Assembly (NCBI RefSeq): GCF_000230675.1
Contig: NZ_AGIK01000001.1
Location: 372,001-436,000, forward strand
From: Synechococcus sp. WH 8016
Lineage (GTDB): Bacteria > Cyanobacteriota > Cyanobacteriia > PCC-6307 > Cyanobiaceae
DNA length: 64,000 nucleotides
Reading direction: 5' to 3'
Positions within the stretch are counted from its first letter, which is position 1, and each line of letters begins with the position of its first letter. A program made the position numbers and the translations under genes. The notes under the pieces are model-generated. The model searched no databases and was not told where the DNA came from. It saw nothing but the letters and a program-made list of their open reading frames with translations. Positions 1-64,000 of this stretch are shown here, piece after piece.

Positions 1-2
1 CA

Positions 3-473
3 GCGGCGGCCCTGTCGATTCGGCTCCGCTGTTCACTCGCTGCTCTGCCCGTTCGCCTGCTTCAAGACCTCTTAATCGAGGAGCCCATGGCCCCCTCTGG
101 CATCGTTCCGCTCTGGGATACGCCCTGGCATCATCCGCATTGGCAACAAAGACAGCGTGCCTGTCTTGAAAACCCTGAGCTACTGGGATCGAATGGTTGT
201 TGGCTCGGTCCAGAGGAGCAGGTTTCAATGGCTCTGCCTCCCCAGCCTCAACAGGACGTTTGGTCCGGAACACTCGTGCCTGATGGCAACGCTGGATATG
301 CGCTGGAACGGTCGGACGGTTGCCGTTGGCCCGTGATCACCCTTGAGCCCGAGCTGAGCGATTGGCTGGCGGATCAGGACCGCCCAAAAGCTGTTGAGTT
401 ACTCGCCGTCGCGAACCCCTGGGGGCCCTGGTTGCGGGCGATCAGCCTGCTTGGCTCCAAGGATGTTTCCTGA
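3..473 (+). CDS. unidentified protein, C-terminal part (runs off left edge)
   Basis: The frame is open from the first bases of the window, and 28 sense codons precede the first ATG at 87, so this is probably the C-terminal part of a longer gene. The ATG at 87 has a GAGGAG only 3 bases upstream, too close for a good ribosome binding site, which also argues against a start there. The visible 156 residues are rich in Trp and Pro, with no signal peptide, membrane segment or motif I recognise. It ends 11 bases before the stop of the RNase gene on the other strand. Function unknown; a 128-residue protein starting at 87 is the alternative. Confidence 0.55.
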   Translation, partial: AAALSIRLRCSLAALPVRLLQDLLIEEPMAPSGIVPLWDTPWHHPHWQQRQRACLENPELLGSNGCWLGPEEQVSMALPPQPQQDVWSGTLVPDGNAGYALERSDGCRWPVITLEPELSDWLADQDRPKAVELLAVANPWGPWLRAISLLGSKDVS

Positions 474-484
474 CCTGAAGATCT

Positions 485-2587
485 TTAGTGAGCTGAGGCC
501 ACAAGTCTGAGCTGATCACGCGCTGAGTCCACATGCTGCACTGTGATGAGCAGACCCTCGCCGGGTTCTGAATCGCGTGGACATTCAGCAGCCACATCCA
601 TGGCGAGGTCGTCAATACGCACCAGTCCAAGCTGATCCTGAGGACGCAACCAGCGCAAGAACTGAGCAGCCCACTGCTCTTTGCCATGGTGTTCAAACCA
701 AACCTGCTGCCAATGGCGCTGATCTTCTCGAGAAATGCCAATGCCTTCTCGCACTGCGGCATCGAAATCATTCAAGAGGACTTGTAGATCATCACGGTCA
801 AGCGGTTCTTCGCCACTCTCCTTGCTGCTCAGTAGGGCATGCAATTGCCTCTGCACAACGAGATCGCCATAGCGGCGAATGGGGGATGTGGCTTGGGCAT
901 AGGAGGCAAGTCCCAAGCTGAAGTGGGCTGCGGGTTGGGTCCCCATGATTCCGCGACTGAGACAGCGCTTGATGGCGGCGAATCGAACGGCTCCCTCTGG
1001 GAGAGCATCCAATTCGGAGCTGGGGGGGAGGTCAGCAGTCAGTTGGCTGCGGAACGGCAAGGCCAGGTCGTTGATTTCCGCAAATCGGGCCACGACCGCT
1101 CCCGCCAAGATCATGGCTTCAGCCACCATCTGCCTCGATCTGCCAGGTTCACTCACCTCGAGAGATGGCTGACCATCTCGACAACGAATGCGGCCTTCTG
1201 GAAGATCCATGATCAAGGCTCCATGGCGTACTCGGCAGTCACGCCTCCGGCTGAGGAGCGCATCCAATTCCGCCAAATCGGTGTCTTCTGGAGGTGCCAA
1301 TTCGATCAACTCATCGGCATCTTCGTAGCTGAGTCGATAGGTGGGTTGGACCCAGCTGCGTTGGATTCCGTGATCTCCGAGTTCACCGTCGCTGCTGAGT
1401 TCAGCCCAGATGCTCCAGGCAGCGGTGCGCTTCCTTGCACGCAAACTGAAAGGCCCCGTCGACAAGCATTCGGGGAACATTGGCAGATTGCCTTTCGCCA
1501 AATACAGACTGCTACCTCGGCGTCTGGCTTCCAGATCGAGGGCTGAGCCTGCCTCGATCAGTCGCCCCGGGTCAGCGATATGAATCCAGACTCTTTGACT
1601 GCCATCATCACAGCGCTCGAGCGCGATCCCGTCATCAATATCACGGGTGTCTTCATCGTCGATGGTGACGCAGCGCTGATGGCAAAGATCGATGCGCTCG
1701 GAGTCGCCTGGGCGTTCGCACGCGTTGAGCTCCACCAAGCGTTCCGCTTCCTCAAGTAGTGCCGGGCTAAATCCCGATGACCAGGTTGTGCCCGCCATCG
1801 ATGCCAGTTGATGAGGGTCCCAAAGGCCAAGATCCACCAAGAGCAGTCGAAGTTCAGCCCGGTCTTGATCGAGACGCAGACCCACCAGGCTTTGCTGAAC
1901 CGTCTTGTCAAGTTGACCAAATTCGAGGGAACCTGAAATCAGGTCTTTCAGCTGCTCGAATCTGTCACGGAGGAGCTGGGGGAGATTTGGAAGATCAACC
2001 TGTTGTCGGTTGCTCAACAGCTGTTTCCAACGCTGTTCTTTCTGCTGCTCAAGAGTTTTGAGTCGTTGCTGACGCCGCAGCTGTTTCAGTTCCTTGGCCG
2101 AGCGAGCTTTGATCTGATCTTGCTTGTAACGGAACCAGAGTTGGGGCCCCATCAAGGCAAGCCAACAGAGCGCTAGTTGGCTTGGACTACTTCCTCCGCA
2201 AACCAGATCACTAAAAAATTCAATCTCAACGGTCTCATCCTCCTCTTGCAGTAAGAGCCAGGCTGCGCCCCAGCTGCGACGGTCGAGACAAGAGGGGAGG
2301 AGGTTCTCGGCTTTGAGATTCCAAGGAGATGCCCCCAGTCCATCCGGGAGATCGGCTCCGGAAGGCAGGGGGCAGAGCAGATTGAGTTGCCGCTGGGGTA
2401 AGACAACCGATTTGCGATCAAAGCCGAGCTTCAGGCGCGCTTTGCTGCCTTGAAGGGATTCGACAACAGCCAACTGGTTCCCCTTCGACTCTTGAACGCC
2501 GACAAGGTCTCCTGGTTGGAGAGAGGACGAAGCCAGTGGATCAGCCTTCAGGGTTGACGAAGGGCAGCAATGCAACGATGCGTGCAC
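485..2587 (-). CDS. RNase II/RNase R-family 3'-5' exoribonuclease
   Basis: A processive 3'-5' exoribonuclease of the RNB family, expected to degrade or trim RNA in the cytoplasm. The RNB catalytic signature [14 protein letters not shown] lies near residue 315 and supplies the metal-binding aspartates; a small beta-barrel-like segment precedes it and an S1-like stretch ([12 protein letters not shown]) closes the protein. Length, about 700 residues, suits RNase R/II proteins of cyanobacteria. The longest frame opens with GTG and overlaps the end of rpsR by 47 bases, which is unusual. Conserved-looking sequence starts only near LQPGDLVGV (about residue 23), so the true start may be a downstream TTG or CTG. 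Lies downstream of rpsR and rpmG on the same strand. Whether it is the Rnb- or Rnr-type paralogue is not settled. Confidence 0.88.
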
Positions 2588-2762
2588 GCTTCACGGCGTT
2601 CGTGAGATCGCGCTGTTGTTTGGCCGTGAGCCCGGTCAGGCGACGAGGAAGAATCTTTCCTCGCTCGGTGATGAATTTCTTGAGAAGATCCACATCTTTG
2701 TAATCAATGGGATCTCCGGGTTTGATCGGAGAAAGACGCTTCTTAAAGAAGGAACTAGACAT
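2541..2762 (-). CDS. rpsR: 30S ribosomal protein bS18
   Basis: Small-subunit ribosomal protein that sits on the platform beside bS6. The 73 residues carry the family core [20 protein letters not shown] followed by [14 protein letters not shown] and a basic [10 protein letters not shown] tail, a full-length match to bS18. It lies 38 bases downstream of rpmG on the same strand, the usual cyanobacterial (and chloroplast) rpmG-rpsR pair. Its end overlaps the longest reading of the RNase gene, so the three genes are probably co-transcribed leftwards. Confidence 0.97.
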
Positions 2763-2800
2763 GACTTAGGAACGCTGTTGAAGGATGAAGACCTGCAAGG

Positions 2801-2995
2801 TCACTTGATCTCCTTGTGGGGAGTCGACTTATTGCAGTGGGGACAGAACTTCTTGATCTCCAGCCGTTCGGTGGTGTTCCGGCGATTCTTCTCGGTGGTG
2901 TAGCGAGACACTCCGGGAGAACGCTTGGCGGGATTGGACCGGCATTCAGTGCACTCGAGAGTGATCACGATCCGGACGCCCTTGTTCTTAGCCAT
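2801..2995 (-). CDS. rpmG: 50S ribosomal protein bL33
   Basis: Large-subunit ribosomal protein bL33, 64 residues from ATG at 2995 ([18 protein letters not shown]). It has two CxxC pairs, CTEC and CPHC, which are expected to bind zinc, so this is the zinc-binding form. The open frame continues 23 codons upstream, but the family start and the fit to known length favour 2995. It heads a leftward group with rpsR. The 127 bases between it and pheT must carry the divergent promoters. Confidence 0.97.
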
Positions 2996-3122
2996 AAAGG
3001 ACGTTGCGCCGCAGTAGCGAAGCGTAGTAACAAAGATCGACTTTACATCTTCGACTGACACCATTCAAATTTTTGCCGATTCACGGTGCTTCGTAGGATC
3101 CACCTCTGATTGAAACGTTGAC

Positions 3123-5573
3123 GTGCGGGTCTCCCTTTCCTGGTTGCAGGATCTCGTCCAGGTAAATGAAGCCGCTGATCAACTAGGCGAGCGCCTATCC
3201 ATGGCTGGATTTGAGGTGGAGGAGATCGATGATTTGAGTCGATTGGCTCAAGGCGTTGTGGTGGGCCACGTTTTGGAGCGGGACAAACATCCCAATGCCG
3301 ACAAGCTCAGTGTCTGTGTTGTGGACATCGGGGCTGAGGAGACCGTTCAGATCGTTTGTGGAGCCAGCAACGTACGGGCGGGCATCCATGTGCCTGTCGC
3401 CACCATTGGCGCTGTCCTTCCTGCGGTCAATCTCACGATTAAGGCTGGTGAGCTGCGTGGGGTCGCCAGTCAGGGAATGATTTGTTCGCTCGCCGAGCTC
3501 GGGCAACCCACGGATGTTGACGGCATTGCGGTCTTAGATGATCTGCTGGACAGCCTTCCAGCACCGGGTACAGCCGTGGCGTCATGCCTTGGCTTGGATG
3601 ACACCGTTCTGGAATTGGCGATCACCGCGAATCGACCAGACGGTCTGTCGATGACAGGAATCGCCAGGGAAGTGGCGGCACTGACCGGAGCAGCGTTGCA
3701 ATTGCCCAAGCCTGTGGCTCCAGAGTTGACAGCCGACTTGAACCCTTCCGAGGAACACGCTGCCGCCATGAAGGAGGGGGGCGTGTACGCCTTAACCGAA
3801 GTGAGCGGTCTTGATGGTGGCAAAGACGCTCCTGCTTGGGTTCAACAGAGACTTCTGCGGGCGGGCGTGAACCCTGTGAACGCGATTGTGGACATCACCA
3901 ATTTGGTGATGTTGGAACAAGGCCAACCCCTGCATGCCTTCGATCTTGATGCCTTGGAGCGGCTCTGTGGCAGCGACCTAAAGCCTTCTGATTTCGGCCT
4001 TCGGCAAGGCCGGGCCAAGGAACCGTTCACGGGCTTAGACGGTCGCACCATCGAAGTGGACGATCGTGTTCAGCTGGTGACCTGTCGTGATCGACCGGTC
4101 GCGATTGCAGGGGTGATCGGCAGTGCGGAGAGCGGTGTGACGGCCACTACCAACAAAATCTGGTTGGAATCAGCCCTATTCACTCCCGCTTCGATCCGTA
4201 GCAGCAGCCGGGCAACAGGTCTGCGTACGGACGCTAGTTCCCGTTACGAGAAGGGCTTGCCGCGTCAGATCACCTTGCCAGCAGCCGGACGGGCGCTGGA
4301 ACTGATGGAACAACTTCTGGGAGGTGTGGCAGGCCGCAGTTGGCAGTGCTGTGCTGAGGAAGGGCCAGAACCCGTGGTGAACCTGAGACGTCATGCTATT
4401 CATCAACTGCTGGGTCCCTTGGCTTCTGACGACGATCAAGGAACCGATGTGAGTGATGAACAGGTGGAGGCGTGTCTGTCTGCGCTTGGTTGTGAGCTCA
4501 AGACTTCAGAGGATGGTTGGTCGGTGGTGGTGCCTCCTTCCCGTCGGATGGACCTGCTTCGGGAGGTGGATCTGATTGAAGAGGTGGCTCGTCTTGTCGG
4601 TTTCGACTGTTTTGGTGCTCACTTGCCTGATCCTTTGGTGCCCGGTGGTCTCACAGATATGCAGCAGGCGGAGCGCCGTTTGCGCCGTCGGCTTTGTAGT
4701 GCTGGCCTCCAAGAGATCACCTGCTTATCGCTTACTGGAGCAGATGCGGATGATCCCAATCGGATTCCGATTAGCAACCCATTGTTGGCCGAAACCAGCC
4801 ATCTCAGAACCGCGCTCTGGCAGGAGCATCTCCAGGTCTGTCAACGCAACCTGCAGGCCTCCCAGCCCGGTTGTTGGCTGTTTGAAATCGGCCATGTGTT
4901 CCAGCCGAAGGGCCAGGAGATTGTGCAGACAGCCCGCCTTGGTGGGGTGATTTGCGGAGAACGGCGTCTTTCACGCTGGGCGACAAGCGGTAAGGCCCTC
5001 GCCCCCGATTACTACATGGCTCGTGGAGCACTCGCCTCCGTTTTGCATTCCTTGGGCTTGGAAACCAACGACCGCCCCTTATCGGACGATCCGCGGCTCC
5101 ATCCCGGTCGGGCTGCAGCGGTGATGGTGGAAGGCCGAGCCCTTGGTTGCTTTGGTCAGCTTCACCCCATGTTGTGTGCTCAGTACGAGCTCCCTGATGC
5201 CACCTATTTGTTTGATCTGGATTTGCACCGTCTCCTGGAAGCGGTAACGCGTCGCAATCGCTGGGTGCCTTCCTTCAAGGCCTTCTCAACGCTCCCAGCG
5301 ATGGAACGAGATCTCGCCATGCTTGTGCCAAAGACATTGCCCTCTGCTGACCTGATGCAGGCCATTCGGAAAGCGGGGAAGCCCCTTCTCGAAAGTGTCG
5401 AGTTGATTGATCGGTTTGAAGGTGGTCAACTCCCTGATGATCAGTGCAGCCAAGCATTCCGGCTTCGGTATCGCGGCAAGGACAGCACGCTCACCGATGA
5501 GCAGCTTCAGCCCGTGCAAGAGAAGGTTCGACAGGCTTTGGTCAAACAATTCAAGGTTGAACTTCGCAGTTGA
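3123..5573 (+). CDS. pheT: phenylalanyl-tRNA synthetase, beta subunit
   Basis: Beta chain of the alpha2-beta2 PheRS that charges tRNA-Phe. GTG start at 3123 gives MRVSLSWLQDLVQV, the normal family beginning. Domains in order: EMAP-like tRNA-binding domain (about 40-150, with HPNADKLSVC), B3/B4 editing domain (about 210-390), B5 domain (about 410-490), catalytic-like core, and C-terminal FDX-ACB anticodon-binding domain (about 720-816, beginning FSTLPAMERDLAMLV). 816 residues is normal. The alpha subunit gene pheS is not in the window. The last 23 bases overlap the end of rlmD on the opposite strand. Confidence 0.97.
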   Translation: MRVSLSWLQDLVQVNEAADQLGERLSMAGFEVEEIDDLSRLAQGVVVGHVLERDKHPNADKLSVCVVDIGAEETVQIVCGASNVRAGIHVPVATIGAVLPAVNLTIKAGELRGVASQGMICSLAELGQPTDVDGIAVLDDLLDSLPAPGTAVASCLGLDDTVLELAITANRPDGLSMTGIAREVAALTGAALQLPKPVAPELTADLNPSEEHAAAMKEGGVYALTEVSGLDGGKDAPAWVQQRLLRAGVNPVNAIVDITNLVMLEQGQPLHAFDLDALERLCGSDLKPSDFGLRQGRAKEPFTGLDGRTIEVDDRVQLVTCRDRPVAIAGVIGSAESGVTATTNKIWLESALFTPASIRSSSRATGLRTDASSRYEKGLPRQITLPAAGRALELMEQLLGGVAGRSWQCCAEEGPEPVVNLRRHAIHQLLGPLASDDDQGTDVSDEQVEACLSALGCELKTSEDGWSVVVPPSRRMDLLREVDLIEEVARLVGFDCFGAHLPDPLVPGGLTDMQQAERRLRRRLCSAGLQEITCLSLTGADADDPNRIPISNPLLAETSHLRTALWQEHLQVCQRNLQASQPGCWLFEIGHVFQPKGQEIVQTARLGGVICGERRLSRWATSGKALAPDYYMARGALASVLHSLGLETNDRPLSDDPRLHPGRAAAVMVEGRALGCFGQLHPMLCAQYELPDATYLFDLDLHRLLEAVTRRNRWVPSFKAFSTLPAMERDLAMLVPKTLPSADLMQAIRKAGKPLLESVELIDRFEGGQLPDDQCSQAFRLRYRGKDSTLTDEQLQPVQEKVRQALVKQFKVELRS

Positions 5574-6945
5574 TGCGCTTCAAAAGGACCAGGCATTCCA
5601 GATGGGTTGTCTGGGGAAAAAAGTCCACGGGTTGAATGCGATCAATGGCATAGGGACCATCGTCTGAGACCAGGCGCTTGAGGTCCCTCGCCAGGGTTGC
5701 TGAGTCACAACTCAGGTAGGCCAGGCTCTTGGGTGGACAGTTCAGAATGGCTTCGAGCACATCTGCTGCCAATCCTTTTCGCGGTGGGTCCACCACAAGG
5801 GCATCGTGATCTGGCAGGGAATCACTCAGCAGAGAGGCCACGTCGCCGGCTTCAAAGCGGGCATCCGTAAGTCCATTTAAGGCCGCGTTTTGGCGCGCCT
5901 GTTGGACTGAGGCCGGATTGATCTCAAGCCCCACCACGCCGATGCCAGCTGCAGCGATGGGCAAGCTGATCGTCCCGATGCCGCAATAGGCATCAATGAT
6001 GCGCTTGCATCCTTCACGCTGAAGCAGCCACTCCCGCAAAACAATCACGATCTGCTCGGCACGAGCGGTGTTGATTTGGAAAAAGGTGGTGGTTCCAAGC
6101 AGGAGTTGAAGATCGCAGAAGCGTTCGCTGATGCAATCGCGACCAGCGAGCGTGTGGGTGATCGCTCCGAGCACGGTATTGCTCCGGCGCGGTTGCAGGT
6201 TCAGGGTCACACCTGCTACGGCAGGCCAACGGTTCATCCACTCCAAGGCCAGTTCTTTGATCCCTTTGAGTTCGGGTGTGGCACTGACCAAGGTGATCAG
6301 GATTTCGCCTGTTCGCACACCTACGCGCAAACCAAGGTGGCGAAGACCGGGTTCTCCACGCAAGTCAGCATCGGCTGGCCAACCACTGGCTTCGAGGTCT
6401 TGCTTCAGGGGTTTGATTAAGGCATCGATGCGTGGGTCTAAGACAGGACAACGATTGAGGTTCACGATTCGATGGCTGCCACGGCGGTAGTACCCCAACC
6501 GCAGCTGATCCTCTTGTCGAAGCAGGGGAATCAGAGCACGATTGCGATAGCCCAAGTGCTCAAGATCGCCGTTGATCGGGTCCGGGGACTGGATGTCAAT
6601 CCCACCGATCCGTTTCAGGGTTTGTTCAAGACGGTTGCGCTTCCATTCCCCCTGAATGCTTTCTTCGAGGTGTTGGAGAGAACACCCCCCACAGTCTTTG
6701 GCCAGGATGCACGGAGCTTTTCTCGAGCCTGGGGCTGCCACCAACGTTTTGAGATGGCGCGCAAACCATTGAGACTTCTTGCGTTGCAGCAATTGCACCT
6801 GGGCCTCTTCCCCTGGAAGCAACTGGGGAACGACCACCACCCAGCCTTGCCAGCGAGCCAATCCCAGGCCCTGGTGATTGAGATCGGTGCCCAGAACGGT
6901 GATGATTTGACCAGCTACTGGTGGGTCGCTCAAGGACTGGGCCAT
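5551..6945 (-). CDS. rlmD: 23S rRNA (uracil-5-)-methyltransferase, RlmD/RumA family
   Basis: SAM-dependent methyltransferase making 5-methyluridine in 23S rRNA. An N-terminal TRAM-like barrel (about 10-65) is followed by Fe-S cysteines C79, C85, C88 and C166, the same spacing as the [4Fe-4S] ligands of E. coli RumA. The SAM-binding motif DAYCGIGTISLP, VDPPRKG, and catalytic LSCDSATLARDL with C413 complete the family pattern. 464 residues. Exact target base (U1939 or U747 type) cannot be read from sequence. Divergent from apcD across 80 bases; its 3' end overlaps pheT by 23 bases. Confidence 0.93.
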   Translation of the reverse strand: MAQSLSDPPVAGQIITVLGTDLNHQGLGLARWQGWVVVVPQLLPGEEAQVQLLQRKKSQWFARHLKTLVAAPGSRKAPCILAKDCGGCSLQHLEESIQGEWKRNRLEQTLKRIGGIDIQSPDPINGDLEHLGYRNRALIPLLRQEDQLRLGYYRRGSHRIVNLNRCPVLDPRIDALIKPLKQDLEASGWPADADLRGEPGLRHLGLRVGVRTGEILITLVSATPELKGIKELALEWMNRWPAVAGVTLNLQPRRSNTVLGAITHTLAGRDCISERFCDLQLLLGTTTFFQINTARAEQIVIVLREWLLQREGCKRIIDAYCGIGTISLPIAAAGIGVVGLEINPASVQQARQNAALNGLTDARFEAGDVASLLSDSLPDHDALVVDPPRKGLAADVLEAILNCPPKSLAYLSCDSATLARDLKRLVSDDGPYAIDRIQPVDFFPQTTHLECLVLLKRINCEVQP

Positions 6946-7025
6946 TGCAAAGGCGTAACACCAATCGCTGCAAATTCATGCGAAGCGATCGATAGCTCTA
7001 GACTCATTCAAGCTTGCCAGCTGAC

Positions 7026-7520
7026 ATGAGCGTTGTTCGGGATCTGATTCTCCAAGCAGATGACGATCTGCGTTACCCCAGCAGCGGTGAACTGCGATCA
7101 ATGGTTGATTTCCTCAGCCAGGGTTCGATTCGTTTATCGGTTGTTCGAAGTCTCACTGAGAACGAGAAGAAAATTGTCGACGAATCAGCGAAACAGCTGT
7201 TCAGTCGAAAACCTGAATACGTTGCGCCTGGAGGCAACGCCTTCGGTCAGAAGCAGCGTGCCCAGTGCTTGCGGGACTACAGCTGGTACCTTCGCCTCGT
7301 GACCTACGGCGTTTTGGCAGGCAGCACCGAGCTCATCCAACAGATTGGTCTTGTGGGTGCCCGCGAGATGTACAACAGTCTTGGTGTTCCGATGCCTGGA
7401 ATGGTGGAAGCCATGCGCTGCATGAGAGAGGCTTCCCTGGCACTTCTTTCAGAAGACCAGCAATCACTTGCGGCTCCTTACTTTGATTACCTCATCCAAG
7501 GGATGCAGACCTCGACCTAA
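7026..7520 (+). CDS. apcD: allophycocyanin-B alpha chain (ApcD)
   Basis: Minor phycobilisome core subunit that acts as a terminal energy emitter. The 164-residue protein matches ApcD throughout (MSVVRDLILQADDDLRYPSS, APGGNAFGQ, RLVTYGVLAGSTE), with the phycocyanobilin-binding cysteine at C81 in the QCLRDYSWYLR context. The start is the ATG at 7026; an ATG four codons upstream (7014) is in frame but does not fit the family. ApcD rather than ApcA is favoured by YPSSGEL and by GMVEAM in place of the ApcA residues. It stands alone, not in an apcAB cluster, and is followed by a strong hairpin terminator. Confidence 0.95.
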   Translation: MSVVRDLILQADDDLRYPSSGELRSMVDFLSQGSIRLSVVRSLTENEKKIVDESAKQLFSRKPEYVAPGGNAFGQKQRAQCLRDYSWYLRLVTYGVLAGSTELIQQIGLVGAREMYNSLGVPMPGMVEAMRCMREASLALLSEDQQSLAAPYFDYLIQGMQTST

Positions 7521-7542
7521 ACCGTCTTCCTTTGATCCAATG

Positions 7543-7566
7543 GCCGCCCAAACAGGCGGCTTTTTT
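7543..7566 (+). terminator. intrinsic terminator of apcD
   Basis: GCCGCC and GGCGGC form a perfect 6-bp stem around a 6-base loop (CAAACA), followed at once by TTTTTT. It sits 23 bases after the apcD stop codon and fits a factor-independent terminator for a highly expressed single-gene transcript. Confidence 0.92.
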
Positions 7567-7598
7567 AATGCCAACAACCACCAATCTCGCTTTTATGT

Positions 7599-7640
7599 GT
7601 CTTAAGTGAGACTCAAGATATGTCTTATTTCTAGTCCTAG
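7599..7640. repeat. copy 1 of dispersed GTCTT...GACT repeat
   Basis: GTCTTAAGTGAGACTCAAG, then ATGTCTTATTTCTAGTCCTAG. It aligns along about 42 bases with copy 3 (8226-8266): both read GTCTT-N5-GACTCAA, then TATG-N-GTCTT, then an AGTCC or GGACT half-site and TAG. Role unknown. Confidence 0.55.
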
Positions 7641-7815
7641 CTGCTACTACTGCAACCCAGTAATGGGGCGCTGTTCATGGGGGCTGCTCATGGAAGTGTT
7701 GCTAGGAGTGAAAGCGATCCCTTGGTTGGCAAGGTTTGATGTTGTGGGTGCCAGGTGTTGCTGGGCGGAACTTCTCATGGCCAAGCGTACGGAACGCGTC
7801 CTTTGATCGCATCGC

Positions 7816-7877
7816 GAGTCTTGATTTGGACTTGAAATAGGACTAAGGATGCGTCTTGCTCGCGACTGTTAAGACAC
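7816..7877. repeat. copy 2 of dispersed GTCTT...GACT repeat
   Basis: Contains GAGTCTTGATTTGGACTTG, then AATAGGACTAAGGATGCGTC and GACTGTTAAGACACG. The core TCTTGATTTGG is also present exactly in copy 3 (8249-8260). It is less regular than the other two copies. Confidence 0.5.
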
Positions 7878-8223
7878 GTTTTGTTGGGGCCAGGGCTTGG
7901 TCTCTGCTGTTGATTGTTCGCCCGTTTGCTTGGCTCAGTGAGCTGGCGCGGTAGGCCAATCGGCTTGCGTCACTGTGTCTACAGCAGGTACGCAAACTTA
8001 AAAACCGTTACCCTGGTTGCTCTTGGCTTTGGCCAGGGTTGGCTTGGACACGGGATTGGAAGGCTTGGACAGCTTGCGCATGCCGATCCGATCGCGATTC
8101 GAAGAGCGATGGAGCTTTAGGTCTGGATGACGATGTGGTTTTTATTAGTTCAGGCGACAAGGGATTGGGTGGCTCCCGCATTTAAAACGATGGAAAAGTG
8201 ATGCGATAACAACAATTGATCGT

Positions 8224-8330
8224 GGGTCTTGCCTGGGACTCAATATGGGTCTTGATTTGGGACTAGGCCGAGACAATAAAGTCTGATGCGTCTCAGCTAG
8301 GTCTTGTAATGAGTCCTATGAATTGACTCG
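8224..8330. repeat. copy 3 of dispersed GTCTT...GACT repeat, extended
   Basis: Two adjacent 23-base units, GGGTCTTGCCTGGGACTCAA (8224 on) and GGGTCTTGATTTGGGACTAG (8247 on), are followed by looser GTCTG, GTCTC, GTCTTG, AGTCC, GACTCGACTAAGACGACT elements up to the stop of the next gene. The half-sites GTCTT/AAGAC and GACT/AGTC recur on both strands, so the block is rich in short inverted repeats. Confidence 0.55.
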
Positions 8331-8331
8331 A

Positions 8332-9417
8332 CTAAGACGACTGCGACTCTTTGTCTCTGTAGAGCTCCCGCAACATCTGATAAGCCTCATTCAGTCGTCT
8401 CATTCCATCCGTAGAGCCACCTGCATCTGGATGGGCTTCAATCGCCTTTTTCTTGTACGCATCTCGGATGGAGCGCAGTGTGAGGGATGCTCCAGCTTGC
8501 GTGGGCAGATCGAGCAAGCGCAAGGCTCCATGCAGGGTCATGGTGGATTCCAAGGTTTCAAAAGAAGTCACACGCCGACTCCGTTTGAAGCGGTTCACAA
8601 ACCGACGAATCAAGGTTGGGATCCGATCTGCCACGCTGCCGGCGGCAAACGGATCTTCGAGAACGGCAGCAGCGACAATCACATGTTCAAATTTTGGAGA
8701 TTGAACGGACCATTCAGCGCAGGCATCCTGCATCGATTGGTTTACCTGGCTCCAGGTGAAGGTGCGTCCCTCGCTTCCATCCAATTGGGGCCAAATATCT
8801 CGAGCCATCCAGAGCATCACCGCCTCCAGCACCGTTGCTCCGGGTTTCGATCCATAGAGATTGGTCCAATGTTCAATGGCCTTATCGCTGCAAGCGGTGA
8901 GGTGATCAAAGCTGACCACGGGGACAAAGGGACTGTCGCGTCGTTCTTCTGGCGCTTTTGGATGTTGCAGGCTGGTTCGGATGGCCTGCGTGCGGCTGCG
9001 CACAAATCCCGGTAAGTCGATGCCTCGACTTTTCGTGCTGTTGTCCTTGGGTTGACTCGTGTCGGCGGATAGCACCGCAGCGATGTCTTGCGTCTCAGGC
9101 TCTTGACGACGGCGAACCAAGACGATGGCCCGGTCTTCGTCGTACGAGGGTTCCGTTGCTCGCGGGCTTTGCTCGGATCCCACTGCATCCGTGGAGGTCG
9201 TGACCGACAACAGCTCTGAATCTTCGATGCCGCCGGTGTCGAGAAAACCATCAACAGGTGTCTCGAGATCGGTTTCAAGATCGGGCTCGTCCGTCCAGAT
9301 CTCTTCCAACAATCGCGTTAAGCAATCGCCTCTGGACCTGATGCACCACTCCTTTTTCAGCTCGTCGAGGCGATCAACGAGATGATCAGGTAGTTCAAGT
9401 GTGATCCGACGCCCCAT
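8332..9417 (-). CDS. ribbon-helix-helix plus C-terminal J-domain protein
   Basis: Unnamed protein of 361 residues with two recognisable ends. Residues 3-41 (RRITLELPDHLVDRLDELKK and on to LLEEIW) read like a ribbon-helix-helix DNA-binding or dimerisation unit: a short strand with alternating residues and two helices. The last 65 residues read like a J-domain: helix II IRDAYKKKAIEA, the HPD tripeptide at 329-331, and helix III GMRRLNEAYQML. An acidic, low-complexity stretch (about 45-110) and a conserved-looking helical middle (about 190-290, with two Trp-rich helices) join them. A J-domain should stimulate an Hsp70 ATPase; the rest could select a client or bind DNA. Known cyanobacterial relatives are, as far as I recall, only called DnaJ-like. 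It lies 42 bases downstream of the DUF3370 gene on the same strand. Confidence 0.8.
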   Translation of the reverse strand: MGRRITLELPDHLVDRLDELKKEWCIRSRGDCLTRLLEEIWTDEPDLETDLETPVDGFLDTGGIEDSELLSVTTSTDAVGSEQSPRATEPSYDEDRAIVLVRRRQEPETQDIAAVLSADTSQPKDNSTKSRGIDLPGFVRSRTQAIRTSLQHPKAPEERRDSPFVPVVSFDHLTACSDKAIEHWTNLYGSKPGATVLEAVMLWMARDIWPQLDGSEGRTFTWSQVNQSMQDACAEWSVQSPKFEHVIVAAAVLEDPFAAGSVADRIPTLIRRFVNRFKRSRRVTSFETLESTMTLHGALRLLDLPTQAGASLTLRSIRDAYKKKAIEAHPDAGGSTDGMRRLNEAYQMLRELYRDKESQSS

Positions 9418-9459
9418 TCAGCTTGCCGCGATGATCTGAGTAAAAGAGATGGGCGAAGC

Positions 9460-11145
9460 CTATCGACCTTGTAGTCGGCGCAACCAATCTTGTTGCGCCT
9501 TAATGGCATCGCGATACCGTTGCTCCAGCGAGTCATTGACGCGCTGAGGCATGATCATTGCTGGCGGATATTGGTTGGTACCACTGGATGGTGCGGCAAC
9601 AGCCGGAGGCGCAATCCTTGGGGCTCGTTTCGGATAGGTCCGTGGTGTGGGTCGAGGCTGTGGTGTTGCTTGTGGCCTTGGTTTGTTCTCGTTCGCTTGC
9701 AGGGGTTTCGGCTTTGCATTGATCGCTGGTGGCGGCGTTGGTGGAACCACCTTGCGTTTTTTGGCTGCTTCCTCAGCTTTTCTTGCCGCTTCCAGCATCT
9801 CTTCCCGGCGCCGAAGCAAGGCGAGCTGGGTTACGGGCACCACGCTGAGCAAATGACCCGGTGTGGCATCCGCTGGATAAACAACACTCACCGTGACGGG
9901 ATTCACAACGTTGGCTTGAGTGTTGATTTGGCCGAGGGGCAGGCTCTGCCCTGATTTCATCCCAACATGAACTTCTCGATAGCCTTCGGCACTTTTAATT
10001 CCGATCGATCCCCGAAATGCCGTGAAAGGTTTTCGACCGGATGCCACTGGATGGCTTAAGACCAACTCATGAGCACCACCACCAGAGAGATTCATCTCAA
10101 CATCAAAGCGCACGCCATAGGTGCCAACATTGTTCAAGGCGGAGTCAATCATTCGTGTTGATAATTGATTCACCTGTATATCTCTCGTGCCAAAATGATG
10201 TTTGCGGGTACTTGTTAGTGGAATATGCAACGCACCCTGTGAGAGATCATGATTAATCGAAGCCTTGTACTCATCGCCAAGGGCAACGCCAGCAACTCTG
10301 GAAAAGACTTTGCCGGTGCGGATTTCATTGAGACGATTTAAATAAATTCGCCCTGGAGCAAGTCTTTTGCTGTCTAGAACGGCGATCAACTCCTGCTCTT
10401 GGTTGGTCTCCTCCGCTGCAACGACAGCCAGTTGGAAAGGTCCGTCGCTGCGACCTCTCAGCAGCCCGTTCATAATTCCTCTCGCGGGAAGAACTGAGCT
10501 CACAATTACTTTGCGACTTCGCGCTGGGATTGTTATTTCTCGAGGCAATTTGCGATCGAGTTCCCCTCTCAGCATTTGTACAGCTGTAGCGTCCCCTGGA
10601 CCTGTGTTCCAAGGGCGTCGGCCGAGGGGCTTCACTCCCATTAGGCGATTGGGGTGGTAAGGGGCCTCGAAGCTATTTTTAACGGAGCCTCTTTTGAACT
10701 TAAGGGTGACAGGATTATTGCCTGGGTTGATGGCTATCGCTGCCACGGTTAGCAAGCCTCTGGCCCGGCGTCCTCCTAATTTGCTGCTGTCTTGGGGGTA
10801 ATATTTATGATGCATATGGATACCGAATTCGCCATTAAATGTGAATTCGGCATTCCTCAAGGGCTGGTTGTTTTCGGCGGCGGTTGCAGAACCAGGCGTT
10901 GTGTTGACGAGGATTCCAGGCCCTTTGACAATTTCGGGTTGGTTGGAATGCAGGACGGGAACGTTATTAAAGGTGCCATTGAGAGCACGCGCCCCTTGCC
11001 CAGCCATCAATGGCACATAGGCGTACGCCTGCTCCATGACAGCGAAATCGCATGTCGCAATTGCGACACTGATTAGGACCAGTTTTGATAATCTGTGCGA
11101 CACGCGAGACTGGTTTTTGAGCAGTGCGGCTTGAGCTTTCCGCAA
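9460..11145 (-). CDS. secreted DUF3370-family protein
   Basis: A 561-residue exported protein of unknown function; I assign it to the cyanobacterial DUF3370 family from the pattern VPLMAGQGARALNG, NTTPGSATAAENNQ and the HMHHKYYP motif. The N-terminus has basic residues and then a hydrophobic stretch LVLISVAIATCDFAVM ending in QAYAY, a likely signal peptide cleaved near residue 42. The body (about 45-430) looks beta-rich; it is followed by a Lys/Glu helix and a Pro-rich tail (about 455-530, many PxP) that could span the cell wall. A start at a later Met is possible. Periplasm or outer-surface location is inferred. Confidence 0.8.
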   Translation of the reverse strand: MRKAQAALLKNQSRVSHRLSKLVLISVAIATCDFAVMEQAYAYVPLMAGQGARALNGTFNNVPVLHSNQPEIVKGPGILVNTTPGSATAAENNQPLRNAEFTFNGEFGIHMHHKYYPQDSSKLGGRRARGLLTVAAIAINPGNNPVTLKFKRGSVKNSFEAPYHPNRLMGVKPLGRRPWNTGPGDATAVQMLRGELDRKLPREITIPARSRKVIVSSVLPARGIMNGLLRGRSDGPFQLAVVAAEETNQEQELIAVLDSKRLAPGRIYLNRLNEIRTGKVFSRVAGVALGDEYKASINHDLSQGALHIPLTSTRKHHFGTRDIQVNQLSTRMIDSALNNVGTYGVRFDVEMNLSGGGAHELVLSHPVASGRKPFTAFRGSIGIKSAEGYREVHVGMKSGQSLPLGQINTQANVVNPVTVSVVYPADATPGHLLSVVPVTQLALLRRREEMLEAARKAEEAAKKRKVVPPTPPPAINAKPKPLQANENKPRPQATPQPRPTPRTYPKRAPRIAPPAVAAPSSGTNQYPPAMIMPQRVNDSLEQRYRDAIKAQQDWLRRLQGR

Positions 11146-11324
11146 GTTCCAAACCTAATCGTCTGGTTCAGAAGCGCCAAGTGTGTGATGGCAGTCCCGA
11201 TTTCTGGAACAATTCGCCAGGATTATGGGAAAGCTTGTGTTTACTCATGCTGCCTCCCTTTTTCTGTCAGCCATCGTGTGAGTCCAGCCACTGGCGGAGT
11301 CATCACCAGCAACGCAAGTTGGAG

Positions 11325-11432
11325 ATGCTCCGTTTCTGGCGTGATGGACTCGAGCGTCAACTGGCTGCCGTCACCGCAGCGATGAGCACCCTTGAAGGTC
11401 AAATCCAGCGGGATCACAGCGAAGAGTCCTGA
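11325..11432 (+). CDS. small hypothetical protein, 35 residues
   Basis: MLRFWRDGLERQLAAVTAAM and on to SEES: a single amphipathic helix with acidic end, soluble. The frame stays open upstream to 11124, but that part looks non-coding (Ser/Cys/His-rich, no pattern), and only the last 35 codons look protein-like. There is only a weak GGAG next to the start. The end overlaps the sigma factor end by 19 bases on the other strand, a style repeated many times in this window, which mildly supports it. No function can be assigned. Confidence 0.4.
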   Translation: MLRFWRDGLERQLAAVTAAMSTLEGQIQRDHSEES

Positions 11433-12061
11433 TCGGCAAGCTCCTGTCGCAACTGGGCTAAGGCCCGTTTGAGCCTCCGTTGCATGGTCATGGCACTGAC
11501 CCCCTGCTTTTTTCCGGCCCCACGGAGGCTGGCACCTTCGATCACCACCTCAACCAGCGCCCTTTTCTCTGCAGGCGGCAACCCGTTGATGGCATCCCAG
11601 ACACGCCGGGCCCTTTCCTGCATCAGCAGCGGCTGCCATCCAGGTTGGTTTGCTGCCACCCTGCCTTCGTCTAAGGGTTCCCACGACTGACGGCGTCGAT
11701 AAACCTGAACGTTGAGTTCGATCTCTGCTGTCATCCCCTGACTTCTGGTCGATTCTGAGGAACTGGTTTTGATGCTGCTCTGAGCTTGTTCTTGAAGGCG
11801 TCTTGGGAGTCTGATCAGCCCCACACTGTCTCTGAGGTAGTGAAGGATCGCTCCTTTGATGTGAGGTCTTGCATAGACCTCAAACGGCTTGTCTTGGCTT
11901 TGCTCATACCCTTCGGCGGCACGCAGTAAGCCAAGCCTTCCCACTTGCTTGAGATCATCACGATCCAGACCCGAGCGTTTGGCGTAATGGCCTGCAATGG
12001 GATCGACCAGGTTCAGATGTCGCTCGATGCGTTCGTTTCGGATCGTTTGGCGTTTGTTCAT
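11414..12061 (-). CDS. alternative sigma factor, group 3 (sigma-70 family)
   Basis: A small RNA polymerase sigma factor of 215 residues. Region 2 is clear at about 15-85: [35 protein letters not shown], and PFEVYARPHIKGAILHYLRD (the -10 recognition and melting helix). A C-terminal region 4-like helix-turn-helix follows at about 155-205 (LPPAEKRALVEVV, GASLRGAGKKQGVSAMTMQRR). Region 3 is reduced to a Ser/Gln-rich linker. That domain make-up places it among group 3 (SigF/SigI-like) stress or surface-related sigma factors; the target genes are unknown and no anti-sigma gene is next to it. Confidence 0.88.
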   Translation of the reverse strand: MNKRQTIRNERIERHLNLVDPIAGHYAKRSGLDRDDLKQVGRLGLLRAAEGYEQSQDKPFEVYARPHIKGAILHYLRDSVGLIRLPRRLQEQAQSSIKTSSSESTRSQGMTAEIELNVQVYRRRQSWEPLDEGRVAANQPGWQPLLMQERARRVWDAINGLPPAEKRALVEVVIEGASLRGAGKKQGVSAMTMQRRLKRALAQLRQELADQDSSL

Positions 12062-12106
12062 GGCTGTTGTTAAAGAAGAGGGTCGGCAGCGGCCGGTGGT
12101 CCTTCT

Positions 12107-13015
12107 TCAGGCAGACATTTTGGAGGGGGATCCCACAACCGTGTTTCCACGGATTTCGAGTACCACCTCACGCAACAAGGCCTCGGGACCTTGCGCCCTT
12201 AGCCAGTGCAGATCGGCGCCTGTTGTGGCCAAGAGATATCCAGCAAATCCAAGGGCATTCACGCTGAAACCTGCGGCTCCTTCTCGCCGACGCCTCACCA
12301 TCGCCATCCATTGCGGGGTTAATAACAGGTTGTAAAAGGACTTTGGGCGTTGATCTTGAGAGGGATGACCAAGGCCTAAGTGTTCAGAGAGTGATAAGTA
12401 GCTGGCGTAGAGGCTTTGGGCTTGTGCGGAGATGTCATTGCTTTGGCTGATTCGCGAGACAACGGAGCAGCCGTTCCATAAGGGATCGCTAGCTGTTTTG
12501 GATTTTTCTTTTGATTCCAGGCGTTTTTGAAACCAGAGGTCTCTGGGACAGCTCCTCTCGCCTGTGCTTCGGGGCAGAAGTTGAAGATGCCGATGGGGCT
12601 GACTCGCTCCTGCAATCGGTCCGCTATTGAAAAACCACAGTCCGGAGGTGTCTTGGTCTACGCGAACCAACGCTGTCCAATCCGACAAATCAAGCCAACC
12701 ATCCTGGGCGGCCCAGTCGGCCGTGATCAGCAGCATGTGTCCGCGTTGCACCGGATATTTGTTCAGGATCACGGCGTGACCTGGATCCAAACGCGCCACC
12801 TCCAGGTCCCTATCCCAGGGTTTAAAGGGATTGGGTTTCGGCCCCTCTCTCTTGAAGTGTTTGGGTAAGCGGCTCTCGAGAGTTCTCAATTCAAAATTGG
12901 ATTCTGCACTCTCTTCAAGACGTTCTAATGAGGTACTAAGAGGAACTAGCGCACCCGACTTAAGAGCCTTTTCGCTTTGCTCGAGCGCTCGATTCCAATA
13001 GGTCTCAGTTCTCAT
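12107..13015 (-). CDS. Ap4A phosphorylase / ATP adenylyltransferase-like protein
   Basis: HIT-superfamily nucleotide transferase expected to split diadenosine tetraphosphate with phosphate to ATP and ADP. The family signature HRHLQLLPR (an HxHxQ triad) follows FNSGPIAGASQP near residue 145, and GHAVILNKYPVQRGHMLLIT lies before it, as in yeast Apa1/Apa2. A C-terminal domain (about 215-295, YNLLLTPQWMAMVRRR) matches the second half of such proteins. 302 residues is close to the yeast length of about 320. The start ATG overlaps the end of the SpoIID gene by 11 bases (ATGAGAACTGA), so the two are likely translated together. Confidence 0.88.
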   Translation of the reverse strand: MRTETYWNRALEQSEKALKSGALVPLSTSLERLEESAESNFELRTLESRLPKHFKREGPKPNPFKPWDRDLEVARLDPGHAVILNKYPVQRGHMLLITADWAAQDGWLDLSDWTALVRVDQDTSGLWFFNSGPIAGASQPHRHLQLLPRSTGERSCPRDLWFQKRLESKEKSKTASDPLWNGCSVVSRISQSNDISAQAQSLYASYLSLSEHLGLGHPSQDQRPKSFYNLLLTPQWMAMVRRRREGAAGFSVNALGFAGYLLATTGADLHWLRAQGPEALLREVVLEIRGNTVVGSPSKMSA

Positions 13016-13994
13016 TTGTTTTCAACCTCGCTAAGGATGCCCCCACGTAATAACGACCGAGGATTTCATTGAACTTGAGCCCTTTCATGGCCAGTTCTTG
13101 AGCGCCATGTTGACTCATACTTGCGCCTAAATGGCTGTGTGCTTCAGTAGCGATTTCACTGGTCGATGCATACAGCGATTCCACAAGTCCTCCCTGGAAA
13201 CTGAGCACGAGACCCTGGGTGGCTTTGGTGGCGGCGGCAGTGGATGCGCTTTGACTTTTCAGGCCTCCATAGGCTTGCCAACGCGTGGTGTCGCCAAGAT
13301 TGAAATCGGAATCGGCAGGACGTACAAGATGCACGAGGGCGTAGGACCGAGCCGCCACAGCTTGTGCTTTTAGCGCTTCAGGATTCCAATGACTCGGCAT
13401 CTCTGCCCCAACCACAGAAGCAACGTAACGCTCCAAAGACAGCTGGTTAACCACAAGCCAACCGCGACCTCTGTTGAGGAAATAGACGGTCTCTGGATAG
13501 GAGCTTCCATTGACAACAATGGCCCCATTTTGGCCTGATTGACAGGTCACCAAATTCGAACGACGCTCGCTTAGAACGCGTTCAAGGGCCCTTTTTTGCA
13601 CGATCTCACCGTTGCTGAATCTGCACTCGACCTGCCCTGATAGGTCCACGCGACGGGGTGGCGATTGACTCAACAAAGCAACGCGCACAATCGGATTGCC
13701 TGGGGCTCCGAGGGGCTTAGCACCAGGCGTTGGCTGCACGACCGATTGAGGTCTCGGAGTCTTGTTCTCCGGCTCATCACTTGATCGCTGACTAGAGGAA
13801 TGACGCGCTGGCTGATCCGTCCCGGAGCTTTCCAGCAGCGTTTCGAGGGTGTGTTTTTGGTTTCGCTGTTGTTCCAGCTGACCAATGGCCTGGACACTCC
13901 AGGTGACCGCGCCGATCAGCCCCGCAGTGGCGGTCATCCCCAGCAACAGTGGTGTGAGCTGTCTCACTGTCCCTCGGACAACGCTTTTGATCAT
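13005..13994 (-). CDS. SpoIID/LytB-domain protein (amidase-enhancer type)
   Basis: Membrane-anchored or exported cell-wall protein. A hydrophobic segment (LLLGMTATAGLIGAVTW, about 15-31) is followed by a charged, Pro/Ser-rich spacer to about 95, then the SpoIID domain: LSLERYVASVVGAEMPSHW, LKAQAVAARSYALVH, and GLVESLYASTSEIATEAHSH. In other bacteria SpoIID cuts glycan strands without stem peptides; here a role in peptidoglycan remodelling is inferred. The usual motif Q-GA-xMA is present as MSQHGAQELAMKG. ATG at 13994 is chosen; a TTG at 14006 is in frame. That ATG and the ATG of the next gene share the palindrome CATG. Confidence 0.88.
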   Translation of the reverse strand: MIKSVVRGTVRQLTPLLLGMTATAGLIGAVTWSVQAIGQLEQQRNQKHTLETLLESSGTDQPARHSSSQRSSDEPENKTPRPQSVVQPTPGAKPLGAPGNPIVRVALLSQSPPRRVDLSGQVECRFSNGEIVQKRALERVLSERRSNLVTCQSGQNGAIVVNGSSYPETVYFLNRGRGWLVVNQLSLERYVASVVGAEMPSHWNPEALKAQAVAARSYALVHLVRPADSDFNLGDTTRWQAYGGLKSQSASTAAATKATQGLVLSFQGGLVESLYASTSEIATEAHSHLGASMSQHGAQELAMKGLKFNEILGRYYVGASLARLKTNEN

Positions 13995-14733
13995 GCCTGA
14001 AATCAACAGAGTTGCTTGGATTGGCCGTGCATTGATCGTGGGCCGTGGTGGTCTTGGTAAGGCACTGGCGCAGGAACTGCAACGTCGTCAGCCCGCTTTG
14101 GAGGTCCTGCTATGCGGTCGCAGCGTGGTTTCAGAGCTCGACGATGGTGGAGATTGGCTGGTGGACCTGGAGTCCCCTCAGAGCCTCGAGGCGTTGTCTC
14201 AGAGGCTCCTGGACGATCCACAGCCGCTGCGTTTGGTGCTGAACGCCACTGGGCGACTGCATGGAGGTTCGCTGATCCCTGAGAAGCGCCTGCAGCAGGT
14301 GAGTGCCAGTCAATTGCTGGAATCCTTTGCGATCAATGCTGCAGGGCCCCTGCTCTTGGCGAAAGCGATTGAGCCCGCCCTGAAGCGTGACCAGCCGTTT
14401 CACTTTGCGAGCCTCAGCGCCAGGGTCGGAAGCATCGCTGACAACAGAAGTGGTGGTTGGTATGCCTACCGCGGAGCCAAAGCCGCCCAGAACATGTTTT
14501 TGCGCTCGTTGAGTGTGGAGTGGGCGCGGCGCTTTCCACTCGCCACGGTGACGATGCTGCATCCAGGCACCACCGATACGGCCCTGTCCAAGCCATTCCA
14601 AAATTTTGTCCCGCCGGATCGTCTGTTCAGCCCCCAGAAGGCGGCCGCCCTGTTGCTCGATGTTTTGCTCCAGCAGACAGCGGAAGACAGCGGCCGATTT
14701 CTGGCTTGGGATGGTCAGGACATTCCTTGGTGA
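13993..14733 (+). CDS. short-chain dehydrogenase/reductase (SDR)
   Basis: NAD(P)-dependent oxidoreductase of unknown substrate, 246 residues. The nucleotide-binding loop reads ALIVGRGGLGKAL (about 13-25), the NAG-type motif LVLNATGRLH follows near residue 80, and the catalytic Tyr-Lys pair is Y159xxxK163 in WYAYRGAKAAQNMF. It resembles the CsgA/C-factor-like SDRs. The frame is open further upstream, but the start is placed at the ATG that overlaps head-to-head with the SpoIID gene. Its last 19 bases overlap the DUF2237 gene on the other strand. Confidence 0.88.
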   Translation: MPEINRVAWIGRALIVGRGGLGKALAQELQRRQPALEVLLCGRSVVSELDDGGDWLVDLESPQSLEALSQRLLDDPQPLRLVLNATGRLHGGSLIPEKRLQQVSASQLLESFAINAAGPLLLAKAIEPALKRDQPFHFASLSARVGSIADNRSGGWYAYRGAKAAQNMFLRSLSVEWARRFPLATVTMLHPGTTDTALSKPFQNFVPPDRLFSPQKAAALLLDVLLQQTAEDSGRFLAWDGQDIPW

Positions 14734-15122
14734 GCGTGTGTTTTGAGGACGTCCAACGGGATCACCTTGAGCGCTGTGTGTTCTGTCGCTTCGAGGCGTA
14801 CAGGTGGCGCCATACCGTCGTCGTAGGCCTGTTTCCAGCGTGGGGCGCAGACACACCAGTGATCGCCCGGTTTGAGGCCAGGGAAGCCGAAGTCGGGCAT
14901 GGGAGTGCTCAGGTCATTGCCCTGGGCCTTGCTGTAATTCAGAAATCGTTCTGACATCACACAGCAGACGCTGTGTTGCCCCAAGTCGCTTGGATCGGTG
15001 CGGCAGTGTCCATCTCGAAACCAACCCGTCATCGGCTCACAACTACAGCCTTCAAGCGCACCGCCTAAAACGTTCAGATCACCCTGCCCAACTGGCTTTT
15101 GCTCTTGTTGTTGTGACGGCAT
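14715..15122 (-). CDS. DUF2237-family protein
   Basis: A 135-residue soluble protein of the DUF2237 family, function unknown. The family pattern is plain: NVLGGALEGCSCEPMTGWFR, then DGHCRTDPSDLGQHSVCCVM, then GLKPGDHWCVCAPRWKQA and the ending APPVRLEATEHTALKVIPL. The many conserved Cys (CSC, C, CC, CVC) suggest metal binding or redox work, but that is inference. The ATG at 15122 is chosen because residues before it (to 15164) show no family likeness. The family also occurs in proteobacteria and other bacteria. Confidence 0.88.
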   Translation of the reverse strand: MPSQQQEQKPVGQGDLNVLGGALEGCSCEPMTGWFRDGHCRTDPSDLGQHSVCCVMSERFLNYSKAQGNDLSTPMPDFGFPGLKPGDHWCVCAPRWKQAYDDGMAPPVRLEATEHTALKVIPLDVLKTHAHQGMS

Positions 15123-15233
15123 TCGCTTGCATTGGCTGCCAGGAGTCTGCCGAACGACTGGCACATTCCGAGACGAGATGGTTGACGGATCACGGGGGTT
15201 AGGCGTTAAAGGTCGTTCAGTTATGCCTCCTCG

Positions 15234-15464
15234 ATGGATTGGGAGTTCACTGAAGACGCGGCGTTTATCGCCCTCTGCGATGCGTTCCGCGAAAGTGGCG
15301 AGTCATCGGCTATTGAGTTCCTTGCCAATGGTGAGGGAGCCTTCCACTTTCAGGATCTTGCGCAGAACGCTGCGGGAGAGGGATTCGATTTGAGCGAATC
15401 CAGTGCCCTGGATGATTTTCAGCAGGAAGTGATCGACACGATGGAAAAGCTCTGCCAGGAGTGA
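15234..15464 (+). CDS. small acidic hypothetical protein
   Basis: 76 residues, strongly acidic (MDWEFTEDAAFIALCDAFRE and on), predicted all-helical, no signal or membrane segment. It fills its gap with normal codon use, and a possible GCCTCC-like region but no clear ribosome binding site precedes the ATG. I do not recognise a family. Its end lies 28 bases from the convergent end of the next gene. Confidence 0.65.
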   Translation: MDWEFTEDAAFIALCDAFRESGESSAIEFLANGEGAFHFQDLAQNAAGEGFDLSESSALDDFQQEVIDTMEKLCQE

Positions 15465-15492
15465 TCCTGCAGAGCTCATGACGATTGGGCTG

Positions 15493-15765
15493 TCAGCTGA
15501 AGTAAAAGCTGATTTCCTTGTCCTTCAACCCTTCCCAGCCAGCCTCGATTAATCGGGCGTTTAGGACGTCTTGGCTGAAATGCTTGGCCCCGGTGCGCAC
15601 GATGCGGTTGCGCATTGATTTACGCACTCCACTGCGCTTGCGTTGTGCCTCTTGATCCATCACCTCGCGATAAAGGGTGAGCATCGCTTCCGGAAGAGGG
15701 CTTCCATCGATGTCCAATCCAGCCTTAATCGCATTGTCGATGGCGTCTGGGCCGCTGAAGTCCAT
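15493..15765 (-). CDS. small basic hypothetical protein
   Basis: 90 residues. Acidic first third (MDFSGPDAIDNAIKAGLDID), then a basic middle (QRKRSGVRKSMRNRIVR) followed by TGAKHFSQDVLNARLIEAGW. The layout looks like a small conserved protein that could bind nucleic acid, but nothing can be assigned. It lies 53 bases upstream-side of metH's end on the same strand, so it may be the downstream-most reader from its own promoter. Confidence 0.7.
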   Translation of the reverse strand: MDFSGPDAIDNAIKAGLDIDGSPLPEAMLTLYREVMDQEAQRKRSGVRKSMRNRIVRTGAKHFSQDVLNARLIEAGWEGLKDKEISFYFS

Positions 15766-15818
15766 GGGAGTGCATGCGTGACCTCAGAAGTCTGAGGCAA
15801 CGCACTGCTGTATGGGCC

Positions 15819-18800
15819 TTAGGCGCTGAAGTAGCGAGCGTTGCTATGCAAAGCAACCAGGGCTGTTGTGCTCTGTTCAGGATGAAGTTGGTCGCTTTCA
15901 TCCATGGTCAGGCCGATGCGATCGGCCTGCAGCCATTCCAGTTGCTGACGCGAATCCGCCACGTTGGGACAGGCTGGATATCCAAAGGAATAGCGGCTAC
16001 CCCTGTAGCGCTGGGCAAGAATGTCCCTGAGAGGCATCCCCTTGGGATCAGAGAAGCCGCATTCACGCCGAATGCGGGCATGGGTCCACTCCGCCAGCGC
16101 CTCTGCCATCTGAACGGCTAAGCCGTGAAAAAAGAGATAGTCGCTGTAGGCATCCTTGCGAAACAGCTCCTGGCTGAAGCGACTGGCTTCTTCGCCCATG
16201 GTGACGGCTTGCATCGGCAGCACATCGCAGGGTTGGCCCTCTTTGAGATCTCGGAAGAAATCGGCGATGCAATAGCGATTGCCACTGCGTTGACGGGGGA
16301 CATCAAATCGTCCCAGCTCTGCACCACCCTCCGGCTTGAACACCACCACGGAGTTGCCGTCCCGTCCGCAGGGGAAATAGCCGTAGGCGACTGCTGGATG
16401 CAGCAGTTGGTCTTCTTTGGCGCGCGCTAGCCATTTCTGAAGGATTGGCTCTGCCTTATCAGCGAGGTCTTGTTCGTACTCTTCCCGGCTTTGGTTTTTG
16501 GCTTTTCGCATCTGCCATTGACCAGCGAAGAGGGCTTGTCGGTCTAGAAAGGCAATCACCTCGTCGACCGGAATCTCTGCCTCTCCCTGCAAAACCGACG
16601 CACCCAGGAAGGGGGTGATAACGGCTGTCTCTTCAGGAACGGCATCCGAGCGCTCGAAGCTGACGGGAAGCTTGAGATCCGCCGTCTCAGCTTCTTTTGA
16701 CGGGCTCTCAGGCGATGCGTCGCTGGGATCAGTGGATTCCGCGTCACCTCCAATCGAAAGACCTTCAGGGGTGCCATCGAGAAAGCCAGCGCGATCATCC
16801 CAGCGATCTTTTGACTTGGCCGCCACAAGCGCATCCATGAATCGCAGGTCCGTAAAGGCATCCCGTCCATAAATGACCTTGCCGTCATACACATCGCTGC
16901 AGTCTTTGTTCACAAATCTGGGCGTTAATGCTGCCCCTCCAAGAACAACAGGAACGTTGATTCCAGCTTCGTTGAAAGCTTGCAAATTGTCTTTCATAAA
17001 GGCTGTGGACTTCACCAGCAGACCACTCATGGCGATGCAATCAGCCTGATGTTCTTGCTGGGCCGTAATGATTGCATTGACGTCTTGCTTGATGCCAAGG
17101 TTGATCACTTCGTAGCCATTATTTGTTAAAATAATGTCCACCAAATTCTTGCCAATATCGTGAACATCTCCTTTAACTGTTGCGATTAAAAACTTGGCTT
17201 TAGCGGATCGTTCCCCTTCTTCTTTCTCCATGAATGGTTCCAAAAAGGCCACGGCAGACTTCATGGTTTCCGCGGATTGAAGAACGAATGGGAGCTGCAT
17301 TTGCCCAGAGCCAAACAGCTCTCCCACAACCTTCATTCCATCCAGCAGGAAAGTGTTAACAATATCTAGTGGTGGATAGTTTTCTAAACCCTCTTTAAGT
17401 GCATCTTCTAATCCAATTCTCTCGCCGTCAATAATGTGCTGTTTGAGCCGTTCTTCCACGGCTAGGTCGCTTAAGGATGGTCCTGATTCGCGAGCGGCTT
17501 TGGCGCTAACACCTTCGAATAAGGTTGTAAGCACTGTGAGCGGGTCATACGTGCAAACATCTCCTTCGAATCCACGACGATCATTGATTAAGTCGCGACA
17601 AACTTTCTGATGCTCTTCGCTGATTTTGATGAGCGGAAGAATTTTTGCTGGGGACACAATGGCTGCATCCATTCCAGCTTCGCAGCAATCATGCAAAAAG
17701 ACTGAATTCAGCGTGATTCTGGCAGCAGGAGACAAGCCAAAGCTCACATTGGACACACCAAGAACCACGTGAACCTGGGGGAGATCCTCGCGAATTCTGC
17801 GAATGGCCTCAATGGTTTCCGCACCGTTGCGTCGATCTTCTTCAATGCCAGTGGAAATTGGCAGCGCCAGAGCGTCGTAAAAAATTTCTCGCGCTGGAAT
17901 TCCATACTCGACAGCGTCTCGATAGGCTCTTTTTGCTATAGCAACTTTCTGGTCTGCAGTGCGGGCCATGCCGTCTTCATCGATCGTGCCAATCACAACC
18001 CCGGCGCCATAACGCTTGGCGATTTCTAAGACTTTGAAGAAGCGTTCATCTCCATCTTCGTAGTTGGTTGAATTGAGGATGCATTTGCCGCCGGCAACCT
18101 TCAGGCCTGCCTCCATTTTCTGCCACTCCGTTGAGTCGAGCATTAAGGGAAGGTTCACATTGGTGACCACTCGATTCACGAGCTCTCGCATATCTCTTTC
18201 GCCATCACGGCCGACATAGTCGACATTCACATCCAAGATGTGAGCATTCTCTTTCACCTGTCCTCGCGCAACAGCGACGAGCCCATCCCAGTCTTCTTCA
18301 TTCAGCAACTCACGCACTTTCTTGGAGCCACTGGCATTCAGTCGCTCGCCAATGATTAAGAAGGAATTGTCTTGTAGATAGGGTGTTGCACCATAAATGG
18401 ATGATGCGGCGGCTTCATAGCTGAGAGCTTTTCTCTCATGGTGGTAAGAGCGCACATTTCTGGGCGCGGCGCTCAGTTCTGATGAAATTTCAGAGAGCGC
18501 CGCAATATGGGCCGGCGTTGTTCCGCAACATCCACCAATGACTTGAACGCCAAGATCCTCCACGAAGTGCATTAATTGCATCTTCAGTTCCACCGGTGTT
18601 AGGCGGTAGTGCGCCACACCTCCAACATTTTCTGGCAAGCCTGCGTTGGGGATGCAGCTCACAACGAAGGGAGCATTATCTGTTAAGTAGCGCATGTGCT
18701 CTTTCATTTGTTCAGGGCCTGTTGCGCAGTTCAGGCCGAGCACATCAATGGGGAAGGGTTCGAGAATGGCAACAACAGCTGCAATGTCGGAACCCACCAG

Positions 18801-19439
18801 CATGGTGCCTGTGGTTTCCATCGTGACGGACACCATCAAGGGGCGGCGTTCACCGCTGGTTTCAAAGGCCTGTTCAATGCCTTGGAGCGCTGCCTTGATC
18901 TGCAGAACGTCCTGACAGGTTTCGATGATCAGTAAATCCACATCCCCGGCAATCAGTCCTTCCGCTTGCTCCTGATAGGAATCGCGAAGCAGATCGAAAC
19001 TGATATGTCCGAGCGTGGGTAATTTCGTGGTGGGCCCCATCGATCCCGCCACGAATCGTGGTTTCTCATCGGTGCTGTATTCCATGGCCACTTCTTTGGC
19101 CAGCTCTGCAGCCCGCTTGTTGAGCTCGAAGGTTTTGTCCTCTAGGCCGTACTCGGCCAGCACCACAGACGCGGCGCCAAACGTATCGGTTTCGATGACA
19201 TCGCAACCGGCGTCAAGAAACTGTCGATGCACGCTTTGAACGGCATCGGGCCTTGTAACCACCAGGTTTTCGTTGCAACCTTCCAGGGCTTCTCCGCCGA
19301 AATCATCGGCGGATAGGTCCATTTGCTGCAGGGAGGTGCCCGTGGCTCCGTCAAAGACCAGCACGGGCCTGGACGGGTCATGCAGACGTTTTAAAAAGCG
19401 AGAGGCGTTGAGGGTGGGTGTCTCAGTCACGGCCTGCAT
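15819..19439 (-). CDS. metH: cobalamin-dependent methionine synthase
   Basis: Transfers the methyl group of 5-methyltetrahydrofolate to homocysteine through cob(I)alamin. All four modules are visible in 1206 residues: homocysteine-binding (1-about 325, zinc ligands in LNCATGP near 235 and GGCCGTTP near 303), folate-binding (about 355-620, with [14 protein letters not shown]), B12-binding (about 650-880, with [14 protein letters not shown] near 757, whose His ligates cobalt) and the SAM-dependent reactivation domain (about 935-1195, with [11 protein letters not shown] near 1150). A low-complexity acidic linker (about 885-930, [14 protein letters not shown]) joins the last two. The 57-base space to ilvE leaves no room for a B12 riboswitch. 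Confidence 0.97.
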
Positions 19440-19496
19440 CGCTTAATCGCTTCTCTCACCCCATCCTATGAACTGCTCTTGTTCCCAGAGCCATCC

Positions 19497-20414
19497 TTAG
19501 CCTTCGAGCTCGATCCTGGTGACCCAGTGGCTGAACTCCGGATCCTTTCCTTCCGTAATCGCAACCAGACGTTTTCTTAAGGCATCCATCACCGGCCGGT
19601 TGGTCGGCAAGACGGTGGATTCGAGTTGACGAATCGGCGTGATTTTCGCGGCCGTTCCCGTGAGGAACACTTCATCAGCGATGCAAAGTTCAGTTTTATC
19701 CACGGGTCGTTCGATCACCTGCAATCCCATGTGCTTTGCCAGCTCAATCACGCTGGAGCGGGTGATTCCCTCAAGAATGTCTTGATCAACGCCAGGGGTG
19801 ATCAGGACGCCATCGCGTACTAAAAACAGATTCATCCCACTGGCTTCGCTCACCTTTCCCCGCGTGTTCATCAGCAGGGCTTCGTCAAAGCCACTGGTGA
19901 CAGCTTCTGTTTTGGCAAGTGAACTCGTGATGTAAGCACCACTGATTTTTCCGCGCAGGGGTAGGGAGCGATCCTCCTGCCGGGTCCAACTACTAATCCG
20001 GCAACTCACGCCATCGGGGGAGAGGTAATCGCCGAGCTCTAAGCCGTAAATCAGAAAATCAGTCTCGATGTTGTGCAGCCGTGGTGCGATGCCTAAATCA
20101 CTGGTGTAAACAAATGGTCTGAGGTAGATCGGCGTCGTGGGTTTGTTCGCCCTGAGCACGGCGATCAGAGCCTCCATCACCGTCTCTTCCGTCAGATCAG
20201 CGAGCAAGAGCTTGGCGCTTTGTGAGAGGCGGCGCGCATGGCGATCCGGTCGAAACAACAGCATGCCGCCCGGTTTTTCCGGATCCGGTATGGCGCGCAT
20301 GCCTCCGAACGCACCGGTGCCGTAGTGCAGGGCATGGGTTGCGATCGACACTTTGGCCTGGTCAAACGGGATGCAGCGGCCTTCAAACCAGGCGTAGGGA
20401 AGGAACTGATGCAT
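19497..20414 (-). CDS. ilvE: branched-chain amino acid aminotransferase
   Basis: PLP enzyme of fold class IV that performs the last step of Val, Ile and Leu synthesis. Clear motifs are VSIATHALHYGTGAFGGMRA near the N-terminus, SGAYITSSLAKTEAVTSGFD with the Schiff-base lysine, and EALLMNTRGKVSEASGMNLF, followed by GITRSSVIELA. ATG at 20414 gives 305 residues, the normal size; an in-frame TTG at 20435 adds seven residues without family likeness. Divergent from cobN; about 76 bases hold both promoters. Confidence 0.94.
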   Translation of the reverse strand: MHQFLPYAWFEGRCIPFDQAKVSIATHALHYGTGAFGGMRAIPDPEKPGGMLLFRPDRHARRLSQSAKLLLADLTEETVMEALIAVLRANKPTTPIYLRPFVYTSDLGIAPRLHNIETDFLIYGLELGDYLSPDGVSCRISSWTRQEDRSLPLRGKISGAYITSSLAKTEAVTSGFDEALLMNTRGKVSEASGMNLFLVRDGVLITPGVDQDILEGITRSSVIELAKHMGLQVIERPVDKTELCIADEVFLTGTAAKITPIRQLESTVLPTNRPVMDALRKRLVAITEGKDPEFSHWVTRIELEG

Positions 20415-20490
20415 CGCACATTGATCGATGCTCAAATTTTCTCACTCACCTCGCGCGGTTGGTGGGATGTGATCAGACCAGAATGGAGAC

Positions 20491-23400
20491 ATGCATCGAC
20501 TGAGCAGTCTTCCGGGCGCCGAAAGCAACGAGGTTTTCACCGTTGTTGAGCAACCGCCTGCCCCGATTCTTTTCCTGACGAGCGCAGCGACCGATATCAG
20601 CACCCTTTCAGCCTGCCTTCGGCAGCCAGAGCTGCAGCACTGGAAGGAGCAATTGCGAGCTTTGCCCCTCGATTGTCTTCGGCATCCCGCTCAAATTGAT
20701 CACTATCTGGCCGCAACAGCGAGCTCGGCTCGGGTGCTGGTGGTGCGCCTGCTGGGTGGTCGAGGTCACTGGAGTTATGGGCTTGAACAGTGCCGCCGTT
20801 GGCAGGCGTCTGCGCAACATCGAACCTTGCTTGTTTTGGCGGGGACCGCCGATCAAAACGACGAACTCCATCCGATTGGATCGGTGTCTTCGATGCTGTC
20901 TCAACAATTAGCTCTGTTGTTGCGCGAAGGGGGGATGCCCAACATGACTAAGGTTTTGAAGGCGATTCATCCCTTCATCACCAGCAGCAACGAACCAGAT
21001 CCCCTTCACGACGCCAAGGATCTTGAGCCGGAACGGATGGCGGACCCAGCCCCGTTTGACTGGCGTGAGGAACCAGGGGCAAGGGTTGGTGTTTTGCTGT
21101 ATCGGGCCCATGCCCGCGCGGCTGACACGGCCTGGTGTCATCAATTGTTGAAGGCCCTGAGAAGCCGTGGCCTCGCACCGCGTGCGCTCTGGGTGAGCAG
21201 CTTGAGAGATCCCGTGGTTCAGCAGGGGGTGCAACGAGCGTTTCAAGCACAGGATGTTCAGCTCGTGGTCAGCACCACAGCGTTTGCATCGGTCCAGTTC
21301 CAGGAGGCAGGGCTGGGCACTCCCCTTTGGGATGGTCTTGATCTGCCGGTCTTGCAGCTGCTTTCTTCCGGACGAGCCAAGCAGGCCTGGGAAGCCACCA
21401 CCCAGGGGCTCGATCCCATCGATCTCTCCCTTCAAGTGGTGCTTCCTGAGTTGGATGGACGCATCACCACAAGAATCGGAGTCTTCCGCGAAGTCCTGGA
21501 TGCGGAATCCAGTTTGTCGACGGCGGTCAAAGGTTTGGTTCCCGACGCTGCTGGGCTGAATTGGCTGGCCGATCATGCCCGTTGTTGGGTGGATCTTCGT
21601 CAGACGGAGGCAGCAGAGAAGCGGGTGGCATTGGTGCTCGCGAATTACCCCGTTCGCAATGGTCGTTTGGCCAATGGGGTTGGTCTGGATACACCCGCCA
21701 GCACCATGAACCTCTTGAACTGGCTCGCTGAAGCCGGTGTTGCGCTTGGGAGTGAGCCGCGGCCTGATGAGTCGCAAGCGCTCATGGCCCAATTGTTGTC
21801 GGGACGCAGCAACGATCCGGAGAGTTTTCACCTTCAGCCTCTTGCCTATCTGCCCCTCAATCACTATTTGCGCTGGTGGCGACGGCTCACACCCCAAGCC
21901 CGATCCCTGATTGAGGGTCGTTGGGGTTCACCGGAACAGGCCGTGGATCTTGAGGAGAAGGGGTTTGCGGTGCATGGCGTGCTGTTTGGGCATGTGGCCG
22001 TGTTGATTCAGCCCAGCCGTGGCTATGACCCCGATCAAATCAGCGATCTCCACTCCCCTGATCTCCCTCCACCGCATCGATATTTGGCCCAATATCTGTG
22101 GCTTCAGGAGGTGCATGGCACCCAGCTGATGGTCCATGTGGGCAAACATGGCAGCGCGGAATGGCTACCGGGTAAGTCGGTTGGACTGAGTGAAGCCTGT
22201 GGGCCAGGCCTGGCGCTCGCTCCGATTCCGCATGTGTATCCGTTCATCGTGAATGATCCAGGCGAGGGATCCCAAGCCAAGCGTCGGGGCCATGCCGTGA
22301 TTCTTGATCACCTCACCCCACCCTTGGGTCGGGCTGGGCTGCACGGATCTTTGCTGTCTCTCGAAGCCTTGTTGGATGAGTACGTGGAGGCGCGTCAGGT
22401 TGCTGCTGAGCGTTGTGACGTGCTCGAGCATCAAATCAAGCAGCTGCTTCAAAGCCTGGATTGGCCTTCCTTCTCGAATCCAGCGAACGATCAACCCAGC
22501 GCAGCTGATCCAAACAACGACTCCTGGGCCCGCTGTCTTGATCAGGTGGAGACCTATCTCTGTGAGTTGAAGGAGGCGCAAATCAGAACGGGCCTGCATC
22601 GTTTTGGCAGCCAGCCTGAAGCCTCGATTCAACGGGAGCTCCTGCTGGCGATTGCGCGATCGCCGTCGGGTGGCTGCCAAGGCATCACCCAGGCGATGGC
22701 CAAGGTGGTTGGACTGGAATGCGACCCCTGGTCGGATGAAGACGGTGCGCCTCTGAGCGACCACGACTGCAGAACCCTTGAGACGTTGGGCTGTGATCAG
22801 CCCAGACGGGTCTCGGCCGCTGTGAGTTGGCTCGATGCTCAAGCACTCCGCTTGTTGGAGCAGATCACAGATGCGCCCTCAGAGCCATTGAGCCCTTTGC
22901 TGCAGCAGTGGCTTTACGACAACAAGGAGCCTGCTTTGCTGCGCTTGCGCGACGAGCTGTTACCGCGTTTATTGGCTTGTGCTTCCAGTGAAAAGAAGGC
23001 CTTCCTTGCTGCTTTAGACGGGCGAAGGATCGCGAGCGGCCCCTCTGGCGCCCCAACACGAGGACGTCCAGATGTGTTGCCAACGGGGCGTAATTTCTAT
23101 TCCGTTGATCTGCGTGGTCTTCCTACCGAAGCGGCTTGGGATTTAGGGCGGCGAAGCGCTGAGCAATTGTTGGACCTCTACCGACTTGAGGAAGGAGAGG
23201 ATCTACGGCACCTCGCATTGTCTGTCTGGGGTACAGCCACGATGCGCAACGGCGGTGAAGACATCGCCCAAATGTTTGCCCTGCTTGGCGTTCGTCCTCT
23301 CTGGGATGGGCCAACACGGCGCATGGTGGACTTGGAAGTGATTCCTTTGAGCCTGTTGGCTCGACCCAGGGTGGATGTCACCTTGCGGATGTCTGGACTG

Positions 23401-24255
23401 TTTCGCGATGCCTTCCCTCAGCTTGTGGGCTGGGTGGATCGTGCTGTGCACCTGGTCTCGGCACTCGAGGAAGCAGACGCTGAAAATCCGCTTGCTGCGA
23501 TCACCCGTCAGGAGGGTCCTCAAGCCAGGATTTTTGGATCGGCACCGGGTGCCTATGGCGCTGGATTGCAGGCCTTGATCGATTCAGGTCAATGGGAGAA
23601 CCAGGACGACCTTGGCGAGGCTTTCTTAGCCTGGAGTTCCTGGAGTTATGACGGCGACGTTCAAGCCCAGGCCAATCGCTCTGGTTTGGAAGCTGCTCTT
23701 CAGCATGTGCAGGTGGTTCTGCATAACCAGGACAACAGGGAGCACGATTTACTCGACTCTGATGACTATTACCAGTTCCATGGGGGCATGACGGCAGCGG
23801 TGCGGCGCTCAAGAGGAACCTCTGTGCAGCCCTGGTTTGCGGACCATTCTCGCCAAGAGCGGCTTCGCATTCATTCGCTCAGCCGTGAAATCGACAAGGT
23901 GGTGAGAAGTCGGTTGTTAAACCCTCGCTGGATTCAGGGAATGCAACAGCACGGCTACAAGGGGGCGTTCGAAATGGGAGCCAGCCTTGATTACTTGTTT
24001 GCCTACGACGCCTCAACCGAAGCGGTTCCTGACTGGTGCTACGGGGCCATCTGTGATCAGTGGCTGCTGGAAAAGGACACACAAGACTTTTTGAGCCGAT
24101 CCAATCCCTGGGTCCTCAGAGACATGGCCGAACGATTGCTGGAAGCGGCCAACCGAGGGTTGTGGGCTCAACCGTCCCCCGATCAGCTCGAGCAGATCAG
24201 GGGATTGGTCCTCCAAGCGGAGGAGGCTGTCGAGAAAGGAGGTCTTAGTTGTTGA
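20491..24255 (+). CDS. cobN: cobaltochelatase CobN subunit
   Basis: Large subunit of the ATP-dependent aerobic cobaltochelatase that inserts cobalt into hydrogenobyrinate diamide on the way to cobalamin or pseudocobalamin. 1254 residues, the right size for CobN and its relative ChlH; the BchH/CobN pattern is seen in LVLANYPVRNGRLANGVGLD, HVGKHGSAEWLPGK, LPTGRNFYSVDLRGLP and WGTATMRNGGEDIAQMFALLG. CobN rather than ChlH is favoured by length and by these middle motifs; ChlH is usually about 1330 residues. Partner subunits are not in the window. It pairs functionally with the B12-dependent metH across ilvE. The last 11 bases overlap the next gene. Confidence 0.92.
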   Translation: MHRLSSLPGAESNEVFTVVEQPPAPILFLTSAATDISTLSACLRQPELQHWKEQLRALPLDCLRHPAQIDHYLAATASSARVLVVRLLGGRGHWSYGLEQCRRWQASAQHRTLLVLAGTADQNDELHPIGSVSSMLSQQLALLLREGGMPNMTKVLKAIHPFITSSNEPDPLHDAKDLEPERMADPAPFDWREEPGARVGVLLYRAHARAADTAWCHQLLKALRSRGLAPRALWVSSLRDPVVQQGVQRAFQAQDVQLVVSTTAFASVQFQEAGLGTPLWDGLDLPVLQLLSSGRAKQAWEATTQGLDPIDLSLQVVLPELDGRITTRIGVFREVLDAESSLSTAVKGLVPDAAGLNWLADHARCWVDLRQTEAAEKRVALVLANYPVRNGRLANGVGLDTPASTMNLLNWLAEAGVALGSEPRPDESQALMAQLLSGRSNDPESFHLQPLAYLPLNHYLRWWRRLTPQARSLIEGRWGSPEQAVDLEEKGFAVHGVLFGHVAVLIQPSRGYDPDQISDLHSPDLPPPHRYLAQYLWLQEVHGTQLMVHVGKHGSAEWLPGKSVGLSEACGPGLALAPIPHVYPFIVNDPGEGSQAKRRGHAVILDHLTPPLGRAGLHGSLLSLEALLDEYVEARQVAAERCDVLEHQIKQLLQSLDWPSFSNPANDQPSAADPNNDSWARCLDQVETYLCELKEAQIRTGLHRFGSQPEASIQRELLLAIARSPSGGCQGITQAMAKVVGLECDPWSDEDGAPLSDHDCRTLETLGCDQPRRVSAAVSWLDAQALRLLEQITDAPSEPLSPLLQQWLYDNKEPALLRLRDELLPRLLACASSEKKAFLAALDGRRIASGPSGAPTRGRPDVLPTGRNFYSVDLRGLPTEAAWDLGRRSAEQLLDLYRLEEGEDLRHLALSVWGTATMRNGGEDIAQMFALLGVRPLWDGPTRRMVDLEVIPLSLLARPRVDVTLRMSGLFRDAFPQLVGWVDRAVHLVSALEEADAENPLAAITRQEGPQARIFGSAPGAYGAGLQALIDSGQWENQDDLGEAFLAWSSWSYDGDVQAQANRSGLEAALQHVQVVLHNQDNREHDLLDSDDYYQFHGGMTAAVRRSRGTSVQPWFADHSRQERLRIHSLSREIDKVVRSRLLNPRWIQGMQQHGYKGAFEMGASLDYLFAYDASTEAVPDWCYGAICDQWLLEKDTQDFLSRSNPWVLRDMAERLLEAANRGLWAQPSPDQLEQIRGLVLQAEEAVEKGGLSC

Positions 24256-24820
24256 GGTCGCGGACCATGGCCTTGAAAGGATCGATAGATCCTGGCTTGG
24301 ACGATGGGCTGCGGTTGGCCGATGGGTTGCTTGGCTGAATCTCGGGTTCGGATTTCAGTTCTTCCTTGCGGCCCACAGGAGCCGCATCAGGGGCCATTGG
24401 TGTGTTGACACCAGCTGTGCGCAAAGCATTCCCCTTGAGCTTTTGATCCAGCTGCTCCTGGGTCATCGTCTCGGCGAAGGTCTTTTTCACCGGCTTGGGA
24501 ATTCCGTCCGAGAGCAAGGACGGAATTGAAGGTTCTTCGTTTGGTTTTTCTTCGCCCAGGCCTTGGGATCGAGTGCCAACGGTGACGTCCATCGCATCAA
24601 CCTTGGTCACCAACTCCTTGTTGCCAGGGTTGTCGGCGGTTCCGGGGAAGGTGCGACGAATCGTCTTGGCCTCGCGCATGTAGTCCACGTTTCCGTAGGA
24701 CGATGACGCGTCGGAGTCGAGATAGAAGGCTTCGGCTTTTGGCTTGGCACGATCCTTGGGAACGTCCTGTTGACCGTCATCCTTGGCGCTTGAATTCAGC
24801 AGCCGATCAAAGAGGCCCAT
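24245..24820 (-). CDS. hypothetical protein, disordered
   Basis: 191 residues, starting MGLFDRLLNSSAKDD. It is hydrophilic and largely low-complexity (Lys/Glu/Pro/Ser) with no signal or membrane segment. Two stretches look more conserved: YGNVDYMREAKTIRRTFPGT and FAETMTQEQLDQKLKGNALR, and the end DPFKAMVRDLNN. I believe close cyanobacterial relatives exist, but I cannot name a family. It lies between cobN (convergent, 11-base overlap) and the PHP gene (same strand, 27 bases). Confidence 0.75.
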   Translation of the reverse strand: MGLFDRLLNSSAKDDGQQDVPKDRAKPKAEAFYLDSDASSSYGNVDYMREAKTIRRTFPGTADNPGNKELVTKVDAMDVTVGTRSQGLGEEKPNEEPSIPSLLSDGIPKPVKKTFAETMTQEQLDQKLKGNALRTAGVNTPMAPDAAPVGRKEELKSEPEIQPSNPSANRSPSSKPGSIDPFKAMVRDLNN

Positions 24821-24847
24821 TCCCGTGTTCCAGATCGTTGAGTGAAT

Positions 24848-25504
24848 TTAGCGGCCTTTTAGGTCCAACCCGTGGGTATCGGTGCCGCAGGTACGCAAAA
24901 GGCCAAGGTTCTTCAACTGTTGGTCGATCGATTCACAGATCAACGGCGTGCAGGCCCAGTGCTGTTGCATGTCGTAGTCGTACCAGGCTTCACCCCCGTC
25001 GAAACCCAGTTCAGCCGCTTCATCAATCAACACTGAGAAGCTCAATCTGTAGCGCCCCGGATGGGCCAGGATTGCCAGGCCGCCAGCGTTGTGAATCGCT
25101 TTGCGAACCTCACCAGCCCTCAGAGGGGCGCCCACAGCGGCATCGCCGCTGGAATAGGGCATAAGTGCGGGATGTCCTGGCGTGAAGCCAAGGGCAAGGA
25201 CATGGACCAAACAACCTTGCAGGATGCAGCTGATTTCCATCCCACTCCAAAGCGTCGGCGTGTTTACGCCGCGAGTGCGAGCGCGATCAAGCCAGTCGAG
25301 CATCGGTTCATAGGCAGCGATCGAATGGTGATCCGTGACTGCGATGTGACTCAGCTTCCGAGCCGTGGCTTGTTCAATCAGAGCCACGGGTTCCAGGCTT
25401 CCGTCACTGCAAACGGTGTGGCAATGAAAATTCAGCGAGCCAGGGCAGCTCTCTGGTCCAATCGTTTCGAGGACAGCCCGCAACGGGTGCTGATCAGGCG
25501 TCAC
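24848..25504 (-). CDS. PHP-domain metal-dependent phosphoesterase
   Basis: Predicted phosphoesterase of 218 residues with the PHP fold. Metal-ligand motifs are in order: NFHCHTVCSDGS, AVTDHHSIAAY, GMEISC, GLAILAHPGRYR and CGTDTHG. The start is placed at GTG 25504, so that the gene begins inside the last codons of hemJ (11-base overlap); the longer frame upstream runs through hemJ out of phase and is not supported. A TTG one codon earlier is an alternative. Substrate unknown: relatives act on nucleoside 3',5'-bisphosphate or RNA ends. Confidence 0.88.
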   Translation of the reverse strand: MTPDQHPLRAVLETIGPESCPGSLNFHCHTVCSDGSLEPVALIEQATARKLSHIAVTDHHSIAAYEPMLDWLDRARTRGVNTPTLWSGMEISCILQGCLVHVLALGFTPGHPALMPYSSGDAAVGAPLRAGEVRKAIHNAGGLAILAHPGRYRLSFSVLIDEAAELGFDGGEAWYDYDMQQHWACTPLICESIDQQLKNLGLLRTCGTDTHGLDLKGR

Positions 25505-26087
25505 CAACTGACTCCTGCGCAAGCGCTGCTTCACGAAGACGACGCCAGCGGGCATAAAACTGAATCGTTGCGGCCATGAACACCACCAGACCAACGGTTA
25601 ACCAGGTTGCTGCCCCTGTGGGGAATTGCGTTTTAAACACCACCAGCATCACCACCAAGACCAACAGCAGCGTGGGCAGTTCGTTGAGAGCTCGGAGTTG
25701 CCGACCACTCCATTGGCAGACCCCAGCCTGAAGTTGGCCCATCAGTCGATAACAGAACACGTGATAGGCCAATAACAGCCCCACAAAACCGAGCTTTGCG
25801 TGCATCCAGCCTTGGTGCAGCCAGGACGGCTGCACGATCAAGAGCCCCGCGGCCATCGTCACGGTGAGGATCAAACCAGGTGTGGTGATGATGTTGGCGA
25901 GGCGCCGTTCCATCACGGCGTACTGGGCCTTGAAGGCTTCGCGTACAGGCGACTCTTCCTCCTCTGCTTCAACGTGATAGATGAACAGCCTGACGAGATA
26001 GAACAGCCCGGCGAACCAGACCACCACTCCAACAATGTGAAGGGTCTTGAACCACAGGTAAGCCTCAGGTGGAAGCGTCAGTGTCAT
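25494..26087 (-). CDS. hemJ: protoporphyrinogen IX oxidase, HemJ type
   Basis: Membrane enzyme for the next-to-last step shared by haem and chlorophyll synthesis, the form used by most cyanobacteria. It shows four or five hydrophobic segments: LHIVGVVVWFAGLFYLV (about 16-33), IITTPGLILTVTMAAGLLIV, AKLGFVGLLLAYHVFCY, LPTLLLVLVVMLVVF and WLTVGLVVFMAATIQFY. The His at 17 in KTLHIVG is the conserved haem-ligand candidate and the Glu/Lys-rich cytoplasmic loops follow. 197 residues matches the family. It overlaps the downstream PHP gene by 11 bases. Confidence 0.93.
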   Translation of the reverse strand: MTLTLPPEAYLWFKTLHIVGVVVWFAGLFYLVRLFIYHVEAEEEESPVREAFKAQYAVMERRLANIITTPGLILTVTMAAGLLIVQPSWLHQGWMHAKLGFVGLLLAYHVFCYRLMGQLQAGVCQWSGRQLRALNELPTLLLVLVVMLVVFKTQFPTGAATWLTVGLVVFMAATIQFYARWRRLREAALAQESVGDA

Positions 26088-26122
26088 GACCCCATCAATC
26101 TCACCTGAACAATAGAAAGCCG

Positions 26123-27529
26123 CTAGCTGAGCGAGTCAAGAAATTGTTGTGCCTTGGTGTAATGCGTTTCCATGACCTCAGGCGCCATGCGATCAAGATT
26201 TCGAGCCATCATCGCCAGGCGGGGTTGAGATCGGAAAAATTCTCCGTGGCGGTGAATGAAACTCCAAAACAAGCCGTCCCAAATGCCGCACCAATCTCCA
26301 GGTTTGTAGTCAGACATTTTGCGCACATAATTTGATCCAGATAAATAAGGCTTACTCGTAAAGATTCCTCCGTCAGCAAATTGACTCATTCCATAGACAT
26401 TGGGGACCATCACCCAATCGTAGGCATCCACGAATAGTTCCATGAACCAGGTGTAGATACGGGTGGGGTGAAAGCCGCAAAGAAGCATCATATTTCCAAG
26501 CAACATTAAGCGCTCAATATGATGACAATAGCCCGTGTCTATCGCGCGTTTGATAGCATCATCAATCGGAGGGATTCCTGTTGTTCCTTGATAGAAAGCA
26601 TCGGGAATAGGGCGATCTTCAAAATTCCAAAAATTGCTATTGCGCATCGTGACTCCATGGCGCAAGTACATGGCAGCCATGAATTCACGCCAACCAATGA
26701 TCTGTCTCAGAAAACCTTCAAGAGAATTCAGGGGGATCTCAACGCTGTCTGCGGCCTCCAGGGTTCTATTCAAAACCTGTTGGGGCGTGAGCAGTCCGAG
26801 GTTGAGCATCGGCGTCAGCACGCTATGCCACATCACGCGGTGATGGGAGCTGATGGCATCTTCATAGGTGCCAAAACCAGCCAATCTTTGTTCCAGAAAG
26901 GTGTCTAACCAATGTTCTGCTGATAAGTGATCAACGGGCAAATCAATCGATGGTGCCTCAGGAACTGTGATTCCCTTGGGAAGTTTTTTACGGTTGTCCG
27001 CGTCATAACTCCAACGTCCACCCACAGGAGCTCCTTGATCATCGATCAAGACCCCTAAGCGCTTGCGCTGCATTTGATAGAAGTTGGCCATCATTGGCTT
27101 GCGTCGACCATTGAAATGGTCATCCATCACTTCGGTTGGCGTAAGCAACATCGGAGTGGGCAGAATTTCTAAGACACAACCACGTTGTTGCAGCGTGTTT
27201 CTGACTCTTTTGGTTAAAAGATCATCGATTGGATCAGCGAGGTAAAACGTTTGGTAGCCAGAGTCGATCAGTTCGCTCAGAAGATCTGACGTCTGTTGCT
27301 GGGCATTGGGCGTCAGCGTGATGAGGCGATGGCCTTGGGATTCCAGACGCCTTTGGTAGGCCAGCATCGATTGTTGATGCAACTGGCGCTTGCGGGGATG
27401 GATCGAGAGTGGCCATTGAGGATCACCACCGAGAATTAAGCCGTCAGCAATCAGGGCAATGCTTCTGTTGGCACGAATCCCCGGATGGTGCGCGAACAGC
27501 TGATGGGGAAAAACAAGGGTGATTTCCAT
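26123..27529 (-). CDS. cryptochrome/photolyase-related protein (FeS-BCP type without expected cluster cysteines)
   Basis: 468-residue relative of the bacterial cryptochrome / (6-4) photolyase group (COG3046-like), which bind FAD. The N-terminal half is Rossmann-like (ITLVFPHQLFAHHPGI) and the C-terminal helical FAD domain shows the group pattern: RQIIGWREFMAAMY, NVYGMSQFADGG, KPYLSGSNYVRKMSDY. In relatives I know, the region after MSDY carries CxxC and a further Cys that bind a [4Fe-4S] cluster; here it reads KPGDWCGIWDGLFW, with one Cys only (near residue 411). A photolyase-like light-driven repair role is inferred; binding of FAD and repair activity are untested. It lies in one run with hemJ and, upstream, a secreted protein and uvrC, another DNA repair gene. 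Confidence 0.85.
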   Translation of the reverse strand: MEITLVFPHQLFAHHPGIRANRSIALIADGLILGGDPQWPLSIHPRKRQLHQQSMLAYQRRLESQGHRLITLTPNAQQQTSDLLSELIDSGYQTFYLADPIDDLLTKRVRNTLQQRGCVLEILPTPMLLTPTEVMDDHFNGRRKPMMANFYQMQRKRLGVLIDDQGAPVGGRWSYDADNRKKLPKGITVPEAPSIDLPVDHLSAEHWLDTFLEQRLAGFGTYEDAISSHHRVMWHSVLTPMLNLGLLTPQQVLNRTLEAADSVEIPLNSLEGFLRQIIGWREFMAAMYLRHGVTMRNSNFWNFEDRPIPDAFYQGTTGIPPIDDAIKRAIDTGYCHHIERLMLLGNMMLLCGFHPTRIYTWFMELFVDAYDWVMVPNVYGMSQFADGGIFTSKPYLSGSNYVRKMSDYKPGDWCGIWDGLFWSFIHRHGEFFRSQPRLAMMARNLDRMAPEVMETHYTKAQQFLDSLS

Positions 27530-27535
27530 AGCGTC

Positions 27536-27850
27536 TTAACCGGCCTCGCCCGCGAGGCGACAGGCACGCCGTCCAAGAGCTGTGGCGGGGATGCGATCCA
27601 CCAGTCCGCCTCGTGGGCTGAGCTGTTGGTTGCGGCAGTCCATCACCACGCGCTCTCGATGCCCTTGTTGATCTTCCAGTCGCATGCGCAATTGCCAATG
27701 ATTTTTGGCGCTGCGGGTGATCTCATCGGCGCACACCACTCCTGTACACAGGCCGGGTGCGGCGAAGGCTCGAACGGGAGTTAGCAGCGTGAGAGCGACC
27801 CCGATCACAACGATGAAGATCAGGTTTGTGGCTTGAAAGCAGCGCTTCAT
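27536..27850 (-). CDS. small secreted hypothetical protein
   Basis: 104 residues with a clear signal peptide: MKRCF, a hydrophobic stretch [20 protein letters not shown] and cleavage after AFA (about residue 30). The mature part has four Cys ([22 protein letters not shown]), likely two disulfides, and is basic. No family recognised. The start ATG overlaps the uvrC stop (ATGA, 4 bases), and the end lies 6 bases from the photolyase-like gene, so it is probably co-translated in that leftward group. Confidence 0.72.
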
Positions 27851-29802
27851 GCCGTGTCCTCGCCTGCCATCACCACGTTGTCCTCTTCAGCTTCCTGAGG
27901 ATGAAAATAGGCGCGAATCTGCTTGGCCAGCGAGAGCCCTACCCCGGGGGCTTGATGGAGCTGATCCACGCTGGCGAGTTGAATGGCGTCAATCGATTGA
28001 AAGTGGGCGAGAAGATCTCGCACGCGTTTGGGGCCCAGCCCGGGGATGTCAGACAGGCGTGAGCGTTTCATTCGCTGCCCTCTCTGCTGCCGATGGAAGG
28101 TCACGGCAAAGCGATGCGCCTCGTCGCGTAAGCGTCGCAGCAAGGCCACTCCAAGTTGGTCGGGCTCGCTTTCAAGGGGCTGCTTGGCTTCCGGGAGGAA
28201 AATCTCTTCCCGTTGTTTGGCCAGGGAACACACCACAAGATCCTCATGCAAATCCAACTCGCGCAAGGCTTCCATCACGGCGGATAGCTGACCCTTGCCC
28301 CCGTCAATCATCACGACATCTGGCCAGTCATGGAGTCCATCCATGTTCAGGCTGCTGCTGGATTGGCGCCTGATTTCAGACAGGTCAGCTCCTTCAGCTT
28401 TCACGCGGGCCCATTTGCGAAAGCGCCTGCGCATGATTTCTGCCATGGCCATGAAGTCATCGCTGTGACCGGCCTGAATGCTGCTGCTTTGGATTTTGTA
28501 GCGGCGGTAATGCTGCTTGGCAGGAAGCCCGTCGATGAAGACCACCTGTGAGGCAACGGCATCACTGCCCTGAATATGACTGATGTCATAGCCCTCGATT
28601 CGTCGTGGAGGTGTGGTTAATTCAAGAAGTTGAGCCAGATCTTCCGTTGCCAAGGCTTGCTGTTCCTGGCTTTGGCGAGCCCGGCCTAATTCAAATTCAG
28701 CGTTTCGCATCACTAAATCAATCAGATCTGCCTTTTGGCGTCTTTGAGGATGCAACACCTGAACTTTGCGCTCTCTTTGTTCGCTTAACCAGTCGGCAAT
28801 CAAGGACTGTTGCGGAAGCTGATGCTGCACTAAAACTTCCGGAGGTATTTCAACGGCGTCGACCTGGCTGTAGTGCTCTTCAATGACCCTCTGAAGGATT
28901 AATCCCGACCCTAGGTCTGTTGCATCTGCTGCAAAACCAAGACGACCAACCAGTTTTCCAGCACGCATTTGAAACAATTGAATCGCTGCAAAATGATCAT
29001 CTTGGGCAACGGCAAGCACATCTCTGCTCACGGATGCATCCGGTAAGCTCATTTTTTGATCCGCAGTTAACTGATCAATTCCTTGAAGTTGATCGCGTAT
29101 TCTGGCAGCAGATTCAAAATCAAGCCTCTCGGCATAGCGTTCCATCTGCTGATTAAGGAGTTGCCGAAGTTCGTCGCTTCGACCTTGGAAGACCATCGCA
29201 ACTTTGCGTAAAATTTTGTGATAATCTTCAGAACTTACCTTCTCTTGACACACTCCTGGGCAACGGCCAATCGAATAATTAAGGCAGGTGCGATTTGGAT
29301 AAAGAGGACGTGGTCGTTGGCGTAGGGGAAACACTCGTTTGACGAGAAAGAGGGTTCTTCTGAGTAAGCCCACATCCACATAGGGTCCGTAAAAACGATC
29401 AAGAGGGCTGCGAAATCTCCGACGTCGGGTAATAAAAATGCGAGGGTATGGTTCGCTCCACGTAATGCACAGATAGGGATATTTTTTATCGTCCTTCAGC
29501 AGCACATTGAAATGCGGTTGCTGGTTTTTGATGAGATTGGATTCCAGCGCGAGCGCTTCCGCCTCGCTGTCCGTGACGATGAACTCGATTTCGCAGATCT
29601 GCCGCACCATCAAGCGGATGCGTGGGCTCAGGTCATGGCTGCTGCGAAAGTAACTACGCACCCTGCTACGCAAGGTTTTTGATTTTCCGACGTACAGCAA
29701 GCGATCGTCGGCATCGCGCATGAGATAGCAGCCCGGCTCAGGGGGGATCTCTTTCAGGCGCTGTTCCAGGCGCTCCGGTTGCTCAAGCAAAGGACGCTGC
29801 AT
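27847..29802 (-). CDS. uvrC: excinuclease ABC subunit C
   Basis: Makes the two incisions of nucleotide excision repair. 651 residues with the whole family plan: GIY-YIG nuclease (about 18-95, [20 protein letters not shown] then [13 protein letters not shown]), UVR coiled coil (about 205-240), RNase H-like endonuclease domain (about 390-550, [20 protein letters not shown], and [15 protein letters not shown]), and C-terminal helix-hairpin-helix motifs ([19 protein letters not shown], then [16 protein letters not shown]). The start ATG at 29802 fits. It is followed by a small secreted protein with a 4-base overlap. Confidence 0.97.
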
Positions 29803-29857
29803 GCATCGAATCTAGAGACCCTGCGCTGCATAGGATCCGATCAGTCCTGTATGGCTG

Positions 29858-30340
29858 ATGCGCGCTCTCTACCCGGGCAGTTTTGATCCTCTCACCCTTG
29901 GACATCTCGATTTAATCGAGCGTGGCTGTTCTCTGTTCGGGGAAGTGGTGGTTGCTGTTCTCCAGAACCCAGGGAAATCCCCTGCTTTCAGCCTTGATCA
30001 ACGGCTGGAGCAAATCACCCAGGCCACCTCCCATCTGCAAGGGGTCACGGTGACCAGCTTTAACGGCCTGACGGTGACCTGCGCTCGCGAACATGGTGCC
30101 CAGTTGATTTTGCGCGGCTTACGCGCGATGAGCGACTTCGAATATGAGCTTCAGATCGCTCATACGAACCGATCTTTGGATTCTGAATTTGAGACCATTT
30201 TCCTCAGTACGGCAGCCCACTACAGCTTTTTGAGTAGTTCGGTTGTGAAGGAAGTGGCCCGTTTTGGAGGTCGTGTTGAACACATGGTTCCAGCGGTGGT
30301 GGCGGAGGACCTCAAGAGGTTCTTTAATTCGGCTTTATAA
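29858..30340 (+). CDS. coaD: phosphopantetheine adenylyltransferase
   Basis: Converts 4'-phosphopantetheine and ATP to dephospho-CoA, the next-to-last step of coenzyme A synthesis. 160 residues with all family motifs: [19 protein letters not shown] (nucleotidyl-transferase TxGH), [16 protein letters not shown], and [15 protein letters not shown]. Start ATG at 29858, 55 bases from the divergent uvrC start. The DivIVA-like gene follows after 10 bases and is probably co-transcribed. Confidence 0.97.
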
Positions 30341-30350
30341 GTCAGTTTCG

Positions 30351-31301
30351 ATGAGCGAGATCCAGTTCTCCGTGCTCGATCAGCTCGACCAGCTCGAGGA
30401 AATTGTTCTTGAAGGTAGCCGCATTCCTTTTAGTGGTGGAAGGCTGGTGAATGAGCAAGACGCCGTCGAGCTGATGGATGGCGTTAGGGCGTCGCTGCCT
30501 GGGCAGATTGCCCAGGCTGATCAGTTGCTGCAAAAGAAGGACGAATTCATTACCTCGGCACGCAATCAGGCCGACGAAATTGTTCAAAAAGCCCAGCTTC
30601 AACGTGAACAGCTCGTCAGTGCGGCTGCGGTTAGGCAGGAAGCGGAACGCCAGGTGAATGAGATGCGGGATCAGGTTCGCCAGCAGTGCGAACAGTTACT
30701 CCAGAGCTCTCGCCAGCAGGCCGCTCAAATGGAGCACGAGATGCAATCCAAGCAGGTCCAGTTGGAGCAGCAATTTGCCACCCGTCGGCAACAGTTGGAG
30801 CAGGAGGCTCTGCAACGTCGTCAACAACTCGATCAGGAAGCGCTCGAGCTCAAACGCCAATTGGCCGAGCACCACGAACGCAGCCGCCAGCAGTCCGCTC
30901 AGGAGCTAGAGCAGATTCGCAATGAAGGGGTCAAGCTCCAGAAGGAGGCCCAAACGGAAGCTGAGCGCATTCACAACGATGCTCTTCAGTTCCGCCAGCA
31001 GACCCAACAACAGTGTGAATCGTTGATTCAGCGCACACGTCATGACGCTGCATCTGTCCAGGACGGAGCGAACCGCTACGCGGAGCAAACGCTGGGAGAA
31101 CTCGAGCAACGACTCAAGGAGATGGCCCAGGTGGTTTTGGCTGGTCGCCAAGAGCTCGTGAAAATTCAGATGATCCGTCCCGATAGCTCTGCGCCTGAGA
31201 CCGAAAGTTCCGACACGCCAACCCGTCAGGGGAAAGCGGTCTCGATGAACAAGGCGCGTCGTGCCGCCTCCCGGCTCAGATCGATGAAGGGCACGGGCTG
31301 A
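30351..31301 (+). CDS. DivIVA/Cdv3-like coiled-coil protein
   Basis: 316 residues: a short globular start (SVLDQLDQLEEIVLEGSRIP, then FSGGRLVNEQDAVELMDGVR) and a very long Gln/Glu/Arg-rich coiled coil (about 60-275), with a basic end (KARRAASRLRSMKGTG). Cyanobacterial proteins of this shape (the Cdv3 type) take part in placing the division site, and the N-terminal part resembles them. The role here is inferred. The reading starts at ATG 30351, 10 bases after coaD; the open frame before it lies inside coaD. The last 26 bases overlap the PBP4-like gene. Confidence 0.75.
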   Translation: MSEIQFSVLDQLDQLEEIVLEGSRIPFSGGRLVNEQDAVELMDGVRASLPGQIAQADQLLQKKDEFITSARNQADEIVQKAQLQREQLVSAAAVRQEAERQVNEMRDQVRQQCEQLLQSSRQQAAQMEHEMQSKQVQLEQQFATRRQQLEQEALQRRQQLDQEALELKRQLAEHHERSRQQSAQELEQIRNEGVKLQKEAQTEAERIHNDALQFRQQTQQQCESLIQRTRHDAASVQDGANRYAEQTLGELEQRLKEMAQVVLAGRQELVKIQMIRPDSSAPETESSDTPTRQGKAVSMNKARRAASRLRSMKGTG

Positions 31302-32550
31302 GGCTGTAGACGGTTCTTAAAATTTGGCCGATCGTTGCGTTCGGTCGGCTTGCACCATTCGAAATCATGCTCACGTATCGCGGACCGTCCGCGGTTTGGA
31401 GAATGCCAGAAATTGAGCGCACACCGCTGATGGTGCCAGTTTTTCCCCAAAACTTGCCTTGAATGGGCGAGCCGATGAAGTAATTGCGCAGCGTCCCTCG
31501 CTGTCCAGCAATCGCCATGGACGCTTGGTAGTAGGAAGCGTAGGGATGTTGATCCATCCGCATTAATAACGCAGCGATGGTCTGACTGGATACGCGGTTG
31601 TTGCGCGACAGTCCACTGCCATCGGCAACCCTGAGTCCCTGCACAGGGATTCCTTGTTGTTGCATCCAGCGGTGCGCGGCCGCTGAGGCCGCTCTCACGT
31701 CCCATTGGTCGGCTGCTTGTCGGAGCAGCACTTCAGCTGTGAAGTTATGACTTTCCGTGTTGGCAAGGCTGAGCAGAGCGTGCATCGGAGCAGAGGTTTC
31801 CTCATGCAGCACGATCTGATCGTCGCTTTGTTGTGGTTGATCGGTGTTGCGGATCGGTCGCGCTTGTTGAACCTGAACGCTTCCACCGCGACGCTTCACC
31901 TCTTTCTTGAACAGGGTTTCTAGGCGTCGATAGGGATCGCTCACGGCCCCTCCCAGGGCGTTGCTGGTAAGGGCCAACCGCGTAATCGGCGCTCCATAGG
32001 CATAGGCGCGATCTGCAGGGTGCCAATCGTTCGGCCACCAGTTCTGACGGGGTTCTTCTCGCACCATCAAGTTCACGGGCCCGGTGGTGGTTCCCCGCGC
32101 TCCTCCCTGGCCCATGGCTGCCATGGCAAACCGCTGTAGACCTGCAATTCCAAGATCAGGATCCCCTTGACCTTTGAGTTCAAGGGTGCCGTCGGCACGT
32201 TGGACGAGTTGCGTACGCAGGCGGAAATCAGGACCCAACTGGTCGAGAGCGAAGGCTGTACTGATCAGCTTTTGATTGGAGGCTGGAATGCGCGCCATCG
32301 CGCCATTCACGTCACCCAGCAGATCTCCATTGCTGTTGACCACTGACACGCTCCATGCCCTGGCAACGGGGGCTAGCAAGCGATTCAAGGCTTGCTGCAG
32401 AGGAACACAGGAGCGCCCCTGTTGTTGAAGATCGGGAAGAGGCTGGTCAGAGGGTGGTGCGGGAAGGGTCAGCAGGGCAGGCTCGGCCCGACCAGGCATC
32501 GACGCTGTTGTGGTCGCCGCCAGCGTGAGGAAAAGGAGAGCTGCTTTCAT
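31276..32550 (-). CDS. D-alanyl-D-alanine carboxypeptidase/endopeptidase, PBP4 (S13) type
   Basis: Penicillin-binding serine peptidase that trims or cuts peptidoglycan stem peptides in the periplasm. Signal peptide: MKAALLFLTLAATTTASMPG, cut near residue 22. The three active-site boxes are S91-N-Q-K94 (in PASNQKLIS), the SxN-type box SGLSRNN near 315 and KTG near 370 (FWGKTGTISGV). 424 residues, normal for the S13 family. The gene overlaps the downstream DUF4330 start region by 4 bases and the DivIVA-like gene end by 26. Confidence 0.92.
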   Translation of the reverse strand: MKAALLFLTLAATTTASMPGRAEPALLTLPAPPSDQPLPDLQQQGRSCVPLQQALNRLLAPVARAWSVSVVNSNGDLLGDVNGAMARIPASNQKLISTAFALDQLGPDFRLRTQLVQRADGTLELKGQGDPDLGIAGLQRFAMAAMGQGGARGTTTGPVNLMVREEPRQNWWPNDWHPADRAYAYGAPITRLALTSNALGGAVSDPYRRLETLFKKEVKRRGGSVQVQQARPIRNTDQPQQSDDQIVLHEETSAPMHALLSLANTESHNFTAEVLLRQAADQWDVRAASAAAHRWMQQQGIPVQGLRVADGSGLSRNNRVSSQTIAALLMRMDQHPYASYYQASMAIAGQRGTLRNYFIGSPIQGKFWGKTGTISGVRSISGILQTADGPRYVSMISNGASRPNATIGQILRTVYSLSPCPSSI

Positions 32551-33068
32551 TGCACCTTGACACCGCTAACGGTCCCATTCAGGCGGTAAAGCGCACCTTC
32601 CAGTTCTACGGGTGTGCCGACTTTCAACTTGGTACCAGCAAGAACCACGCCAGATTTCGAGACGGTTGCATCGCCTTCCAACACAAAGCGAGCATTCAGA
32701 TCGTTAATGCTTGCCCGGTTGGGATCGGGGGCTGTCACGACGGATCCATCGGGTTGTACCGCCACCAGGACGCGGTTGATGTCCTCAACGCGAATGAGCT
32801 TGACGCTTCCGGCGGGTTGATTGCGAATGATGATGCTGGTCCGTCCAGCCGCAAGAGCTTCCTGCACCAACGCTTCGGGTTCAGCTGCGCTCACACGACG
32901 CACGTCGACCATCACTTGCACGGGTTTGACCGACCCGTTGGCTTTGGCAAACGTGTTGGAGAGTTTTGGACTCCAAAGCACGCCGCCAACCGCCAAGAGT
33001 GCGATCAGTCCAGCGGTGGCATCCAGAGCTGGCACTCCGCGCAATCGGTCTTTTAAAGCCATTCCCAT
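32547..33068 (-). CDS. DUF4330-family membrane-anchored protein
   Basis: 173 residues from ATG at 33068 (an ATG two codons later and an open frame upstream are alternatives; the upstream part runs into the DUF1995 gene's end and shows no likeness). A single membrane segment ATAGLIALLAVGGVLW (about 15-30) anchors it, and the rest is periplasmic, with a beta-rich pattern (VMVDVRRVSA, VLVAVQPDGSVVTAP, GVVLAGTKLKVGTPVELEG). The family is of unknown function in cyanobacteria. It reads into the PBP4-type gene with a 4-base overlap, hinting at cell-envelope work. Confidence 0.8.
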   Translation of the reverse strand: MGMALKDRLRGVPALDATAGLIALLAVGGVLWSPKLSNTFAKANGSVKPVQVMVDVRRVSAAEPEALVQEALAAGRTSIIIRNQPAGSVKLIRVEDINRVLVAVQPDGSVVTAPDPNRASINDLNARFVLEGDATVSKSGVVLAGTKLKVGTPVELEGALYRLNGTVSGVKVQ

Positions 33069-33108
33069 TCCGATCACCTGGCCACAGTAAAAGCGATTTT
33101 TGGGAACA

Positions 33109-33810
33109 TCAACTACGCAGATCTTCGATGAAGCGGTCGACCGCTCCCAATTGACGTCCAAGACTGACATCCTCGCCGTTTAGCGCCATGGCAATCGCCT
33201 CGGCGTCTGGTTTTGAGGGCATGGTGGCTAGGAACCGATAGCCATCAGGATCCGCTTTAAACAGATGCCACATCTCCTGTTCGGTTTGCAGGAGTGCCCC
33301 TTCCGCGAGCGGCTCTAAGTGGAAGGCAGACCGCCAAATGGAGAGAAACCCTTTGCGTCTACCCCTGGCAACACTGCCAATGCCCACACCGGCGTCCTCA
33401 AGTTTTCCGTTGAGAAGAACGACTGTTCCCTCCCAGCCGTTGCAGATCTGTTCAACCAAGTCGTAATCACTTGGCTGCGGTCCAATGGCCAAGAGCAATC
33501 GGCCCTTGAGCTCGGGGTCGCTGGAGAGCATCAGATCCTTGAGGGCAAGGCAGTGCGACGCGAGCTCTGGGCTATCCCGTTGCGCTAGGGCTGCTGATCC
33601 CGCATCTGGCCAGCCCAACACCACGTCATGTCCTTCAGCCTGCAAGGCCTGCGCTAGCCGCAACGCTGGATTGAGGAGCCTGAGTCCTTCGAAGCGCCAG
33701 GTCACGGTCCAGCGACGTTGCTGACGATCGCTCAGAGCTTGCTTGAGGGAAGCGAGGGTCATCGCCTCGGCCTCGACAAGATCGGCAGGAAGGGTGACGG
33801 ACAAACTCAA
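33109..33810 (-). CDS. DUF1995-family protein
   Basis: 233 residues, soluble, no signal. Recognisable as the DUF1995 family of cyanobacteria and chloroplasts through the N-terminal LPADLVEAEAMTLASLKQAL, the WRFEGLRLLNPALRLAQAL segment, and the later GWEGTVVLLNGKLEDAGVGIG and RGRRKGFLSIWRSAFHLEPL. Plant members (e.g. adenylate-related and low-PSII-accumulation proteins) are linked to chloroplast function, but the reaction is unknown. It lies 41 bases upstream of the DUF4330 start. Confidence 0.85.
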   Translation of the reverse strand: MSLSVTLPADLVEAEAMTLASLKQALSDRQQRRWTVTWRFEGLRLLNPALRLAQALQAEGHDVVLGWPDAGSAALAQRDSPELASHCLALKDLMLSSDPELKGRLLLAIGPQPSDYDLVEQICNGWEGTVVLLNGKLEDAGVGIGSVARGRRKGFLSIWRSAFHLEPLAEGALLQTEQEMWHLFKADPDGYRFLATMPSKPDAEAIAMALNGEDVSLGRQLGAVDRFIEDLRS

Positions 33811-33845
33811 CTCGATGGATGGTGTGGGCGGAGAGTACCTAGACG

Positions 33846-35033
33846 TCAGACGCTTTGTTGGTTCATACGCGCGATGGCGTTTTGAATGCGATCGTTGATT
33901 TCAGGCAATGTTGCCGGGTCAATCCAATAGCCAAGACTGAGCCGAAGCCCCGACCGTCGCCATCGGGGATCCACGCCCATCGCTTCCAGGACGGGACTGT
34001 CACTCTCGCGACCGGAGGAACAGGCACTCCCACTACTCGCTGCGATTCCTTCGCGATCTAGGGCTCGTACCAAGGCACGACCCGACATGGGCTGGCCGTG
34101 GCGATCGGAGACCAGCACGGAGAGATGGTGCGGCAGCCGATCCGTGGGATGACCACTGACACGGATGGCATCGTTCTGGCGAAGCAAGGCAAGCAAGGCA
34201 TCGCGCACTGGAGCGATCCCGGATCCCGAGGTTTTGACTTGATTGGCCTGACAAGGAGCGATCTCACGGAATGCTGCTGCCATGCCCTGAGCGAGGACGG
34301 GGCATTCGGTCCCAGCGCGTAGCCCATTCTCTTGGTGACCTCCAGCCAACAGGGGCTGGATCCGTTCTGCGATCTCCGGTCTTAAGAGCAATAAACCGAT
34401 CCCCCTCGGACCTCCGCATTTGTGTGCTGAGGCCGTTAACAGATCAACTGGAAGCTCGTTCCAGTTCGGGCAACCCTGGCTCAGAACTTGGGTGGCATCG
34501 GTATGAAAGGGAATGTGTTTCGAACGACAAGCTTCACCCACGGCCTGGATCGGTTGAAGCGTTCCCACTTCACTCTGACCCCAGATCAAGGACACGATTT
34601 TGGTTGGAGGTTCGAGCAATCGCTCGAGATGTTTCATCTCGATCTGTCCATCGGCATCGACCGGCCATCGCTCCACCGTCCATCCGCTCTCAGCCAATTG
34701 CTGCGCTGCAGCTGCAACGGCCGGGTGTTCCACAGCAGAGATCACCAATCGTCCTGGTGATTCGGTTTTGGCCAGTCCAAGCAGGGCGAGATGGGCGGAC
34801 TCGGTGGCCCCGGAGCTGAACAGGATGTCTGACCGGTCCGCCCCCAGGCTCTCTCCAATGGAAAGGCGCGCCCGTTCCAGCGACTCAGCCGCATCACAGC
34901 CGATGCGATGCAGGCTCGAGGGATTGCCCCAGCTTTCCTGTTGCACCTTGCCCATGCAAGCGATCACGCTCTCTCTCAGGGGAGCTGTGGCACACCCATC
35001 CAGGTAAAAGTAGGGGCCTTCAGGGCCTGTCAT
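33846..35033 (-). CDS. cysteine desulfurase, NifS/IscS family
   Basis: PLP enzyme that releases sulfur from cysteine for Fe-S clusters and other uses. The Schiff-base lysine lies in SAHKCGGPRGIGLLLL near residue 204, and the active-site cysteine in GSACSSGRES near 334; YLDGCATAPLRESVIACM is the N-terminal pattern (normally YLDNAATTP). 395 residues. The first residue pattern GCATAP rather than NAATTP is a variation. It overlaps dapF by 14 bases, so the pair is likely co-transcribed. Confidence 0.92.
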   Translation of the reverse strand: MTGPEGPYFYLDGCATAPLRESVIACMGKVQQESWGNPSSLHRIGCDAAESLERARLSIGESLGADRSDILFSSGATESAHLALLGLAKTESPGRLVISAVEHPAVAAAAQQLAESGWTVERWPVDADGQIEMKHLERLLEPPTKIVSLIWGQSEVGTLQPIQAVGEACRSKHIPFHTDATQVLSQGCPNWNELPVDLLTASAHKCGGPRGIGLLLLRPEIAERIQPLLAGGHQENGLRAGTECPVLAQGMAAAFREIAPCQANQVKTSGSGIAPVRDALLALLRQNDAIRVSGHPTDRLPHHLSVLVSDRHGQPMSGRALVRALDREGIAASSGSACSSGRESDSPVLEAMGVDPRWRRSGLRLSLGYWIDPATLPEINDRIQNAIARMNQQSV

Positions 35034-36171
35034 CGCGATTCAATCGGGACAGGGTTCGTTCCTCGAGGGAATCTCCAGCGAGGTTGATCATCGCGTCGAG
35101 AGAGGTGGACGACAAAAATTGTTGAACGCGCGCCTGCGCCTCCTCCCGGAGGCAGTGGTCCGGTTGCTGGCAGGAGTCTTTGCAATCATTCGCGCAGTCC
35201 AAGCTGGTCGAGACGGGCGCTGATGCTGGGGAGGCATCCCTGGACGATGGTGTTGGTTGTCCAACGGCTTTCCCTGGGATTGGCTGCTGTTGAGAACCCT
35301 GGCCTGGCTGTGGGAGCAATTCAGGATTCAGAACACCATCAAACACGGCGACGGCGGGGCCAGTCATAAACACGGAGCCTTGGGGATCAGGCCAGCTGAT
35401 TTCAAGTGGCCCCCCTGGAAGTTTCACCGTGGCCTTTGAATTCGATAGGCCGAGCAGCGTGGCGGCAACGAGCGTGGCGCAGGCTCCGGTGCCACAAGCA
35501 AGGGTGGGACCTGCTCCGCGCTCCCACACACGGATCTCAAGGGTGTGCTGATCGATCACTTCCAGGAAGTGAACATTGGTTTTGGCTGGAAACAAAGGAT
35601 GGACCTCCAGCGCCGATCCCCATGCGTCGAACGGGATGGTTTGCAGGTCTTGCACGGGCACGACCACGTGGGGATTGCCCATTCCCACAGCGGCGAGTTG
35701 AAGGCTGCTGCCCTGGAGATCGATCTCCCCTTGCGGAAGTCCAGACGGTCCTGTTGTGAGGGTTGTTGGAATGGCGCCGGGATCTAGAAATGGTTGCCCC
35801 ATATCGACCCGGATCTGTCCGTCCTCACAGAGTTCGGGGACGATGACGCCGGCCATCGTTTCGGTTCTCCACGTCCGTCCTGGCTGATCCCCATCGCTAT
35901 CAGCAAGAAAACGGGCTAGACAGCGAATGCCGTTGCCGCACATCTCGGCCTCGCTTCCATCCGCATTGAAAATGCGCATCCGCAGTTCTTCGCCATGCTG
36001 TGGGGGCAGGGCCAAAATCAAGCCATCGCCTCCGATTCCAAATCGGCGATCACACAGTTGGCGCACCCAATGGGGATCTGGCTCGGTGATGTTGAGAGGA
36101 AGTTGCCCAGCACGGCCTTCCAACAGCACGAAGTCATTGCCTAAACCTTGATACTTGCTGAACTGCAGCAT
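35020..36171 (-). CDS. dapF: diaminopimelate epimerase with C-terminal cysteine-bearing extension
   Basis: PLP-independent racemase that makes meso-diaminopimelate for lysine and peptidoglycan. The core has the two catalytic cysteines C78 (AEMCGNGIRC) and C226 (TLACGTGACA), and the normal start FSKYQGLGNDFVLLEGR. The core ends near residue 285; typical DapF is about 280. About 95 more residues follow: a Pro/Gln/Ser-rich linker (286-322), then C326-x3-C330-x3-C334-x5-C340, then helical EEAQARVQQFLSSTSLDAMI and on to LNRDD. The Cys spacing suggests a metal site but matches no family I know. The extension is in frame with no stop, and its end overlaps the desulfurase start, so it is not obviously a sequencing error. 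Confidence 0.93.
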   Translation of the reverse strand: MLQFSKYQGLGNDFVLLEGRAGQLPLNITEPDPHWVRQLCDRRFGIGGDGLILALPPQHGEELRMRIFNADGSEAEMCGNGIRCLARFLADSDGDQPGRTWRTETMAGVIVPELCEDGQIRVDMGQPFLDPGAIPTTLTTGPSGLPQGEIDLQGSSLQLAAVGMGNPHVVVPVQDLQTIPFDAWGSALEVHPLFPAKTNVHFLEVIDQHTLEIRVWERGAGPTLACGTGACATLVAATLLGLSNSKATVKLPGGPLEISWPDPQGSVFMTGPAVAVFDGVLNPELLPQPGQGSQQQPIPGKAVGQPTPSSRDASPASAPVSTSLDCANDCKDSCQQPDHCLREEAQARVQQFLSSTSLDAMINLAGDSLEERTLSRLNRDDRP

Positions 36172-36197
36172 GAAATGTCCGATCCCTCTCTGATCCT

Positions 36198-36428
36198 ATG
36201 GAGCCAAGTTCCTTCGATCCGAGCTTGCCCAGCATTCGCTTGCTGCAGACATGGATTCGTGAACAAAAAATTCTCAGCCTTGAACTCAGCGATGGACGTC
36301 GGCTGATTGGAGTGCTGATCTGGCAAGACCAACATTGTTTGGCCCTGCAGCCGTCGGATTCTGATGATCCCGTTTTGATCAGTCGTGCCGCGATGCTCCT
36401 GATCCGTCCGCTGCCCCGGGGCCTTTAA
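36198..36428 (+). CDS. hfq: Hfq homologue, cyanobacterial type
   Basis: Sm-fold protein, 76 residues. The cyanobacterial Hfq pattern is seen: [20 protein letters not shown], then [21 protein letters not shown], then [14 protein letters not shown]. In Synechocystis the homologue binds the pilus motor ATPase and affects motility, and does not bind RNA well; the function in marine strains is unknown. The gene is divergent from dapF and directly upstream of leuS, the linkage to dapF being common in cyanobacteria. Confidence 0.9.
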
Positions 36429-36471
36429 GGAACAGCATTTGTGTCACGATCTGTCCAAATGTTCCCCTGTC

Positions 36472-39075
36472 GTGACGGCTTCCTCGTCCCCATCCGCCAG
36501 CACAGCCTCTGCGGCTACTGATCGGTATCAACCCCTTGCGCTCGAAGAGCGATGGCAAGCCCTTTGGAAGGAGAAGCGTCTCTATGAAACGCAGGACCCG
36601 AAGCCTGGCCAGAGAGCTTTTTATGCGTTGTCGATGTTTCCCTATCCCTCGGGAACGCTTCACATGGGACATGTCCGTAATTACGTGATTACGGATGTGA
36701 TTGCCCGGGTGCAACGCATGCGAGGGGATGCGGTGCTTCATCCGATGGGGTGGGATGCCTTTGGCTTACCAGCTGAAAATGCAGCGATCGAACGCCAGAT
36801 CGAACCCGGCGTTTGGACGGACAGCAACATCGCCCAGATGCGAGGCCAGTTAGGACGCCTGGGCTTGTCGATTGACTGGAATCGAGAGCTGGCAACCTGC
36901 CACAGCGACTACTACCGCTGGACGCAATGGCTGTTCCTGGAACTGCATGCGGGCGGACTTGCCTATCAAAAGGATGCCACTGTCAACTGGGATCCGGTGG
37001 ATCAAACGGTGCTCGCGAATGAGCAAGTGGATGCGGATGGTCGCTCCTGGCGGTCCGGTGCGCTGGTGGAAAAGCGTGACTTGCGCCAATGGTTTTTACG
37101 CATCACCGAGTACGCCGATGCCCTTCTTGATGATCTAGATCAACTGCAGGGTTGGCCTGAGCGCGTCCGCACCATGCAGGCCAATTGGATTGGCCGTTCG
37201 ATTGGGGCCGAGATCGATTTTCAAGTGGAGGGCCATCCAGGGACGTCCATCACCGTTTTCACAACGCGACCAGACACGCTGTTTGGGGTGAGCTATCTCG
37301 TTTTGGCTCCTGAGCATGCTCTCGTTGATCAACTCACCACAAGCGATGAACGCATCTCGGTGACGGCATTTCGGGATCTCATGGCCGAATTAAGTCAGGA
37401 GGAGCGGACGTCTGATGATCAACCAAAACGCGGTGTTCCTACCGGTGCGGTTGCCATTAATCCAGCTAATGGTGAATCAATTCCTATTTGGATTGCCGAT
37501 TACGTGCTGGCTGATTACGGAACGGGCGCTGTGATGGGTGTACCGGCCCATGACGTTCGTGATTTTTCATTCGCTCGCCAACATGAATTGCCCGTTCAAC
37601 GGGTGATTGAAGTCTCAGGAACGAATGAGCATGTCAATGACGGTGAAGCTTGGACAGGTCCAGGCACTCTGATTCATAGCGCTGGGTTTAGTGGTTTAAC
37701 GAATGATGAGGCTAAAACTGCGATCACCAATCATGGATCTGAGAACGGTTGGGCGCGAGCGAAACGTCAATACAGGCTTCGCGATTGGTTGATTTCCCGC
37801 CAAAGGTATTGGGGATGCCCCATTCCGATTATTCACTGTGATGATTGTGGTGCTGTTCCGGTCCCTCGTGATCAGCTTCCTGTGGAATTACCAACTGGAA
37901 TTGATCTCAATGGCGCGGGAGGATCTCCTCTCGCTCGCGTAGACGATTGGGTCAATGTGAGCTGTCCTAAATGTGGACAACCAGCTCGGCGTGAAACCGA
38001 CACTATGGACACATTCATGTGTTCGTCCTGGTATTACTTGCGCTTTGCAGATCCGCATAATCAAGACCTCCCATTTGATGCAAGCGCGGTTAATCGCTGG
38101 TTGCCCGTTCAACAGTATGTGGGGGGGATTGAGCATGCCATTCTTCATTTATTGTATGCGCGCTTTTTTACGAAGGCACTCAATGATCGCGATTTATTAA
38201 AAACAAAGGAACCCTTCGAACGCTTGCTAACCCAAGGCATGGTGCAGGGCACCACCTACCGCAATCCAAGAACAGGGCGCTATGTCTCCCCGGCGGCTGT
38301 GAAGGACGAATCCAATCCCCTTGATCCGGATGACGGTGGACCGTTAGAGGTCTTGTTTGAAAAAATGTCCAAGTCGAAACACAACGGGGTGGACCCTGCT
38401 GCTGTGATCGATCGCTATGGCGCCGATACGGCTCGGATGTTCATTCTCTTCAAAGCGCCCCCTGAAAAGGATTTGGAATGGGATGACGCTGATGTCGAGG
38501 GTCAATTTCGCTTCTTACAGCGTCTTTGGCGGCTTGTGGATGCGGAGGTCAACCACGACGCAGCCTCCTCGGCAACAGGTGAATCAGACAGTGACATGCG
38601 TCGGGCTGTGCACCAGGCCATCAAGGCTGTTGGCGAGGATCTCAGCGGGGACTTTCAGTTCAATACAGCGATTTCGGAGCTGATGAAGTTGAGCAATGCC
38701 CTCTCTTCTGGCTTGGCTCAAGCCTCTACTGGAGTGCGGCAAGAAGCAATGTCAGCGCTCGTTCGTTTGTTGGCGCCATTTGCACCTCATCTGGCCGAGG
38801 AGTTTTGGCAACGACTCGGCGGTGAAGACAGCGTTCACCTTCAGCCTTGGCCCGATCATGACCCGGAGGCCTTGATCATGGATTCCATTGAAGTGGTGAT
38901 CCAGGTCAAAGGAAAGGTACGGGGCTCGATGTCCGTAGCCGTTGATTGCAGCAAGGATGAACTCGAGCGCCTGGCTCTTGCCAGCGATGTTGCCCAACGC
39001 TGGCTGGAAGGCAAGCCGCCAAGGCGCGTGATTGTGGTGCCAGGAAAGCTGGTTAATTTGGTGCCAAGCGCTTAA
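36472..39075 (+). CDS. leuS: leucyl-tRNA synthetase
   Basis: Charges tRNA-Leu; class I synthetase with an editing domain. HMGH signature in [15 protein letters not shown] near residue 65, editing domain around 220-400 (including [13 protein letters not shown] and [12 protein letters not shown]), and the KMSKS loop [14 protein letters not shown] near 640. The GTG at 36472 is chosen, giving [11 protein letters not shown] and 867 residues; a TTG at 36439 is in frame but the added 11 residues show nothing. It lies 43 bases after hfq and ends 11 bases from pgi's end. Confidence 0.96.
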
Positions 39076-39086
39076 CCGATCAGCGA

Positions 39087-40685
39087 TCAGCCTTTGCTGA
39101 AGCGCAGGGAAGCAGGACTGTCCCAGCTTCCCTGTGCCACATATCCACGATCGTTTCCTGTGAGATGACGCAGGATCCAGAAAATGGCTTCTTCGCTGCC
39201 GGATCCAATCGCCTTTTGGATATCGACGGCAGATCTCGACACTCCATCAGAGAGAACCTCTTCCACTTGCTTTTGCAAATTGAGAATGGCGGCTGCGGCT
39301 TTTTTGCCCGCTTCGACTCCTGGCTGGTGATATGCGTTCACATTCACCAATTCTCCGTAAAAACCAACGGCCCGCTCAAACAAGGCGATCAGCGCTCCGA
39401 GTCGGCGCGCGTCAAAGCGCCGCATGCTGATGCTCAAGCTTTGCCGCCCTCCTTCCGTGAGTGCTGAACGCGTTCCTTGCAAGAACCCATCGAGAAAATC
39501 TCCAGGACGCTCCCCCTCGATCGAAGGGATGTCATCCACATCACGCAGGACTTCGATGAAGGTCACGAAAAAATTATCGATGCCATCCCGTAGTTGCTGC
39601 ACATAAGCATGCTGGTCGGTGGAACCCTTATTTCCATACACGGCAATGCCCTGATGCACTTCCTTGCCATCGCGATCAAGGCGTTTGCCGAGCGATTCCA
39701 TGACCAGCTGTTGCAGGTAACGGCTGAAAACCTCTAAGCGATCTCGGTAGGGGAGCACGACCATGTCGCGTTTGCCCTTGCCTTCGCCCGCGGCATACCA
39801 GGCCGCTGCCATCAAAGCTGCTGGATTGCGGCGGACGTCTGGACAGCGAGTGGCTTCATCCATCTGGGCGGCACCCGCCAAGAAACCACGGATGTCGCAG
39901 CCGATCAGAGCGCCTGGAAGTAACCCAACAGCACTCGTGATGCTTGTGCGACCACCAATCCAGTCGAACATGTCAAATCGCTTGAGCCAGTTCTCTTTTT
40001 CCGCCTGCTGATCGAGCTTGCTGCCCGCCATGGTGACCACAACCGCTTGCCCTGGCCAACTGCCACCATGAGCTTCCAGACGGTGTCTGGCCTGCTCCAT
40101 ACCGAGGTGGGGTTCGGGTGTTCCCCCCGACTTGCTGACGGTGATCACCAGCGTTGTACGGAGACGTTCACCGAGCGCTGCCAGAACCCTGCTCATGCCA
40201 TTGGGATCCACGTTGTCGAAAAAGTGGAACGGCAGGCCTACGCCATGGTCTTGAAGAGCACGAACCATGAGCAAAGGACCGAGGGCACTGCCGCCAATCC
40301 CGATCCAAAGGACATCCGTAAAAGGCTGGCCGTTGGGGGCCTGAATGGATCCCGCAATGATCGACTTGCCGAATTGATCGATGGCATCGATTTCAGCGGA
40401 GATGCTCTCGCCAAGCTGTTGTTCCGGCGCTAGTTGCGGCTGACGTAACCAATAGTGGCCAACCTGACGTTGTTCATCGGCGTTGGCAATCGCACCTCCC
40501 TCCAACTCCTCCATCGCCTTGAAGGCTTGTTCCAGACGGGGGGTGAGCGTCTCGAGAGCAGAACTGTTGAGATGCATCCGACTGACATCGAGCCAAAGGC
40601 CGAGATCGTCGTGATACCAAAGCAAATCGCAAAAGCGTTGCCATTGGGTCTGGCTATCGATGGCGCTGAAATCCGGGAAGCTCAT
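39087..40685 (-). CDS. pgi: glucose-6-phosphate isomerase
   Basis: Interconverts glucose 6-phosphate and fructose 6-phosphate for glycolysis, the oxidative pentose phosphate route and glycogen. The SIS-type sugar-binding motif VLWIGIGGSALGPLLM near residue 120, TVSKSGGTPEP, and the later EVFSRYLQQLVMESLGKRLD and QHAYVQQLRDG (with catalytic His) fit. 532 residues, the cyanobacterial length. The start ATG at 40685 is followed by SFPDFSAIDSQTQWQRF. Confidence 0.96.
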   Translation of the reverse strand: MSFPDFSAIDSQTQWQRFCDLLWYHDDLGLWLDVSRMHLNSSALETLTPRLEQAFKAMEELEGGAIANADEQRQVGHYWLRQPQLAPEQQLGESISAEIDAIDQFGKSIIAGSIQAPNGQPFTDVLWIGIGGSALGPLLMVRALQDHGVGLPFHFFDNVDPNGMSRVLAALGERLRTTLVITVSKSGGTPEPHLGMEQARHRLEAHGGSWPGQAVVVTMAGSKLDQQAEKENWLKRFDMFDWIGGRTSITSAVGLLPGALIGCDIRGFLAGAAQMDEATRCPDVRRNPAALMAAAWYAAGEGKGKRDMVVLPYRDRLEVFSRYLQQLVMESLGKRLDRDGKEVHQGIAVYGNKGSTDQHAYVQQLRDGIDNFFVTFIEVLRDVDDIPSIEGERPGDFLDGFLQGTRSALTEGGRQSLSISMRRFDARRLGALIALFERAVGFYGELVNVNAYHQPGVEAGKKAAAAILNLQKQVEEVLSDGVSRSAVDIQKAIGSGSEEAIFWILRHLTGNDRGYVAQGSWDSPASLRFSKG

Positions 40686-40790
40686 CTCTGGCGGAGAACC
40701 TTCATCCCTGAACCTATCCGTGATTGTCCGAGATGCCCACGAATTGGAATATCGCGGTTATTCTCTCGTCAGAATTGTTGACGGTGTTTG

Positions 40791-41567
40791 GTGAGTCTTT
40801 TGGGACGACAGGTTGTTGCCATAGCGGGAGTTCTGGGCTTCATCTGTTTGTCCATTGCTCACCTTCGCAGCACGGCGCGCCTGCCATTGGTTGATGCTGA
40901 GATCCAGGCGCCGTTCGTGCAGGAAGATCCCACTGTCTTCAGCCCGGAAGAGTTGTTGCTGTTGCAGCGTCGTTTTGGCGTGCATGGCCCCCAGACGCGG
41001 CTTGCTCAGTTGTTCACGCGGGGCATGGACCAATTCCAGCCTCTGCGCACCCAAACGGTGAACCGGCTTCAAGCACTGAAGCCAGTCATTAAGAGGGAAT
41101 CCCGCCACCATCGCGTGAATCCGATGCTGGTCACGGCGATCTTGTTTGATGAAATTCAGCATTCCAAGCCAGGAGAGGATCTGCCTTTCGTTGTGCATTC
41201 CGGTTTTGTGTCAACGCACGGCCCTGCTCAACTAGGAATCAGTGAGTTGATCCATCAAGGTAGGCTTCCCTTGCAACCATCCAAGGCAGAAATTGCTGAA
41301 GCTAGAAATTTATTAATGAATTCCGAAGCCAATGTGGAATTGCTTGCAGCAAAAATAGCTCGTCTGAAAAAAGAACTAGGCCTTTCTCCTGATCAAGTTT
41401 TAATTGCGAGTCGTTCCTATGTTGATGCCAAGGCGATTGCCACGTTGGCCTACCTCCATAACGGAAAACTTGATTATCCCAGGCGTGTGTTGCGCTACAT
41501 GCAAGATCCTGAGTTGCACGGCCTGATCTTTTCGGAGCAGCGGCCGGCGACTCAGCCTTTGATTTAG
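40791..41567 (+). CDS. membrane-anchored lysozyme-fold-like protein
   Basis: 258 residues from GTG at 40791. A single N-terminal hydrophobic segment (VVAIAGVLGFICLSIAHL) is likely a membrane anchor or signal. The domain at about 95-215 has a lytic-transglycosylase-like look: NPMLVTAILFDEIQ with a possible catalytic Glu, STHGPAQLGISELI resembling the SxGxxQ motif, and an alpha-helical remainder. A cell-wall lysis function is inferred, not shown. Other readings, such as DUF1402-like, are possible. Confidence 0.68.
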   Translation: MSLLGRQVVAIAGVLGFICLSIAHLRSTARLPLVDAEIQAPFVQEDPTVFSPEELLLLQRRFGVHGPQTRLAQLFTRGMDQFQPLRTQTVNRLQALKPVIKRESRHHRVNPMLVTAILFDEIQHSKPGEDLPFVVHSGFVSTHGPAQLGISELIHQGRLPLQPSKAEIAEARNLLMNSEANVELLAAKIARLKKELGLSPDQVLIASRSYVDAKAIATLAYLHNGKLDYPRRVLRYMQDPELHGLIFSEQRPATQPLI

Positions 41568-41647
41568 GAATTGTATTTACAGCTACTTTTTATCGCGTGT
41601 TGCGTTTGGCGATGAAGCTCCATTCCTTCTGCATTTTTTCTGCGGTG

Positions 41648-42568
41648 CTAGGGGCAAAGAGCTTTCAATGCGGCTAGGCGAGTTTGAAGTTCCTGCCAAT
41701 CAAAACTCCTTGGATCGCCGCGTTCACCACCAAGATCAACATGGCGATGGGTCGTAATGGCTGCTGGAGTAAAGCCAAAACGATCGATCCAGTCCTTCAG
41801 GACAAGGGCTAGAGAGTCATATTGAGCTGAGGAGTATCCGCTATGGCTAGACCGGCTATTTCTGCCATCTTGAGGTGTTTCTAAGCTTAGGTGAAGCGCA
41901 AAGTTATTCACTGATCCTCTGATTTTTGCATTGGTGACGGCCCATTCGCCCAGAAATGCGGAATATCCCGCTCCATAGGCGCGTTTGAGTGGATCAACGA
42001 GATCAACAATTTTTCCATCAAGACCAATCACTGTGTGATAACTCACTTGATCTGCATCTCTGGGATGGGGGGTCATAAAGGTATTCACAGCCGATTGCAG
42101 CGAGTACACCGTTTCATGGAGGACAACGACGCGGGGATCTGGATTGAGAGCGACTCCCCACGGATTCACCCTGAAACGTTCTCCGAAATTCGTGGGATCT
42201 GTTGCTACGGACACCCGCCGTTGTTGGAGTGTGCGCTGTTGTGCTTGTAGACGGTTTGTGACCTTGGAGTCAAAACCTGAACATTGTTTCGCTAAGGGTG
42301 AAGACCAGGAGATCGCCCTGGGAGGTTGAGGTTGTCTTGTTTGCTCAGATTTTTTTCGCTCTCGTTTCGCCTCGCTGCCGACTTCGTCAAGAAGATCGAG
42401 AAGGGACGGACTGCTGGCTTTCAAGGCACCACTTTGATCATTGCTCAACCAAGCCAGAGCACCCATCCCAAGAACCAGCGTGCCGCTACAAACAATCAGA
42501 GTCGCACCACGATGCTGGAGGTGAGACTGCAGTCGCTTCCAGATTCCAGTCACACGATTGCAAACCAT
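41648..42568 (-). CDS. N-acetylmuramoyl-L-alanine amidase, Amidase_2 type
   Basis: 306 residues with an N-terminal membrane segment (ATLIVCSGTLVLGMGALAWL, about 22-41), a charged Arg/Gln spacer, and a zinc amidase domain of the T7-lysozyme type (about 140-300). Likely zinc ligands are H in VVVLHETVYS (near 149), H in ITTHRHVDLGG and D in GERGDPRSFDW; VSYHTVI follows the first. It should cut the bond between muramic acid and L-alanine; substrate could be intact peptidoglycan or fragments. Its start overlaps the M61 peptidase gene by 19 bases. Confidence 0.9.
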   Translation of the reverse strand: MVCNRVTGIWKRLQSHLQHRGATLIVCSGTLVLGMGALAWLSNDQSGALKASSPSLLDLLDEVGSEAKRERKKSEQTRQPQPPRAISWSSPLAKQCSGFDSKVTNRLQAQQRTLQQRRVSVATDPTNFGERFRVNPWGVALNPDPRVVVLHETVYSLQSAVNTFMTPHPRDADQVSYHTVIGLDGKIVDLVDPLKRAYGAGYSAFLGEWAVTNAKIRGSVNNFALHLSLETPQDGRNSRSSHSGYSSAQYDSLALVLKDWIDRFGFTPAAITTHRHVDLGGERGDPRSFDWQELQTRLAALKALCP

Positions 42569-44247
42569 CGATCACGCAATTCTTTTTGTGATGACGAAGC
42601 ACCAGAGTCCCAGCTGATCTCCCAGCGCTCCACGATTGGATCCTTTTTCTTCAGAATTGTGGAGCTAAGACGTCCGCGACGTGCATACAGAACGGGGATC
42701 TGTTCTGGACCTTGAAGCAATGCTTGCCAATGCTCAAGCCCCCTTAAACGCCAATCATGCGCTCCGATCAGTTCGTCGCCTGGCACCAGCCCTGCTTGTT
42801 CGGCAGGACCATCGGGATTCACTTTGTTGATCAATAGTCGACCTTTTTGTTTGGAAAGTTGCATGCCGACGTCGGCATGTTTCGAGTGAATCGCAACGGC
42901 CTGGAGTCCCAGGGCGTTCAGGCAGTCGTTAATTGGAACGGCCATCGTCTTTTCAAGCCAGGTTGGTAAAACTTTGGCTAGTGATTTGTTATGGGCTTCT
43001 ACAGCCTCCAGTAGGTCTGTTGGCTCATAGCCTTTGCCATGACGTCCGAAGCGCTGCCACAGATCTCGAAGAACGTAGGCAAGAGCCGATCCCGATTGCC
43101 TTAGCTGAACATCAAGGCAAAATGAGAGAACAGTTCCGAGGCGGTAATAACTAATTTGGGACAGAGAGTTTGCAGGTGTTTGCTTATAAAGCCTCAGCCA
43201 TGCTTCTCTTGAACTATCAGCCAAAGATTGAATCTTGCATCCCGGATTCAGGAGCACATGAGAAATATCTTTTCCTAAATCATCGAGAAAGGTCTGTCGA
43301 TCTGATTTAGCCGCTAAAAGTGACAGTGTGAGATCAAAATAACTGGTAATCCCTTCAGCAAACCAAAGACCATCGCTGATTTCAGCTTTGTCGTATCGAT
43401 AGGGAACATAGGCGCCTGGGCGAAGTCTGCGAACATTCCATTGGTGAAAGTATTCATGGCCAATGAGTTGCAGGAGTTGTCGATAGCCATCCTTTTTGGT
43501 TAACGCTTCCCAGGAAAATTGCAACACTGAGGAATGATCGTGCTCTAGTCCTCCGTAGCCTTGATCGAGTAGCTGAATGACTAATTGGTAGCGATCCCCA
43601 GCCGGTGGTGGGGTTCCCATCAACGTGCAGGCGGCTTCACAGACGGCCTCAATATCCGCTTTAAAGGTCGAAGGCCAACCCATCGGTGGCTCTCCAATCG
43701 TGAGCAATTCATGCGGATGCCCACAGACTTCGAATGGGCGTGAATGAAAGGGGCCGGCGTGCACGGGTGCATCGACGAGCTGGTCGAAATCGTTTGCGTC
43801 GTAGCCATCGTCAACCTTTGCCAGGGGGACATGGCCGAACCAACCGCTGGGCAACGACAGCTGGAGATGATGAGGATTCCAGCGCTCTCCATCAATCAGC
43901 ATCACCACTGCAGGAAGGCACAGGGATGCAAAATCTGGATCGAGGTGATTGGTGCGAACCGTGAGCTGACGCGCTTCCAGCGTGTAGGTCAAGCAAACGG
44001 GGTCAAGGGTCTCGAGCTCTGCCGTCCAGCGCGAAGGGGCCACCCGCTTGGTGCTAACCGCACGGCCTGATTGTTGAAACTGAAGACTGTGGAGATGCTG
44101 TGCGTGGTCGCGAACGGTGTAGGACCCTGGAGTCCATATCGGCATCAGCCAGGTTTGATGTCGTCCCCGAGGTTTCCACTCGAGTTTCACCTTGAGTTGC
44201 TGACGGGCAGGCTCGCAGAGATCGATTGAAATCCTGACACCACCCAT
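42550..44247 (-). CDS. M61-family glycyl aminopeptidase-like metalloprotease with PDZ domain
   Basis: 565-residue peptidase. Zinc site HEYFHQWN near residue 261-268 with the downstream Glu helix LWFAEGITSYFD, as in M61 peptidases. The N-terminal beta domain contains WLMPIWTPGSYTVRDHAQHL, a family hallmark. A C-terminal PDZ domain (about 455-530, QKGRLLINKVNPDGPAEQAG) should bind C-terminal peptides. No signal peptide is visible. It overlaps the amidase by 19 bases and the ycf35 stop by 1 base (TGATG). Confidence 0.92.
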   Translation of the reverse strand: MGGVRISIDLCEPARQQLKVKLEWKPRGRHQTWLMPIWTPGSYTVRDHAQHLHSLQFQQSGRAVSTKRVAPSRWTAELETLDPVCLTYTLEARQLTVRTNHLDPDFASLCLPAVVMLIDGERWNPHHLQLSLPSGWFGHVPLAKVDDGYDANDFDQLVDAPVHAGPFHSRPFEVCGHPHELLTIGEPPMGWPSTFKADIEAVCEAACTLMGTPPPAGDRYQLVIQLLDQGYGGLEHDHSSVLQFSWEALTKKDGYRQLLQLIGHEYFHQWNVRRLRPGAYVPYRYDKAEISDGLWFAEGITSYFDLTLSLLAAKSDRQTFLDDLGKDISHVLLNPGCKIQSLADSSREAWLRLYKQTPANSLSQISYYRLGTVLSFCLDVQLRQSGSALAYVLRDLWQRFGRHGKGYEPTDLLEAVEAHNKSLAKVLPTWLEKTMAVPINDCLNALGLQAVAIHSKHADVGMQLSKQKGRLLINKVNPDGPAEQAGLVPGDELIGAHDWRLRGLEHWQALLQGPEQIPVLYARRGRLSSTILKKKDPIVERWEISWDSGASSSQKELRDRWFAIV

Positions 44248-44618
44248 CAGCCCATGGCTCGCTCTGCTCCGATTGGGTCTGTCGTTTCTATGGAAGGAAC
44301 GAAGCCGACTCCCTCTGCGGAGCGCAGGGCCGATCTCAGGGCGTAGGCCCGCAAAATGGTGTTGAGATGGGTTTTATGTCCTACGGAATCTTTGGTTTGA
44401 CCAAGATCCAACATCAAAGCCAACGATCCATCGGCTTCCCACCTCCAGCCCATTTGCAGGCCGCTGCTGTCTGTTGCGACCAATTCAGCCGGATAGATGT
44501 CTTGTCCAAACGCTTTGATCAAGCCGGGACGCTGAACGAGGTAGTGCTCCGCTAACAGAGTTTCCTCAAGAAGCTCGAGGTCTTTGATGACGGTTGGCAG
44601 GATGGTCAGATGGGACAT
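44247..44618 (-). CDS. ycf35: Ycf35/DUF1257-family protein
   Basis: 123 residues from ATG 44618 (MSHLTILPTVIKDLELLEET). The family (Ycf35 in red-lineage plastids) is of unknown function and is usually a single small beta-rich domain. The pattern TILPTVIKDLELLEETLL, then DSSGLQMGWRWEADGSLAL, then the C-terminal NTILRAYALRSALR fits. Stop and the M61 start share a base (TGATG), so co-translation is likely. Its start overlaps the purN frame by 9 bases in the divergent direction. Confidence 0.88.
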   Translation of the reverse strand: MSHLTILPTVIKDLELLEETLLAEHYLVQRPGLIKAFGQDIYPAELVATDSSGLQMGWRWEADGSLALMLDLGQTKDSVGHKTHLNTILRAYALRSALRSAEGVGFVPSIETTDPIGAERAMG

Positions 44619-45326
44619 GAGCACATGATGCCCGCGCCTTTGAACCTTAGCCACTGTGTGGCTGATTCACTCGATTCAGGTCTTGCGTTGAACTCCCCTT
44701 CGATTCAGGAATGGCCAACGTTTCAGCCAGCTCTCCGACTCGGAGTGATGGCATCGGGTAACGGCAGCAATTTTGAGGCGATTCAAGCGTCGATCGCAGC
44801 CAACGCTCTGCATGCCGACATTCGCCTCTTAGTGGTCAACAATCAAGGCTGTGGCGCTGAACAGAGAGCCCAACGGCTCAACATTCCATGCCAGTTATGG
44901 GATCACCGACAGTTTGAGACAAGAGAACGGCTTGATCACGCCCTTGTGAAGGCATTTCTTGAGGCAGACGTGGAATTGATTGTGATGGCTGGATGGATGA
45001 GGATTGTGACGCCAGTGCTGATTGAAGCCTTCCCCAACAGATTGCTCAATATCCACCCATCCCTTCTCCCCAGCTTTAAAGGCCTCGATGCGGTTGGGCA
45101 GGCGCTTCAAGCGTCGGTGCGGATCAGTGGTTGCACGGCCCATCTGGTTCAGGCAGATGTCGATACGGGCCCCGTGATCGCTCAGGCGGCCGTTCCAGTT
45201 CTTCCAGACGACAGTCCGGAGTCCTTGGCCAAGCGAATTCAAGCCCAGGAGCATCGCATTTTGCCCTGGGCGATCGCTCTTGCAGGAGTGAAGTGGCGCC
45301 AGAGCTCAGGGATAAAAGGGAGTTAG
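44610..45326 (+). CDS. purN: phosphoribosylglycinamide formyltransferase
   Basis: Transfers formyl from 10-formyltetrahydrofolate to GAR, the third step of purine synthesis. The core starts at residue 40 with ALRLGVMASGNGSNFEAI; catalytic Asn-His lie in LLNIHPSLLPSFKG near 150 and Asp in VQADVDTGPVIAQ near 187. The frame opens at ATG 44610, but the first 40 residues are not family-conserved; ATGs at 44625 and 44628 are alternatives. 238 residues against about 210 for E. coli PurN. Convergent overlap of 21 bases with argC. Confidence 0.93.
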   Translation: MGHEHMMPAPLNLSHCVADSLDSGLALNSPSIQEWPTFQPALRLGVMASGNGSNFEAIQASIAANALHADIRLLVVNNQGCGAEQRAQRLNIPCQLWDHRQFETRERLDHALVKAFLEADVELIVMAGWMRIVTPVLIEAFPNRLLNIHPSLLPSFKGLDAVGQALQASVRISGCTAHLVQADVDTGPVIAQAAVPVLPDDSPESLAKRIQAQEHRILPWAIALAGVKWRQSSGIKGS

Positions 45327-46370
45327 TGGTAATCCTGTCGCTTCAGGCAGTCCTGCCATGAGGTTGAGACATTGAATCGCTTGCGCAGCTTGTCCTTTCA
45401 TCAAGTTGTCAACAGCGCTCATCAGGACAAGTCGTCCCGTTCGGTTGTCTACTTGCACGGATAAAAAGGCACAGTTGGTGTGTTTTGCCCACTTCGTTGC
45501 TGGGTACGTTCCCACTGGCAACACCGTGACACAGGCGTGATGGCGATAAAAACTGTCCAGAACTGTGGTGCAGTCTTCGGCCGTCAGTCCGGGATCGCGT
45601 AATCGGGCATAGACGGTTGAGAGCAGTCCTCGCACCATCGGCACGAGATGAGGTGTGAACTGCAGCTGGATCGCACATCCGGCAATCTCACTGGCCATCT
45701 GTTCAATTTCTGAGGTGTGGCGATGGCCGACGACGCCGTAAGGACAGATCGATTCAGAGGCTTCTGCCAGGAGCAGATGTTCCTTTGCCGCGCGTCCTCC
45801 ACCCGATGTGCCTGTTTTCGCATCAATGATCACCCCGTCCTGTTCGATCAATCCTTGTTTGAGGAAGGGCAGGAGTGGAAGCAGGCTCGTGGTGGGAAAG
45901 CAGCCCGGTGCTGCGACCAATCGAGCTGAAGCAATGGCAGGGGCATTCCACTCAGGCAACCCGTACACCGCCTCAGAACAGAGGTCGCTATCCGTCCGCT
46001 TACAAGAGCGAGCTTCCTGGGCGTAGACCTCCGACCACTGGTCGAGCGAGCGGTAGCGGTAATCGGCGGACAGATCCACGACCCGAACGCCTCGTTCCAG
46101 AAGCTCAGGGACTAGGCCACTTGCCAGTCCATTGGGAAGGCTGAGCAAGGCCACATCAGCACGTTCGGCAATTCTTGCGGGCTCAGGCGTCTCCACCAGG
46201 GGATCATCCGGCAAGGGCAAAAACGGGCAAAGCTCGCTCCAACGCTTGCCAGCACTGCGTTCTCCGCCAAGAAAGCCGACGACAAAATCAGGATGGCCCT
46301 GCAACAGCCTCAGGCTTTGCAAGCCCCCATAACCGGATGCTCCGATGACCGCAACTCGTTTGATCGCCAT
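45306..46370 (-). CDS. argC: N-acetyl-gamma-glutamyl-phosphate reductase
   Basis: NADPH-dependent step of arginine synthesis. VAVIGASGYGGLQSLRLL is the N-terminal nucleotide loop, the catalytic cysteine lies in VAAPGCFPTTSLLPLLPFL near 155, and KTGTSGGGRAAKEHLL and HRHTSEIEQM follow. 354 residues, normal. It ends 21 bases inside purN on the opposite strand. Confidence 0.96.
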   Translation of the reverse strand: MAIKRVAVIGASGYGGLQSLRLLQGHPDFVVGFLGGERSAGKRWSELCPFLPLPDDPLVETPEPARIAERADVALLSLPNGLASGLVPELLERGVRVVDLSADYRYRSLDQWSEVYAQEARSCKRTDSDLCSEAVYGLPEWNAPAIASARLVAAPGCFPTTSLLPLLPFLKQGLIEQDGVIIDAKTGTSGGGRAAKEHLLLAEASESICPYGVVGHRHTSEIEQMASEIAGCAIQLQFTPHLVPMVRGLLSTVYARLRDPGLTAEDCTTVLDSFYRHHACVTVLPVGTYPATKWAKHTNCAFLSVQVDNRTGRLVLMSAVDNLMKGQAAQAIQCLNLMAGLPEATGLPLTPFYP

Positions 46371-46471
46371 GAACGGAGCAGATTGATCGGCTGATCGTAC
46401 TGGCGTCGATCATGATGAGAGCTTGTTGGATACCTAGAACGCTGAGCCATTCAGCCGAAGCTGCCGAGGGC

Positions 46472-48082
46472 ATGGATCCGATCTTTGACTCCATCCCTGA
46501 CGCCCTCAACGCCATCCGTAATGGCGAGTGCGTTGTTGTGGTCGATGACGAACGCCGCGAAAACGAAGGAGATTTGATTTGTGCGTCGCAGTTTGCGACG
46601 CCAGAGCAGATCAATTTCATGGCCAAAGAGGCTCGGGGCTTGATCTGTCTCGCAATCGAAGGAGATCGTCTTGATGCCCTCGACCTCCCCTTAATGGTCG
46701 ATCGCAACACCGATGAAAATCAGACGGCGTTCACGGTGAGTATCGATGCCGGGCCAGAGCATGGCGTCTCGACCGGAATTTCTGCGGAGGACCGCTCTCG
46801 AACGATTCAAGTTGTGCTTCGGGCTGATGCGAAACCATCCGATCTCAGGCGTCCAGGTCATGTGTTTCCGCTGAGGGCCCGTTCTGGAGGGGTGCTTAAG
46901 CGGGCAGGACATACGGAAGCTGCTGTTGATCTTGCCCAGCTCGCTGGACTGATTCCATCGGGGGTGATTTGTGAAATTCAGAATTCCGATGGGTCGATGG
47001 CCCGTCTGCCAGAACTTCAGGACTACGCCAAACAATTTGGATTGCGGCTGATCAGCATTGCTGACCTCATCAGCTACAGGCTGCAGAACGAACGTTTCGT
47101 GCGTCGACATGCTCAGGCTGTGATGCCCAGTCAGTTCGGACAGTTCCAGGCGATCGGATTTCGCAATGAACTGGACAACAGTGAGCATGTTGCTCTGGTG
47201 AAAGGAGTGCCTGGGCAATTGCAAGAACCTGTTTTGGTTCGCATGCACTCGGAGTGCCTCACGGGTGATGCCTTTGGTTCTCTGCGTTGTGACTGCAGAC
47301 CACAACTTGAGGCCGCGTTATCGCAAATCGAGCAGGAAGGTGAAGGTGTTGTTGTGTATTTAAGGCAAGAAGGCCGTGGGATTGGCCTGATCAATAAGTT
47401 GAAGGCCTATAGCCTCCAAGACGGAGGTCTCGACACCGTCGAAGCGAACGAGAAGCTTGGATTTGGAGCAGATCTGCGCAATTACGGAGTGGGTGCTCAA
47501 ATTCTGGGTGATCTGGGGATTCATCGCCTAAGGCTCCTGACCAACAATCCACGAAAAATTGCAGGACTTGGTGGCTATGGGCTGGAAGTGGTCAGTCGAA
47601 TTCCTCTTATCATTAATCCGGGCGATCATAATGCGAATTATTTAGCCACAAAGCGCGACAAATTGGGGCACCTATTTAATGAAAAAAACGCGGCAAATGT
47701 TGTAACTCTAGCCTGGGATTGTGGTGAAGACCTGATCGCTGAGTTGCCGGATCTTCTGCATAGGGCAGAGATATTAGCTTCAAAATTAAGCCTTAGCCTC
47801 CTCCCAGAACAAACACCAAGGTTGCTTGCGCTCTGGGAACGCCCTCAATTCGTTTGGGCTGTTTCAGGCGAAACATCGGCGATTGAGCAGTTTCTGAATA
47901 CCTTGGCGTCTTGGCCGGAAACAAAGAGACTCGGACTCTTAAAAACGGCCAAAGCCGAACAGCGCCTCCATCCGTCTTTGCAACTCAATCGCGAAGAAAT
48001 GGATTTGGCTTCGTTGCGGAACAACAAAAAAATCGGCTGGTCAGAGACCTCTGACCGGCCGATTCTGATTCATTGGTCCTAA
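46472..48082 (+). CDS. ribBA: bifunctional DHBP synthase / GTP cyclohydrolase II
   Basis: Makes both precursors of riboflavin. N-terminal DHBP synthase (about 1-205, [19 protein letters not shown] and [19 protein letters not shown]), then GTP cyclohydrolase II (about 215-410, zinc site [17 protein letters not shown] near 260, [16 protein letters not shown]). Another about 125 residues follow the cyclohydrolase core; I recall a similar tail in other cyanobacterial RibBA. The start is placed at ATG 46472 ([12 protein letters not shown]) with GAGGGC before it; the frame is open 20 codons further upstream. I see no FMN riboswitch before it. Confidence 0.94.
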
Positions 48083-48086
48083 CGGA

Positions 48087-48512
48087 TCAGTCGGTCACCG
48101 TCACACTTTCAATACGACTGCCGTTTTTCAAGGCAAGAACCACATCCATGTCTCCGGTTTGTCCAAACACGGTGTGAACGCCGTCGAGGTGGGGCTGTGC
48201 CTCATGGACGATGAAGAACTGACTTCCGCCCGTGTTCTTACCGGCGTGGGCCATGGAAAGAATGCCTGGAGCATGCTTCCGGCTGTTGATTTCGCAATTG
48301 ATGGTGTAACCAGGACCACCCGTTCCAGGCATCCCTTTGGCTCCCTCACGGCTATTGGGGCATCCACCCTGGGCCATAAAACCATCAATGACGCGGTGGA
48401 AGGCAAGACCGTCGTAGAAACCTTCGCGCGCGAGCTTCACAAAATTGGCGACGGTGTTCGGCGCATCTTGATCGAACATTTCCAGCTTGATCTGGCCGGC
48501 ATCCGTTTTCAT
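48087..48512 (-). CDS. cyclophilin-type peptidyl-prolyl isomerase
   Basis: Catalyses cis-trans isomerisation at proline bonds. 141 residues, a minimal bacterial cyclophilin: [47 protein letters not shown] and [12 protein letters not shown]. The start is uncertain. ATG 48512 gives [13 protein letters not shown], the common bacterial start; TTG 48527 adds MTTVL, which is closer to cyanobacterial relatives as I remember them; TTG 48578 would add a hydrophobic segment that could be a signal. It lies 4 bases from the ribBA end. Confidence 0.92.
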
Positions 48513-48597
48513 CAGGACTGTCGTCAAGGCACCAAAGGCAAAAACGAATCTTAGGCAAGCGAGCAAGATGAGTGACAATGTGCGCCTTCCCTAAAGC

Positions 48598-49515
48598 ATG
48601 TCCACACTCCATTCCTCCCTCCAAGACGCTCGAGTGGGTGTCATCGGTGGCAGTGGTTTGTATGCGATTGATGGGCTCGAATCGGTTGAAGAGGTCACAT
48701 TGGACACCCCATTCGGCGTTCCTTCTGATTGTTTGCGCGTCGGTCAACTGAATGGCGTTGAGGTGGTCTTTCTTGCCCGCCATGGGCGCTCGCATCACCT
48801 GCTTCCCAGCGAAGTTCCCTACCGAGCCAATATCTGGGCGATGCGCTCCTTAGGGGTGCGTTGGTTGATCTCGGTCTCTGCCGTGGGATCTCTTCAGGAG
48901 CATCTGCGCCCTCGCGACATGGTTGTTCCCAATCAGTTCATCGACAGAACGAGGCAGAGGCCGCAATCGTTCTTTGGCGATGGCTGTGTGGCCCACGTCA
49001 GCCTGGCGCAACCCTTTTGTGAGCGCCTGAGTGATCTGCTTGCAGCAGCAGCAACGAACGAGATGCCGTCCGGACACAAGCTGCATCGCGGTGGAACCTA
49101 CCTGTGCATGGAGGGTCCGGCTTTCTCGACCAAAGCAGAAAGTGAGCTCTATCGCAATTGGGGTTGTGATGTGATTGGCATGACGAACCACACCGAAGCC
49201 CGTTTGGCACGCGAAGCCGAAATTGCCTATGCCTCTCTCAGCATGGTGACCGATTTCGATTGTTGGCATACGGAGCACGATGCAGTGACCGTTGAAATGA
49301 TCATTGACAACCTCAAGGCCAATGCCACTGCGACGGGGCCGATCCTCTTCGCTCTCATGGAGAAATTAGGCCGTGAACGTCCTTCTTCCCCTGCCCATCA
49401 CGCCCTTAAAGATGCCTTGATGACGCCTCCTGATGCCGTTCCAGCCGCGACCAGGACCCGTCTGGATTTGTTTACGAGTGCCTATTGGGGGCCCGCAAGC
49501 GCTCAAGCTCAATGA
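48598..49515 (+). CDS. mtnP: S-methyl-5'-thioadenosine phosphorylase
   Basis: Splits 5'-methylthioadenosine with phosphate to adenine and methylthioribose 1-phosphate, recycling the by-product of polyamine synthesis into methionine. VGVIGGSGLYAIDG and FLARHGRSHHLLPSEVPYRA near the N-terminus, then GGTYLCMEGPAFSTKAESEL and CDVIGMTNHTEARLAREAEI, are the family motifs. 305 residues. Its last 7 bases overlap murQ on the other strand. Confidence 0.95.
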   Translation: MSTLHSSLQDARVGVIGGSGLYAIDGLESVEEVTLDTPFGVPSDCLRVGQLNGVEVVFLARHGRSHHLLPSEVPYRANIWAMRSLGVRWLISVSAVGSLQEHLRPRDMVVPNQFIDRTRQRPQSFFGDGCVAHVSLAQPFCERLSDLLAAAATNEMPSGHKLHRGGTYLCMEGPAFSTKAESELYRNWGCDVIGMTNHTEARLAREAEIAYASLSMVTDFDCWHTEHDAVTVEMIIDNLKANATATGPILFALMEKLGRERPSSPAHHALKDALMTPPDAVPAATRTRLDLFTSAYWGPASAQAQ

Positions 49516-50444
49516 GCCGTGGACTGCAGGGTGATTCCGATTGAACCAAGGGCCTTGCGCAGGTTTCCGTCGTAATCACCAAGCAGGGCTTCAGCCTCTT
49601 GAAGATCCATGGATCCAGCCGCCATGACCAGTGCTCGTTTCACCGATCCCTTGGCTTCCGTCAGCAGGGGAAGCCCTTGCTCACGCGACAGACCACCGAG
49701 ATCGCTCAAAATTCTGAGCGAGCGGTCGACCAGCTTGCTGTTGCTCGCTGCGACATCGACCATGCGGTTTCCATACACCTTTCCCAACTTCACCATCACC
49801 CCGGTGGAAAGGATGTTGAGTGCCATTTTTGTGGCGGTTCCCGCCTTCAAACGCGTTGATCCAGTCAGCAGCTCTGGTCCCGTGATTAAGCGGATATCCA
49901 GGTGGCAAGGCATGGGTGCTTGTTCTGCAGGAACGCAGGCCATGGCAATGGCCAGCGCATCTAACTCCAAGGCGTATTGGAGTGCACCACGGACATAGGG
50001 CGTGGTGCCACCAGCGGCAATGCCGACCAGGCAGTCATCCGATCCGAATTGATGGCTTTTGAGGTCGTCAACCCCCGCTGTTTCAAGATCCTCAAGGCCC
50101 TCTGAACTACGAAGAAGGGCCGGAGCACCCCCCGCCAAAACACCCTGTACCAGTTCGGGTGGACTGCAAAAGGTGGGAGGACATTCAGCGGCATCCAACA
50201 CGCCAAGGCGGCCCGATGTTCCTGCTCCGAGGTAAAACAGCCGTCCGCCTTTGCTTAAGCGCATGGCCACAGCATCGACGGCAGCACTGAGAGCTTCAGA
50301 CGCGCCTTCAACCGCCAATTGAGGTTTGCGATCTTCGTCGATGAACAGCTTGACCAGCGCATTGGTGGACAACACGTCCAAATCAGTGCTGCGGGGGTTC
50401 GACTGCTCTGTTGTGAGATAACCCCGATTTTCAGAAGGATTCAC
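49509..50444 (-). CDS. murQ: N-acetylmuramic acid 6-phosphate etherase
   Basis: Removes the lactyl ether of MurNAc 6-phosphate, so it feeds recovered cell-wall sugar back into metabolism. 311 residues with the SIS-domain motif LFYLGAGTSGRLGVLDAAEC near 95, TPPTF-like PPTFCSPPELVQG, and the C-terminal helical UBA-like tail. The start ATG overlaps the DUF3110 stop by 4 bases (ATGA). A cognate kinase (AnmK) is not in the window. Confidence 0.95.
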   Translation of the reverse strand: MNPSENRGYLTTEQSNPRSTDLDVLSTNALVKLFIDEDRKPQLAVEGASEALSAAVDAVAMRLSKGGRLFYLGAGTSGRLGVLDAAECPPTFCSPPELVQGVLAGGAPALLRSSEGLEDLETAGVDDLKSHQFGSDDCLVGIAAGGTTPYVRGALQYALELDALAIAMACVPAEQAPMPCHLDIRLITGPELLTGSTRLKAGTATKMALNILSTGVMVKLGKVYGNRMVDVAASNSKLVDRSLRILSDLGGLSREQGLPLLTEAKGSVKRALVMAAGSMDLQEAEALLGDYDGNLRKALGSIGITLQSTAH

Positions 50445-50866
50445 AACAAACCCTCCAGACGACGGCGGACATCATCCAGTCCATCATTCGCGCTGGATGA
50501 CGGAACGCTGTCGCTGGATGGATCGACAGATGAATCGACAGATGGATCTTCAGATTGCCAATTACTGACGTCTCGATTGGAGCTCGGAGGAGCCAGCATC
50601 AAGCGCTCATCGTCCGATGTGGGTACGAAGCCAGTTTCGACCAGTCGCGCCTCATACCCAGCCTCTGTGCAGAAGAGTTCCACCTCGTGTTGATCGAGGG
50701 CTTCGACCGTGGGAGTTGGGAAGTCCTGGGCCTCTAGCAGGCCTGCATAGCGTTCGGCATCGTCGCAGTTTTCAAACATCAAAACCACGGTCTGGCCAGA
50801 CAACTCAAGGGAATGAATGCCCTCACTGTCCTGACCGGCGTCGTAAAGAAGGACGTGAACGAGCAT
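50441..50866 (-). CDS. DUF3110-family protein
   Basis: 141 residues. The first 90 are the DUF3110 domain (MLVHVLLYDAGQDSEGIHSL, then DDAERYAGLLEAQDFPTPTV and FCTEAGYEARLVETGFVP); the last 50 are disordered and acidic, with a Ser/Asp/Val repeat (DPSVDSSVDPSSDSVPSSS) and a helix LDDVRRRLEGLL. Function unknown. It reads into murQ with a 4-base overlap. Confidence 0.9.
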   Translation of the reverse strand: MLVHVLLYDAGQDSEGIHSLELSGQTVVLMFENCDDAERYAGLLEAQDFPTPTVEALDQHEVELFCTEAGYEARLVETGFVPTSDDERLMLAPPSSNRDVSNWQSEDPSVDSSVDPSSDSVPSSSANDGLDDVRRRLEGLL

Positions 50867-50910
50867 GAGCTGATTGAGGTCGCCTTCAGTCTCTCATCGA
50901 AAGTCCTGGA

Positions 50911-51816
50911 TCAGATCCGCCCTTGATCCAAGCTCAGTTCCTGAAGCCTCTGGTAGAGGGCTTGTTCGTCATCGTTCAGATGGGCAGGAATCACGATGAC
51001 CACCTCCACCAGCTGATCTCCTTGGCGGTCGTTCCAGACGAGGCCACGTTCGCGAAGTCGCAGCAGGCGACCGCTCGATGAACCTGGAGGGACTTGAAGG
51101 GTCACGGATCCGGACAGCGTTGGAACATCCACCGCGCATCCAAGGGCTGCATCCGGTGGAAACAGTTCCAAGCGGTACAGCACGCGCAATCCATCAATGC
51201 GTAGGCCCTCCTCGGTGACCACTTGCAACTGCAAAAAATGATCCCGTCCACCCGGTGCCACTCCCTCTAAGCGGAGGCGCCAGCCATCCCCCGCAAAGGG
51301 AGGTGTATCCACCTCGATCACCGTTCCGTCGGAGAGCTCCAGGTTCACAGCAGTGCCGTGAAGGGCCTGGTCAGGGGTCAGCACAACCGTTGTTTCGAGA
51401 TTGTCCTGCGAGCGAACAGGTGGGGGAGGTTGGGGAGATGGGGCTGGTCTGTGCTCCGTTTGCTGTTGATCAGCGTTGTGTGTGGATTCGACACGATCAG
51501 GCGCTGGAGGATCACCGATGCCCAAAACAACGGCGAGATACTCCTCGAAATCAGGAAACCCTGAAGCAAATGGGTCTTGGCTGGGACTTCGACCGTTGCG
51601 TTGACGCTCCCAGGCGACGCGCCTGTCGTGATCACTGAGGACGGCATAGGCCTCATTGACGAGTTTGAAGCGCTCTTCCGCCTGGCGATCGTTCCCGTTG
51701 AGATCCGGGTGCCAACGCCTTGCTTCGCGCCTGAAGGCTCTCTTCAGCGAGTCTCCGTCACTGCCTGGATCAAGACCAAGGAGGGCCCAATAATCGGGCT
51801 CAGCGATAGAAGTCAT
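50911..51816 (-). CDS. DnaJ-type co-chaperone (J-domain plus DnaJ C-terminal domains)
   Basis: 301 residues from ATG at 51816, so that the start lies 17 bases inside dnaK's end (MTSIAEPDYWALLGL); a frame open further to 51846 adds ten residues. J-domain at 7-70 with HPD at 36-38. There is no zinc-finger region; a Pro/Gln-rich linker (about 110-145) leads to two beta-rich DnaJ C-terminal domains (about 155-285). That makes it a class II or CbpA-like J protein. The immediate partner is presumably the upstream DnaK. Confidence 0.92.
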   Translation of the reverse strand: MTSIAEPDYWALLGLDPGSDGDSLKRAFRREARRWHPDLNGNDRQAEERFKLVNEAYAVLSDHDRRVAWERQRNGRSPSQDPFASGFPDFEEYLAVVLGIGDPPAPDRVESTHNADQQQTEHRPAPSPQPPPPVRSQDNLETTVVLTPDQALHGTAVNLELSDGTVIEVDTPPFAGDGWRLRLEGVAPGGRDHFLQLQVVTEEGLRIDGLRVLYRLELFPPDAALGCAVDVPTLSGSVTLQVPPGSSSGRLLRLRERGLVWNDRQGDQLVEVVIVIPAHLNDDEQALYQRLQELSLDQGRI

Positions 51817-53794
51817 CATCCCAGGGGTCGATTCCGCGACGTCCACTTCTCATGCGTTCATCGGAACGGGTGTTGCCCGTGGACCAAGGGTCATCATCCC
51901 AATCATCGTCTGCGAAGAGTTCGTCTTTGAGCGTTCCGAGAGTGCTGCGAATGCCCTGCAAAGGCCCCGCCTCGCTGCTTCGTTCTGCAGAGAGACGGCG
52001 GTTTAACCCGAAGAGGGCTTCTTGCAGGCCACTCACGCCCATTTCCAACTGTTGCGGATCATCCTGCTCGAGCAGATCCTGAACATCACGCATCGCCATT
52101 TCTACGCTCCTCTGCTGCCGTTCGGCGCCATAGGGACCAAGCTCAAGGGCTGCATCACGCAAACGTCGCTCTGCTTGCGCCACCAACGTCAGGGCTGAAT
52201 TGCGCCGCTCAATCGCAGCACGCTTGCGGCGATCTTCATCGGAGCGAGCTTCCGCCTCGGCGAGGAGTGCTTGCAATTCGTCTTCATTGAGATTCGAGCC
52301 CCCTTGAATCGTGACGGATTGCTTTCGACCCGTGGTGCGATCTGTTGCACTCACTTGAAGAATTCCGTTGGCATCGATGTCAAACGCAACTTGGATCTGA
52401 GGGACACCACGGGGGGCAGGTGGAATCCCTGATAAGCGGAAACGGCCTAAGGACTTGTTGTCTTGCGCCATTTGACGCTCACCTTGCCAAACATGAATTT
52501 CCACAGACGATTGATTGGCACCAGAGGTGCTGAACACGTCGGATTGACGCACTGGAATTGGCGTATTTCGAGGAATCAGGACCTTCATGAGTCCTCCCAC
52601 GGTTTCCAATCCAAGGGAAAGAGGTGTGATGTCGTTGAGAAGCAGATCTCTCAGCTCACCGGTGATGATTCCGGCTTGAACGGCGGCACCCACAGCAACC
52701 ACCTCATCAGGGTTGACGGACTGACAGGGGTCATGGGGGATCAACGTTCTCACGAGCTGCATCACCATGGGCATCCGTGTGCTGCCACCCACAAGCACCA
52801 CGTCATCAATGTCTTCTGCGAGCCAGCCTGAGTCTCGAAGCGCTGCCTGAACGGGGGTTAGCAGTCGATCAAGCAGATCAGGACAGAGTCCTTCAAACGT
52901 TTTGCGATCGAGAGTGGTCTCGATATGAAGGGGGCCTTCCTGACCGGTGGCAATAAAGGGCAGGGAGATCGGTGTGGTCGAAACGCCTGAGAGTTCCTGC
53001 TTGGCTTTTTCGGCCGCTTCAGTGAGACGTTGAAGCGCTTGGCGATCCCTGCGCAGATCAATTTGATGTTGTTGGAGGAAGGCATCAGCAAGCCAATCAA
53101 CGATGAGTTGATCAAAGTCATTGCCACCCAATTGGGTGTCGCCGTTGGTGGCCTTTACATCGAAAACACCATTGGCGATCCGAAGCAGCGACACATCAAA
53201 GGTCCCTCCACCCAGGTCGAAGACAAGAACACGACGAACAGCACTGCGATCAAAGCCATAGGCCAGGGCTGCAGCCGTGGGCTCATTGAGAATCCGTTCC
53301 ACCGATAAGCCGGCGAGGCGTCCCGCATCCCGCGTCGCCTGACGCTGGGCATCATTGAAATAGGCCGGAACGGTGAGAACGGCGGCGTCAACCGTTTCGC
53401 CTAGGTACGTGCTGGCATCGTCAACAAGCTTGCGCAAGATGCTCGAGACAAGCTCTTCCGGTGCATATTCCCGTTCGGTCTGAGGACAGGCCACACGAAC
53501 GTTGCCCTGGTTGTTGGCACGAACGGTGTAAGGAACGGTGAGTGTGTTGTCGTCGAGTTCATCCCAGGCGCGTCCAACAAAACGCTTGAGATTGGAAAAA
53601 GTGTTGCGAGGATTGAGAACGAGTTGACGCCTAGCGGGCTGCCCTACCAGCAGCTCATCCTCTTTGGTGTAGCCAACAACCGATGGCGTGGTCCTCGTGC
53701 CTTCCGCGTTGGCAATCACCACCGGTCGACCCGCCTCAAGCACGGCGACGACGGAATTCGTGGTTCCCAGGTCGATTCCGACGATCCGGCCCAT
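51800..53794 (-). CDS. DnaK (Hsp70) paralogue
   Basis: ATP-driven chaperone. ATPase domain at 1-380 with GIDLGTTNSVVAVLEAGRP, VFDLGGGTFDVSLLRI and VVLVGGSTRMPMV; substrate-binding beta domain to about 510 and a helical lid to about 600. 664 residues. The C-terminal tail is unlike the EEVD-type or usual Gly/Gln-rich tails: it is Asp/Trp-rich with a near-duplicated unit (DDDWDDDPW and later GIDPWDDDFYR). Cyanobacteria have two or three dnaK genes, and a co-transcribed dnaJ recalls the dnaK3-type pairs of other species. I do not assign a number. Confidence 0.93.
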   Translation of the reverse strand: MGRIVGIDLGTTNSVVAVLEAGRPVVIANAEGTRTTPSVVGYTKEDELLVGQPARRQLVLNPRNTFSNLKRFVGRAWDELDDNTLTVPYTVRANNQGNVRVACPQTEREYAPEELVSSILRKLVDDASTYLGETVDAAVLTVPAYFNDAQRQATRDAGRLAGLSVERILNEPTAAALAYGFDRSAVRRVLVFDLGGGTFDVSLLRIANGVFDVKATNGDTQLGGNDFDQLIVDWLADAFLQQHQIDLRRDRQALQRLTEAAEKAKQELSGVSTTPISLPFIATGQEGPLHIETTLDRKTFEGLCPDLLDRLLTPVQAALRDSGWLAEDIDDVVLVGGSTRMPMVMQLVRTLIPHDPCQSVNPDEVVAVGAAVQAGIITGELRDLLLNDITPLSLGLETVGGLMKVLIPRNTPIPVRQSDVFSTSGANQSSVEIHVWQGERQMAQDNKSLGRFRLSGIPPAPRGVPQIQVAFDIDANGILQVSATDRTTGRKQSVTIQGGSNLNEDELQALLAEAEARSDEDRRKRAAIERRNSALTLVAQAERRLRDAALELGPYGAERQQRSVEMAMRDVQDLLEQDDPQQLEMGVSGLQEALFGLNRRLSAERSSEAGPLQGIRSTLGTLKDELFADDDWDDDPWSTGNTRSDERMRSGRRGIDPWDDDFYR

Positions 53795-53936
53795 AACCGC
53801 GCATTTGGTGTCTCCAAGCTAACGGTCCAAACTCCAATCACCAAGCTCTTATGCGGAGGAATTCTGTGGTGTTCTTTCGCTTACCTGCAAAACAGCCGGC
53901 GCGCGGGTACGGTTCCGCAATCTGTCTGCCAGCAGA

Positions 53937-54884
53937 GTGAACCAATTCAAGGCTCAATATCTGCTTCGAAGCAGACCACCGGCTGAAAAGTTGGTGGATG
54001 GCAGTTTCAAGAAGCTCGTCGTCGTCATGGCCTCCATGGTTGCGCTGATCCTCATCTCCATCCTTGTGGTGGTGTTCTGGGGATCGTTGGAGTCGATGGG
54101 GCGCTACGGACTGTCGTTTTTGGTCACGTCCAACTGGAATCCTGTTGATGACGAATATGGTGCTTTCACGGCAATTTATGGAACGCTCGTTACTTCTCTT
54201 TTGGCACTAGTGATTGCTGTTCCTTTGGGTGTAGGCACGGCAATATTTATTACTGAAAATATTATTCCGCTTAAAATCAGAAATATTATTGGCTTAATGG
54301 TTGAGCTCCTGGCGGCCATCCCTTCAGTGGTCTTGGGGTTGTGGGCGATCTTTATCTTAGAGCCATTTATTCACCCATTTCTCATGTTTCTCTATGAGGA
54401 TTTCGGCTGGATTCCCTTCTTTAGTACGGAGCCATTGGGACCAGGTATTGCACCAGCAATTTTGATTCTTGTTGTGATGATTTTACCGATTATTACAGCT
54501 ATTGCTCGCGATTCATTAAATCAAGTGCCGATGAGACTGCGCCAAGCTGCCTATGGCGTTGGTGCGACTCGATGGGGAGCGATTTTGAACGTGATACTCC
54601 CTGCGGCTGTATCAGGAATCGTTGGTGGAGTGATGCTCGCTCTCGGCAGAGCCATGGGAGAAACCATGGCCGTCACAATGATCATTGGAAACTCCAATGT
54701 TTTTAGTTGGTCATTGTTGGCTCCCGGAAATACCATTTCAGCCATGCTTGCGAACCAGTTTGGGGAAGCAGATGTAGGACAGCTCTCCTCCCTTATGTAC
54801 GCAGCTTTCGTCTTGATGGTTATGACTTTAATTGTCAACATTATGGCTCAATGGCTTGTGAAACGTCTGAGTCTTAAGTATTAA
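53937..54884 (+). CDS. pstC: phosphate ABC transporter permease PstC
   Basis: One of two membrane subunits of the high-affinity phosphate importer, 315 residues from GTG 53937. It has about six membrane segments, e.g. VVMASMVALILISILVVVFW, LLALVIAVPLGVGTAIFI, LAAIPSVVLGLWAIFIL and LVVMILPIITAIA, and the coupling motif with the conserved R-x-x-AYGVGATRWGAI. It starts a rightward pstCAB run, divergent from dnaK over 142 bases. I see no obvious Pho box (CTTAACCT-like direct repeats) in that space. Confidence 0.95.
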   Translation: MNQFKAQYLLRSRPPAEKLVDGSFKKLVVVMASMVALILISILVVVFWGSLESMGRYGLSFLVTSNWNPVDDEYGAFTAIYGTLVTSLLALVIAVPLGVGTAIFITENIIPLKIRNIIGLMVELLAAIPSVVLGLWAIFILEPFIHPFLMFLYEDFGWIPFFSTEPLGPGIAPAILILVVMILPIITAIARDSLNQVPMRLRQAAYGVGATRWGAILNVILPAAVSGIVGGVMLALGRAMGETMAVTMIIGNSNVFSWSLLAPGNTISAMLANQFGEADVGQLSSLMYAAFVLMVMTLIVNIMAQWLVKRLSLKY

Positions 54885-54887
54885 AAT

Positions 54888-55790
54888 ATGAAATATTCCT
54901 CCATCGAAAGGTCTGCTGAAGGCATTCCCGATCTGAGCTACAAAAGCTGGAGAAAGCGCAATATCAGTAGCCGACTGTTGTCGTTCTTGGCGGGAGTTTT
55001 TGCTTGTTTGGCTGTCTTACCCCTGATCGCCGTTCTTATTTATATTCTGATCAAGGGAGTGGCAAGTTTAAACATTGATCTTTTTACCCAACTTCCTCCG
55101 CCTCCAGGGGGATCAGGTGGCGGTGTTGGCAATGCAATTCTTGGCAGTATTGTTGTGACAGCTATTGCCACAATGCTCGCCATTCCCATTGGCGTTGGAG
55201 GTGGAATTTACTTGGCTGAGTACTCCACTGGCAAGGGATTTTCTCAATTTATTCGATTTGGCACCAATGTTCTCGCTGGGGTGCCATCAATCATTGCCGG
55301 TGTTTTCATTTATGGAGTGATTGTTTCTACACGAATCCTTTTTGGCCATACCTTCAGCGCAATTGCAGGAGGAGCAGCCCTTTCTGTCCTGATGCTTCCC
55401 ACCGTGGTCAAAACAACGGATGAAGGCTTGAAACTTGTCTCTAACGACCTCAGGCGTGCTGCTTTTGGCGTCGGGGCATCCCACTTCGTGACCGTGAGCC
55501 AAATCACTCTCCCCAAGGCTTTTACCCCCATTGCAACAGGAGTGGTGTTGTCGATTGCTAGAGCGGCTGGTGAAACAGCACCTTTGATTTTTACAGCGCT
55601 GTTTTCACCTTTTTGGCCGAATGGGATCTTCGAACCAATTGCAACTCTATCTGTCTTAATTTATAATTTTTCAGCCCAGCCTTACGATGTTCAAAATCAA
55701 CTCGCTTGGGCTGCTTCCTTTATCCTTGTGGTGTTCATACTTGCACTGAACCTGCTGGCTCGTTGGCTCGGGAGGATAGCCAATCAATGA
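54888..55790 (+). CDS. pstA: phosphate ABC transporter permease PstA
   Basis: Second membrane subunit, 300 residues. Hydrophobic segments include [20 protein letters not shown] and [20 protein letters not shown]; the coupling motif is [20 protein letters not shown]. It starts 3 bases after the pstC stop, so the two are co-translated. PstC and PstA together form the membrane channel. The gene ends 58 bases before pstB. Confidence 0.96.
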
Positions 55791-55848
55791 AACGCACGCT
55801 CAACGGCGTTTTAGCAACTCACTTGCAGACTCAACGCTCTTTCCATTC

Positions 55849-56667
55849 ATGACCGCTTCATCTTCTCCAGAGTTACCCAATCCGAATTCTGATGTTTGCA
55901 TATCAATTCAGAATGCAACCATTAGCTATGGTGATTTTGAAGCCTTAAAGAATGTATTTTGTGATATCCCGAGAGGGCAAGTAACGGCCTTTATTGGACC
56001 TTCAGGTTGCGGTAAGTCGACATTATTACGTGCCCTTAATCGTATGAATGACTTGATTGAGGGATGCTCTCTTCATGGAAGAATACTTTTTGATGGAGCG
56101 GATTTGTACGCTCCAGATGTTGACCCTGTGGAAGTCCGGCGGCGAATCGGAATGGTTTTTCAGCAACCTAATCCTTTTCCGAAAAGCATTTATGAAAACA
56201 TAGCCTTTGGAGCACGTATTAACGGATATAACGGCAATATGGATGAATTAGTAGAAAAATCATTACGCCAAGCAGCCATATGGGATGAATGCAAGGACAA
56301 GCTCAAAGAGAGTGGAAATTCACTTTCAGGTGGTCAACAGCAGCGTCTTTGTATTGCACGCACCATCGCGATAGAGCCTGAAGTTATTTTGATGGATGAG
56401 CCCTGTTCTGCACTTGATCCCATCTCAACCTTGAAGATTGAGGAAACCATCCATGAGCTCAAGAAGAGTTTCACGATTGTGATTGTGACTCACAACATGC
56501 AGCAAGCTGTTCGTGTGAGTGATATGACAGCGTTCTTTAATGCTGAGGCTCTTGAAGGGGGCTCAGGGAAAGTAGGCTATCTCGTTGAATTCAATGATAC
56601 AGACAAAATTTTTAATGCTCCAGCGCAGCAGGCCACCCAAGATTATGTTTCTGGACGCTTTGGTTGA
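55849..56667 (+). CDS. pstB: phosphate ABC transporter ATPase PstB
   Basis: ATP-binding subunit, 272 residues. Walker [10 protein letters not shown] at 50-58, Q-loop [20 protein letters not shown], signature [16 protein letters not shown], Walker [14 protein letters not shown] and switch His in [13 protein letters not shown]. It couples ATP use to phosphate uptake. No pstS (phosphate-binding protein) follows in this window; in marine picocyanobacteria several pstS genes lie elsewhere. Confidence 0.97.
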
Positions 56668-56691
56668 TGATGCGTCTAATGATGATTTGGT

Positions 56692-56715
56692 GGCCCTTCG
56701 GAGAAGGGCCTTTGA
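56692..56715 (+). terminator. likely terminator after pstB
   Basis: GGCCCTT and AAGGGCC form a 7-bp stem around CGGAG, followed by TTTGATT, ending the pst transcript before the convergent linker-like gene. The T-tract is interrupted, so it is weaker than the apcD terminator. Confidence 0.6.
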
Positions 56716-56726
56716 TTAACGACTAC

Positions 56727-57539
56727 TTACCAGTAAACTCTTTTGCTGGTTGTTGGCACTTCCCAGAATCTTGTGGTCTTTGATATCGATAAATTCGATC
56801 CTTTGAATAGGGAGATATTGCTTCTTTTTAGCAAAATTGGCTGAGTAAGGGCTCTTGTTCCTAATGCGCTATCACTTGATGCCTCTCGGTTATGCATTTC
56901 TAAGGATGATTTAAAGACAATCGTTCTCATACCAGCTTCTGACTTGAAGGCCCTTTTGTGAGGAACAATCGAATCTCCAAAGACTTCTATATATTCTGCG
57001 GAATCGACAAAGCTGTCCACGAGTGACTCATAGCCGAAGTCATGCAGATGTTTTGTTTTTGTAGCAACTTCTTCTCTGCAGATGGGTGATCTCCCTAGGA
57101 GGTGCTTAAAAAGCAGTTCAATAGATCGCCATGGTGAGACTTGATAAAAATAAACTTGTTTGTAGACTTCTGTTTTGGCTAAGGCCTTCACCATCGTTCT
57201 TACAGTGATGCGACCATCCAATAGCTGCGCATCCAGTTCTGGCATCCTTTGTGATTGTGTAAGTCCTAAATTCCCGAATATTTGCTTATAAGTCGCTGCA
57301 ATAGCTATTTCATGTGCTTCAGGATTAGATGGATGGAATTCCTGAAATGTCACTCCAAATGGACAATTTTCGTGGGATCTAGGACCGATGCTGACCTTCA
57401 TGTTTAGGCAATGTTTTTTTCTATACTCTGCGTTCGTCAATGCCGTCCCATTCTTGGTGCCAGAATTGCTTGCAAAGGAAATTTGAGTTTTCCTATTTGA
57501 TGCTTCGTTTACAAGTAGCCCAGAGGAGTGATTTGGCAT
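56727..57539 (-). CDS. phycobilisome linker-like protein, orphan
   Basis: 270 residues. The middle (about 70-210) matches a rod linker domain (PBS_linker_poly): AIAATYKQIFGN, SQRMPELDAQLLDGRITVRT, VKALAKTEVYKQVYFYQV, ELLFKHLLGRSPICREEVAT and DFGYESLVDSFVDSAEYIEV. The N-terminal arm carries C44 (KKHCLNMKV) and C59 (HENCPFGVT), in the area where gamma-type phycoerythrin linkers attach a bilin to a Cys (for example Cys49 in MpeC), so bilin binding is possible. The C-terminal 60 residues are basic with no match. It stands alone, not beside rod genes, in AT-richer DNA than its neighbours. Which antenna protein it joins is unknown. Confidence 0.85.
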   Translation of the reverse strand: MPNHSSGLLVNEASNRKTQISFASNSGTKNGTALTNAEYRKKHCLNMKVSIGPRSHENCPFGVTFQEFHPSNPEAHEIAIAATYKQIFGNLGLTQSQRMPELDAQLLDGRITVRTMVKALAKTEVYKQVYFYQVSPWRSIELLFKHLLGRSPICREEVATKTKHLHDFGYESLVDSFVDSAEYIEVFGDSIVPHKRAFKSEAGMRTIVFKSSLEMHNREASSDSALGTRALTQPILLKRSNISLFKGSNLSISKTTRFWEVPTTSKRVYW

Positions 57540-57934
57540 GAGTGATTTAGGCGAGAAAAAGAGTACTTACCCAGTGCACGTTGAACTAGAATTCAAAACT
57601 AGAATTTGACTTTTGCAAGTCTGTAGATGTGCGTGGGCAAGTGATCTTACGGTGTTTAATTGTTGTACTTGATTTGCTTAGGAAAAATAAATATCTTGTG
57701 AGTTGATGCCTGTATTTCTATGTTTTTTGCATTTGCGTGTCTTGCGTAAAGTTGTGAGTACTTTTTATACATTTTTCAATAAATATTTTCTCGTTCTTGA
57801 AATGATGGATTGCCGACTGTATGTTGCTGTTATTTTTGCCTGAAAGTAATTCCTAGCCCTTGGATGTGTTGACGACAATGAATGCTTCGATTTTGTTGTT
57901 TTAGTTTTCTCAGTCTTAAGCCGGTTTTGGTGGC

Positions 57935-57996
57935 ACGTCCTTCATGGTCATTCCTTGATAAAACGTCCTTCATGACCATTTCTTGGTGGAACGTCC
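57935..57996. repeat. tandem repeat, 28-bp unit, 2.2 copies
   Basis: ACGTCC occurs at 57935, 57963 and 57991, exactly 28 bases apart. The first two units share ACGTCCTTCATG, then CATT and CTTG, with changes between; TTGGTGG precedes the first and third. The paired TGGTCAT and ATGACCA halves in successive units can pair with each other. No function known. Confidence 0.75.
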
Positions 57997-58020
57997 CCCT
58001 TTGCAGAAGGGAGTTCCCAT

Positions 58021-58044
58021 AAAAAAACCCTTGCGAAGCAAGGG
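58021..58044 (-). terminator. intrinsic terminator of tRNA-Ser
   Basis: On the minus strand CCCTTGC and GCAAGGG form a 7-bp stem around TTC, followed by TTTTTTT. It lies 16 bases beyond the 3' end of the tRNA, so it ends that transcript. Confidence 0.9.
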
Positions 58045-58060
58045 AGTGAGGAGCTTGAAC

Positions 58061-58146
58061 GGAGAGGGAGGGATTCGAACCCTCGATAGAGTTGCCCCTA
58101 TACAGCATTTCCAGTGCTGCGCCTTCGACCACTCGGCCACCTCTCC
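58061..58146 (-). tRNA. tRNA-Ser (anticodon GGA)
   Basis: Read on the minus strand, 86 bases from GGAGAGGTGGCCGAGTGGTC to CCCTCTCC. The acceptor stem GGAGAGG pairs with CCTCTCC, the anticodon loop is CTGGAAA with GGA, a long variable arm (as in serine tRNAs) follows, and the T arm contains GGTTCGAATCC. CCA is not encoded. A hairpin terminator follows. Confidence 0.97.
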
Positions 58147-58192
58147 AGTGGCTGAGATGAGAATGTAGCAGGGCGTTTCCTGAGGGCCTGAT

Positions 58193-58561
58193 ATGAGACC
58201 AAATCACACAGTCACAATTCACTGGCCCCAGGCTGGACGGACGATTACCCATCAGGTTCCTGAGGGGGAGTACATCCTCCAAAGCTTCGAGCAGCAGGGT
58301 GATCCGCTTCCTTTCTCGTGTCGGAATGGCTGCTGTACGTCCTGCGCGGTGAAGGTGCAAAAGGGATCTCTGGATCAAACAGAGGCCATGGGACTCTCAA
58401 AAGAGCTCAGGCAACAGGGATATGGCTTGCTTTGCGTGGCAAGAGCCATGGGTCCCCTTGAAGCGATCACGCAAGATGAGGATGAGGTCTATGAGCTTCA
58501 GTTTGGACGTCATTTCGGACGTGGTCAGGTTCGCCCTGGCCTTCCTTTGGAGGATGAGTGA
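58193..58561 (+). CDS. plant-type [2Fe-2S] ferredoxin
   Basis: Electron carrier of 122 residues. Cluster ligands are C43, C48, C51 (CRNGCCTSC) and C81 (LLCVARA), the plant-type C-x4-C-x2-C-x29-C spacing. It is longer than photosynthetic PetF (about 97 residues), with a C-terminal acidic tail, and lacks the typical PetF start, so it is likely a specialised ferredoxin rather than the main photosynthetic one. It shares TGATG with the next gene. Confidence 0.9.
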   Translation: MRPNHTVTIHWPQAGRTITHQVPEGEYILQSFEQQGDPLPFSCRNGCCTSCAVKVQKGSLDQTEAMGLSKELRQQGYGLLCVARAMGPLEAITQDEDEVYELQFGRHFGRGQVRPGLPLEDE

Positions 58562-59427
58562 TGACTCCCATGCTTGATTGCCGACAGGTTGCCCTCGATG
58601 CAGAACTCGATGATTCCACGCAGCAAACGCTTGCTGAGGTAGCCCGCTCTGCATCCAACCTGGGAGCAGCGGTGCTGATGCAGCATTACGGACGCCTCAG
58701 CAGCATCGAAAGCAAGGGTCGTGTGGGTGATTTGGTCACCAACGCCGATGTGGCTGCTGAAAAAGTGGTTCTCGACTACTTAAGAGAACACACTCCCACC
58801 ATTTCGATCCTTGCGGAAGAATCGGGATCCAGTGGTACGCCGGGATCGTTGTGTTGGTGCGTGGATCCTCTCGATGGAACGACAAACTTTGCCCACGGTT
58901 ATCCATTCTTCGCCACGTCTGTGGGCTTGATCTGGAAGGCGAAGCCCCTGCTGGGTTCCGTGGCCGTTCCATTCCTCAACGAAACCTATTGGTGTTCTCC
59001 CAATCAAGGGAGCTTTGTCAACGATGCTCCGATTCAGGTCAGTGACTGCAGCTCTTTGCAAGACAGTCTTCTTGTCACGGGATTCGCTTACGACAGGCAT
59101 GAGCGAATCGACAACAATTACGCCGAGTTTTGTTGGCTAACCCATCGTTGTCGCGGTGTTCGTCGGGGTGGTGCCGCTGCTGTTGACCTGGCTTTTGTGG
59201 CAACTGGACGCCTGGACGGCTATTGGGAGCGGGGTTTGGCTCCCTGGGATCTTGCGGCAGGTGCCGCATTGGTGGCCTGTGCTGGTGGTTGTGTTGGTGA
59301 TTACAAAGATTCCGCCTTTGATGTGCGGGAAGGCAGGATTCTTGCGACATCACCAGGGCTCCATCTCCCCCTCAAGCAAGAACTCTCACGGGTGACCGCC
59401 TTGGAACCCAAGCTTTATGGAGCTTGA
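58561..59427 (+). CDS. inositol monophosphatase-family protein
   Basis: Mg-dependent sugar-phosphate phosphatase-like protein, 288 residues. The metal motif WCVDPLDGTTNFAHGYPFF near 100, EESG (ILAEESGSSG) near 80, and GYWERGLAPWDLAAGAALV near 220 are all conserved. Substrates in the family include myo-inositol phosphate, histidinol phosphate and fructose bisphosphate; the downstream hisZ might hint at histidinol phosphate, but that is speculative. ATG 58561 overlaps the ferredoxin stop. Confidence 0.92.
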   Translation: MTPMLDCRQVALDAELDDSTQQTLAEVARSASNLGAAVLMQHYGRLSSIESKGRVGDLVTNADVAAEKVVLDYLREHTPTISILAEESGSSGTPGSLCWCVDPLDGTTNFAHGYPFFATSVGLIWKAKPLLGSVAVPFLNETYWCSPNQGSFVNDAPIQVSDCSSLQDSLLVTGFAYDRHERIDNNYAEFCWLTHRCRGVRRGGAAAVDLAFVATGRLDGYWERGLAPWDLAAGAALVACAGGCVGDYKDSAFDVREGRILATSPGLHLPLKQELSRVTALEPKLYGA

Positions 59428-59474
59428 GGATCGGCAGTCATAGGATCACTGTTCGTGATTTGTTGACTAGCTGG

Positions 59475-60653
59475 ATGGCCCTGCAACCCGCCACGGGCGC
59501 TCGAGATCTGAATCCGAAGCAGGTCCAACAGAATCAGCATTTGAGAGAACAGTTGGCGATGGTCTATCGCCATTGGGGATACGACGAGGTGTCGCCCCCG
59601 CAGGTGGAACGGCTCGACACACTGATGGCGGGGGGTGCGATTGCCAGTCATGACGTTGTTCGACTTGTGGCCGATGACCCCCTGGGTCTTCGACCAGAGA
59701 TGACAGCTTCCATTGCTAGAGCTGCCTGCACAAGACTCAAAGATCGACCGAGACCTCTACGTCTCTGTGCTTGCGGAACTATTTTCGAGAGTCGGACGGC
59801 TGAAGAGGGAGGACTGTGCATCGAGGAAAAACTGCACAGTGGTGTGGAGCTCTTTGGCGTTAAGGATCTGGCAGCAGAACTCGAACTTCTCACCTTGCTT
59901 CTAGAAGCGATGAATGCTCTCTCGCTGCTTGGTGAGCATCAACCCCAACTCTTGATTGGTCACACGTCCTTGATGGAATTGGTGTTGGCTCCTTTTGAAC
60001 CTCCGATACGGGAAGAGATTCGCACTTGCTTAATTCAATATGACCGACTCGGACTCGAAGCCATGGGGCTGGAGGCGTCGGATCTCAAACGGTTGCTGAA
60101 CTTACTGGACTGTCGTGGTACACCCCAGACCATTCTTGATCTTTTGGGAGAAAGTTTCGGGTCACAGCCAGTGCTCAATGACTTGAAACGATTGTTTCTG
60201 CATCTCAGTCCACTCGCCGAACAACAATCGTTGACCCTTCAATTGGACCCAACCTTTCATCCGCATCACGAGCTGTATGACGGTTTGGTGTTTCAGTTGG
60301 TTTGCCAGGGTGTGTCAGCTCCCGTTGTGATTGCCCGCGGCGGGCGCTATGACGGCCTCGTGCAACGTTGTGGCGAAGGCGAGCTGAATGCTGGAGGAGT
60401 GGGCTTCAGTTTTTGCCTTGACGATATTCGTGATCTTCCTGGCTCTAGCCCCGAACATGTCAAGAGGCAATCCAGCATTTTAGTTTGCTGGAGCGATGAT
60501 TCAACACTTGAAAAGGCTCTGTTGAAACAGACGAGCTGGCATGCCCAAGGACAAGTCGCCCAATGTGATCTCAGACCTTGTCGAAATCGTGAAGAAGCCG
60601 ATCAGCGTCTGCAACCCTCGGGGTGCAACACCATCGACTGGTTGTCTGATTAG
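59475..60653 (+). CDS. hisZ: ATP phosphoribosyltransferase regulatory subunit
   Basis: Class II-synthetase-like protein that activates the short HisG at the first step of histidine synthesis. 392 residues from ATG 59475 (MALQPATGARDLNPKQVQQN). Motif 2-like RPEMTASIARAACTRLKDRP, RLCACGTIFESR, and motif 3-like YDGLVFQLVCQG and GGRYDGLVQRCGE fit HisZ, and the lack of a C-terminal anticodon-type domain separates it from HisS. It follows the IMPase by 47 bases. A TTG at 59424 is in frame but unlikely. Confidence 0.9.
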   Translation: MALQPATGARDLNPKQVQQNQHLREQLAMVYRHWGYDEVSPPQVERLDTLMAGGAIASHDVVRLVADDPLGLRPEMTASIARAACTRLKDRPRPLRLCACGTIFESRTAEEGGLCIEEKLHSGVELFGVKDLAAELELLTLLLEAMNALSLLGEHQPQLLIGHTSLMELVLAPFEPPIREEIRTCLIQYDRLGLEAMGLEASDLKRLLNLLDCRGTPQTILDLLGESFGSQPVLNDLKRLFLHLSPLAEQQSLTLQLDPTFHPHHELYDGLVFQLVCQGVSAPVVIARGGRYDGLVQRCGEGELNAGGVGFSFCLDDIRDLPGSSPEHVKRQSSILVCWSDDSTLEKALLKQTSWHAQGQVAQCDLRPCRNREEADQRLQPSGCNTIDWLSD

Positions 60654-60680
60654 ATTGCCCAGGCAAGACAACCAACAGCT

Positions 60681-60905
60681 ATGGCACACACGATCGTCAC
60701 CGATATCTGCGAGGGCGTTGCTGACTGTGTTGATGCTTGTCCTGTTGCCTGCATCAATCCAGGAGCTGGGAAAAATAAAAAAGGGACAGATTTTTACTGG
60801 ATTGATTTTGATACGTGTATTGATTGCGGCATTTGCCTGCAGGTTTGCCCTGTAGCCAATGCCATCCTTCCTGAGGAGCGAGCGGATCTACAAACACCTG
60901 GTTGA
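60681..60905 (+). CDS. small 4Fe-4S / 7Fe-type ferredoxin
   Basis: 74-residue low-potential carrier. Cluster cysteines are C10, C16, C20, C24 and C46-x2-C49-x2-C52-x3-C56-P. The second set is the canonical [4Fe-4S] pattern. The first set's C-x5-C-x3-C-P spacing is compatible with a 3Fe or second 4Fe cluster, so two clusters are likely. DFYWIDFDTCIDCGICLQVCP is typical of bacterial-type ferredoxins in cyanobacteria. It lies 27 bases after hisZ and 224 bases before htpG. Confidence 0.9.
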   Translation: MAHTIVTDICEGVADCVDACPVACINPGAGKNKKGTDFYWIDFDTCIDCGICLQVCPVANAILPEERADLQTPG

Positions 60906-60985
60906 TTTCATCCTCTCATTGGATCAAATCTGAGGCGTACATGCTCCATTCCTGATTGTCTTGTTGAGCGTGGGAGTGTTTTTGT

Positions 60986-61021
60986 AAAAAGCCTTTTTGG
61001 AAGAATGTTGATGGCTTTTTT
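60986..61021 (+). terminator. possible weak terminator
   Basis: AAAAAGCC and GGCTTTTTT are arms of about 8 bp around a 19-base loop, and the T-run is at the 3' end. The stem is short and AT-rich and the loop is long, so this is a tentative call. Confidence 0.35.
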
Positions 61022-61129
61022 ATCCCATTGAGGATCATCCTGGATTATGAGGTTCGGAGAACCCCCCTCTACTAGCTGTTGTGCCTCGACAGGGTGCATC
61101 TCTAAACTTCAGTTTTACAAGCTGTTGGT

Positions 61130-63034
61130 ATGGCGGTGATGGACGAACAGGGTCAAATTCAGATCCACACCGAGAATATTTTCCCGATCATCAAAAAGGC
61201 GGTTTACTCCGGCCATGAGGTGTTTTTGCGCGAGCTTGTCAGCAACGGCGTTGATGCGATCAGCAAACGGCGAATGGCAGCAATGGCAGGGGATTGCAGC
61301 GAGGGGGATGATGGCGCGATAAAAATTCATGTAGACCGTGAGGCCAAAACCTTGACCATTTCCGATAACGGAATTGGTATGACGGCAGATGAGGTGAAGC
61401 GCTATATCAACCAAGTTGCTTTTTCAAGCGCTGAAGATTTTCTAGAGAAATACAAGCAGGAAGATGATGCGATCATTGGTCACTTTGGCTTGGGTTTTTA
61501 CTCGAGCTTTATGGTGGCAGAGCGGGTTGAACTGCTTACGAAGTCTGCAAAGCCTGACCAAGAAGCCGTGCGTTGGTCTTGCGACGGTTCTCCTAATTTT
61601 AATTTGACCGCAGCTGAACGATCCGACGCTGGAACTGATGTCATCCTCCATCTCATGGAGGATGAAATGGAATATATAGAGCCAGCCAGAATAAAAACGC
61701 TGATTAATACGTACTGCGACTTTATGTCAGTACCAGTACAGCTTGAAGGAGAAACGATTAATAAAATGGTGGCACCTTGGCGTAAAAGTGCTCGGGAGCT
61801 TTCTGATCAAGATTATATTGACCTTTATAATTACCTTTATCCATTCCAGGGTGACCCCTTGCTGTGGGTTCATCTAAATACCGATTATCCATACAATTTG
61901 CAGGGCATCCTATTTTTTCCCAAGCTAACCGGTAGAGCTGACTGGGAGAAGGGAGAAATTAAGCTTTACTGCAACCAAGTGTTTGTTAGCGATTCCATCA
62001 AAGAGGTGGTTCCTCGTTACCTTCTTCCGCTAAGGGGTGTTATTGACTCTCCCGACATTCCTTTAAATGTGAGCAGAAGTGCTCTGCAGACCGATCGTCG
62101 CGTTCGTTCCATTGGTAATTTTGTTGCCAAAAAGGTTTCTGATCGACTGCGCAGCCTTAAAAAAGACGATCCGCAGGCCTATGCAGAAGCTTGGGAGTCA
62201 TTAGCACCGTTTGTAAAAATTGGAGCGATGGAAGATGATAAGTTTGCTGATCAGGTAGAAGAACTGGTGATGTTCGCTACCAGTACCTCCGCTTCTTCAA
62301 GCGAACATTGCGACCCCATTAAAGGGAATGAACGCAACTTCACCACCCTTGAGGGTTATCGCGGAAGGTTGCCTGCCGATGAGAAAATCATTTTATATTG
62401 TACTGACGAAGTCTCACAATCAGCAGCATTGAACTTATGGACTTCGCAGGATCGTGAGGTGTTGTTCGCAGATACAATCATTGATAGTCAGTTTATTCCA
62501 TGGCTTGAATCTCGTCATGAAGAATTAAAATTCCAGCGCGTTGATGCTGAGTTGGATTCATCCCTTAAAGAGGATACGCCAGAGCTGAGTGATGGAGATG
62601 GAGAAACGAAAAGTGAAAGCTTGAGGAAATTAATCAAAGATGCCCTTGATAACGATAAAGTTACGATCCAGGTTCAAGCTCTTAAATCTGGGTCTGAAGG
62701 GCCTGCCGCTTTGATTTTGCTTCCTGAGCAAATGCGCCGCATGAACGACATTGGTGCGCTCATGGATCAGCGGTTACCGGGATTGCCCGACTATCACGTT
62801 CTGCTCGTCAATCAAAAACATCCCCTTGTTGAAGGCTTACTTAAACTTCAATCAGGCGGTGTCATTGTTGGCGATGCCGGTCAATCGCCTAGCGAAATGC
62901 TTGCCCGTGATCTGGCCCAACACTTGTACGAAACAGCCAAGCTGTCTGTAGGAGGACTTGATCCGAAAGAGCTTGCAAATTTCCAAACCAAAAATTTGCA
63001 GCTGATGTCCCGTCTGATGGAGCGAGGTTTCTAA
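61130..63034 (+). CDS. htpG: Hsp90-family chaperone HtpG
   Basis: ATP-dependent chaperone, 634 residues. GHKL ATPase signatures in the N-terminal domain: ELVSNGVDAISKRRM (usual ELVSNAVDA; here G replaces A), ISDNGIGMTADE and IGHFGLGFYSSFMV. The middle domain (about 220-480) and C-terminal dimerisation domain follow. The ATG at 61130 (MAVMDEQGQIQIHTENIFPI) is taken as start; ATG 61139 is an alternative. In cyanobacteria HtpG supports phycobilisome and stress function, known from Synechococcus elongatus. Confidence 0.95.
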   Translation: MAVMDEQGQIQIHTENIFPIIKKAVYSGHEVFLRELVSNGVDAISKRRMAAMAGDCSEGDDGAIKIHVDREAKTLTISDNGIGMTADEVKRYINQVAFSSAEDFLEKYKQEDDAIIGHFGLGFYSSFMVAERVELLTKSAKPDQEAVRWSCDGSPNFNLTAAERSDAGTDVILHLMEDEMEYIEPARIKTLINTYCDFMSVPVQLEGETINKMVAPWRKSARELSDQDYIDLYNYLYPFQGDPLLWVHLNTDYPYNLQGILFFPKLTGRADWEKGEIKLYCNQVFVSDSIKEVVPRYLLPLRGVIDSPDIPLNVSRSALQTDRRVRSIGNFVAKKVSDRLRSLKKDDPQAYAEAWESLAPFVKIGAMEDDKFADQVEELVMFATSTSASSSEHCDPIKGNERNFTTLEGYRGRLPADEKIILYCTDEVSQSAALNLWTSQDREVLFADTIIDSQFIPWLESRHEELKFQRVDAELDSSLKEDTPELSDGDGETKSESLRKLIKDALDNDKVTIQVQALKSGSEGPAALILLPEQMRRMNDIGALMDQRLPGLPDYHVLLVNQKHPLVEGLLKLQSGGVIVGDAGQSPSEMLARDLAQHLYETAKLSVGGLDPKELANFQTKNLQLMSRLMERGF

Positions 63035-63095
63035 GCAGACACTTTGCTAAAGTATCCATTCGGCCATTGGCCATCGCTTTCTCAAGGACGCCGTT

Positions 63096-63332
63096 ATGTC
63101 ACGGGTGTGTCAGCTCACAGGTACTCGCGCCAACAACGGCATGGCTGTGAGCCACTCGCATATACGCACCAAAAAGCTGCAACAGGCAAACCTGCAGCAG
63201 CGTCGTCTCTGGTGGGCAGAGGGCAAACGTTGGATCAACCTGCGTATCACCACCAGAGCTCTTAAGACCATCCAGAAAAAAGGTTTGGGTGCCTACGCCC
63301 GCTCCCTGGGAATCAACCTCGCAAAACTCTGA
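63096..63332 (+). CDS. rpmB: 50S ribosomal protein bL28
   Basis: Large-subunit protein, 78 residues. The family start [20 protein letters not shown] and the rest ([35 protein letters not shown]) are a full match. One of the usual zinc-binding Cys positions is kept (C5), without a CxxC partner, so this is the non-zinc form. It is 61 bases downstream of htpG. Confidence 0.97.
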
Positions 63333-63366
63333 ATCTCTCTAGAATTCGGTCACTGACACCGGTTTC

Positions 63367-63918
63367 ATGAATAGACGATCCCTCCTCCAGACTGCAGTTC
63401 TGGGGGCAGGGGTTTTTTTATTGGCTCCCGGCCGAGTCAGTGCATTGGGCGGTCAAGCTCCTGAGATCGGAATCAAAGCTCCCGATTTTGATCTTCCTGG
63501 TTTCAGCAGTGTTCATCCAGAGCAAACGCGTTGGAGTTTGACCAACCTCCAAGGACGTTGGTTGGTGGTTTACTTCTATCCAAGGGATTTCACTTCTGGT
63601 TGCACCATCGAAGCTCATGGCTTTCAGGATGCGTTGCCTGCCTTTCAAAAGAAAGGGGCAGAGGTGGTTGCGATCAGTGCTGACTCCGTCAGCGATCACG
63701 AGTCGTTTTGTAGCTCTGAGGAGTTGAAATTTCCGTTGCTCTCCGATCCAGATGGCCTCGTGAGCAAAGCCTATGGGTCGTGGATGGCCCCATACTCGAT
63801 GAGGCATACGTTTCTCATTGATCCTGAGTCTGTTCTTCGAGCTGTATGGACAGGAGTCCGTCCCGTCGGTCATGCCAAGGAGGTGCTAACGCGTCTCAAT
63901 GAGTTACAGACTGGTTGA
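63367..63918 (+). CDS. PrxQ/Bcp-type peroxiredoxin with export signal
   Basis: Peroxide-reducing enzyme, 183 residues. An N-terminal basic NRRS and hydrophobic run LLQTAVLGAGVFLLAPG, ending near ALG, look like a signal peptide, so lumenal or periplasmic action is inferred. The peroxidatic cysteine is C79 in FYPRDFTSGCTIEAHGF. The PrxQ resolving cysteine five residues later is absent (H84); a second Cys is C115 (ESFCSSEELKF). The later part SDPDGLVSKAYGSW is standard. Confidence 0.9.
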   Translation: MNRRSLLQTAVLGAGVFLLAPGRVSALGGQAPEIGIKAPDFDLPGFSSVHPEQTRWSLTNLQGRWLVVYFYPRDFTSGCTIEAHGFQDALPAFQKKGAEVVAISADSVSDHESFCSSEELKFPLLSDPDGLVSKAYGSWMAPYSMRHTFLIDPESVLRAVWTGVRPVGHAKEVLTRLNELQTG

Positions 63919-63986
63919 GTTATCTGTGCGTGTTAGAGATGGAGGGTTGACCATGGCTCTATAGAGCCAAAAACGAGAGGTGAAGC

Positions 63987-64000
63987 ATGGCGGTCACAAA
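63987..64000 (+). CDS. start of an unidentified gene (cut by right edge)
   Basis: ATGGCGGTCACAAA, with AGAGG about 8 bases before the ATG, is a plausible gene start (MAVTN or MAVTK). Only four codons are visible, so nothing can be said about the product. A nearby ATG at 63953 reads only three codons and stops (MAL). Confidence 0.4.

Follow-up and report, generated by a model that had tools for sequence, protein, structure and literature searches.

A candidate MpeE-like phycoerythrin II rod linker encoded beside pstB in Synechococcus sp. WH 8016

The closest described relatives of the gene considered here are the phycoerythrin II (PEII) rod linkers of marine Synechococcus, which in strain WH7803 are MpeD and MpeE (Table 2 of PMC2246261, the anchor of our clade names). 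Judged by the PEII linkers described in PMC2246261 and PMC5318389, the core of such a linker would lie in a PEII hexamer and carry one phycourobilin (PUB). The sections of PMC5318389 at hand report that no lyase of these linkers is characterised, MpeU being a candidate and self-attachment an alternative, and that mpeU is absent from low-PUB strains. The pigment types of marine Synechococcus are mostly read from the rod gene region. A study of 2022 reportedly compared these rod regions.

The gene, referred to below as the orphan, lies in the WH8016 genome (G000) within the window, i.e. the whole stretch of 64,000 nucleotides that was analysed, and its features are collected in Table 1. Among the genomes searched it occurs in G000 and in one other, G021. 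The product contains a single PF00427 domain (E 1.2e-36, 126 bits against a curated cut-off of 28.7), which places it in the rod linker family, as the earlier note had read it from the letters alone. The AlphaFold2 model, whose mean pLDDT is 59.0, is confident over residues 71-190 (block means of 74-93) and falls below 50 at residues 1-33, 48-68 and 193-270; its confident core resembles linker domains of known structure, among them 3pru and 3nph. The orphan matched 70 solved chains, and the best 60 of these 70 belong either to phycobilisome linkers or to ApcE, the linker between core and membrane. Ahead of the domain, C44 and C59 form the complete two-cysteine motif of PEII linkers, the N-terminal mark of chromophorylated linkers of this type. 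Both are invariant in the 13 sequences of alignment A1, orphan included, and belong to its 40 invariant residues, all of which are present in the orphan by definition of the list, the orphan being a row of A1. The position of these cysteines in the region typical of chromophorylated linkers, pointed out in the earlier note, was thereby confirmed; the corresponding segment of MpeD is where its two PUB-binding cysteines are placed in the part of PMC2246261 at hand. By its motif, the orphan product is of the bilin-carrying type of linker and probably carries pigment.

Table 1. Position of the orphan linker gene, its segments and its neighbours in the window.
Feature	Position in window	Strand	Basis or remark
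Orphan PEII-type rod linker gene	56727..57539	-	270 aa, ATG start; intact ORF
PF00427 linker domain, residues 74-196	56952..57320	-	Domain match and AlphaFold2 core
Bilin-type segment C44 to C59 (CLNMKVSIGPRSHENC)	57363..57410	-	Cysteines invariant, 13/13 alignment rows
pstB, convergent neighbour	55849..56667	+	TIGR00972, 383 bits against cut-off 343
tRNA-Ser(GGA), far border of the junction, neighbour outside the linker gene	58059..58147	-	Follows pstB in 30 of 30 genomes
Terminator-like hairpin in the gap where pstB and the linker gene converge	56692..56710	+	Consensus match only
AT-rich intergenic region 5' of the linker gene, presumed promoter region	57540..58058	-	Position

The genome carries two phycoerythrin alpha genes whose products both score above the NCBIfam phycoerythrin-alpha cut-off, one with cysteines 59, 82, 96 and 139 (PEI-type) and the other with cysteines 75, 83 and 140 (PEII-type). 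C75, C83 and C140 are the sites of MpeA in the portion of PMC5318389 used here, and the gene content indicates that WH8016 makes phycoerythrin II; a first guess, that the strain has PEI alone and its PEII linker is a stray, was dropped on the second phycoerythrin operon. Ten linker domains were found in this genome, the linker genes being named on the strength of their length, their position and their resemblance to WH7803. Three domains of ApcE and a CpcG-like one are on contig C4, whereas the orphan is on contig C1; contig C6 holds CpcG-like, CpeC-like and CpeE-like genes and the two domains of MpeD (548 aa). The two-cysteine motif is present only in the first domain of MpeD and in the orphan, and these are the only PEII-type linkers of the genome. 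The claim that the gene lies away from the other phycobilisome genes holds for the nine other linker-domain matches and fails for an allophycocyanin-type subunit gene at window positions 7014-7520 (+), about 49 kb from the orphan, which is the one other phycobilisome gene in the window. The best NCBIfam model for that gene is ApcA, with 190.7 bits, under the cut-off of 270; we take its product to be perhaps ApcD.

The rod region of G000 is collinear with that of WH7803, a low-PUB (type 3a) strain, minus mpeE, a few small ORFs being also unpartnered. The gene for the 300-aa MpeE of WH7803 has the PEI alpha gene on one side and the next lyase-like gene on the other; in G000 these two genes are some 156 bp apart, and in both carriers the rod region contains MpeD and lacks mpeC and mpeE. 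In the parts of PMC3877281 at hand, WH8016 belongs to clade Ib and to pigment type 3aA, with a WH7803-like rod region whose gene organisation equals that of WH7803 in the part drawn in Figure S2 (the mpeE slot may lie outside that part); its excitation ratio (495:545 nm) is 0.37, it shows no chromatic acclimation, and its acclimation island is described as lacking mpeZ and carrying a stop codon within fciA. The genome agrees with this description: outside the window, a CA4-A-like island (L291, G000:C1:1245616-1247597) contains an AraC-like gene of 316 aa and a second AraC-like gene broken by a stop; the 409-aa, mpeZ-like lyase of the relative G001 has no counterpart in this island.

Among ten WH7803-like regions the mpeE slot is filled in three (WH7803, G172 and G020) and empty in seven (G000, G021, G023, G142, G030, G157 and G218), so that an empty slot is not peculiar to the carrier lineage. 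Three of the genomes with an empty slot (G023, G157 and G218) have another PEII-type linker elsewhere, that of G218 having been left out of the tree. G142 (L296, L304), which belongs to another genus and is of the PEII type, has MpeD as its sole PEII-type linker; a second PEII linker is therefore not indispensable. Counted as rows at E <= 1e-44, PEII-type linkers number two to four in 24 of the 25 PEII-type genomes of the genus, the exception, G030, being 80% complete. Minus the orphan, the carriers would have MpeD alone, like G142. The tie to pigment type proposed at the outset remains plausible, both carriers having a type 3a-like rod region with an empty mpeE slot. Some observations on other genomes may be recorded here: the mpeE genes at L052 (G012) and L060 (G023), outside the rod region, have some neighbouring genes in common; a further linker of the MpeE clade lies close to the rod region of G012; and in G018 (C1:531628-544884), a relative without PEII-type linker matches, phycobiliprotein genes recur every 2437 bp in at least six copies.

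The phylogenetic analysis drew on 200 linker domains (113 PEII-like and 87 others), the linkers of many of the 73 matching genomes being left out. The first tree, of 80 rows left after removal of near-identical and most non-PEII ones, included an outgroup and used a simpler model; the second, of 62 PEII-type domains, was built after removal of two cysteine-lacking MpeD-like rows and of 16 outgroup rows, one of which is a fragment of the MpeD of the WH8016 genome. In the second tree MpeC, MpeD, MpeE and MpeF/G (a pooled label of this analysis) each formed one clade; apart from MpeD and MpeE of WH7803, the names of these clades are our assumption, in part guided by the tree. The orphan, on an end branch of 1.16, shares a group (93/91) with MpeE and with a linker of the KORDI-100 type, and the same group was obtained in the first tree (95/88). 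The placement in a linker tree suggested by the earlier note puts it at the base of the MpeE group. It falls outside the 17-row MpeE clade itself (100/98), and a group of just these 17 rows and the orphan has a support of 75/46. Approximately unbiased (AU) tests rejected its nesting with MpeE of the WH7803-type (p 0.025), the CC9311-type (p 0.0054) and the RCC307-type (p 0.0048), and rejected none of its groupings with MpeC (p 0.163), MpeD (p 0.181), MpeF/G (p 0.181) or the KORDI-100-type linker (p 0.257). These tests used groups picked after inspection of the tree and are open to long-branch error, so that the placement is to be taken as soft.

These results bear on two other readings of the gene. 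The orphan could be a conditional accessory PEII linker comparable to MpeF and MpeG, outside the standard rod, dependent on light colour or stress, and no stand-in for MpeE. Its location is of the kind known for mpeF and mpeG, whose products were undetected in phycobilisomes under standard conditions according to the part of PMC2246261 at hand, and the grouping with MpeF/G is not rejected by the AU test; the best trees, however, join the orphan to MpeE, the carriers are without any other second PEII linker, and WH8016 does not acclimate to light colour (PMC3877281, in the part at hand), which together make this reading rather unlikely. The orphan could also be an ordinary mpeE that left the rod region and then diverged fast, a reading in keeping with the variable position of mpeE in marine Synechococcus (reported in the part of PMC2246261 used here), with the mpeE genes found outside the slot in several of our genomes and with the empty slot of both carriers; the rejected nestings, subject to the same choice of groups and to long branches, argue against it, and we regard it as improbable.

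The junction between pstB and tRNA-Ser documents the restricted distribution of the gene. A pstB match was found in 30 of the 31 genomes of the genus, all but G013, whose completeness is 70%. The next border after pstB is tRNA-Ser in every one of the 30, with a linker gene in between in two (G000 and G021) and none in 28. The gap measures 49-711 bp in the 28 linker-free genomes, where the only ORF of at least 60 aa is one of 74 aa (G016), and 1391 bp in G000 and 1408 bp in G021. The view of the gene as strain-variable is consequently upheld, and the gene is no universal core linker with one fixed place in every strain. A family search in which at most six candidates per genome were scored matched 73 of 400 genomes at E <= 1e-40, with identities of at most 48% among the rows listed besides the two carriers; when all candidates were scored in the genera of G208 (34 genomes) and G054 (6 genomes), the rows at E <= 1e-56 all had identities of 43-47%, and in neither search was an ortholog seen beyond G000 and G021. 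A single-protein search against named genomes gave no match, the set possibly not containing the orphan's own or very near genomes. A phage or mobile origin was rejected: there were 0 matches in 50,697 phage records (E 1e-5), and viral contigs searched with the orphan protein or its alignment gave none. A 22-base stretch of tRNA-Ser has no second copy in the window at up to three mismatches, and only short repeats were found near the orphan besides a pair of 28-nt tandem copies, 79% alike, lying 5' of the gene at window positions 57935-57990. We recognised no description of the orphan among the papers listed by our literature searches; it may have an earlier name, perhaps mpeH. The orphan is unmentioned in those parts of PMC2246261, PMC3877281 and PMC5318389 that were at hand.

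The two carriers are sister genomes, 97.65% identical over 17 kb around the gene. Between them the orphan shows 9 synonymous and 2 nonsynonymous changes (dN/dS about 0.064) and is under purifying selection; of seven neighbouring genes, five have dN/dS values of 0.019-0.061, one of 0.244, and one has no synonymous change. A decaying, functionless leftover might be read from the long branch and the presence in only two genomes, but with a frame intact in both carriers, purifying selection and both cysteines kept, such a reading is hardly credible.

The orphan stands alone between pstB and tRNA-Ser and converges on pstB, and the adjacency to pst genes and a tRNA given in the earlier note is correct, pstC, pstA and pstB all scoring above their NCBIfam equivalog cut-offs. 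That note had also considered a tie to phosphate stress. The adjacency to pstC-pstA-pstB is what speaks for a phosphate-stress gene; the convergent orientation, the intervening hairpin (6 terminator-like hairpins found against a mean of 2.6 by chance, a mild excess) and the pstB-tRNA-Ser junctions devoid of linker speak against it. The best Pho-box match upstream of the orphan covers 10 of 16 positions, a score reached by 140 of 200 shuffles. Phosphate control of the orphan is thus unlikely, and a role as a phosphate-stress gene very improbable. No clear second copy of the upstream region (57540..58058) was found elsewhere in the genome. As to base composition, the orphan, with a GC of 0.415, ranks lowest among the 47 ORFs of 150 aa or more in the window, which as a whole has 0.543, and differs from the genome's own rod-region linkers (mpeD, 0.561). 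The AT-rich island noted earlier is real for the gene but extends over the pst genes (0.435-0.477). The gain hinted at from this AT-richness did not hold, and recent foreign gain was dropped as a candidate: low GC says little about it, pstB in the seven nearest relatives (0.389-0.432) and the CC9311-type mpeE in six of these seven (0.398-0.420; L015 is not among the 12 lowest rows listed) being about as AT-rich.

The reading we propose, with a probability of about 0.68, is that the orphan encodes a divergent MpeE-like, PUB-carrying PEII rod linker, which would serve as the second PEII linker in place of MpeE. The PF00427 domain would be lodged within a PEII hexamer, which the tail would link with the following disc, and one PUB would be bound jointly by C44 and C59; in a low-PUB (type 3a) lineage without MpeC and MpeE, the orphan would thereby supply the second PEII linker and allow a further PEII disc. 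The incorporation into the rod, the bilin, the rod position and the replacement of MpeE are what we infer here. The length of 270 aa against 276-300 aa for the MpeE rows, the alignable tail and the two to four PEII linkers of nearly all PEII-type genomes of the genus argue for this MpeE-like reading, and the soft tree with its long end branch, the existence of MpeD alone in G142 and the empty slot in five other regions argue against it. More tentatively, the orphan may represent a separately evolved type of PEII linker, beyond MpeC to MpeG, kept by a single lineage; once this lineage had acquired a type-3a rod region devoid of mpeE, the fast-diverged orphan would have taken the place of MpeE, and it would now determine how many PEII discs there are and how much PUB remains in a low-PUB strain. 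The only candidate for the second PEII linker is on another contig, beside pstB, so that a reading confined to the rod region would overlook it; if the MpeE-like reading is true, an unlinked strain-specific gene can complete the composition of the rod. The orphan also offers a clean deletion target for the effect of a second PEII linker.

Among the known systems close to the orphan is the PEII rod linker MpeE, with which it shares a single PF00427 domain, the N-terminal two-cysteine motif, a similar length and tail, and an often-found location outside the rod region; it differs in its identity of about 41-45% to the MpeE rows listed, its position outside their clade and its locus between pstB and tRNA-Ser, unseen for other linkers in the 30 genomes compared. 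MpeC, the distal PEII linker, has the same domain and motif and an identity of 44-47%, in part the highest of the searches, but forms a separate clade and has a longer tail in the alignment. The first domain of MpeD, present in the orphan's own genome at 41% identity, has the motif as well, within a two-domain protein encoded in the rod region. MpeF and MpeG are PEII-type linkers encoded, like the orphan, outside the rod region; unlike it, they fall in a separate clade and are reported, in the part of PMC2246261 at hand, from chromatic acclimaters and RCC307.
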